From positions 1-41,376 of the forward strand of contig DYJU01000010.1 in NCBI GenBank assembly GCA_020722985.1: a stretch of 41,376 nucleotides of DNA, written 5' to 3'. Under the pieces are notes generated by a model. It did no database searches. It worked only from the letters and a program-made list of their open reading frames with translations, and was not told the origin of the DNA. Below, in pieces: positions 1 through 41,376 of the stretch (position 1 is its first letter; each line of letters starts with the position of its first letter). The position numbers and the translations under genes are program-made. The DNA comes from Candidatus Methylomirabilis sp. GTDB taxonomy: Bacteria; Oederibacteriota; PGYV01; DYJU01.

Positions 1-106
1 TGTAATATTCTCTTAAGAACTAATAGTCTATCTTTATTCATTATTTTTAACTTCTGTATGTGTATACCATGTCTATCCTTATTCCCATAACTTTCAATTT
101 ATAATA

Positions 107-135
107 TTGTAAAACTAATAAAGTTATGTTATAAA
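107..135 (+). promoter_or_regulatory. putative sigma70-type promoter upstream of ugd
   Basis: TTGTAA (107-112), 17-nt spacer, TATAAA (130-135), followed by a strong SD (aggaggt) and ATG at 167. Confidence 0.5.
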
Positions 136-166
136 TATCTTAAATATTTAATATCAGGAGGTTTTG

Positions 167-1453
167 ATGAAAATTGGTGTTGTTGGAGTAGGTTATGTGG
201 GTCTGGTAACCGGTGCATGTCTTGCAGATCTCGGCAATGATATTATCTGTGTTGATATTGATAAAAAAAAGATAAATAATTTAAAAAAAGGAATGCTTCC
301 AATATTTGAACCAGGGTTAGAAGAGTTATTAAAAAGAAACAAAAAAAGAATTAAATTCACATCTATTTTAAGAGAAGGAATTCAAAAATCAGATATAATT
401 TTTATTGCTGTTGGCACACCGCCAAAGGAAAATGGCGAAGCAGACCTTACTTTTGTTAAGAATGTTGCAAAAGGCATAGGTAAATATATAAATGGATATA
501 AAATTATAATTGATAAAAGCACTGTCCCTGTTGGAATGGGCGATATCATAGCAAGTATAATTAATTCAAATATGAAAAAGAAATATCAATTTGATGTTGT
601 TTCCTGTCCTGAATTTTTAAGAGAAGGATCTGCTATCCACGATTTTATGAATCCAGATAGAATTGTAATCGGAATATCAAAAAAAGAAGTTGGGAATAAA
701 GTGGCAGAAATTTTTAAACCATTAAACACAAAAATAATAATAACTGATATAAGAAGTGCAGAAATGATAAAATACGCTTCAAATTCTTTTTTAGCAACAA
801 AGATTTCTTTTATAAACGAGATAGCTAATATATGCGAAAGGGTTGGAGCAAATGTGAAGGTAGTTGCAGAAGTAGCAGGATTGGATAAAAGGATCGGTGG
901 ATTGTTTTTAGAAGCAGGTGCGGGTTTTGGGGGCTCCTGTTTTCCAAAAGATGTATCTGCACTTATAAATATTGCAAAACACGAAGATTATGAACCATTG
1001 ATTCTTAAGGCAGTTATGGAAACAAATAAATTGCAGAGAAAAAATATTTTTAATAAGATAAAACAGATACTCGGGACAATAGAAGGAAGGCAAATAGGTG
1101 TCCTGGGTATTGCATTTAAACCAAATACAGATGATATAAGAGATGCTGTATCTATTGATATAATAAATTTGCTTTTGCAAAAAGGTTGCAATGTAAAGGC
1201 ATTTGACCCTGCTGCAATGGAAAATGCAAAGAAGGTTTTAAAAGGTGTTCATTTTTGTAAAGATATATATTCAGTTGCAGAGGATAGCGAATGCCTTGTT
1301 ATACTGACTGAATGGAATGAATTTAAAGAAGCAGACTTAAATAAAATTAAAAAACTTATGAAAAATCCTGCTATAGTTGACGGCAGAAATATATATGACC
1401 CAAAATTTGTTAAAAAATTAGGTTTTAAATATATAGGCATTGGTAGAAATTAA
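167..1453 (+). CDS. ugd: UDP-glucose/nucleotide-sugar 6-dehydrogenase
   Basis: N-terminal GVVGVGYVGLVTGACLADLGN Rossmann motif, catalytic GAGFGGSCFPKDVSAL, C-terminal GIAFKPNTDDIRDA. The ORF track starts at TTG 164, but ATG 167 is better placed after the SD. Confidence 0.95.
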   Translation: MKIGVVGVGYVGLVTGACLADLGNDIICVDIDKKKINNLKKGMLPIFEPGLEELLKRNKKRIKFTSILREGIQKSDIIFIAVGTPPKENGEADLTFVKNVAKGIGKYINGYKIIIDKSTVPVGMGDIIASIINSNMKKKYQFDVVSCPEFLREGSAIHDFMNPDRIVIGISKKEVGNKVAEIFKPLNTKIIITDIRSAEMIKYASNSFLATKISFINEIANICERVGANVKVVAEVAGLDKRIGGLFLEAGAGFGGSCFPKDVSALINIAKHEDYEPLILKAVMETNKLQRKNIFNKIKQILGTIEGRQIGVLGIAFKPNTDDIRDAVSIDIINLLLQKGCNVKAFDPAAMENAKKVLKGVHFCKDIYSVAEDSECLVILTEWNEFKEADLNKIKKLMKNPAIVDGRNIYDPKFVKKLGFKYIGIGRN

Positions 1454-1478
1454 ATTAAAATAATCAAGGAGGGCAAAT

Positions 1479-1754
1479 ATGGGAAAGAAAGATAAAATAA
1501 AGCAGCAGACAAAACCAGTAGAAAAAGAAGAATTTACATTAAAAGAATATTTTTATATAAATGTGATTTTTTGGGTTTTTTTACTCATTTTAGCAATTTT
1601 AATATTTTTTACAACTGGCGGGCAATGGGATCCTGTGATGAAAAATGTTTTTACTTTTATTTTTTTAGTATTTGGTGGAGGTTTTACTATTGTTTCAATT
1701 TTTGATTATATTTATGAAAGGATAGCAAATAAAAATGTTCAGAATAATAATTAA
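1479..1754 (+). CDS. small membrane protein of unknown function (2 predicted TM segments)
   Basis: SD aaggaggg before ATG; two hydrophobic stretches; no family recognised. Confidence 0.7.
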   Translation: MGKKDKIKQQTKPVEKEEFTLKEYFYINVIFWVFLLILAILIFFTTGGQWDPVMKNVFTFIFLVFGGGFTIVSIFDYIYERIANKNVQNNN

Positions 1755-2400
1755 AAAATTTTTTTTAATTATATTTTCCTTTTTTTTATCTTGCCTTTTT
1801 ATTTATGCTGAAGAAATAAAAATATCAGAAGAAGATCAATCAACGCAAGAAACAACTAAAAAGGCAGAAATAAAATCTGATATTCAAACTGATTTTACTA
1901 TTGAAATAAAAGAGTTACAGATAAAATACGAAAGATTAAAAAGTTCGTCAGAGGAAGTGAAAACAAAAATATCTGATATTTATTCTTCCTTAAATACTAT
2001 GCAGGGTGATATAAAAAAGATAGATGAAAAAAGTTTAGAAATAAAAAATTTAATTGAAGAGTTGAATTCGCAGAAAGAAAAATTTCAAATTTTAGAAGAT
2101 GATTACAAGAAAAATTTCAAAGACATAAAAAGTTTTTTGGATGATTATAATATAACTAAAGATTCTTTAAAAGGGCAGATAGATAAAATACAGAGTTGGG
2201 ATGATATTTTACAGGTGTTAAAAAAAGAAATCAATAATAATGAACTTTCAATTGCTCAACTTAAAAAGAGCATAAATGAACTAAAACAGCAATATGGACA
2301 GGATGATAATATTTTGGATGTGATTGAAAAATGGCCATATCTCAGTTTAACCGCAGCTGTAATATCGGTAATTGCTTTTTTCGTTGCGGTTTCAAAGTAA
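1735..2400 (+). CDS. signal-peptide/coiled-coil protein with C-terminal TM segment, unknown function
   Basis: Hydrophobic N-terminus, long E/K/L-rich heptad-like region, C-terminal LSLTAAVISVIAFFVAVSK; overlaps the upstream ORF by 20 bp. Confidence 0.65.
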   Translation: MFRIIIKKFFLIIFSFFLSCLFIYAEEIKISEEDQSTQETTKKAEIKSDIQTDFTIEIKELQIKYERLKSSSEEVKTKISDIYSSLNTMQGDIKKIDEKSLEIKNLIEELNSQKEKFQILEDDYKKNFKDIKSFLDDYNITKDSLKGQIDKIQSWDDILQVLKKEINNNELSIAQLKKSINELKQQYGQDDNILDVIEKWPYLSLTAAVISVIAFFVAVSK

Positions 2401-2412
2401 AAAGGTGAAAAT

Positions 2413-3267
2413 ATGCCTTTGAGTATGACAGCGTGGGGAACATATAAAGATAAATTTTATTCTATAAATATAAGAAGTTTAAATTCAAAATATAAAGAAA
2501 TAAATTTGCATCTGCCACAGGAATTTTTTTCGCTTGAACCTTTTATTTATTCATTAATAAATGAAAAAATAAACCGTGGCAGAATAGATGTTTTTATTAA
2601 TATAGAAAGTTCAGATAATTTAACAATTAAAATTAACGAAAGATTATTTAAAGAAGCATATATTCAATTTAAAAAAATATTTAATAAAACAGGGGTAAAA
2701 GAAGAAATACCAGTTTCTGCACTGATACAAAATATAGAGGGTATCATTCAAAAAAAGCAAAGTGTGGATAAAAAAGTCTTTAACTGGCAAAGCGTAAAAA
2801 TAACGCTTATAAAAGCAGTTAAAAATTTATTTTTAATGAAAAAAATAGAAGGTAAAAAATTGGTTAACGATATTAAAGATAAAATAAAAGATATATATAA
2901 AGAAATTAAGAATATAAAAAAAATTTATGATAGATATAAAATTGAATATATAAACAATATAAGACAAAAAATAAAAAAAATTTTAAATGATGATGAACTA
3001 TTTAAAGATAAAGAGATTATTCAAATACTTGAAAGATTTGATATAAATGAAGAATTGGTGAGACTTACATCACATACAGAACAGATTGAGACATTATTAA
3101 AAAAGGAAAATCCAGTTGGTAAAAAGATTGATTTTTTAACTCAGGAAATAAACAGGGAAGCCAATACGATTTCATCTAAAATATCATATCTGGAAATAAC
3201 AAAAAGTATAGTTAATATAAAAGAGTTAAATGATAAAATAAGAGAACAGGTTCAAAATTTAGAATAA
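2413..3267 (+). CDS. yicC: YicC/YloC-family endoribonuclease
   Basis: Starts LSMTAWG; NIRSLNSKYKEINLHLP; C-terminal GKKIDFLTQEINREANTISSKI, characteristic of YicC; directly upstream of gmk. Confidence 0.92.
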   Translation: MPLSMTAWGTYKDKFYSINIRSLNSKYKEINLHLPQEFFSLEPFIYSLINEKINRGRIDVFINIESSDNLTIKINERLFKEAYIQFKKIFNKTGVKEEIPVSALIQNIEGIIQKKQSVDKKVFNWQSVKITLIKAVKNLFLMKKIEGKKLVNDIKDKIKDIYKEIKNIKKIYDRYKIEYINNIRQKIKKILNDDELFKDKEIIQILERFDINEELVRLTSHTEQIETLLKKENPVGKKIDFLTQEINREANTISSKISYLEITKSIVNIKELNDKIREQVQNLE

Positions 3268-3280
3268 AAAGGTATCAAAA

Positions 3281-3859
3281 ATGGAAAAAGGAATTGTTTT
3301 TGTAATTTCAGGACCTTCTGGTTCCGGTAAAAGTACGATAATAAACAGATTCATCAAAAAACACAAAAAAGATTTTTTTCTTTCAATATCAGCAACAACA
3401 AGAGAACCAAGGAAAGGCGAAATAGATAAAAAGGATTATTATTTCTATACAAAAACTAAATTTAAAAGCAATATTAAAAAAAATAAATTTTTGGAATATG
3501 CAAAAGTACTTGATAATTTTTATGGAACCCCTGAAAAGCCAGTGCTTGATAATATCAATAAGGGGAAAAATGTAATTATGGATATTGACGTTCGGGGAGC
3601 AAATAAAATAAAAACCAAATTAAAAAATTGCGTTACTGTTTTTATGATGCCGCCTGACTTTAATGAACTGGAAAAACGCTTAAGAAAACGAAAAACAGAT
3701 TCAGAAAAGAGTATAAAGAAAAGATTAAAACTTGCAAAAAAAGAATTGAAAGAAAGGGAAAATTATGATTATATAATAGTAAATAAAGATTTAAAAGAAA
3801 CTATCAATTGTTTGGAGATTATAATTAAATTGGAAAAATTTAGAAGATATAAAATTTAA
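3281..3859 (+). CDS. gmk: guanylate kinase
   Basis: P-loop SGPSGSGKSTI; SISATTREPRKGEIDKKDYYF; DIDVRGANKIK. Confidence 0.95.
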   Translation: MEKGIVFVISGPSGSGKSTIINRFIKKHKKDFFLSISATTREPRKGEIDKKDYYFYTKTKFKSNIKKNKFLEYAKVLDNFYGTPEKPVLDNINKGKNVIMDIDVRGANKIKTKLKNCVTVFMMPPDFNELEKRLRKRKTDSEKSIKKRLKLAKKELKERENYDYIIVNKDLKETINCLEIIIKLEKFRRYKI

Positions 3860-3872
3860 AGGAGGTAGTATT

Positions 3873-4100
3873 ATGAAAAAATTAAATTATGATATTGATG
3901 ACATAGAAAAAAGGATACCTAGTAAATACGCCGCGATTATTGCTATAGCAAGCAGAGCTAAACAGATACTTGATAATCCTGGAGATTTAGATGACACTTT
4001 AAGAAAAAATAAACCCGTTGTTGCTGCCATTATGGAATTTATGCAGGACAAAGTGAAATATCCTGAATTTAATATTACTAAAATAAATGAAGAGGATTAA
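3873..4100 (+). CDS. rpoZ: DNA-directed RNA polymerase omega subunit
   Basis: 75 aa with PSKYAAIIAIASRAKQI and KPVVAAIMEF; sits between gmk and coaBC. Confidence 0.88.
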   Translation: MKKLNYDIDDIEKRIPSKYAAIIAIASRAKQILDNPGDLDDTLRKNKPVVAAIMEFMQDKVKYPEFNITKINEED

Positions 4101-4106
4101 TACAAA

Positions 4107-5273
4107 TTGGCAAAAATTGTTCTTGGGATTACTGGCAGTATTGCCGCATATAAAGCATGTGATATTATCCGTGAATTTAAGAAAAAGAACAACGAAGTAA
4201 TTTGCATAATGACTTCTGCAGCAAAGGAGTTTATAACTCCGCTTACCCTCGCAACATTAAGTGAAAATCCAGTTTATGATGACATCTTTTATTTTAGCAA
4301 AAATTATAATTCAAAGATTAAACATATTGACCTTTCGCAGGATTGTGATTTAATTTTAGTTGTTCCAGCAACTGCTAATATAATAGGAAAAATTGCTTCA
4401 GGTATTGCAGATGATCTTTTAACAGCAACAGTCATGGCAAGTAAAAAGCCAGTTTTATTTGCACCGGCAATGAATAAGAATATGTGGGAAAATAACATTG
4501 TTAAAGAAAATGTAGTAAAACTAAAAAAATTTGGCTATAAATTCGTAGGTCCTAAAAAAGGATTGCTTGCCTGCGGCGATTATGGGGATGGACATATAGA
4601 AGATACTGAAAAAATAGTAAATGAAGCAATTTCTTTATTAAAAAAAAAATCTTTAAAAAATAAAACTGTTTTAATTCTTTCCGGACCAACAGCAGAAAAA
4701 ATTGATGATATACGTTACATTACTAACGCATCATCTGGTAAAACAGGTTTTTTTTTAGCAAATGAAGCTAAAGCGAGAGGAGCAAATGTTATTTTTATTA
4801 CGGGAAAAACAGATCTTATTCCCGATGCAGATATCTGTCAAAAAATAGAATCTGCCAATGATATGTTTGAAATGGCAAAAAAATATTTTAAGAAATCAGA
4901 TATAATAATAAGTGCTGCAGCAGTAGGAGATTTTACAGTTGAAAAAATAGATGGTAAAATTCCACGTGAAAAAAATTTAAATTTAAAATTAAAACCAACT
5001 AAAGATATACTTGGTTTTTTGGGCGTAAATAAAAAAAATAAAAAAATTATAGGGTTTTCAGCAGAAATCGGAAATAATCTAAAAAGAGCAAAAGAAAAAA
5101 TAAAAAGAAAAAATCTGGACTTTATAGTGGTAAATGATGTAACTAAGAAAGATTGCGGGTTTGGCTCGGACCATAATGATATAATAATTTTAAATAAAAA
5201 AGGTAAAGTTGTTTTCAGTGGGGGAGGAACAAAAGAATTTCTGGCAGAAAAAATTTTAGATTGTATTGAATAA
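4107..5273 (+). CDS. coaBC: bifunctional phosphopantothenoylcysteine decarboxylase / phosphopantothenate-cysteine ligase
   Basis: GITGSIAAYKACDIIREF, APAMNKNMWEN, LACGDYGDGHI, AAAVGDF, GFSAEIGNN; TTG start. Confidence 0.95.
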   Translation: MAKIVLGITGSIAAYKACDIIREFKKKNNEVICIMTSAAKEFITPLTLATLSENPVYDDIFYFSKNYNSKIKHIDLSQDCDLILVVPATANIIGKIASGIADDLLTATVMASKKPVLFAPAMNKNMWENNIVKENVVKLKKFGYKFVGPKKGLLACGDYGDGHIEDTEKIVNEAISLLKKKSLKNKTVLILSGPTAEKIDDIRYITNASSGKTGFFLANEAKARGANVIFITGKTDLIPDADICQKIESANDMFEMAKKYFKKSDIIISAAAVGDFTVEKIDGKIPREKNLNLKLKPTKDILGFLGVNKKNKKIIGFSAEIGNNLKRAKEKIKRKNLDFIVVNDVTKKDCGFGSDHNDIIILNKKGKVVFSGGGTKEFLAEKILDCIE

Positions 5274-5291
5274 TAAAAAAGGAAATTCAAC

Positions 5292-6893
5292 ATGAAGAAA
5301 TTTTTTATATGTTTGAATATTTTTTTTATATTTTTTTCACCATTGTTTGCAGAACCTATTGATATTAAAAAATTACCATTATATAAGGATGAGATTATTA
5401 TAAAATATAAAGATAGCATAAAAGATGAAGATTTAGAAAAAATGGGAAAAAGATATAATACAGAGTTTAAGTTAAAAGAAGAAGCAATTTCGTATATTGA
5501 GAGAAAATATAATCTCAAACTTAAAAAAAATTATTTTAAAAATATTCCTTTTTCATGTTATAAAATTTTTGATATTAATTTGATGCAAAGTATTGTTAAA
5601 GAACTTTCAAATGAAGAAATAATAGAATATGCTGAGCCCAACTATTTTAGATATGCTCTTTATACCCCACTTTCTACCCCGGATGATACTTATTATCAGA
5701 ATGGTTCTTTATGGGGATTTAATAAAATTCAGGCAGATTATGCTTTGAATAATATATTTTTTGATACTTTAAAAAATAAAAAAATAATAGTTGCAGTTAT
5801 TGACACGGGTATTGGTTGTGGTAATAACTGTTTTCAAGAAGATTTACAGGGAAGGACTATAAATGGTATTAATATACTTAATCCTGCGGAGTCGCCATCA
5901 GATGATGGAATTTCTTTAGGGCATGGAACTTTTGTTGCAGGAATAATTGCGGCAAATATTAATAATGCAACAGGCATTGCCGGTGTATCTTTATGCAATG
6001 CAACATATACAGCAAATGTTCTGGTTATGCCAGTTAAAGTTTTAGATTCAGAAGGAAACGGTTCTGATGATGTTGTATATACGGGTATTATCTGGGCAGT
6101 GGATAACGGTGCAAAAGTTTTAAATTTGAGTTTTGGTGGAGAAGAAGACAGTATAACTTTGAGAAATGCGATAAATTATGCTTATTCAAAAAATTGTATC
6201 ATTGTTGCTGCAGCAGGTAATTCGGACACATATACTTTTTATCCAGCTGCATACTCAAATGTAATAAGTGTAGGAGCATCAAATATACTTGATAAAAAGG
6301 CTGATTTTTCAAATACCGGGAAAATAGATGTCTGTGCGCCAGGAGAGGATATTTATAGTACAGATAATAAACTTTCTTGTTATAAGTATTCTCAGGCAAG
6401 CGGAACATCCTTTGCTGCTCCTTATGTAAGCGGTCTTGCAGCTTTGCTTTTACTTTATTTTGATAATTTAACTCCGATTAAAGTAAGAAATATAATTGAA
6501 CAAACAAGCGATGATATAGAAGAAACAGGATTTGATAAAAAAACAGGGTGGGGGAGGATAAATGTTTATCGGGCATTACAACTTGATTATAAAAAAGTAT
6601 CAGAAATAAAAACATATAATTGGCCCAATCCTTTTTCTCCAGAAAAAGATATAAATACCAATATAGAAATTATTTTAAATGAACTTACTGATATAACAGT
6701 TGAAATTTATGATGCTGGCGGTGATCTTGTATGGAAAAAGGAAATAAAAAGAAGCGAATTAAATTATGGGCATAACACTATTACATGGAATGGGAAAAAC
6801 ATGCAGGGCAGGACAGTAAATAACGGAGTATATTTTTATGTGGTTAAAAATCCTGAAATTATAGGTAAAAATAAAATTGCAGTTCTTTATTAA
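5292..6893 (+). CDS. secreted subtilisin-like (S8) serine protease with C-terminal FlgD-like/sorting-type domain
   Basis: Signal peptide; catalytic Asp VAVIDTGIG, His LGHGTFVAG, Ser GTSFAAPYVSG; C-terminal NWPNPFSPEKDINTNIEI...WNGKNMQGRTVNNGVYFYVVK. Confidence 0.93.
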   Translation: MKKFFICLNIFFIFFSPLFAEPIDIKKLPLYKDEIIIKYKDSIKDEDLEKMGKRYNTEFKLKEEAISYIERKYNLKLKKNYFKNIPFSCYKIFDINLMQSIVKELSNEEIIEYAEPNYFRYALYTPLSTPDDTYYQNGSLWGFNKIQADYALNNIFFDTLKNKKIIVAVIDTGIGCGNNCFQEDLQGRTINGINILNPAESPSDDGISLGHGTFVAGIIAANINNATGIAGVSLCNATYTANVLVMPVKVLDSEGNGSDDVVYTGIIWAVDNGAKVLNLSFGGEEDSITLRNAINYAYSKNCIIVAAAGNSDTYTFYPAAYSNVISVGASNILDKKADFSNTGKIDVCAPGEDIYSTDNKLSCYKYSQASGTSFAAPYVSGLAALLLLYFDNLTPIKVRNIIEQTSDDIEETGFDKKTGWGRINVYRALQLDYKKVSEIKTYNWPNPFSPEKDINTNIEIILNELTDITVEIYDAGGDLVWKKEIKRSELNYGHNTITWNGKNMQGRTVNNGVYFYVVKNPEIIGKNKIAVLY

Positions 6894-6902
6894 GAGGAAA
6901 AA

Positions 6903-7889
6903 ATGAAAAAATTTTTATATATATTTTTTATATTATTAATTTCTTTTAATTTAAAAGCAGAAGGAGGGCAGGCATTTGCTTTTTTAAAGAATAATTTTGG
7001 AGTAAGGGCTGCTGGTATGGGCGGCAGTTTTGTATCTATATCAAATGATGTATCCTGCATTTATTACAATCCAGCAGGACTTTTGAATTTAAATGATTTA
7101 GAACTTACCGCTGAAACACAGGTTTTGAGTTTTGGCAGGAGTTTAAATTATGTGGCTCTTGGCAAACCTTTTAAAATAAATAAAATATCCTACGCAACTG
7201 GATTTTCATGGATAAATTATTCATCAGGTTCAGATATAGAAGAAAGAAAAACAAATTCTTTTGAACCAGAAAGCAGATTTTCAAATAATGCAAATATTTT
7301 TGTTTTTTCAACAGCAACCAGATTGATGAAAAATTTTTATATTGGTGGAAATTTTAAATTTTTATTTCAAAACATAAAGGATGTAAAAGGCAGTGGCATA
7401 GGTTTTGATTTTGGAGTTGTTTTAAAAATTTTTGATAATTTAAACGCTGGTTTTACACTGCAAAATATAAGCACAAATATAAACTGGAATAACAATTCTC
7501 GCATTGAAAAAGTTCCACAATATTTTCTATCTGGTATTTCCTATGAATTTATAAATTTATTTGGATTAAATAAATTTGATTTAATAACCGGGGGGGATAT
7601 GATTTATGCAGGTCCTGATCATTTTAAATTAAAATTTGGTGGTGAATTATTAATTGATAAATTTATAGCAATAAGAACAGGTTTTAATGATACATTAACG
7701 TTAGGATTTGGAATAAAAATTACTCCAACAGAAATTTTTTTAGTAAAAATAGATTATTCCTTTTCCCGGGATTTAATTTTAACTGATGAATTCAACCATA
7801 GAATCGGTATTACCATTGACTATGTAATACCACATTGGGGAGTTTCAGATAAAAGAGAAAGCGAAACAAAAGAATCAAATCAATGGTAA
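6903..7889 (+). CDS. PorV/PorQ (UPF0164)-like outer-membrane beta-barrel protein
   Basis: Signal peptide; FGVRAAGMGGSFVSISNDVSCIYYNPAGLLNL, the hallmark N-terminal motif of this family; alternating beta-barrel pattern. Confidence 0.8.
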   Translation: MKKFLYIFFILLISFNLKAEGGQAFAFLKNNFGVRAAGMGGSFVSISNDVSCIYYNPAGLLNLNDLELTAETQVLSFGRSLNYVALGKPFKINKISYATGFSWINYSSGSDIEERKTNSFEPESRFSNNANIFVFSTATRLMKNFYIGGNFKFLFQNIKDVKGSGIGFDFGVVLKIFDNLNAGFTLQNISTNINWNNNSRIEKVPQYFLSGISYEFINLFGLNKFDLITGGDMIYAGPDHFKLKFGGELLIDKFIAIRTGFNDTLTLGFGIKITPTEIFLVKIDYSFSRDLILTDEFNHRIGITIDYVIPHWGVSDKRESETKESNQW

Positions 7890-7893
7890 AAAA

Positions 7894-9030
7894 ATGGAAA
7901 TAAAAAAGAAAAAAATACTTTTTACAGAGTATTTTTCATTTGTAGGTGGAGGTCAGGTTGTTCTTTTGAACCTGATTAAAAATTTGAAAAAAGATTATGA
8001 GATTAAAGTCCTTTTGTTAAATGAAGGGAAATTAGTTAAAGAATTAGAAAAAGTCGGTATTGATTATTATATAATAAAAGCGCCATTAAAAGTAAAATAT
8101 AGATATTTCTGGAATATTTTACCTGTTATTTTTAAAATTTATCAATTGTTAAAAAAAATAAAACCGGATTTAATTTATGCAAATTGTTTTTTTGCAATAA
8201 AACTTTTAATGCCAGCAATAAGATTATTAAAGATAAAAACAATCTGGCATAAACACGTCATCATAGATAAAAAATACAATTCTTATCTTGCTGGTCAGAT
8301 AAGAAAGTATTCCAAATTAGTAAATATCATCATCTGTGTTTCTTATGCTGTAAGAGAATCACTTATAAATATAGGTGTGAATAAAGATAAATTAAAGGTA
8401 ATTTATAATGGTATAGAAATTCCAGAATTAAATATCAAAAAAGAGAGAAAAAAAATCAGAGAAAAATATAAAATAAAAAATGAATTTTTAATAGGGACTA
8501 TTGGTTTTTTTAGAGAAAATAAAGGTTTTGATATTTTTATAAAATGCGCATATGAATTAAAGAAAAAAATAAAAAATTTAAAATTTATATTGGCAGGTAA
8601 ATCAGATATAGGCACAGGTTCTTATGAGATAAAATTAAGAAATTTAATAAGGGATCTAAAATTAAATGATAATTTTATTTTCCCTGGATATGTTGATAGA
8701 TATAAAATATTACCCGCTTTTGATTTATTTATTTTGTCTTCTTATGCTGAACCATTCGGATTAATAACTCTGGAAGCTTTATCTCTTAATATCCCGGTTG
8801 TTGCTTTTGCAACAGGCGGAAGCAAAGAAATAATAAAAAATGGATATAATGGCTTTTTGGTTAATAAAGTTAACTATAAACTTTTAGCCGAAAAAGTATT
8901 ATATGTTTTGAAAAACAGAAAACATTTAAGAAAAATAAGCAAAAATGCCAGCAAATATATATGGGAAAAATTTGGAATAAAAAAACAGATAATAGAAATA
9001 AAAAAAATCATTAATAGATTAATTGCGTAA
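7894..9030 (+). CDS. GT4-family glycosyltransferase
   Basis: N-terminal GGGQVVLLNLI; YNGIEIP; C-terminal SSYAEPFGLITLEALSLNIPVVAFATGGSKEII. Confidence 0.9.
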   Translation: MEIKKKKILFTEYFSFVGGGQVVLLNLIKNLKKDYEIKVLLLNEGKLVKELEKVGIDYYIIKAPLKVKYRYFWNILPVIFKIYQLLKKIKPDLIYANCFFAIKLLMPAIRLLKIKTIWHKHVIIDKKYNSYLAGQIRKYSKLVNIIICVSYAVRESLINIGVNKDKLKVIYNGIEIPELNIKKERKKIREKYKIKNEFLIGTIGFFRENKGFDIFIKCAYELKKKIKNLKFILAGKSDIGTGSYEIKLRNLIRDLKLNDNFIFPGYVDRYKILPAFDLFILSSYAEPFGLITLEALSLNIPVVAFATGGSKEIIKNGYNGFLVNKVNYKLLAEKVLYVLKNRKHLRKISKNASKYIWEKFGIKKQIIEIKKIINRLIA

Positions 9031-9063
9031 AACTTTAATTAAGAATAAACGTCAAATGAAAAA

Positions 9064-9385
9064 GTAATAGTTCAGATACTAAAAGGAACTTATAAAAGTT
9101 CAAATATTTATAGAAAACCCTTGAATATGATGTTATTGCGAGGAAGCCGAAAGGAAAGTTAAGAAAGAAAAATAAGGGTATATGAGCCAGACGAAGCAAT
9201 CTCGCAGTTGAAAACGGGAGCAGATAAGACTAAAAAGCATTAGGTAATAAAAACAAGATTGCTTTGTCAAGCGGGAGTTAACGAGGTGATAGAAGGCAGA
9301 AGTTATTATTCGCCTGACTTTGCAATGATATAGCGAAAAATTTATATATGGATTAATTTTGTTCTACCAATGGCTAAACTATTAC
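9064..9385 (+). repeat. interspersed MITE-like structured repeat, copy A
   Basis: Non-coding; shares long near-identical blocks with copies B and C (e.g. aataagggtatat..gacgaagcaatct.gcagttgaaaacgg; ttttgttctaccaatggctaaactattac). Ends are inverted: GTAATAGTTCAG ... CTAAACTATTAC. Confidence 0.85.
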
Positions 9386-9405
9386 ATAAAAAAAATTTAA
9401 TAAAG

Positions 9406-9433
9406 TTGCATTATTTTTATTTTATGCTATAAT
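9406..9433 (+). promoter_or_regulatory. putative promoter for the bamA/lpx cluster
   Basis: TTGCAT (9406-9411), 16-nt spacer, extended -10 TGcTATAAT (TATAAT 9428-9433); SD caggagg and ATG at 9473 follow. Confidence 0.65.
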
Positions 9434-9472
9434 TTATTTTGCTTTTTATAATTTTCAGGAGGTTTTGTATTT

Positions 9473-11800
9473 ATGCTTAGAAAAATTTTGTATGTTTTGC
9501 CTATTTTTTTTATCATTTCTGGAAATATTTTAGCTCAGGATATAATAATAGATGAAATTGATATAAAAGGCAATATAACAGTGGATGAAAAAGAAATATT
9601 ACAAAATATTTCCTATACCCCGGGTATGTTATATTCCAGATATAAAACAAGGGAAGATATAAAAAATTTGTATAAAATTGGAAAATTTGATGATATTAAA
9701 GTTTCGTTAAAAGAAAATGATGGCAAAAATATTTTAATTTATGAAATAAAAGAAAAGCCAAGGATTAATAAAATTATTATAAAAGGAAATAAAGAAGTTG
9801 GCGAAGGCGATATAAAAGGAAAAATGGATAACGAAGAGAAAAAGATTAAATTAAAAGAAAATGAATACTTTGATGAATATAATTTAAAAAAAGCAATAAT
9901 TGATATAGAAAATATGTATAAAGAAAAAAATTTCTACTATGCAAAAATAGATTATAAAATAACTAAAATTGAGCCGGAAAAGGATAAAAAGGGCGATTGG
10001 GTTAATATTGAAATAGAAATAGAAGAAGGAGATAAAATAAAAGTAAAAAAAATCTCAGCGACCGGAAATCAGGTGTTTAGCGTTGATAAAATAAAAGGTA
10101 TAATGAAAACAAAAGAAGAAGGATGGTTTGTAAGCGGCGTATTTGATGAGGAAAAATTCATAGAGGATTTAAAAAATATTTTAAATGCTTATTATGAAGA
10201 AGGTTATATAAAAGCAAAGATAAATGGCTGGACGTTTGGTGAGATTGAAATGAATAAAATGAAAATTATAGATGAACTTGTTAAAATAGATAAAGAAAAT
10301 AAAATTATAACAATTAACATTCCGGTAGAAGAAGGAATAAAATATAAAGTGAAAAGCATTGAAATTGCCGGAAATGAAATTTATTCAAATGAAGAACTTT
10401 TTGAAAAAATTGAAACAAAGGTGGGGAATACTTTTAATAAAATACAATTTGATAAGGATATATTGTCTTTAAAAAGTGCGTATGCTGAAAAAGGGCATAT
10501 ATTTTCACAAATAAATGATATTTATTTTTATGATGATGATATTGGTGAAATTAAAATAAAACTTAATATAACAGAAGGACCGGTGGCTTATATTGAAAAT
10601 ATAAAAATCAGAGGCAATTATGAAACACAGGATAAAGTGATAAGACGGGAATTAACAATAAATCCCGGCGATGCTTTTGATAGTGCTAAAATAAGAAAGT
10701 CCCAGGAAAAAATTTATAACCTCGGGTTTTTTGATAATGTTTTAATTGATACGGAACAGGTGGATATAGACAGGTTAAATTTAATTTTTGAAGTGGTAGA
10801 AAGAAAAACAGGAACAATAGGGTTGGGAGCTGGTTATAGTTCTTTAGAAGGACTCGTGGGTTATATACAACTTACAAAAAGCAATCTTTTTGGTGAAGGA
10901 AAAACATTCAGTGCTGATGTCCAGTTCGGTAATCAGAAAAAAAGCTGGCAACTTTCTTATAAAGATCCCTGGCTGTTTGACACGCCAACTTCTCTCGGTA
11001 TTGATGTGTGGAATGTTTTTAAAAATCAATATTATAATAATCAGGGATATGATCTTGATACTTATGGATTTGATTTGAGTTTTGGCAGGAGATTTAATGA
11101 TGAACAGCAGGGATATATAACTTATAGATATCAGGAAGATAAATATTCAAATATAATAGAAGAATTAAAAGATTATATTAAAGAAGAAAAAAGTTCAATA
11201 AGTAGTATTACCCCTATGTATATATATGATGCCAGAGATGATATTTTTGATCCAAATAAAGGGTTGTATTCAAATTTATCTTTACAGATAGGTGGTGGTT
11301 ATTTAGGAGGAGATTATAATTATTTTAAATTTTTATGGGATGGCAGATATTTTGTTCCGAGTTTTTGGAAGTTCATATGGGCATTTCATGCAAGGATAGG
11401 GAATGCCTGGGGATATGAATGGAATTATGGAAATCCTTATGTTCCACCAACTGAAAAATTTTATGCTGGTGGAACAGATACTGTAAGGGGTTATGAAGAA
11501 AGGGCATTGGGTCCAATAGGAGGTGGTGATTTTACTATTATCACAAATATTGAATACAAATTAAAACTTGTAGAAAGAATTTTAACCCTTGCTTTGTTCT
11601 ATGATAGTGGTAATTGCTGGGACAATTTTAATGACGTAAACTGGACAAATCCTTATTTATATCCGAGCGCAGGCTTTGGAATAAGATTGACAATACCAGG
11701 CACGGTAATGCTCATCAGACTTGATTGGGGATATGCTCTTGATCCAACTAAAAGAATAGAAGGTGGCAAAATACATTTTAATATAGGAAATATTTTTTAA
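9473..11800 (+). CDS. bamA: outer membrane protein assembly factor BamA (POTRA repeats plus Omp85 barrel)
   Basis: Repeated POTRA-type motifs (e.g. IKGNITVDEKEILQNI, IRGNYETQDKVIRRELTINPGDAFD); C-terminal FYAGGTDTVRGYEERALGP; followed by ompH and lpxD. Confidence 0.95.
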   Translation: MLRKILYVLPIFFIISGNILAQDIIIDEIDIKGNITVDEKEILQNISYTPGMLYSRYKTREDIKNLYKIGKFDDIKVSLKENDGKNILIYEIKEKPRINKIIIKGNKEVGEGDIKGKMDNEEKKIKLKENEYFDEYNLKKAIIDIENMYKEKNFYYAKIDYKITKIEPEKDKKGDWVNIEIEIEEGDKIKVKKISATGNQVFSVDKIKGIMKTKEEGWFVSGVFDEEKFIEDLKNILNAYYEEGYIKAKINGWTFGEIEMNKMKIIDELVKIDKENKIITINIPVEEGIKYKVKSIEIAGNEIYSNEELFEKIETKVGNTFNKIQFDKDILSLKSAYAEKGHIFSQINDIYFYDDDIGEIKIKLNITEGPVAYIENIKIRGNYETQDKVIRRELTINPGDAFDSAKIRKSQEKIYNLGFFDNVLIDTEQVDIDRLNLIFEVVERKTGTIGLGAGYSSLEGLVGYIQLTKSNLFGEGKTFSADVQFGNQKKSWQLSYKDPWLFDTPTSLGIDVWNVFKNQYYNNQGYDLDTYGFDLSFGRRFNDEQQGYITYRYQEDKYSNIIEELKDYIKEEKSSISSITPMYIYDARDDIFDPNKGLYSNLSLQIGGGYLGGDYNYFKFLWDGRYFVPSFWKFIWAFHARIGNAWGYEWNYGNPYVPPTEKFYAGGTDTVRGYEERALGPIGGGDFTIITNIEYKLKLVERILTLALFYDSGNCWDNFNDVNWTNPYLYPSAGFGIRLTIPGTVMLIRLDWGYALDPTKRIEGGKIHFNIGNIF

Positions 11801-11821
11801 AATTAAAAAGGAGGTTTTTTT

Positions 11822-12319
11822 ATGAAAAAAATTTTGTTTGGTTTTTTTTCTTTATTTGTTTTTGTGTTCTTTATTTCAGAACTTTATGCTTTAAAAGTAG
11901 GTTATGTTGACATTGAAAAGGTTTTTAATCAGTATTCAGGAACAAAGACAGCAAAAGGAAAATTGCAGGGGAAATTAGAAAACGAACAGAAAAAAATAGA
12001 CCAGAAGAAAAAGGAAATTTTAAAAATGAAAGAAGATTTAGATAAGCAAAAAACAATTTTGGATAAAAACAAATTAAAAGAAAAAGAGGATGAATTACAG
12101 GCAAAACTAGAAAAATTGCAGGCAGACGCACTTGAGATACAGCAAAAATTACTTTCGGAAGAAAAAGAAATAACGGCAAATATAATTGAAGAAATCAGGG
12201 CAATTGTTCAGAAAATAGGAAAAGAAAAAGAATTTGATTTTATATTTGAAAAAAATTTACTTTTATATGGAGGAGAAGATATCACATATCTTGTTCTTAA
12301 AAAAATAAACGAGGAATAA
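11822..12319 (+). CDS. OmpH/Skp-family periplasmic chaperone
   Basis: Signal peptide, [22 protein letters not shown], coiled-coil, C-terminal [23 protein letters not shown]; located bamA-ompH-lpxD. Confidence 0.88.
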
Positions 12320-12320
12320 A

Positions 12321-13343
12321 ATGGAACTATCAGTCAAAGAAATAGCTAATAAAATAAATGGACAGATAATTGGGAAATCCACTATTAAAATAACTGGTAT
12401 TTCTGATTTGAAAAGTGCTAAAAAAGGGGAAATAAGTTTTATAATTTCTCCTAAATATGTAAAAGATGCAGAGAATTCCCGGGCAGATGTTATAATTTCT
12501 GATTCTATAGATAAGATAGATAAAAAGACAATAATAAAAGTAAAAAACGCAAGAATTGCTTATATCGCTGTTTTGAAATTATTTTACCCAGAAAAAGAAA
12601 TTTCCGAACATATTTCAGAAAGGGCTATTCTTGGTAAAAATTTTAAAAAAGGAAAAAATGTTTTTATTGATGATTTTGTAGTGATTAAAGATAATGTTGA
12701 GTTAGGAGATAATGTTTATATTGGCCCAGGTGTTTATATCGGAAATGATGTAAAAATAGGGAATGACGTAAAAATTCATCCTTCTGTTTCTATTTATGAC
12801 AGGACAATAATAGATGAAAATACATTAATTCATTCCGGGGTAGTCATAGGTAGCGATGGTTTTGGTTTTACAGAAGATAATGGAAAGATAATAAAAATAC
12901 CACAGGTGGGTTTTGTAAAGATAGGTAAAAACGTTGAGATAGGAGCTAATTGCACTATTGATAGAGGCGCTCTGGGTCCTACGATAATTAATGATAATGT
13001 TAAACTTGATAATCTTATACATGTTGCACATAATGTGGAGATTGGAGATGGAACTTTAATTGCTGCACAGACAGGAATTGCTGGTTCAACTAAAATAGGA
13101 AAGCATTGTATAATCGGTGGTCAGGTTGGTTTTGTAGATCATATAAATATTGGTAATTTTGCGAAAATAGGTTCGCAGGCAGGAGTTTCTAAAGATATAC
13201 CTGATAATTCTGTAATAACAGGAACGCCAGCAAGACCTATAAAAGAATTAAGGCGAGCAGAAGCATTTATGATGCGTCTTGAAGAACTGTTTAAAAAAGT
13301 TGAAGAATTAAGCAAAAAGATAAATAAACAAGATAAAAAATGA
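12321..13343 (+). CDS. lpxD: UDP-3-O-acylglucosamine N-acyltransferase
   Basis: Left-handed beta-helix hexapeptides; [49 protein letters not shown]. Confidence 0.95.
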
Positions 13344-14151
13344 ATCAACAAACAATAAAAAAGCAGTTTTCAATAGAAGGAAAGGGATTACATAAAGGTA
13401 ATATATCAAAGATTACTTTTTTACCGGCAGAAAAAAATGCAGGTATTCTAATTAGAAATAATGGGGTTGAATATTCACCATCGGTTGATCATGTTATAGA
13501 AACCAAACGTGGTACAACCTTAAAATATAAAAATAGTATTATTTATACAGTTGAACATTTACTTTCAGCAATAAAAGGTATGGGAATTGATAATATTATA
13601 CTTGATATTAAAGGTGATGAACCACCAACTTTAGATGGTAGTTCATTTGATTATTGTTCTATGATAAAGAAAGCAGGCATTGTGAAACAAAATGTAAAAA
13701 AAAAATTTTTTTAATTAAAAAACCTTATTATCTAAAAGAAGATGATAAAGTTTTAATAGTTTTGCCTTATGATGATTTTAAAATTTATTATTTTTCTGAT
13801 TATACAAAATATAATATTAAACCACAGGAATTTAGTTTGGTTTTAACCCCAGATAATTATTTAAAATATATATCAAAGGCAAGGACTTTTGGCTTTAAAA
13901 GTGAAATTAACTGGCTTTTTAAAGCAGGTCTTATTAAAGGTGCGGATTTAAAAAATGCTGTCCTTATAGATAAAGGTAAACCAGTAAATACAAAATTTAG
14001 ATTTAAAGATGAAATTACAAGACATAAGATACTTGATCTCATAGGTGATTTCGGACTACTGCCTGGAAATTCAAAAATGCTTGTTATTGCTATAAAAACA
14101 GGGCATAAGCATAATATTATGATGGTGAAAAAATTATTAAAAATGAATTAA
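13340..14151 (+). CDS. lpxC: UDP-3-O-acyl-N-acetylglucosamine deacetylase, split over two frames at A10T7 (13696-13712)
   Basis: ORF 13340-13714 carries [34 protein letters not shown]. The continuation in the -1 frame (to 14151) carries [49 protein letters not shown] and TGHKHN. Both halves are needed for the Zn/catalytic residues. Confidence 0.85.
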
Positions 14152-14164
14152 GGAGGTTTAGTTT

Positions 14165-14596
14165 ATGATGGATATAAAAAAGATTCAGGAATTTTTGCCC
14201 CATAGATACCCTTTTTTGCTTGTTGATAGAGTTTTAGATGTAAAAGTTGGGGAGGAAATTATAGCAATTAAAAATGTTACGATGAATGAGTGGTTTTTTC
14301 AGGGACATTTTCCAGGAGAACCGGTTATGCCAGGAGTTTTAATTGTTGAAGCACTTGCCCAGACAGGAGGTTTATTACTTTTACATCAATTAGGTGATTG
14401 CAAGGGAAAAGTTATGTATTTTATGTCCATTGATTCAGCAAAATTCAGAAAACCTGTCATTCCAGGCGATCAATTAAAAATGGTTGTAAAAATAATTAAA
14501 TTGAAAGGAACCATTGCAAAGATTAAAGGAGAAGCATATGTGGGCGAGGATATCGTTTGTGAAGCGGAAATGATGGCAATGGTTACAAATAAATAA
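14165..14596 (+). CDS. fabZ: 3-hydroxyacyl-ACP dehydratase FabZ
   Basis: LPHRYPFLLVDRVLD; GHFPGEPVMPGVLIVEALAQTGG. Confidence 0.96.
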   Translation: MMDIKKIQEFLPHRYPFLLVDRVLDVKVGEEIIAIKNVTMNEWFFQGHFPGEPVMPGVLIVEALAQTGGLLLLHQLGDCKGKVMYFMSIDSAKFRKPVIPGDQLKMVVKIIKLKGTIAKIKGEAYVGEDIVCEAEMMAMVTNK

Positions 14597-14615
14597 TCGT
14601 TATAAGGAGTTTTTA

Positions 14616-15383
14616 ATGATACATTCTACAGCAATTGTTTCACAAAAAGCAAAATTAGGTAAAAATATTAAAATAGGTCCTTTTGTAATTATTGATGATG
14701 ATGTTATAATTGGCAATAATGTTGAGATTGGACCTAAAGTACATATACTTAATGGAACCATAATAGGAAATAATAATTATATTGGGGAAGGAACATTAAT
14801 AGGAAATGATCCGCAGGATTTAAAATATAAAGGTGGACGATCTTTTGTGAAAATCGGTGATGATAATGTGATAAGAGAATATGTAACCATCCATAAGTCA
14901 AATACAGAAGGAAGTTACACAATAATAGGAAACAATAATTTTATAATGGCAATGGCGCATATAGCACATGATTGCGTGATTGGGAACAATGTGATAATAG
15001 TAAATTTTGCTGGTCTTTCTGGGCATATACATGTTGATGATTATGCTTTTATAAGTGGTTTAACAGCAATTCATCAGAATGTCCGAATAGGCGCTTATGC
15101 TATGGTTGGCGGTGGGATAAGAGTTACAAAAGATGTTATGCCTTTTGTTATGGTTTCAGAAGACCCAATAAAAGTTTTTGGTTTAAATATGGTTGGTTTA
15201 AAAAGGAGAGGATTTACTTCTGAAAAAATTAGGATCTTAGAAAAAACTTATAAAATATTTTTTCAGGAAAAATTGCTTTTAAAAGATGCCTTAAAAAAGA
15301 TAGAAGAAGAAGTAGAACAAATAGATGAAATAAAATATTTTGTGGAATTTGCAAAAAATTCAAAAAGAGGTTTGATACGTTGA
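14616..15383 (+). CDS. lpxA: UDP-N-acetylglucosamine O-acyltransferase
   Basis: IHSTAIVSQKAKLGKNIKIGPF; hexapeptide repeats; MAHIAHDCVIGNNV; FGLNMVGLKRRGF; C-terminal FAKNSKRGLIR. Confidence 0.96.
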   Translation: MIHSTAIVSQKAKLGKNIKIGPFVIIDDDVIIGNNVEIGPKVHILNGTIIGNNNYIGEGTLIGNDPQDLKYKGGRSFVKIGDDNVIREYVTIHKSNTEGSYTIIGNNNFIMAMAHIAHDCVIGNNVIIVNFAGLSGHIHVDDYAFISGLTAIHQNVRIGAYAMVGGGIRVTKDVMPFVMVSEDPIKVFGLNMVGLKRRGFTSEKIRILEKTYKIFFQEKLLLKDALKKIEEEVEQIDEIKYFVEFAKNSKRGLIR

Positions 15384-16183
15384 AAGAAAAAGTAGGACTT
15401 ATCGCTGGTGGTGGCAATTTACCTTTTGAAATTTTAAAAAATTCTAAATTAAAAAAAAAGGATATTGTTGTTTTTGCAATATTAAATGAGACAGATAAAA
15501 GTATAGAAAAATTTGGATTTTTAACATTCTGGATTAGTATTTTTGAACTCGGAAAAATTATAAAAATTTCAAAAAAAGAAAAGATAAAAAAAGTTATTTT
15601 TTCAGGATATGTAAAACATGCCAATTTATTAAAAAATATTAGATTTGATTTTGCAACTATGAAGTTACTTGCAAGTGTAAAAGATAAAAAGGCGGCAACT
15701 ATTATGAAAGCTATAATAGAGGAATTTAGAAAAAATAAAATACATGTTCTTCCCAGCACTTATTGTATAGAAAATCTACTAGCAGAAAAAGGATTTTCAG
15801 GAAAGAAAAAATTTACTGATAGAATAAAAAAGGATATAGAATTTGGATATAAAATTGCAAAAATACTTGCTGATTATGATATAGGTCAGACAATTGTTGT
15901 AAAAAATAATATAGTTGTTGCTGTTGAAGCCCAGGAAGGGACAGATATGTGTATTAAAAGGGGAGCTAAAATTGCAGGAAAAGATTTTATAGTAATAAAA
16001 GTTGCCAGAACCAATCAGGATTTCAGATATGATATACCTGTGCTCGGAGAAAAAACAATAAATCTTATAAAAAAATTTAATGGCGCAGGGATTGTTATTG
16101 AAAGCGGTAAAACATTGATTTTAAATAAAGAAAAAGTAATAGAAAAGGCAGATAAATTAAATTTATTTATCTATGCTAAATAA
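15380..16183 (+). CDS. lpxI: UDP-2,3-diacylglucosamine pyrophosphatase LpxI
   Basis: VGLIAGGGNLPFEIL; GYVKHANLLKNIRFD; AVEAQEGTDMCIKRGAKIAGKDFIVIKVARTNQDFRYDIPVLGEKTI. TTG start overlaps the lpxA stop. Confidence 0.93.
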   Translation: MKEKVGLIAGGGNLPFEILKNSKLKKKDIVVFAILNETDKSIEKFGFLTFWISIFELGKIIKISKKEKIKKVIFSGYVKHANLLKNIRFDFATMKLLASVKDKKAATIMKAIIEEFRKNKIHVLPSTYCIENLLAEKGFSGKKKFTDRIKKDIEFGYKIAKILADYDIGQTIVVKNNIVVAVEAQEGTDMCIKRGAKIAGKDFIVIKVARTNQDFRYDIPVLGEKTINLIKKFNGAGIVIESGKTLILNKEKVIEKADKLNLFIYAK

Positions 16184-16194
16184 AAGGAGAAAAA

Positions 16195-17301
16195 ATGATT
16201 CCAATTTCAAAACCAGTAATAACAGATGATGAAATTAAAGCGGTTGTTGATGTTTTAAAGTCAGGGATCATAGCATCAGGTCCAAAAGTAAAAGAATTTG
16301 AAGAAAATTTAAAAAATTTTTTTAATATTGGGAATGTTATAGCAACAGCAAATGGAACCTGTGCTTTGCATTCTGCTTTATTTGGTTTTGATATAAAAAA
16401 AGGCGATAAAGTTTTAACAACACCGTTCACCTTCATTGCTACGGCAAATTCAATATTACACTGTGGTGCAGAACCAGTATTTGCAGATATAGATGAAAAT
16501 ACTTTTAATATAGATCCTTACTCTATAGAAGAAGTTTTAAAGAAAGATAAAATAAAAAAAATAAAAGCAATAATAGTTGTTCATTTATATGGCAGGGTTT
16601 GCAATATGCCTGCGATTTTAAATATAGCAAAGAAATATGATTTGTTATTGATAGAAGATGCGGCGCAGGCTCATGGTGCAAAATTAAATGGACAACTTGC
16701 AGGGACATTTGGAGACGCAGCGGCTTTTAGTTTATATGCTACCAAAAATATAACTACGGCAGAAGGTGGGTTTGTTGCGGTTAATAATGATAAAGCAGCA
16801 TTAAAAATAAGAAGTTTTATAAATCATGGGCAGGAAAATGTATATTTTCATACAATGTTAGGTTATAATTATAGAATGACTGATATAGAAGCTGCAATTG
16901 GAATTGTTCAGTTAAAAAAGTTAAATGAGTTTAATGAAAAAAGAAGAAAAAATGCAATGAAAGTGAAAGATATTTTAAAAAAATATGATTGGCTTATTAT
17001 TCCTGAAGATAATGAAAATGAGTATAATATATATCATCAATTTACAATTAGGGTAAAAAAGGATTTGAGAGATAATTTATTAAAAAGTTTAAATGAATCT
17101 GGAATTGGCGCTAAAATTTTTTATCCGATACCAATACATAAACAACCAGTTTATAAAAAATTTATTAAACAAAAAATTAGTTTGCCTGTTGCGGAAAGAG
17201 TATCAAAAGAAGTTATCAGTTTGCCTGTTCATCCATTACTTGAAGAAAATTATTTTAGTTTATTAAAAGAAGTTTTTGATAAATTTTCAAGGAGTATTTA
17301 A
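16195..17301 (+). CDS. DegT/DnrJ/EryC1/StrS-family sugar aminotransferase
   Basis: IPISKPVITDDEIKAVVDVLKSG; LLIEDAAQAHGAKLNG; SLYATKNITTAEGGFV (PLP Lys); GYNYRMTDIEAAIG. Confidence 0.93.
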   Translation: MIPISKPVITDDEIKAVVDVLKSGIIASGPKVKEFEENLKNFFNIGNVIATANGTCALHSALFGFDIKKGDKVLTTPFTFIATANSILHCGAEPVFADIDENTFNIDPYSIEEVLKKDKIKKIKAIIVVHLYGRVCNMPAILNIAKKYDLLLIEDAAQAHGAKLNGQLAGTFGDAAAFSLYATKNITTAEGGFVAVNNDKAALKIRSFINHGQENVYFHTMLGYNYRMTDIEAAIGIVQLKKLNEFNEKRRKNAMKVKDILKKYDWLIIPEDNENEYNIYHQFTIRVKKDLRDNLLKSLNESGIGAKIFYPIPIHKQPVYKKFIKQKISLPVAERVSKEVISLPVHPLLEENYFSLLKEVFDKFSRSI

Positions 17302-17302
17302 A

Positions 17303-20300
17303 TTGAGGTTAAAAGAAATACAAATATTCGGATTTAAATCCTTTGCAGATAAAACCAATTTACAATTTGATAAAGGGGTTACTGTTATAGTAGGACCAAA
17401 TGGTTCAGGAAAAAGTAATATTTTTGATGCTTTAAAATGGGTATTAGGTGAACAAAGCATTAAGAGTTTACGTGGTAATAAAATGGAAGATGTGATTTTT
17501 GCAGGTTCTGATACCAGAAAAACCTTAGGAATGGCTGAAGTTTCTTTGATTTTAGAAAATGAAGATAAAAAAATAGATTTGACCTATACAGAAATAAAGA
17601 TTACAAGAAGAATTTATAGATCGGGTGAAAGTGAATATTTGATTAACGATAATCCCTGTAGATTAAAAGATATAATTGAAATGTTTATGGGAACAGGGGT
17701 GGGGATAGATTCATATTCAATAATATCACAGGGAGAAGTAGACAGAATAATTAATGCCAGACCAGAAGAAAGGAGAGAAATTTTTGAAGAAGCCGCAGGT
17801 ATTACAAAACATAGAAAAAGAAAAGAAGAAACATTAAGAAAATTAGAAATGGTAGAACAGGATATGATAAGGTTAAATGATATTTTAGAAGAAATAAAAA
17901 GGCAGGTTGGTTCTCTTGAAAGACAGGCAAAAAAAGCAGAAAAATATAAAGTATTAAAGGAAGAGACAGAAACAATAGAAATTACAATTTCAAAGAAAAA
18001 AATAAAAGAGTTAAGTGAAAAATATGAAAAATTAAACTCTGAAAAAGAAGAACTGGAAGCAAAAATAGAAAAAGAAAATTTAAAGTTAAAGGATTATGAA
18101 GATAAATTAGAAATGTTGAATAATGATATGAAAATAAAAGAAAATGAGATAAATGAGAAAAAAAATAATTTTATAATAAAACAACAGGAAATAAAAAGAT
18201 TAGAAGATAGTTTAAAATATAATGAAGAAAGACTGAAAGAATTAATTCAACAGAAAGAAAATGTAAGCAGAGAGATAGATGAGGCGATTGAAAAAATTGA
18301 AAAAATAAAGATTGAAATAGAAAATAATCAAAAATTGATAAAAGAAAAACAAGATTTTTTAATAAAAAAAGAAGACGCATTAAAAATTAACAAAGAAGAA
18401 ATAGAAAAAATTGAAAAGGAATTCAACGAAATTTTAAAACAAAAGGAAAGCAAAAATGCCGAAATTGAAAACACCAATCATAAAATTATAGAATTAAAAA
18501 ATAAAATTACAGAGCAGGGACTATTAATCAAGGGTATAGAAGATAATATTTCCAGTATAGAAAAACAAAAATATGAAAATGAAGAGAAATTAAAATTAAT
18601 TGAACTGGAAGTTGAAAATATAGAGGATAAATTAAAAATAAAAGAAGAAACAATTAAGGACATTAAAATTAATGAAGAAAATTTTTTAAAAAAGAAAATT
18701 GAATTAAATAAAGAGTTACAGAAAATGGATGAAATAATAAAAGAACAATCTATTATTATAAGCAAGATAACTTCAAAGTATAATTTCTTAAAAGATATGC
18801 AGGAAAAAATGATTGGTTTTAGCAGCATTACTAAAAAAGTATTAACTGAATTTAAGCAACAATTAAGTTTAGAAGAAAAAAAAGATATAATTGAAAGTTT
18901 AAATAATTTAATTAGTATTGAAAAAAAATATGCAAAAACTTTAGAAAATAATTTTTCTTCTTTCCTTCAGGCGATTTTGATAAATAATTCAAATTTAGTT
19001 GAAGAAATTTTTTCTTTATATGAAAAAGAAAAAGGAGAATTGATTTTATTACAAAATGAGATTTTAACTCAAAATTGTGAAACAGTTTTTAAGGAATGGA
19101 GAAAAAAAATCAATCATAAAAATATTGATGGATATTTACCCGACTTGATAATGGTTGATGATAAATTCAAAAGTGCCAAATTAATTTTTTACAATGTATT
19201 CGTGGTTTCAAATTTTTCTAAAGCCAGAGAAGTTTTAAATGATATAAAAATTTATGAACAATTTTATTTACTGACGGAAACGGGAGAACTTATTTCAAAT
19301 TATGGAATATTTAAAAAAGTTGGAAGTGAACCTGAAGCTGGCACAAATTTATTAACACGCATTCAGCAGATAAATGATATGAAAAATGAAATTTTACTGG
19401 CGACTCAGAGACTGCAATCATTAAATGAAGAACGAAAATTTTTAAATGAAAAGATTTCAGTCATAGAAAAACAGGTTGAAGAAATATCAATAAGATATCA
19501 CAACCAATACGTAGAAGTTATTAAAGATAGTGAAAAAATTAAGCAGAGGCAGGAAGAAAGGCAAATTTATTATGAAAATTTTGAAAAAAATAAGACAGAT
19601 ATTAATAATTTTATCAAATTAAAAGAAAATATGCATAAAATAAAGGAAACTTTTGAATTGCAAAAAGGAGAACAGGAGTTGTTTTTAACTAAATTAAAAG
19701 ATGAGTTACAGCAAATAGAACGAGTTTTAAATGAAAAAACAGATATAAAAAATATTCAAAAATTAAAAATTGAAAGTTTAGAAAAAGAGATTATAAAAGA
19801 AAAAGGCAACCTTGATTTAATTATATCAAATAATAATATTCTCTTAAAAAGAAAAGAAGAGATAAATATAGAGTTTGAAAATTTCAAAAAAGAGATTGAA
19901 AATCTGGTGCAAAAAATAAAACATATAGAGGAAGAAAAAGCAAATATAAAAACCAATATAACAAAATTTCAATCAGATTTATCCATTGAAGAAAATCATA
20001 TAACTAATTTAAATAAGGTTTTTGAGGATATTAAAAATCAAAAAGATGACCTTGAAAAATTTATAAAAAGCATGGGAAAAGAAAGAGAAGAGTTAAAAGA
20101 GAGATTAACAGATGTAAAGATAACCATTAACGAATTAAGTTATGAAATTAAAGATATTTATACAAAAATACAGGAAGAATATAAAGTTTCATTAAACGAA
20201 GAAGAAATAAAAAATTTTCATATAAATGATGAACAATACAGAGAATTAAATTTAAAATTAGAAGACAATAAAAAGAAAATGGAAAACATAGGAGTTGTAA

Positions 20301-20911
20301 ACCTTGTTGCTATTGAAGAATACGATTCTGTTAAAAAAAGGCAAGACTTTTTACAAGGTCAATATGATGATTTGGTTTCCAGCAGAGAAGATTTAAAAAA
20401 GATAATTAAAAAATTAAATGAAGAGTCAACCATACTATTTACAGATACATTTAATAAAATAAAAAATAATTTTAAAGAAGTTTTTAAGATGATGATGAAA
20501 GGTGGAGATGCTGATGTAATTTTAGTGGATAAAGAAAATATTTTAGAATCAGGAATAGAAATAATAGCAAGACCGCCCGGAAAAAAATTACAGAGTATAA
20601 GTTTATTATCTGGCGGTGAAAAGGCAGTTACAGCGATCTCATTACTTTTTGCAATTTTTTTAATAAAGGCAAGTCCTTTTTGTATTATGGATGAAATTGA
20701 TGCTCCACTTGATGATGTTAATATTGTAAGATTTACAAAGTTTTTAAAAGAATTTAAAAGCAGGTCGCAATTTATTATAATTACACATAACAAATTAACC
20801 ATGGAAATGGCTGATATTATATATGGAATTTCAATGGAAAGGGATGGCGTTTCAAAAGTAATTTCAGTAAGATTGGATAAAATTGAGGAATTTGTAAATG
20901 ATAAAAATTGA
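17303..20911 (+). CDS. smc: chromosome segregation protein SMC
   Basis: [17 protein letters not shown], Walker A [22 protein letters not shown], coiled coils and hinge, signature [19 protein letters not shown], Walker B [14 protein letters not shown]. SD aaggag supports TTG at 17303. Confidence 0.96.
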   Translation: [1202 protein letters not shown]

Positions 20912-21755
20912 TTTTTTAGATAAGATAAAAAATTTTTTTTTAAGAGAAAATAATATTAATGATAATCTGGAAAAAATAGAAGAAATATTATTAGAAGCAG
21001 ATATTTCTGTTCAACTTGTTGAAGAAATTTTAAATAGATTAAAAAATAAAAATATAACGAAGTTTGAGGATTTTATTACAGAGTTAAAAGAGGAAATTTT
21101 AACAATTTTAACAATTGATAATAGTATAATCTATAATGATAATGAAATAAATGTTTTATTAATGTTCGGGGTAAATGGTGCTGGAAAAACAACAACATGC
21201 GCAAAACTTGCCAGAATATTTTTAAATAAAAACAAAAAGGTTTTACTTGTGGGGGCTGACACTTTCAGAGCGGCTGCGATTGAACAATTAGAAAAATTCG
21301 CAAATAATATAAAAGCAGATTTTATAAGTGGAAAAAATGGGTCAGATCCTGCATCTGTTGTTTTTGACTCAATTACTAAAGCAAGGAAATCTAAAGTTAA
21401 TTTTTTAATAATTGATACAGCAGGTAGATTGCATAATAAATATAATTTGATGCAGGAACTATTGAAAATACAAAAAGTTATATTAAAAGAATTGGAAAGA
21501 AAAAATTTATTTTCTTTTGTGGTTTTAGATGCAAATACAGGGAAAAATATGATAAATCAGGTAAAAGAATTTAATGAAAAGTTAGGACTTACAGGAATTA
21601 TTTTAACAAAATTTGATAGTGCATCAAAAGCCGGAAGTTTATTAAGTATATTAAATGAATTAAAAACACCTGTAAAATATATAACTTATGGGGAAAAAAT
21701 AGAGGATATTTCAGAATTTTCTCCTCAGATATTTATTGATAAATTTTTTAGATAA
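20898..21755 (+). CDS. ftsY: signal recognition particle receptor FtsY
   Basis: MFGVNGAGKTTTCAKLA, VLLVGADTFRAAAIEQLE, IIDTAGRLHNKYNLMQEL, TKFDSASKAGS; follows smc. Confidence 0.95.
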   Translation: MIKIDFLDKIKNFFLRENNINDNLEKIEEILLEADISVQLVEEILNRLKNKNITKFEDFITELKEEILTILTIDNSIIYNDNEINVLLMFGVNGAGKTTTCAKLARIFLNKNKKVLLVGADTFRAAAIEQLEKFANNIKADFISGKNGSDPASVVFDSITKARKSKVNFLIIDTAGRLHNKYNLMQELLKIQKVILKELERKNLFSFVVLDANTGKNMINQVKEFNEKLGLTGIILTKFDSASKAGSLLSILNELKTPVKYITYGEKIEDISEFSPQIFIDKFFR

Positions 21756-21766
21756 AACTAAAAGCA

Positions 21767-23479
21767 ATGAGATGGATTTTTTATAATAAAAATATTGATG
21801 ATGAAGTTTTTAAAAAATTAAAATTAAATTATAATTTTTCTGATCATATCTTGAAAATTTTCATTAATCGTGGATTTGACACAAAAGAAAAAATTGACAA
21901 AATATTAAACATAGATAAAAGTTCATTTTATTCACCTTTTCTATTTGAAGATATGGAAAAAGCGGTGAATAGAGTAATAAAAGCCATTGAAAATAAAGAA
22001 AAAATTGTAATTTATGGCGATTATGATGTAGATGGTGTAACTGCAATAGTTATTTTAGTTAGGTTTTTTAAGGATGAGTTGAAATATAGAAACATTGCTT
22101 ATTATATACCAGATAGATTTGATGAAGGTTACGGTTTAAATAAAGAAGCGATTTATTCTATTAAAAAAGAAGGTTGTTCATTATTAATTACTGTTGATTG
22201 TGGAATTAATTCAAAAGAAGAAGTAAAATTTGCTTTTAAGAATGAAATAGATGTTATAGTTACAGACCACCATATGCCTGATATTAATAATTTCCCCGAA
22301 GATGCAGTAGCAGTAATAAATCCGAAAAATTCTTCTAATTATCCAGATAAAGAATTAAGCGGTGTTGGCGTGGCTTATAAATTAATATGTGGTATTGCAG
22401 AGAAAATTAATTTAGATATAAAGGATAAATTTTTAGATTTTGTAACACTGGGAACTATTGCTGATATAGTTCCATTATCATACGAAAATAGAATTATAGT
22501 AAGAAAAGGTTTGAAACAATTATCCAATCCTGAAAATATGGGTTTGAAAATACTGAAAGAAAAAAGCGGATTTAAAAATAATCAACCAGTGGCAACTTAT
22601 CATATTGGTTATATATTAGGTCCAAGAATAAATGCAGCGGGAAGATTAGAACACGCTAAAAAAGCTGTTGAATTATTTTTAAGTGATGATGTAAATGAAA
22701 TTGAAAATATTGCTGAGTATTTAAATAATATAAATAATGAACGTAAATCTATAATGGGAAAAATAGAACTGGAAGCGTTAAAAAAAATAGAAGGAAAGTT
22801 TGATGAAAAAGAAAACTTTATAATATCATTGTTTGACCCAAATTGGAATGCAGGTGTTATAGGACTTGTAGCTTCTAAAATTTCAAAAAAATTTTTCAGG
22901 CCAACTATAATTTTTACAAAAGGAGAAAATGGTCTTTTACATGGTAGTGCAAGAAGTATTTATTCGGTAAATATATACGAGACATTAAAAATTGCAGAAA
23001 AATATATAGAAAGATTCGGTGGTCATAAATTAGCAGCAGGTGTGATATTAAAAATGGAAAATTTAGAAAGTTTTACAAAGATAATAAATGATTATTTAAA
23101 ATTAAACAAAACAGCGGAAGATTTTGTAAATATCATTTATATAGACGATATTATCAAGGAAAAAATAGATATAAAGGAAATAAAATTTTTAGAATATCTT
23201 CAACCCTGGGGAGAAGGAAATCCAGCACCAAATTTTTTGTTAGAAGATGTTGAAATAAAAGAAGTAAAATTTTATAAAAATAACACATTAAAATTTTATG
23301 GCTTACATAATGGGAAATATTATAATTTTATAATTTTTAATCATGATGAAACCATAAAAAATATATTTAATGAAAAAATTTTTTTGAATATAATTGTAAC
23401 TCCTTCTATAAATTTATGGAACGAAGCAGAAAGTTTGCAGTTAGAAGTTAAAGATATAAAAAAAAGTAAAAATTTATAA
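21767..23479 (+). CDS. recJ: single-stranded-DNA-specific exonuclease RecJ
   Basis: YGDYDVDGVTAIVILVRFF, VTDHHMP, GPRINAAGRLEHAKKAVELF, RFGGHKLAAGVIL. Confidence 0.95.
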   Translation: MRWIFYNKNIDDEVFKKLKLNYNFSDHILKIFINRGFDTKEKIDKILNIDKSSFYSPFLFEDMEKAVNRVIKAIENKEKIVIYGDYDVDGVTAIVILVRFFKDELKYRNIAYYIPDRFDEGYGLNKEAIYSIKKEGCSLLITVDCGINSKEEVKFAFKNEIDVIVTDHHMPDINNFPEDAVAVINPKNSSNYPDKELSGVGVAYKLICGIAEKINLDIKDKFLDFVTLGTIADIVPLSYENRIIVRKGLKQLSNPENMGLKILKEKSGFKNNQPVATYHIGYILGPRINAAGRLEHAKKAVELFLSDDVNEIENIAEYLNNINNERKSIMGKIELEALKKIEGKFDEKENFIISLFDPNWNAGVIGLVASKISKKFFRPTIIFTKGENGLLHGSARSIYSVNIYETLKIAEKYIERFGGHKLAAGVILKMENLESFTKIINDYLKLNKTAEDFVNIIYIDDIIKEKIDIKEIKFLEYLQPWGEGNPAPNFLLEDVEIKEVKFYKNNTLKFYGLHNGKYYNFIIFNHDETIKNIFNEKIFLNIIVTPSINLWNEAESLQLEVKDIKKSKNL

Positions 23480-23486
23480 AAAAAAC

Positions 23487-23515
23487 TTGACAAATATAAA
23501 ACAAAAGTATATATT
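23487..23515 (+). promoter_or_regulatory. putative sigma70-type promoter in the recJ-speD intergenic region
   Basis: TTGACA (23487-23492), 17-nt spacer, TATATT (23510-23515). Confidence 0.65.
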
Positions 23516-23557
23516 TAATCGGATTTTAAAAAAGTTATTTTTAGTTAAAAGAAAAGT

Positions 23558-23580
23558 AAGCCCCAAAGAGGGCTTTTATT
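23558..23580 (+). terminator. intrinsic terminator-like hairpin/possible attenuator in the speD leader
   Basis: AAGCCC (23558-23563) caaaga GGGCTT (23570-23575), perfect 6-bp stem followed by a T-rich run (ttattttat); lies between the promoter and speD. Confidence 0.55.
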
Positions 23581-23615
23581 TTATATAAAAAAATTTAAAA
23601 GAGGTGGGACAAAAA

Positions 23616-24014
23616 TTGAAAAGTTTGGGAAAACATTTGCTTGTTGAATTTTATGGTTGTAATAAGAAAAAGTTAAACGATCTTAAATTTGTTGAAGATG
23701 CTATGATAGCCGCAGCTGAAAATGCAAAGGCGACCATTGTGCAGGATGTATTTCATAAATTCAGTCCACATGGAGTAAGTGGCGTTATTGTTATTGCAGA
23801 ATCACATCTTGCAATACATACATGGCCAGAATATGGATATGCTGCAGTTGATCTTTTTACCTGCGGAGATGAAACAGATCCATGGGAAGCATTTTATTAT
23901 TTAAGTGAAAAATTTGAAGCGAAGATTAAAACAACCATGGAACTTAGAAGAGGAACAATGGAATTAACAAACACAAAACAAAAGATAGAAGAAAAAATAA
24001 AAGCATACACATAA
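23616..24014 (+). CDS. speD: S-adenosylmethionine decarboxylase proenzyme
   Basis: [42 protein letters not shown] 23616 after SD gaggtggg is preferred to GTG 23604, which lies inside the SD. Confidence 0.94.
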
Positions 24015-24025
24015 GAGAGGATTTT

Positions 24026-24382
24026 ATGGATAACAAAAGAAAAAAAGAACTTATTGAATTATTAAATAAATTGAAAGAAGAAAAATTAAAAGAAATAAAA
24101 CAAAATGCTTTGGATATGGAAAGTATTGATAATTTTCAAAATGATGCTGGCGATTCTGTAGATGCAGCAACCAATATGTATGATAAGGAGTTGCATCTGG
24201 ATATAACAGAAAAAAACAAAAAATTTTTAATAGATATAGAAGAATCTTTAAAAAAGGTAGAAAATGGAACATATGGAAAATGTGAAAAATGTGGGAAAGA
24301 CATAAGTGTTGAAAGATTAAAAGTTTTACCTTTTGCTAAACTCTGCATTAAATGTCAAAATTCATTATCAAATAAAAAATAG
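24026..24382 (+). CDS. DksA/TraR C4-type zinc finger protein
   Basis: YGKCEKCGKDISVERLKVLPFAKLCIKCQ. Confidence 0.9.
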   Translation: MDNKRKKELIELLNKLKEEKLKEIKQNALDMESIDNFQNDAGDSVDAATNMYDKELHLDITEKNKKFLIDIEESLKKVENGTYGKCEKCGKDISVERLKVLPFAKLCIKCQNSLSNKK

Positions 24383-24408
24383 TAAAAAATAATAAATAAA
24401 GGGGACAA

Positions 24409-25395
24409 ATGTTTAATAGTTTTATTTTTACTTCTGGAAAAATTCTAAGGAAAAATAATCCGAATGACACCCTAAAATATTTAAAGAATAGTAATAATAT
24501 TATATGGATTGACCTTGAAGATCCATCAGAAGATGAGATAGATATGTTAATTGATAAATTTGATTTTCATCAGTTATCAATAGAAGATGCAATTTTCCCT
24601 CAGAATCACCCCAAAATAGAAGAATTTGAAAATTATGTTTTTATAACACTATACGGAATATGTTATGATGATATAATAACTACGCAGGAACTTAATATTT
24701 TTTTTGGTAAAAATTATGTAATAACTTTTCATGAAAATAAACTAAATTCATTAATAAAACTAACAAATAGAATTAACAGAATAAAAGAAAAAGAAACCGA
24801 AAATTTGGCTGGGATAAATGATATTTCGAAAGGCAGTGATATTCTGCTATATTCAATAATAGATTTATTGATAAATGAATATTTCCCGATTACTGAAAAA
24901 TTGGATGATAAAATGGAGGCACTTGAAAATAAAGTGCTGGAGGAAAAAACCGAAGAAATATTAGACGACTTATTTAAACAAAAGAAAAATATATTAATTT
25001 TTAGAAAATTTGTTTCATTAGAAATGCAACTTATCAATAAATTATGCAGAACAGAAATAGATTTTATACGCGAAAAAACAAGAATTTATTTTAGAGATAT
25101 ATATGATCATATTTCAAGGATAAATGAAGATCTGGAAATATTAAGGGAAGTAATACCTTCTTTTATTGAATCCTATTGGAGTATGTATTCTAAAAAGTTA
25201 AATCATTCAATACATCGTTTAACAATTTTGGCTACTATTGCTATACCGCTGATGATTATAACAAGTTACTATGGCATGAATTTAGAATTGCCAGAATTCA
25301 AGTTTGGAATTTTTGGTATGTTTTTTATGTGGGGGATTTCTTTTTTATTTTCAGTTGTTATGCTTATAATACTAAAATGGAAGAAGTGGATCTGA
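24409..25395 (+). CDS. corA: CorA-family Mg2+/Co2+ transporter
   Basis: Cytoplasmic helical domain then two C-terminal TMs with YYGMNLELP. Confidence 0.92.
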   Translation: MFNSFIFTSGKILRKNNPNDTLKYLKNSNNIIWIDLEDPSEDEIDMLIDKFDFHQLSIEDAIFPQNHPKIEEFENYVFITLYGICYDDIITTQELNIFFGKNYVITFHENKLNSLIKLTNRINRIKEKETENLAGINDISKGSDILLYSIIDLLINEYFPITEKLDDKMEALENKVLEEKTEEILDDLFKQKKNILIFRKFVSLEMQLINKLCRTEIDFIREKTRIYFRDIYDHISRINEDLEILREVIPSFIESYWSMYSKKLNHSIHRLTILATIAIPLMIITSYYGMNLELPEFKFGIFGMFFMWGISFLFSVVMLIILKWKKWI

Positions 25396-25431
25396 TTTAT
25401 TTAAATTTTAAATATTATTTGTGGAAAATTC

Positions 25432-26004
25432 ATGAAAATTAGTAGTGGTATTTTTTCAGGACAAAAATTATTTATGCCCACCAGCAAAAATTTAAGGCCA
25501 ACTTTGACCAAAATACGACAAGCAATTTTTAATATGATAAGAAGTGTTATATACGATTCTACTGTAATTGATTTTTTCGCGGGCACGGGCGCATTCGGGC
25601 TTGAAGCTTTAAGCAATGGTGCAAAAAAAGTTATATTTATTGAGAAAAAAAGTAAAGATATAATTTATAGAAATGTTAAAAAACTAAAAATAGAAGAAGA
25701 TAAAATAAGAATTTTAAATCTGGATTTTACGCATGCGTTTGAAATTTTAGAAAAATTAGGTTTAAAAGCCGATATAATATTTTCTGATCCCCCGTATAAC
25801 AAAGGATATATAAAAAAATTCTTGAAATTATTCAGTATAAGTGATATTTTAATAAAAAAAGGTTTACTCATTATGGAAATACATAAGAATGAATACAAGG
25901 AAAACGAAGAAATTTTAAAAAATTTTGAAATAATAAAAGAAAAAAAATATGGAGATATTTATATATTGATTATTTGCAAAAAGGAGGTGCAAAACTATGG
26001 TTGA
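25432..26004 (+). CDS. rsmD: 16S rRNA (guanine(966)-N2)-methyltransferase RsmD
   Basis: LRPTLTKIRQAIFNMI; VIDFFAGTGAFGLEALSNGAKKVIFIEK; IIFSDPPYNKG. Confidence 0.92.
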   Translation: MKISSGIFSGQKLFMPTSKNLRPTLTKIRQAIFNMIRSVIYDSTVIDFFAGTGAFGLEALSNGAKKVIFIEKKSKDIIYRNVKKLKIEEDKIRILNLDFTHAFEILEKLGLKADIIFSDPPYNKGYIKKFLKLFSISDILIKKGLLIMEIHKNEYKENEEILKNFEIIKEKKYGDIYILIICKKEVQNYG

Positions 26005-26461
26005 GATTCAAGTGTTGAAACAGCTGGATTTTTTTAAAATATTTAACGAAGAAGAATTAAAAATTTTTGCGCAAAGACTTATTATGGAAGAATATAAAGA
26101 TGGGGAATATATTTTTAATGAAAATCAGATTGGTGATTATTCAATGTTTATAATAATAAATGGAGTTGTAAAGGTAGTTAAAAAGAAAAAAATAGAAGAA
26201 AAAGTTATTGCGAATTTAAAAGAGGGTGAATTTTTTGGAGAAATGGCAATGTTGATTCCTGCTCCGCGTTCAGCATCGGTAATCGCTATAAAGCCAACAA
26301 AAGTTTTAAGATTTTCAGATATGGATTATAATTCATTTAAAAAAGATTATCCTGCAATAGTTGTTAAACTGAATGAAATTTTTATAAAGGTTTTGATAGT
26401 GCGTTTAAGAGATGCTGATAAAAAACTGGTTAAAGAAGGATCAGGTCTTGGGATATTATAG
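25997..26461 (+). CDS. cyclic nucleotide-binding-domain protein
   Basis: IVANLKEGEFFGEMAMLIPAPRSASVIAI-type cNMP cassette; no C-terminal HTH visible. Confidence 0.85.
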   Translation: MVEIQVLKQLDFFKIFNEEELKIFAQRLIMEEYKDGEYIFNENQIGDYSMFIIINGVVKVVKKKKIEEKVIANLKEGEFFGEMAMLIPAPRSASVIAIKPTKVLRFSDMDYNSFKKDYPAIVVKLNEIFIKVLIVRLRDADKKLVKEGSGLGIL

Positions 26462-26864
26462 GTTTAATTTCCGGATTTTAATTATTAAATGGATTATTAA
26501 CACTATTGCGTTGTTTGTTGTCGTTAAAACAGTAAAAGGATTAGAAATAGTAAATACAGGTATAGAGGGTTTTATAACACTTATAATCACAGCAGCAGTT
26601 ATAGGAATAATAAATACTTTTTTAAAACCGATTCTGATGTTTATTACTTTGCCATTAAGTATATTTACTTTTGGAATTTTTACTGTTATACTTAACGGGC
26701 TTTTATTTGCTCTTGCAGGATTTATTGTGCCAGGTTTTGAAGTAACAAGTTTTTTGGGTTCTATAATTGGTTCTTTATTATTTAGTTTAATATCGTTTTT
26801 GTGTAGTATTTTTTTAGGCAGCAATAAAAGTTATACAAAAGTTAAATACAGAATCATTGAATGA
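26448..26864 (+). CDS. phage holin family 4 / YvlD-like membrane protein
   Basis: WIINTIALFVVVKTVKGL...NTFLKPILMFITLPLSIFTFGIFTVILNGLLFALAGFIVPGFEV. TTG 26448 preceded by gaagga is a better start than the out-of-context ATG 26412. Confidence 0.82.
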   Translation: MGYYRFNFRILIIKWIINTIALFVVVKTVKGLEIVNTGIEGFITLIITAAVIGIINTFLKPILMFITLPLSIFTFGIFTVILNGLLFALAGFIVPGFEVTSFLGSIIGSLLFSLISFLCSIFLGSNKSYTKVKYRIIE

Positions 26865-26868
26865 AAAT

Positions 26869-26953
26869 GCGAGGGTGGTGGAATTGGCAGACACGCATGT
26901 TTGAGGGGCATGTGGAGAAATCCGTGCGGGTTCAAGTCCCGCCCCTCGCACCA
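26869..26953 (+). tRNA. tRNA-Leu (anticodon GAG), CCA encoded
   Basis: gcgaggg...cctcgcacca acceptor stem; anticodon stem catgt/gcatg with loop ttGAGgg; long class-II variable arm; T-arm gcgggttcaagtcccgc. Confidence 0.95.
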
Positions 26954-26978
26954 TTTTTATAATATATATGGAGTTAAA

Positions 26979-27977
26979 ATGAGAAAAAAGAAAAAAGATA
27001 TAAAAAAAATAATAGCAGGTATTGATTTAGGTGGAACAAATGTATATATGCTTCTTATTGATTCAAAAGGGAAAATATATGGTGAGAAACATTTTCCAAC
27101 ATTGTCAGAAAAAGGGCCAGATGGTGTTATTGAAAATATAATTTTACAATTAAAAGATGTTGTTAAAAAAGCAGGCTTTAATTTAAAAGATATATGGAGA
27201 ATAGGAATAGGTTCACCGGGACCACTTGATAGCAAAAAAGGGATAATTTTTGGAGCTGTTAATTTACCTGGATGGAAATATGTTAAATTAAAGGAAAAAA
27301 TAGAAAAGGCAACTGGAGTAAAAACAGGTGTTGATAATGATGCAAACTGTGCGATTTATGGTGAAAAATGGTTAGGGGCTGGAAAGAATTTTAATAACAT
27401 AATAGGTTTAACTCTTGGCACTGGTATAGGAGGAGGAATTATCATAGATGGAAAACTTATTAGGGGAACCAATTATAATGCAGGTGAGATAGGACATATG
27501 TCAATAAATCCAGAAGGAATTGTCTGCAAATGCGGAGCAAAAGGGTGTTATGAACAATATGCATCTGCTTCAGCCATTGCCAACTTTGCAAAAGAAAAAA
27601 TAAAAAAAGGAGCGAAAACGATAATTACAGAAATTGTAAAAGGCGATATAAATAAAATAACCTCAAAAACAGTTTATGAAGCATTATTAAATAATGATAA
27701 ACTTGCTAAGGAAATATGGGATGAATTTATAAAGTTCCTGGCGGCTGGTATTGCCAATTTGTTAAATATATTTAATCCAGAACTTATTGTAATTGCAGGT
27801 GGGGTTATAAATGCTGGCGATAAATTATTCATACCTTTAAGGCAGGCAGTAAAAAAACAAACTTTTGAAATAATTTATAATGTTGCAAAAATTTTACCAG
27901 CAAAACTTGGGGAAAGAGCAGGAGCAATTGGTGCTGCAGGATTAATGCTATTTGAAGGGGATTTTTACGAATTATAA
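26979..27977 (+). CDS. ROK-family protein / glucokinase-like
   Basis: AGIDLGGTNVYMLLID; DNDANCAIYGEKW; LGTGIGGGIIIDGKL; GHMSINPEGIVCKCGAKGCYEQYASA. The ORF track start (26901) is inside the tRNA; ATG 26979 is the likely start. Confidence 0.93.
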   Translation: MRKKKKDIKKIIAGIDLGGTNVYMLLIDSKGKIYGEKHFPTLSEKGPDGVIENIILQLKDVVKKAGFNLKDIWRIGIGSPGPLDSKKGIIFGAVNLPGWKYVKLKEKIEKATGVKTGVDNDANCAIYGEKWLGAGKNFNNIIGLTLGTGIGGGIIIDGKLIRGTNYNAGEIGHMSINPEGIVCKCGAKGCYEQYASASAIANFAKEKIKKGAKTIITEIVKGDINKITSKTVYEALLNNDKLAKEIWDEFIKFLAAGIANLLNIFNPELIVIAGGVINAGDKLFIPLRQAVKKQTFEIIYNVAKILPAKLGERAGAIGAAGLMLFEGDFYEL

Positions 27978-29815
27978 TGGAATTTAAAAGGGAATATATT
28001 AAATTAATTCTTAATCAAGTAATTATATTTATCATTATTTTAGTTCCTTTAATTTTCTGGCAACCATTTTTCGACCCTTTTGGTCCTGCGCAATTAATGG
28101 TGATAAGAGTATTTATACCATTTTTTATATTAATTTATTTAATATTTATCTATAAAAAAGAAAATTTAATAATTAAAAATTATTTTTTTTTAATACCGAT
28201 TTTGATTTACCTAACAATATCTTTTATATCAATATTTTTTTCTATAAATAAAGAAATAAGTTTTAAATATTTTGTTGAACTTTTTCTTACAATAATCGGT
28301 GCTTTTTTAATATATAATGTATTAGAAGAAAAAATTTTTAAAAAATTAGTTTTTTTTGTTTTGTTTGTTCATATAATTATATCAATTTATGGAATATTGC
28401 AGCATTATGATATGGATTTTTTTAAATGGAATACAAATTTTTCAGGACGACCTTTAGGAACAATAGGCAATCCTGATTTTTTTGCAACCGAACTTTTAAT
28501 ACCATTATTTCTACTAATGAGTTATATGGTTTTTAATAAAAAACATAAAATAATAACAGGAATTTTCTTTTTTATAATTTTTATATGTTTTATTTTTACA
28601 AAAGTTGTGGGTGCATACATAGGTTTTATTTCTGGATTAATTATTTTAATTGCCACAATATATTATTTGAAAAAGGAAATAATAAATGATTTTTTTAAAA
28701 AACATAAAATTTTAATAGCAATTGGGATAATATTATTTGCAATATCACTTGTAATAATTTATCCTTATTTGATATCTTTTGTAAAAGAAAAATTTTCAGA
28801 CAAAAAAAGGTCAATTATTCACAGAATGCTGATGTGGGAAGTAAGTTTGCTTATGATAAAGGATTATCCTGTGTATGGAACAGGAATTGGAACTTATAGA
28901 TTACATTATCCATATTATCAGGGGATAATTCTTAATAATGAAAAAAATAAAGTATATGACTATGTTGTAACATGGATGCCACATCAAAACTTTTTATTGA
29001 TTGGTGCTGAAACCGGTATTTTGGGGCTGGGTAGTTTTTTATTAATCCTGACAGTTTTTTTTATTATTAATTATAAAATTTTCATCAGATATAAAATTTC
29101 AGATCCTTTAGCATTGGGTGGCATGGCAGGTATTTTTTCAATTCTTGCATCTTCTTTTTTTAATACATTTTATAATATACCTTCTACCACTTTTTTGTTT
29201 TTTTTATTTTTGTTTTTACAGAATTCTTTTTTAAAAACAAAAGAGATAAAAATAAGATTAGACAAAAATATACTCCTGTTAACAACCATATTAACTGCTA
29301 TAGTTTTAGTATATATTATTGCAAGTGATGGAAAAACCTTGCTTTCTAACGTTTATTTAAAAAAAGCAAATAAATTTGTAAAAGATAAAGATTATCAAAA
29401 AGCAATTAACTATTATAATCGTATAATTTCTTTAAAACCAGTAGAATTAACTCCCCAGATGGATGTTGGTTACTTTTATTTTGCCGCAGAAGCATACAGG
29501 GAAAACGGAGATTTGAAAAATGCTATGGAATATTATAAAAGAGACATCGCTATAAATCCATATTGCCCCGAAGTAAATAATATGTTAGGTGCAACCCTGG
29601 GGCAGTCAGGAAATTTTGATGAATCTATAAAAAGATTAAAATTGGCAATTTTTGTGGCGCCTCATTATGAAGCAGCTATTTCCAACCTTGCGACTGCTTA
29701 CATGGCAAAAGGTGATAAGGTTAATGCTCAAAAAGTTTTAGAAGAATTTTTACGAAACAATAATAAAAGTGAAAAAATTAAAGAAATGTTAGATATTATA
29801 AAGAAAATGCAATAA
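27977..29815 (+). CDS. O-antigen ligase/polymerase-like (Wzy_C) polytopic membrane protein with C-terminal TPRs
   Basis: ~10 TM segments; MLMWEVSLLMIKDYPVYGTGIGTYRLHYPYYQ... MPHQNFLLIGAETGILGLGSFLL; TPR units near the C-terminus. Confidence 0.88.
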   Translation: MEFKREYIKLILNQVIIFIIILVPLIFWQPFFDPFGPAQLMVIRVFIPFFILIYLIFIYKKENLIIKNYFFLIPILIYLTISFISIFFSINKEISFKYFVELFLTIIGAFLIYNVLEEKIFKKLVFFVLFVHIIISIYGILQHYDMDFFKWNTNFSGRPLGTIGNPDFFATELLIPLFLLMSYMVFNKKHKIITGIFFFIIFICFIFTKVVGAYIGFISGLIILIATIYYLKKEIINDFFKKHKILIAIGIILFAISLVIIYPYLISFVKEKFSDKKRSIIHRMLMWEVSLLMIKDYPVYGTGIGTYRLHYPYYQGIILNNEKNKVYDYVVTWMPHQNFLLIGAETGILGLGSFLLILTVFFIINYKIFIRYKISDPLALGGMAGIFSILASSFFNTFYNIPSTTFLFFLFLFLQNSFLKTKEIKIRLDKNILLLTTILTAIVLVYIIASDGKTLLSNVYLKKANKFVKDKDYQKAINYYNRIISLKPVELTPQMDVGYFYFAAEAYRENGDLKNAMEYYKRDIAINPYCPEVNNMLGATLGQSGNFDESIKRLKLAIFVAPHYEAAISNLATAYMAKGDKVNAQKVLEEFLRNNNKSEKIKEMLDIIKKMQ

Positions 29816-29821
29816 TTATAT

Positions 29822-32161
29822 ATGAAATCAAAAGAGATAATAATCTTAACAGTATTATTATTTTTAGTTTTTTGGGTTTATTTAAGTACAACACATCCAG
29901 TTTTTAAAAATAATGATTCGCCGGAAACCTCAATAGCCGCTTTTACGCTTGGCATAGGACATCCTCCTGGTTATCCATTATTTACTTTAATAGCTAAAAT
30001 ATTTACTTTAATACCACTTGCCAACCCAAATTTTAGAGTAAATTTATTTTCAATTTTTCTTTCTATCATAATATTATTTATTTCTTATTTTTTTGTAAAA
30101 AATAGAATAATAAATGGACGAATTAATTTGTTTGAAAAAAGATTTGTGAGTTTTATTTCAATATTTATACTTTCTTTTAGTTTTTTGTTCTGGAATCAGG
30201 CAATAGAAGCCAAAGGCGGAATATATATTTTAAATTTTTTATTTTTTGTTATTCTAACTGATCTCGCAATCAAAATTATTGAAAATTATAGAAATAAGTA
30301 TTTTTATTTATTTCTCTATATTTATGGATTATCGCTTTCAAATCACTGGCCAAGCATGATAATTTTTTTTCCATTTTTAATTTTTTTCTTTATAAAGAAT
30401 ATCAGTAAAATAAAATTAAAGCAATATTTTTTTATCTTATTATTTTTTATAGTCGGAATATCGCCGTATTTGTTTTTATTTATCAGGGCAAAGACAGAGC
30501 CGATTTTAAACTGGGGTGATCCTTCTAACATAAAAAATTTTTTATGGGTAGTATTGCGTAAAGGGTATATTTATCCTGTAAAACCGGGTATAGAAGTTAT
30601 TTTATATCAGGTAAAAGAGTTTATTAAATTATATATAACAAATTATAATTTGTTATGGATTTTTTCAATAATTGGAATAATACATTTATTTAAAAATAAC
30701 AAAAAGAATTTACTTTTTTATTTGATAATTTTTTTTACTATAGTTTTTGCTGTTATATTTTATAATAGAACACAAAAAGATTTATTATGGCAAATGGATA
30801 TTTTTTTACTGCCGGCTGAATATATTGTTTTTATTTTGATAATAATAGGTTTAAATGTAACTCTTAATTACAAAAAGCATAAATTATATAAAACAATAAT
30901 AATATTATTTTCTTTTATTTTTATTTTAATTATATTTAAAAATAATTTTATAAAGAATAATAATAGCAGGGATTATATTTTATACGATTATGGGAAAAAT
31001 ATTTTAGAAACAGTTGATAAAGATGGTTGTTATATAGGTGATGGTGATTACAATTTAATGCCAGTATATTATTTTCAACATATAAAAAAAATAAGACAGG
31101 ATATAAAATTTGTTACGGTTTCTTTTTTAATATTTAAATGGGGAATAGATGATTTCATAAAAAAATATGATAACATTAAAATGAAACCATTTGACACTAA
31201 TAATAATATAAAAAATATAATTGAATTTTATAAATCAAAAGTTAATATTTATCTTAGCAATTATTTTCCCAGATTAAATGAAATTGATATTAACATGATT
31301 AAAAATCAAAAAGGTATATTGTTAAAATTATCAGATAAAAGACAAATATTTTCATCTGAAATTTTTAAACTCTATTCATACAGAGGAATATATGAAAAAT
31401 TTTGTATTTTAAATAAAATGAATAGAGATTTAATTGGGTGGTATCCTGTTAGTATGGTAAATCAGGCAAATGAACTTTCATCATATGGTAAATTTGATGA
31501 CGCAATAAATTTATATAAAAAGGCATTATTATTTCCAATTGATAAACCAGAATCTAATATTTATTACAATATTTCTTTAGCATATAAAGGTAAAAATGAT
31601 ATTTATAATCAATTAATATATATTATAAAAGCATGTGAAAAAACAAACGATGCATTTATTTTAGAAGAAGGAATATTACTATGCTATTATACAGGATTTT
31701 TAACTAAAATTAAAAGTTTTATGAAAAAACTACAGGGCAGTAAAAAGAGTGAGAATATTGCTAAAATCAATGATATACTTACAAAACTAAATGATAGTGA
31801 AAAATATGAAATTATGCTAATAAAAGCCAATGAATTTATGAATAACAATAATTATCAGATTGCTAAATTATTATATGAAAATTTAATTGAAAAAAAATAT
31901 AAAATTGATATAATATATAGAAATATAGGAGTGTATTATTTTAAAACAGAGAATTATTTAAAAGCATTAGAATATTTTAAACTGTCTCAAAATGAAACGC
32001 AAAATCCAGAAATATATGTTTATATAGCTTTTACACAATATAAAATAGGTGATAAAAAAGGTGCAATAGAAACAATTAAGCAAGGGCTTCAACTTTTTAA
32101 AGATGACAAGCAATTAAGAGATTTGCTTATTAAAATGGAAAAAGAGGTTTTGAGAAAATGA
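29822..32161 (+). CDS. DUF2723 (TMEM260-like) membrane protein with C-terminal TPRs
   Basis: STTHPVFKNNDSPETSIAAFTLGIGHPPGYPLFTLIAKIFTLIP is the DUF2723 N-terminal signature; many TMs; TPRs in the C-terminal part. Confidence 0.85.
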   Translation: MKSKEIIILTVLLFLVFWVYLSTTHPVFKNNDSPETSIAAFTLGIGHPPGYPLFTLIAKIFTLIPLANPNFRVNLFSIFLSIIILFISYFFVKNRIINGRINLFEKRFVSFISIFILSFSFLFWNQAIEAKGGIYILNFLFFVILTDLAIKIIENYRNKYFYLFLYIYGLSLSNHWPSMIIFFPFLIFFFIKNISKIKLKQYFFILLFFIVGISPYLFLFIRAKTEPILNWGDPSNIKNFLWVVLRKGYIYPVKPGIEVILYQVKEFIKLYITNYNLLWIFSIIGIIHLFKNNKKNLLFYLIIFFTIVFAVIFYNRTQKDLLWQMDIFLLPAEYIVFILIIIGLNVTLNYKKHKLYKTIIILFSFIFILIIFKNNFIKNNNSRDYILYDYGKNILETVDKDGCYIGDGDYNLMPVYYFQHIKKIRQDIKFVTVSFLIFKWGIDDFIKKYDNIKMKPFDTNNNIKNIIEFYKSKVNIYLSNYFPRLNEIDINMIKNQKGILLKLSDKRQIFSSEIFKLYSYRGIYEKFCILNKMNRDLIGWYPVSMVNQANELSSYGKFDDAINLYKKALLFPIDKPESNIYYNISLAYKGKNDIYNQLIYIIKACEKTNDAFILEEGILLCYYTGFLTKIKSFMKKLQGSKKSENIAKINDILTKLNDSEKYEIMLIKANEFMNNNNYQIAKLLYENLIEKKYKIDIIYRNIGVYYFKTENYLKALEYFKLSQNETQNPEIYVYIAFTQYKIGDKKGAIETIKQGLQLFKDDKQLRDLLIKMEKEVLRK

Positions 32162-33528
32162 AAAAAATTTTAATTGTAACTCAAAATAATGAAGAAGCAA
32201 TTATAATTAATAATTTTTTACAAAAAAATAAGTATTCCTCTTACATCTTATTAGATGTTTCTGAATTGATAAATAGGGTTAAATCGGAAAAATTTGATTT
32301 ATTGATAATTGATCTTGATTTAATAAAAGAGTATGAATTGAATCTGGTAAAATTTTTTAAAGAAGAATTTACAGATTTAAAGATAATAGTTATGGTTAGG
32401 GATAAAATAGATGAAGCAATAGAAATTGCAGATAAAAATAATTTTTATTATATTCAAAGTCCGATAAATTTAAATGAATTACAATTTATTCTAAATAAAA
32501 TATTTGAGAAACTTGAGAAACAAAAGATTTATAATCTGGAATATTTTGAGAATAAATTCATTGGAAAAAGTGAAAAAATAATTAAAATAAAGAATTTAAT
32601 AAAAAAAATTGCAAAAAATGATAGTAATATACTTATAACGGGAGAAACCGGAACAGGGAAGGAACTTGTGGCTCGTGCAATTTATGAATTAAGTAATAGA
32701 TCCAGTGCTGCTTTTATAACTGTAAATTGTGCTGCAATACCTGAGAATCTTTTGGAATCAGAACTTTTTGGTTATAAAAAAGGGGCTTTTACCGGAGCAA
32801 CAGCAGATAAAAAAGGATTGATTGAACTTGCAGATGATGGAACACTTTTTTTAGATGAAATAGGAGATTTAAGTTTAAATTTGCAGGCTAAATTATTAAG
32901 GGTAATAGAATATAAGGAATTAAGATCATTAGGCGAAGAAAAATTAAAAAAGGTGAATGTGAGAATAATAGCTGCAACAAATCAGGATCTAAAACAACTT
33001 ATAAAGGAAAAAAAATTCAGGGAAGATTTATTTTTCAGACTCAATGTTATACAGATAAATATTCCGCCGTTAAGAGAAAGAAAAGATGATATACCATTGC
33101 TTATAAGATTTTTTATAGAAAAATATAATATCATAAATAAGAAAAATATTATTGGAATAGATCAAAAAACAAGGTGTATTTTGATGCATTATGATTATCC
33201 TGGAAATATAAGAGAACTTGAAAATATTATTCAACATGCTGTTATTTTTAGCGAGGACGAAATGATAAAAGTTGAGGATTTGCCGCAGAATATACAAAAT
33301 TTATCTCTGTTTGAGAAATTAGAAGAACATAGGGAAGATACAGAGGAAGATAAAAAAACCATAGAAGATAAAGAGTTGAATTTGGCGGAAATTGAAAAAA
33401 AAATTATTTTAAAAGCATTTGCAAGATATGGAAACAATCATACCAAAGTTGCAAGAATTCTTGGAATTTCTCGGTCAACTTTGTGGAGAAAGATAAAGGA
33501 ATATAATTTGCAAATAGAAAATGAATAA
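32158..33528 (+). CDS. sigma-54-dependent transcriptional activator (degenerate receiver, AAA+, Fis-type HTH)
   Basis: ITGETGTGKELVARAIYELS, ELFGYKKGAFTGATADKKG, GTLFLDEIGDL, C-terminal GNNHTKVARILGISRSTLWRKIKEY. Confidence 0.94.
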   Translation: MKKILIVTQNNEEAIIINNFLQKNKYSSYILLDVSELINRVKSEKFDLLIIDLDLIKEYELNLVKFFKEEFTDLKIIVMVRDKIDEAIEIADKNNFYYIQSPINLNELQFILNKIFEKLEKQKIYNLEYFENKFIGKSEKIIKIKNLIKKIAKNDSNILITGETGTGKELVARAIYELSNRSSAAFITVNCAAIPENLLESELFGYKKGAFTGATADKKGLIELADDGTLFLDEIGDLSLNLQAKLLRVIEYKELRSLGEEKLKKVNVRIIAATNQDLKQLIKEKKFREDLFFRLNVIQINIPPLRERKDDIPLLIRFFIEKYNIINKKNIIGIDQKTRCILMHYDYPGNIRELENIIQHAVIFSEDEMIKVEDLPQNIQNLSLFEKLEEHREDTEEDKKTIEDKELNLAEIEKKIILKAFARYGNNHTKVARILGISRSTLWRKIKEYNLQIENE

Positions 33529-33531
33529 AAT

Positions 33532-34056
33532 TTATTTTATATCATATCGTATTGAAATAGTAGTAGAATAACCGTCTTTAACATAGATATGCTCATATGC
33601 ATCATTATCGCCTAAATAATTTTTTATTTTCCCAATAAAAATACTATGATCTCCTGTGGCAAACGAGTTCATAACCTCGCATTCATATGCAACTATAGAA
33701 TCCTTAATAATAGGTGGATTTATTTTAGCGGAATTTAAAGTTTCAAGTTTTAATTCTTTTATTTTATCCATATCTTTTCCAGAAAACATTCCACATTGAA
33801 TTGCTTTTTCAGCAATTTCAGGTTTTGGAAAACAAAGAGAAAATTCAGGGACTTCTTTTAGATTTTTATATGTATTACGTGTATTTCCTACAGATACCGC
33901 AAGTAATGGCGGAGAAAAAGATGTAAACATAAACCAGGATAATCCCATAACATCTATTTTTTTATCTTTGCTAATTGTTACAAGTAAAGAATAATAATGC
34001 GGGGAAGTCAATATAAGCGTTCTGTCAAAATCAACAGTTTTTAACATGAGATTCAA
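33532..34056 (-). CDS. flavin reductase-like (FMN-binding split barrel) protein
   Basis: LLVTISKDKKIDVMGLSWFMFTSFSPPLLAVSVG...FSLCFPKPEIAEKAIQCG. Confidence 0.82.
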   Translation of the reverse strand: MNLMLKTVDFDRTLILTSPHYYSLLVTISKDKKIDVMGLSWFMFTSFSPPLLAVSVGNTRNTYKNLKEVPEFSLCFPKPEIAEKAIQCGMFSGKDMDKIKELKLETLNSAKINPPIIKDSIVAYECEVMNSFATGDHSIFIGKIKNYLGDNDAYEHIYVKDGYSTTISIRYDIK

Positions 34057-35000
34057 AATGAACCGGTTATTGATATCTGAATAGAATTTCCAAGTTCTCC
34101 ATAAGGTTCAAAAGAAAGATCAATAATTTTGTTATCAGATTCAATACCTATACCAAAATTTATATCTTTGAAACCTTCCGTTATAAGAGAGTTATCAGTG
34201 CGATAACCTGTTCTTAAAATTAAAATATAAGGGGTTTTAACTTCTATTCCAAAACGATAAATAGGATTATTATTTACTTCGCCACATATATCATAATCAA
34301 AGTTTAATAAATAATCATTTATATCAAGAGAATAGGAAATAGCAAAAGAAACTTCTTTTGCTAAAATAAAATCACCTAATTTGCCACCAAAATTTTTAGC
34401 AAATAAATTAAAATTAAGATTTTTTATAGGAGAAAAATATCTGATGCCAATATCAAATGAAAAAGTATTTGAAATACTATTATCAATATTGTCAATTATA
34501 TATTTGAGATTAACACCAAAATCAATATCTTTGTCCATAGAATTTGAATATGAAAGAATTCCAGTTAATACATAAGGGGTAAAAGTGCCTTTTTCAACAT
34601 ATTTATTATTTTCATCAATATCATATTTTTCAAGGGAACCTGCGTTAAAATAAGTAAGACCAAGTCCAAAGATTCCTATTTTTTCAAATTTTTTTGCTAT
34701 GGCAATATTATCAGCCATCATGCTCATTATCCAGATATTATGTGAAATAAAAACATTCCATTCGCCACTTATGCGTTGCATATTGGCAAGCCCCGCCGGG
34801 TTCCAAAAAATAGAGCAGGCATTATTTGCAAGACCAATATATGCATTTCCCATACCTGCACCTGCGGCACCTGCAACTAAATCAAGATATTTTGCTGCAA
34901 CGTTAGATGAATCATCATATTTTTCAATAACATCAGGATCTGCAAATAAAATTCCAGAAAATAAAACAATTAAAAAAGAAACAAAAATAAATTTTTTCAT
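34053..35000 (-). CDS. PorV/UPF0164-like outer-membrane beta-barrel protein (second paralogue)
   Basis: AAKYLDLVAGAAGAGMGNAYIGLANNACSIFWNPAGLANM hallmark; signal peptide; beta-barrel pattern. Confidence 0.8.
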   Translation of the reverse strand: MKKFIFVSFLIVLFSGILFADPDVIEKYDDSSNVAAKYLDLVAGAAGAGMGNAYIGLANNACSIFWNPAGLANMQRISGEWNVFISHNIWIMSMMADNIAIAKKFEKIGIFGLGLTYFNAGSLEKYDIDENNKYVEKGTFTPYVLTGILSYSNSMDKDIDFGVNLKYIIDNIDNSISNTFSFDIGIRYFSPIKNLNFNLFAKNFGGKLGDFILAKEVSFAISYSLDINDYLLNFDYDICGEVNNNPIYRFGIEVKTPYILILRTGYRTDNSLITEGFKDINFGIGIESDNKIIDLSFEPYGELGNSIQISITGSF

Positions 35001-35012
35001 TTTTTCCTCCGA

Positions 35013-35543
35013 TTATTTTATTATAGCGAATTTTTTATGCGGTAATTTTTCGGAAGAACCATCTGTATAGTCAATTTTTATTTTATAAATATAAATACCA
35101 CGTGCTAAATTTTTTATATTAAATTCAGTATATCCGTTTGGCGAAAAATCATAAATTCTTCCAGATTCGCTTCCATCTACCGAATTGATAACAATAGTTA
35201 CCTGTTTGGGGTTCCTATTTTTAGGTAAAGGATAAGCAATAACTATTTTTTCGCCATAAGCAGGGTTAGGATATGCTATTATTTTATTCGGCGGGATAGC
35301 CGGTGTTGGTGTTGAAGTATTGGTTGGAGTTTGTGTAATTGTAGGGGTTTCTGTGATTGTAAATGTATTAGTTTCAGTATAGGTTTCTGTAGGGGTAGCG
35401 GTATCCAATATAGTTTCAGTATAAGTTTCGGTGGGGGAAACAGTATCTGTTACTGTTTCAGTTGGGGTATCAGTTTGAGCTAAAATTAAACCTGTCCAAA
35501 CCAAAATGAATAGAGATATAAAAATAAATTTAAGAAATTTCAT
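35013..35543 (-). CDS. secreted Thr/Pro/Glu-rich (mucin-like) protein with C-terminal sorting-like domain
   Basis: Signal peptide, then TDTPTETVTDTVSPTETYTETILDTATPTETYTETNTF..., then IIAYPNPAYGEKIVIAYPL...LARGIYIYKIKIDY...KKFAIIK. Confidence 0.8.
   Translation of the reverse strand: MKFLKFIFISLFILVWTGLILAQTDTPTETVTDTVSPTETYTETILDTATPTETYTETNTFTITETPTITQTPTNTSTPTPAIPPNKIIAYPNPAYGEKIVIAYPLPKNRNPKQVTIVINSVDGSESGRIYDFSPNGYTEFNIKNLARGIYIYKIKIDYTDGSSEKLPHKKFAIIK
35298..35474 (-). repeat. low-complexity, partly tandem DNA repeat encoding the TETYTET/TPT linker
   Basis: Recurrent units such as gtttcagtataggtttctgtag / gtttcagtataagtttcggtgg on the + strand encode repeated PTETYTET. Confidence 0.7.
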
Positions 35544-35572
35544 AACAAACCTCCTATTTTATAATTGTATCA

Positions 35573-35602
35573 ATTTTACTGTATTTTTACAACATAAGTC
35601 AA
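35573..35602 (-). promoter_or_regulatory. putative minus-strand promoter for the 35543-33532 operon
   Basis: On the minus strand TTGACT, 18-nt spacer, TAAAAT, then aggaggt SD before the ATG at 35543. Confidence 0.4.
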
Positions 35603-35685
35603 TAAAAAAAATATAAAACTTTTAAACTTTACATTCTTTTATTATTCTGTTATTTTATTTAAAGATAATAATAAAGAGGAATGAT

Positions 35686-36978
35686 ATGGAAAATGACCTT
35701 AAAAATTTCTTAAAAAAATATCATATTGAGTATGTTATAGCGGCTTTTATCAGTATTTTATTAATACAGGGGTCTTTCATATTTTTTAAGGGCAGACTTA
35801 TAATTTTTTTGAAAGATTATTTGTTCTGGTATAATTTAATTCTAATTTTCCTTGCATTTTTTGTTTTTTTAATTGCTCAAATATCATATCCCAAAATATA
35901 TAAATTTAAAATACTTTTAACAGGATATTTATTAATTGCATATTATATAATTTTTTTACTTATAACAAATAACATGCCTGTAAATTTACAGGTTTTTGGA
36001 ATGGATTTTAATTTTTACCAGAAAGCCCTTGAAGCCCCAGGGCATTTTGCACTTGCATTTTTAATCACGGTATTTAACTTTAATTTAATTTTTGTAACAT
36101 ATGCAAAGCCTACGATTAATTATGAGGACGGGAAAAAATATTCATTATTTATGCTAATAATAAATATAATTTTTTATCTTTATATTCTATTTTTTATTTC
36201 TGGTAAATTCATTGGCAGCAAACCTGATATTTTTGCAACAAAATTTGTTTTTACCTTTAACAAATACTATCAAATACTAAATTTTTTTATTTTAATTATC
36301 GCTTTTTTACTTTCAATATATAATATTGAAGAAGAACACAACTATGGGAGTATAATAATTGCAATATCAATTATGTGTTTTTATTGCGCATTAAATGCTG
36401 ATAATTACTGGCCTGTAAAAATTACTTTACCAGTTATGGCGATAATTATTATTGTTGGAATGTTTGCCCACTGGCTAAATTGTCTTCATCATAAAGCGCA
36501 CTATGATCCATTGCTTAAAATTTATAACAGACAATATATGAATAATATAATACAGGGAATCACCGAATTAAGATTGGGAAAAGATTTCAGTATATTGATG
36601 TGTGATATAGACCACTTTAAAAAGGTAAATGATACATATGGGCATGAAGCAGGAGATATAGTCTTATATAATGTTGCACAAACAATAAGAAATAATTCCT
36701 TGCCAGAAGGGATTACCTGCAGATATGGTGGAGAAGAAATAATAGTTTTTTTAAAAAATAAAATTGATGATGAAGCACAAAGCCATGCAGAAAAAATAAG
36801 AAAGATGGTTAAAAGATTAAAAATTAAAGCAAGGAGCAAAACAATTTCGGTAACATTAAGTATAGGTGTTGCCGGAACTGAAAAAGGTATTACTGAGATT
36901 GCTAAAGTTATAAAAAGAGCAGATGAAAATGTTTATAAAGCAAAGAAAAGAGGAAGGGATAGAGTTGTTTGTGAATAA
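35686..36978 (+). CDS. membrane-anchored GGDEF-domain diguanylate cyclase
   Basis: ~8 N-terminal TMs; DPLLKIYNRQYM; LMCDIDHFKKVNDTYGHEAGD; active-site RYGGEEII (GGEEI). Confidence 0.93.
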   Translation: MENDLKNFLKKYHIEYVIAAFISILLIQGSFIFFKGRLIIFLKDYLFWYNLILIFLAFFVFLIAQISYPKIYKFKILLTGYLLIAYYIIFLLITNNMPVNLQVFGMDFNFYQKALEAPGHFALAFLITVFNFNLIFVTYAKPTINYEDGKKYSLFMLIINIIFYLYILFFISGKFIGSKPDIFATKFVFTFNKYYQILNFFILIIAFLLSIYNIEEEHNYGSIIIAISIMCFYCALNADNYWPVKITLPVMAIIIIVGMFAHWLNCLHHKAHYDPLLKIYNRQYMNNIIQGITELRLGKDFSILMCDIDHFKKVNDTYGHEAGDIVLYNVAQTIRNNSLPEGITCRYGGEEIIVFLKNKIDDEAQSHAEKIRKMVKRLKIKARSKTISVTLSIGVAGTEKGITEIAKVIKRADENVYKAKKRGRDRVVCE

Positions 36979-36996
36979 AATTAAAAAGGTGAAATT

Positions 36997-37326
36997 ATGC
37001 CAAAGATAAGCGTAGAATTTATAACAGTTGACAAAAAGACAAATGCTCAAAAGATTATTTCGGAGTTATTAAAAAATAATCTGGCGGCCTGTGTAAATTG
37101 TGTTAAAAATATAGAATCAACTTACTGGTGGAAAGGGAAAATAGAAAAATCTGGTGAATTTTTACTTATTATAAAGACAGCTAAAAGCAAGGTAAAAAAA
37201 TTAATAAATTATGTAAAAAAAATACATCCCTATACGATACCAGAAATAATAGCGTTTGATATAAATACAGGGAATAAGGATTATATTAATTGGGTTATAA
37301 AAGAAACAGGTAATAATATCTTATAA
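36997..37326 (+). CDS. cutA: CutA1-family divalent cation tolerance protein
   Basis: LLKNNLAACVNCVKNIESTYWWKGKIEKSGEFLLIIKT; HPYTIPEIIAFDI. Confidence 0.92.
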   Translation: MPKISVEFITVDKKTNAQKIISELLKNNLAACVNCVKNIESTYWWKGKIEKSGEFLLIIKTAKSKVKKLINYVKKIHPYTIPEIIAFDINTGNKDYINWVIKETGNNIL

Positions 37327-37330
37327 GCAA

Positions 37331-38425
37331 ATGGTAAAATTATCAGCAATTAAAAGTTTTTTTATCAGTTTTGGTATTTTTATTTTTTTTATGATTTTAT
37401 TTTTATTTTCTGAAAAAAGAGGGATAAATTATTTAACTATGAAAGTTATCTATTCGTTTTTTTTAGGATTAATTACATTTTTAATTTTTTTTACAGGAAA
37501 AATTTCTCTTTACAGGAGTATTTTTTTTATAACATCAGCAATAAGTTTTATAATCGTTTATAAATTTAAATTATGGGGAATAACTGGAAATTTTTTTATA
37601 GCTCCACAAAGAAATATCCCGGAAGTTCCATTTTGTCATATTGCCCTGACTTCTAATTTTTTTATTACATTTTTTGACCAGTTAAAAGCACTTTTTTTAT
37701 ATGGCTGGGATAAATGGGGATTTTACACACTTGGTATAGTTTACATTTTTTCAACTTTAAGCATAGGGCAGGGTTTTTGTTCCTGGGGGTGTTTTTACGG
37801 TGGAATAGATGAAGGTATTAGCAAAATATTGAAAAAACCAATTTTTAAAGTTAAAAGTATATCCCCAAAACTAAGAGATTTACCACTGGGGTTATTAATT
37901 TTTTTAATGCTTTCTTCGCTGGTTTTAATGGAACCAGTTTTTTGTATATGGTTCTGTCCATTAAAAATGACAACATCAATTTTAAATAATTCAGATACTT
38001 ATATTTATAAGATGCAAATCATTATTTTTTTGTTAATTGGAATTATTTTTTTAATTTTATTACCGCTTTTTATTAAAAAAAGAACCTTTTGTTCTTTTAT
38101 CTGCCCTTTTGGAGCATTTATATCAATTGCAGGCAGAATAAATCCCTTTAAGATTGAAATTATAAATGATATATGCGTTAAATGTGGAAAATGTATTGAA
38201 GTTTGTCCATCGTTTGCAATAAACAATGAATATAAAGTAAATAATTATTGTACAAAATGTTTTTTATGTATTGAAAAATGTAAAGAAAACGCAATTAAAT
38301 TAACAATAAATAAACAATTCAATGTTTATAATTATTATTTTTTTATTTTATCTGCAATAATTTTAGGTGGAACAATATCTTCATTTTTTATCCCTGAAGC
38401 ACTTATCATAATATTAAACCGGTAA
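37331..38425 (+). CDS. polytopic membrane protein with 4Fe-4S ferredoxin domains (NapH/CcoG-like)
   Basis: GQGFCSWGCFYGG, CIWFCPLKM, CSFICPFGAF motifs; two ferredoxin clusters CVKCGKCIEVCP and CTKCFLCIEKC. Confidence 0.88.
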   Translation: MVKLSAIKSFFISFGIFIFFMILFLFSEKRGINYLTMKVIYSFFLGLITFLIFFTGKISLYRSIFFITSAISFIIVYKFKLWGITGNFFIAPQRNIPEVPFCHIALTSNFFITFFDQLKALFLYGWDKWGFYTLGIVYIFSTLSIGQGFCSWGCFYGGIDEGISKILKKPIFKVKSISPKLRDLPLGLLIFLMLSSLVLMEPVFCIWFCPLKMTTSILNNSDTYIYKMQIIIFLLIGIIFLILLPLFIKKRTFCSFICPFGAFISIAGRINPFKIEIINDICVKCGKCIEVCPSFAINNEYKVNNYCTKCFLCIEKCKENAIKLTINKQFNVYNYYFFILSAIILGGTISSFFIPEALIIILNR

Positions 38426-38429
38426 ACTT

Positions 38430-39038
38430 ATGGAAACAATAAATGGTTTTTTACTTGGTTTATCTGCCGGAATAAACTGTCTCATAATATGTTGTCCTTA
38501 TTTAATTCCATTTTTTATTTCTGAGCATAGAAATACAAATAAAAATTTCGGATTGATATTAGAATATCTGGCAGGCAGGTTATCGGCATATTTGATAATC
38601 GGGATTATATCTTCAATACTCGGACTTACCCTGAACGAATTTCATTTGTCCAGCAGAATATATTCATTTTTTTTAATATTATCGTCATTTATTTTATTTT
38701 TACATAGTTTTGGATTAACATTTGAACTTAATTTTTTGAATGTTAATGCAAAAATAGTAACTGACAGGATACCTTTTTTAACCGGTTTTTTAAATGGTTT
38801 TAATTTTTGTCCGCCTTTAATTGCAGCTTTTTCTTATGGAGTTTCATCGGCTAATATTTTAAAAAGTATTTTGTTTTTTATCTTTTTTTTCTTTGGAACA
38901 GCATTATATATTTTACCATTTATTTTTTTAAATTTTGCAGCAAAAGTAGAAAATTTGAGAAATGCAGGCAGAATAGCAGGTATTTTTGTTTCTATCTGGT
39001 TTTTTATACAGGGAATATATTTATTATTTAAAGTTTAG
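38430..39038 (+). CDS. CcdA/TauE-like (DsbD transmembrane-type) six-TM protein
   Basis: GFLLGLSAGINCLIICCPYLIPFF and GFLNGFNFCPPLIAAFSYG; internal pseudo-duplication of three-TM units. Confidence 0.75.
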   Translation: METINGFLLGLSAGINCLIICCPYLIPFFISEHRNTNKNFGLILEYLAGRLSAYLIIGIISSILGLTLNEFHLSSRIYSFFLILSSFILFLHSFGLTFELNFLNVNAKIVTDRIPFLTGFLNGFNFCPPLIAAFSYGVSSANILKSILFFIFFFFGTALYILPFIFLNFAAKVENLRNAGRIAGIFVSIWFFIQGIYLLFKV

Positions 39039-39095
39039 ATAAATTTATGTATAATAATTGTGAACTTTTTATTGTAAATTTGCGTCTAATTTAAT

Positions 39096-39413
39096 TAATA
39101 GTTTAGTCGCCAGAAGTCCACTTGTAAAAGTGTGGCTAACAGTAAGGAAACACCTGACTGTGTCATTTTCAGAAAGCCGAAAGAGGAGCATAGAAGGGAA
39201 AAATAAGGGTAATATGAAACTTAAGGAAGTAATCTTACTGTTGAAAGCGGAAGAAGACAAGACTAAAAAGCAGCAGATAATAAAAACAAGATTGCTCTGT
39301 CATGCGAAATATAAGGTGGAATGGAAGACAAAAATTATAATTCGCCTGACTTTAAAATGATAACAGAAAAAATTTAATGATTAATTTTGTTTTACCAATG
39401 GCTAAACTGTTAC
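39096..39413 (+). repeat. interspersed MITE-like structured repeat, copy B
   Basis: Same element as copy A: agaaagccgaaag..ataagggtaatat..., aaaacaagattgctctgtca, ttcgcctgacttt, attttgttttaccaatggctaaactgttac; ends TTAATAGTTTAG...CTAAACTGTTAC. Confidence 0.85.
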
Positions 39414-39454
39414 AAAAAACTTTTAAAATATTAAAATTTTTTTAAGGAGAAAAA

Positions 39455-40393
39455 ATGAAATATATAAAAAAAATTGTGGTATTACTTATTCCAGGAATTA
39501 TTTTCTTTTTATATGATTTTAATATTAAAGCAGAAAGTTCAGAAGATTATTCTATTGCCTATATAAATGACTATGAGGGGGAATGCCTTATAAAAAGAAA
39601 AGGACAAGATATAGCAGAGGTAATTATGGATATTTATTTACCGCTTTATGAAGGTGATAGTGTTATAACAGAATTAGGCAGCAGAGCAGAAATTGTTTTT
39701 GATGATGCTACTTTAATTAAACTTGACCCGAACAGTAGTATAGTGATCAAGGATTTAAAAAAGGGAAAAAATAATAAAACATTACTTGACTTGCTAAAAG
39801 GAAAAGTAATTGCGATTGTAAAAAAATTGACAGTAGATGAAGAATTTACAATAAAGACAAAATTAGCAGCTGCTGCTGTAAAAGGAACTGAATTTATAGT
39901 AGAAGCAGGTGACGAAGAAAGAGTTGGAGTATATGATGGAAAAGTAGAAGTTGCATCTGTTGATATGGATGGCAATATTTTACATAAAATCATACTTGAT
40001 AAAGATAAAGAAACCAAAATTGTTAAAAAGTTAAAAATTCCTGAAAAACCTAAAAATTTGGGCAGGGACTTTATTAAAAGATATAAAGAAATAAAAGATT
40101 TAAGAAAAAAAATTGAATTTGTTAGAGAGATGCGAAATAAAGGAGAAATTAAGAAATATAAATTAAAAAGAAGAATAGAAAGAATTGAAAATTTAAAAAA
40201 GATTATGAATAATAATCCAAATAAATTTAAGAGTTTAACTCCAAAACAAAAAAAATTAATTGATAAAATGATGCAATTGGAACCATATTATAGAAAGCAG
40301 ATTGAAGATATGGAGAGAAAAGAAATAAAAGAAAAAAGAAAAATTAAATTAATCAAGCAATTAGACAAAATAAAAAAGGAAGGTGAAAAATAA
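39455..40393 (+). CDS. FecR-domain secreted protein
   Basis: Signal peptide; EGDSVITELGSRAEIVFDDATLIKLDPNSSIVIKDL; LKGKVIAIVKKL; AAVKGTEFIVEAG. Confidence 0.88.
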   Translation: MKYIKKIVVLLIPGIIFFLYDFNIKAESSEDYSIAYINDYEGECLIKRKGQDIAEVIMDIYLPLYEGDSVITELGSRAEIVFDDATLIKLDPNSSIVIKDLKKGKNNKTLLDLLKGKVIAIVKKLTVDEEFTIKTKLAAAAVKGTEFIVEAGDEERVGVYDGKVEVASVDMDGNILHKIILDKDKETKIVKKLKIPEKPKNLGRDFIKRYKEIKDLRKKIEFVREMRNKGEIKKYKLKRRIERIENLKKIMNNNPNKFKSLTPKQKKLIDKMMQLEPYYRKQIEDMERKEIKEKRKIKLIKQLDKIKKEGEK

Positions 40394-40953
40394 TTAAAAA
40401 ATTATTTAAATTTATTATTATTATTTTTTTATCTGGTTTTATTTATGCTGAGGATAAAGATTTAAACGATACATCCAAAAATGAAATGAAGAGGATAGTT
40501 AAAGTAACAATAGAAAACAAAACAGTTTATGATGTGATGACGCATACAGATTTTGCCAGCAATATTTTGCTTTCATGGGGAATAATATCAACAGGAACAG
40601 GAATTTTACTTATGAATGGCAATGAAAGAATGACAAAATCCTTAGGAATACAAAATACAATATGGGGTGCCGCTGAGATAGGGGCTGCAATGTGGGTAAA
40701 AGGATTAATTGAAGGAAAAAAAGAAAGTGAATTTGATAAAGAAAAATTTAAGCAAAAATTTCAGGAGATTTTGGGTTTTAAATTTTTTATTGATTTAGGA
40801 ATTATTGGCATTGGTTCAGCAATGTATATGTTGGGAAATGATGAAATAAAAGGGCATGGGGCTGGAATTATAATTCAAGGTTTTTCTCTTTCTGTTTTTG
40901 ATGGAATAAATTTTCTTGTTAGTAAAAATTTAAGTGAAAGATTTAAAGAGTAA
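40393..40953 (+). CDS. predicted exported/membrane protein of unknown function with probable non-canonical AUU (or AUA) start
   Basis: In-frame upstream extension IKKLFKFIIIIFLSGFIYAEDKDLNDTSKNE precedes the first ATG (40486) and looks like a signal peptide; SD aggaaggtg lies upstream; an in-frame stop TGA at 40384 limits the start to ATA 40390 or ATT 40393 (AAA 40387 excluded). Confidence 0.6.
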   Translation: MKKLFKFIIIIFLSGFIYAEDKDLNDTSKNEMKRIVKVTIENKTVYDVMTHTDFASNILLSWGIISTGTGILLMNGNERMTKSLGIQNTIWGAAEIGAAMWVKGLIEGKKESEFDKEKFKQKFQEILGFKFFIDLGIIGIGSAMYMLGNDEIKGHGAGIIIQGFSLSVFDGINFLVSKNLSERFKE

Positions 40954-41041
40954 AAATCCTATAAATTTTCAATATGTTATATTGCGAAAAGGCAGCAGTT
41001 GCACCATCTCCACATGCAGGGACAACCTGAAGTAAAATTTT
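40943..41041 (-). pseudogene. severed C-terminal fragment of a thioredoxin reductase-like gene
   Basis: Minus-strand reading gives ...KILLQVVPACGDGATAAFSQYNILKIYRIFTL*, resembling the conserved TrxB C-terminus LRQVVTAxGDGAxAAxSAxxYI. No start codon; homology begins right at the end of repeat copy C. Confidence 0.55.
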
Positions 41042-41042
41042 T

Positions 41043-41365
41043 GTAATAGTTTAGCCATCGGTAGAACAAAATTGGTCCATATATAAATATAAATCTTTTG
41101 CTTTATCATTGCGAGGTCAGGCGAACGTTAACCTTTGCCTTCTACTGCCACGCTAAATGAGCCTAACAAAGCAATCTTGATTTTATTACCAAATGCCTTT
41201 TCGTATTGTCTTCTTCTTCCGTTTTCAACTGCCAGATTGCTTCGTCATGCTTATATACCCTTATTTCCTATTTTACATTCCTCTTTCGGCTTCCTGAGAA
41301 TGACTACCACAGTGTTTTCTTACCAGAGGCATAACTTTTAACCTGTCCGACGGCATCTAAACGTA
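41043..41365 (-). repeat. interspersed MITE-like structured repeat, copy C (inverted relative to A and B)
   Basis: The reverse complement aligns along its length with copy A, including aaataagggtatataagcatgacgaagcaatctggcagttgaaaacgg and ttttgttctaccgatggctaaactattac; ends GTAATAGTTTAGCC...CATCTAAACGTAT. Confidence 0.85.
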
Positions 41366-41376
41366 TTTCAAAAAAT

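Follow-up and report, generated by a model that had tools for sequence, protein, structure and literature searches.

A putative species-specific MITE family with a strong orientation bias in the genome of a probable Goldiibacteriota bacterium

The window analyzed here is the whole 41,376-nt stretch of contig DYJU01000010.1, from a MAG deposited as Candidatus Methylomirabilis sp. (GCA_020722985.1). The host MAG (G000) comprises 2.13 Mb in 122 contigs and is 84% complete. Its order includes a Candidatus Goldiibacteriota genome (SKW91), and the host most likely belongs to Goldiibacteriota. A noncoding repeat, copy A, lies between a glycosyltransferase gene and an Omp85/BamA-like gene. The Omp85/BamA-like protein, encoded directly downstream of copy A, has five POTRA hits, and a subtilase with a C-terminal secretion-tail-like domain is encoded further upstream (5292-6893). 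Two relatives of copy A, copies B and C, are also in the window. We interpret all three as non-autonomous DNA transposons (MITEs), and their features are as follows (TIR, terminal inverted repeat; TSD, target-site duplication).

9056-9063, no strand: left TSD copy of A (ATGAAAAA); 7 of 8 bases match 9386-9393
9064-9385, + strand: copy A, a putative full-length MITE between the group-1 glycosyltransferase gene (7894-9030) and the Omp85/BamA-like gene (9473-11800)
9064-9082, + strand: left TIR of A, consensus GTAATAGTTCAGCCACCAG; its pairing with the right end spans columns 1-9 and 11-16 of the family alignment
9131-9330, + strand: palindromic core of A, with outer arms TGTTATTGCGAGG and ACTTTGCAATGATA; homologous to core repeats without GTAATAGTT ends in other Goldiibacteriota genomes
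9190-9202, + strand: left arm of the inner palindrome of A, GACGAAGCAATCT
9256-9268, + strand: right arm of the inner palindrome of A, AGATTGCTTTGTC
9361-9385, - strand: right TIR of A, reverse complement GTAATAGTTTAGCCATTGGTAGAAC
9386-9393, no strand: right TSD copy of A (ATAAAAAA)
39096-39413, + strand: copy B, full length; its 8-bp duplication is not kept (2 of 8 bases)
41043-41340, - strand: family-homologous part of copy C (model positions 31-320), inverted, with the right TIR at 41043
41341-41376, - strand: variant left arm of copy C, common to composite copies on contigs C24 and C69; meets the contig end

An earlier note on this DNA had proposed a family of three copies with imperfect terminal inverted repeats, one of them (C) inverted. 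With copy A as the sole query, we recovered copy B at 39097-39413 (E 1.6e-31), copy C at 41317-41043 (E 4.9e-40), and 29 further loci in the same genome. Copy C is indeed inverted. Homology to full-length copies begins and ends exactly at positions 9064 and 9385 of copy A. Copies A and B are both full-length members with genuine terminal repeats, and for neither did homology run past the proposed ends into the flanking sequence. However, only the right end of copy C, at 41043, could be upheld. Its homology to the family model stops at model position 31, which is window position 41340. The rest, up to 41376 (ATTTTTTGAAATACGTTTAGATGCCGTCGGACAGGT), is common to copies on C24 and C69, where it forms part of an insert of about 180 nt inside a longer composite copy. 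Therefore, ATACGTTTAGATGCCGTCGGAC, the proposed left repeat of copy C, is not a terminal inverted repeat. The true left end of copy C lies beyond the contig end.

The family proved to be large. A BLAST search gave at least 51 matches, and across the whole MAG the TIR pattern GTAATAGTTYARCCAY, with one mismatch allowed, matched 260 times versus none for the reversed pattern. Reading 1.21 Mb of the MAG directly, we found 220 matches, 91 of them full length. Scaled by TIR counts, we estimate that the whole MAG has about 270 copies, whole or fragmentary, at about 200 places. These counts rest on the whole-genome pattern counts and on the 1.21-Mb stretches, which were partly picked for holding copies. 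Unselected contigs (219 kb) yielded only 8 matches, so the copies are unevenly spread. Contig ends inside copies are numerous, which suggests that the family helped to fragment the assembly; copy C is itself at a contig end. The main form measures about 290 to 362 bp (typically about 320 bp), and composite forms are longer. None of the 158 matches of at least 150 bp was inside an ORF of at least 100 aa. The copies are short, numerous, and dispersed, and they encode no transposase. There was also one full copy on a 4.3-kb contig (DYKL01000301.1; L048) binned as 'Acetofilamentum sp.' (isolate SulCav_AS07). The genes of this contig match G001, the genome of a sister species in the same genus, at 78 to 83%. 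Therefore, it is probably mis-binned Goldiibacteriota sequence.

The terminal repeats of the family are imperfect (5'-GTAATAGTT; the ends are also written GTAATAGTTYAGCC). Across 83 copies, 15 of the 16 outer column pairs are mostly complementary; position 10 has a constant C/A mismatch. The flanks of different copies are unrelated, whereas the element ends do not vary. When we compared the two flanks of each of 41 full-length copies, 11 had a perfect 8-bp duplication and 15 matched at 7 or more of the 8 positions. A control that paired the flank of one copy with that of another gave 0.06% and 1%, respectively, and the 41-copy comparison gave no signal at 4 to 7 or 9 to 12 bp. Among 83 full-length copies, 28 duplications were perfect and 7 more matched at 7 of 8 positions. 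Mapping of the duplications, which the earlier note had called for, thus gave exactly 8 bp wherever one is present. The insertion target is AT-rich and near-symmetric. Mean pairwise identity among copies is only 77%, which means that the burst is not a very recent one.

The family is absent from G001. Over 12.2 kb, the window and G001 align at 78 to 84%, up to position 9067 and again from 9396, so that the alignment frames copy A. At the copy-A site, G001 has other sequence and a contig break, with no clean single-copy empty site. The 8-bp TSDs, the imperfect GTAATAGTT repeats, and the absence from G001 together show a MITE amplified by transposition, as the earlier note had supposed. We conclude, with a probability of about 0.92, that all three copies are members of one species-specific family of non-autonomous DNA transposons with the history proposed below, its orientation mechanism apart. 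The element represents a new family of MITEs. As a type of MITE it is ordinary, but the degree of its orientation bias is not.

The middle of the element, about 200 bp, is a nested palindrome, GTCATTGCGAGG...GACGAAGCAATCT...AGATTGCTTTGTC...CGCAATGAC (in brief, GTCATTGCGAG...GAAGCAATCT). A likeness of this interior to repeats of unrelated bacteria, which the earlier note had put forward, is real. The short form GTCATTGCGAG..GACGAAGCAATCT was found in 100 IMG/VR stretches, and plasmids of alphaproteobacteria, gammaproteobacteria, and cyanobacteria carry the same short palindrome (Methylosinus, Methylocystis, Halomonas, Calothrix, and Aulosira). Related cores without GTAATAGTT ends are present in two genomes of the same order (G007 and G002), and half-units of the core stand alone in other Goldiibacteriota genomes. 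The TIR pattern had no match in the genome-contig collection or in viral contigs, and a literature search on sequence words of the core palindrome returned nothing relevant. Three interior sites have two-state alleles (GCGAG/CTTAG, CTGACGA/CTTAAGGA, and TTCGCAAT/TTTAAAAT). These occur in many combinations, which suggests exchange between copies.

Composite subfamilies carry more palindromes (TGTAGGGGCAATTCATGAATTGCCCCTACA; also a CCCCTCACCC...CTCTCCCC block). A composite subfamily of about 580 bp (G000:C7:1177-1756, C55:7263-7843, and C40:1-448) consists of model positions 1-186, a block of about 168 nt from another repeat, and model positions 92-320, with about 95 bp duplicated. Other copies are chimeric, with a replaced 3' half (G000:C94:17884-17973, C93:290-386, and C63:44432-44525; L266, L265, and L270), and two of these (L266 and L270) have a promoter-like stretch (TTGACA...TATAAT) that points toward the gene downstream. 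An apparent second family of about 86 nt with the right TIR was considered as the end of an autonomous element. It was rejected because it is the 3' half of the chimeric copies. Part of that 3' half is made up of yet another repeat (GGGAATAAGGATAGACATGGTATACAC...), inside which window positions 1-94 lie. This repeat has about 10 to 13 matches in the sampled DNA, and 9 of 10 or 12 of 13 of them have one strand sense.

We also searched for a mobilizer, and no partner transposase with these ends was found in the host MAG. An 8-bp TSD is the rule for the IS66 family. Here, 5'-GTAA ends occur together with an 8-bp TSD, so an IS66-family transposase would be the likeliest source. Published IS66 ends, GTAAGCGTCCGGCGAACTCACCTT and GTAACCGTCCGGGCA, start with GTAAGCG and GTAACCG (PMC12888890). 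However, the IS66 transposase (PF03050) is absent from both the host MAG (84% complete) and G001, and among 41 genomes it was represented in two, by fragments only. Therefore, the IS66 assignment is a lead and not a membership. The IS256 transposase (PF00872) is likewise absent from the 84%-complete host MAG. Two DDE_Tnp_1 ORFs near MITE copies were rejected as partners; they are an IS1380 transposase and an IS4/IS1634-like fragment, and neither is bounded by MITE ends. A repeated-ORF search for a collapsed IS gave nothing useful. In the sampled DNA, 188 of 197 TIR matches were inside family copies, and none of the remaining 9 was traced to a transposase gene. The transposase families searched for in the MAG were IS66, IS256, and DDE_Tnp_1.

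The copies are strongly oriented. They are aligned with the leading strand in 200 of 220 matches and in 85 of 91 full-length copies (P = 6e-19), and several of the exceptions sit at contig ends. Between co-directional genes, the ratio was 97:2. In convergent and divergent gaps it was 9:5 (P = 0.42) when genes were called as ORFs of at least 150 aa and 15:4 with ORFs of at least 100 aa. The difference between the two kinds of gap was significant with either call (Fisher P = 3e-4 and 0.02, respectively). Although informative gaps are few, this suggests that transcription is involved, rather than replication alone. GC skew (with repeats masked) and gene direction largely agree across the sampled contigs. 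Gene-strand bias in this genome is unusually strong, with 93% of the sampled coding sequence on the inferred leading strand. The favored sense of the MITE is purine-rich (G 22%, C 14%), so a transcript of the reverse orientation would be C-rich and G-poor. Further repeats in the host genome are biased in the same sense.

G001 has its own, unrelated MITE-like family of about 240 to 258 bp, with ends GATAATGTGAAAAGTT and AAAACTTTTCACAATAC (G001:C4:2677-2934, with further copies in L292-L316). Its six full copies are all consistent with 8-bp target duplications. Unlike the host family, it wraps a CCCCCTCTTTAATAAAGAGGGG-type palindrome. Its favored sense, again purine-rich (G 20%, C 11%), is the same as that of the host family, with 25 of 31 matches on the leading strand. 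G001 has its element of about 258 bp at two places where the intergenic sequence of the window, near 11800 and 14146, is just short and uninterrupted, and these reverse empty sites look clean by eye. It is possible, although we think it rather unlikely, that each species of the genus amplified its own MITE, each with a species-specific shell, an 8-bp TSD, and a different widespread palindrome, and that these were filtered so strictly by transcription direction (97:2) that orientation reads out selection. If so, MITE orientation would be a readout of selection on intergenic transcription.

Several alternatives to a MITE family had to be weighed. Segmental duplication or an assembly artifact might be suspected because many contigs, including that of the window, end inside copies. 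We give this idea almost no credence, because the flanks are unrelated where the ends are constant, and copies average only 77% identity. The sharp ends of copies A and B refute it for these two, and the TSDs do so for the family. A RAYT (REP-associated tyrosine transposase) spreading REP/BIME-type palindromes would account for the REP-like palindrome of the interior and for the solitary half-units in other Goldiibacteriota genomes. However, to our knowledge REPs and BIMEs lack TSDs. Their mobile unit is a short palindrome, whereas here it is a whole unit of 320 bp with long terminal inverted repeats and 8-bp TSDs. A REP/BIME origin is thus highly improbable, the TSDs refuting it for the element as a whole, and it may apply to the interior core alone. 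We also consider it very unlikely that selection maintains the repeats as functional structured RNAs or as cis-regulatory units. Their 31-copy consensus does fold at -101.9 kcal/mol, they are co-oriented with transcription, and promoter-like stretches in some chimeric copies face the next gene. However, covariation in the TIR and in the inner stems did not exceed that of shuffles, and two interior alleles break the pairing and reassort freely. An Rfam scan matched a tRNA and nothing else, and copy A has no excess of promoters or terminators. Furthermore, the TSDs and the absence from the sister genome show insertion.

The orientation bias of the MITE family needs its own explanation. We see an even chance that selection removes reverse insertions from gaps between co-directional genes, because their C-rich antisense RNA could cause polar termination. 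The main alternative, which is conceivable but doubtful, is that orientation is fixed at insertion by a transposase that is tied to the replication fork, perhaps by way of the beta sliding clamp, and inserts in one orientation relative to fork movement. Fork coupling would fit the leading-strand alignment of 85 of 91 full-length copies, and also the 30:5 ratio among copies with intact TSDs, which are presumably young. With the looser gene call, the bias of 15:4 persists in convergent and divergent gaps. Furthermore, binding to the beta clamp is known for transposases from many IS families (PMC4549789); that paper cites Gomez et al. (2014), who reportedly described orientation biases. However, the stricter call gives 9:5 in these gaps, significantly weaker than 97:2. 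Also, the unrelated G001 MITE (25:6) and further host repeats are biased alike, and a general constraint fits this better than the habit of one transposase.

For a MITE family under selection for orientation, we propose the following history. A DDE transposase supplied in trans, most likely of the IS66 family, would recognize ends of about 19 to 25 bp (5'-GTAATAGTTYAGCCA...), cut out or copy the elements, and integrate them between genes in AT-rich DNA by a staggered cut of 8 bp. Such a cut would leave the 8-bp duplications that we observed, at what we estimate to be about 200 sites. The palindromic interior, which has the homologues described above, may have been caught between the ends before amplification. 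The copies would then have diverged and exchanged interior alleles, perhaps by gene conversion, which is consistent with their mosaic structure. They lie in the sense of the leading strand and, even more strictly, in that of local transcription, as might be expected if reverse insertions between co-directional genes were lost by selection. Rho-dependent polarity of a C-rich antisense transcript could be the reason for this loss. MITE families as such are common. This one, however, occupies about 200 loci in a genome of 2.1 Mb from an uncultured phylum and is absent from a sister of the same genus, so it offers many natural insertions to study.

The family can be compared with several known repeats. 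Its interior core matches in sequence the widespread GTCATTGCGAG..GAAGCAATCTC palindromic intergenic repeats, but none of those was seen with GTAATAGTT ends. They were seen mostly in short forms (a left half of about 33 to 60 nt), whereas the Goldiibacteriota core is about 200 nt. The interior suggests that palindromes of obscure mobility might spread across phyla by being carried between the ends of transposons that are unrelated. The family resembles IS66-derived bacterial MITEs in its 5'-GTAA terminal repeats, 8-bp TSD, and lack of coding capacity. It differs in that neither the MAG nor the sister genome has an IS66 transposase, and beyond GTAA its ends are unlike the quoted IS66 ends. There is a precedent in the archaeon Haloquadratum walsbyi, whose MITEs are mobile although a functional copy of the matching transposase was not found in the genome (PMC3119063). 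Pneumococcal BOX, RUP, and SPRITE elements are, like this MITE, numerous intergenic noncoding repeats that are presumably mobilized in trans and are partly modular (PMC3049150). However, 60.8 to 63.3% of those elements are on the leading strand (PMC3049150), compared with 91 to 93% for the MITE. This near-absolute co-orientation, against about 61% in pneumococci, makes it testable whether orientation is set by insertion or by host tolerance.
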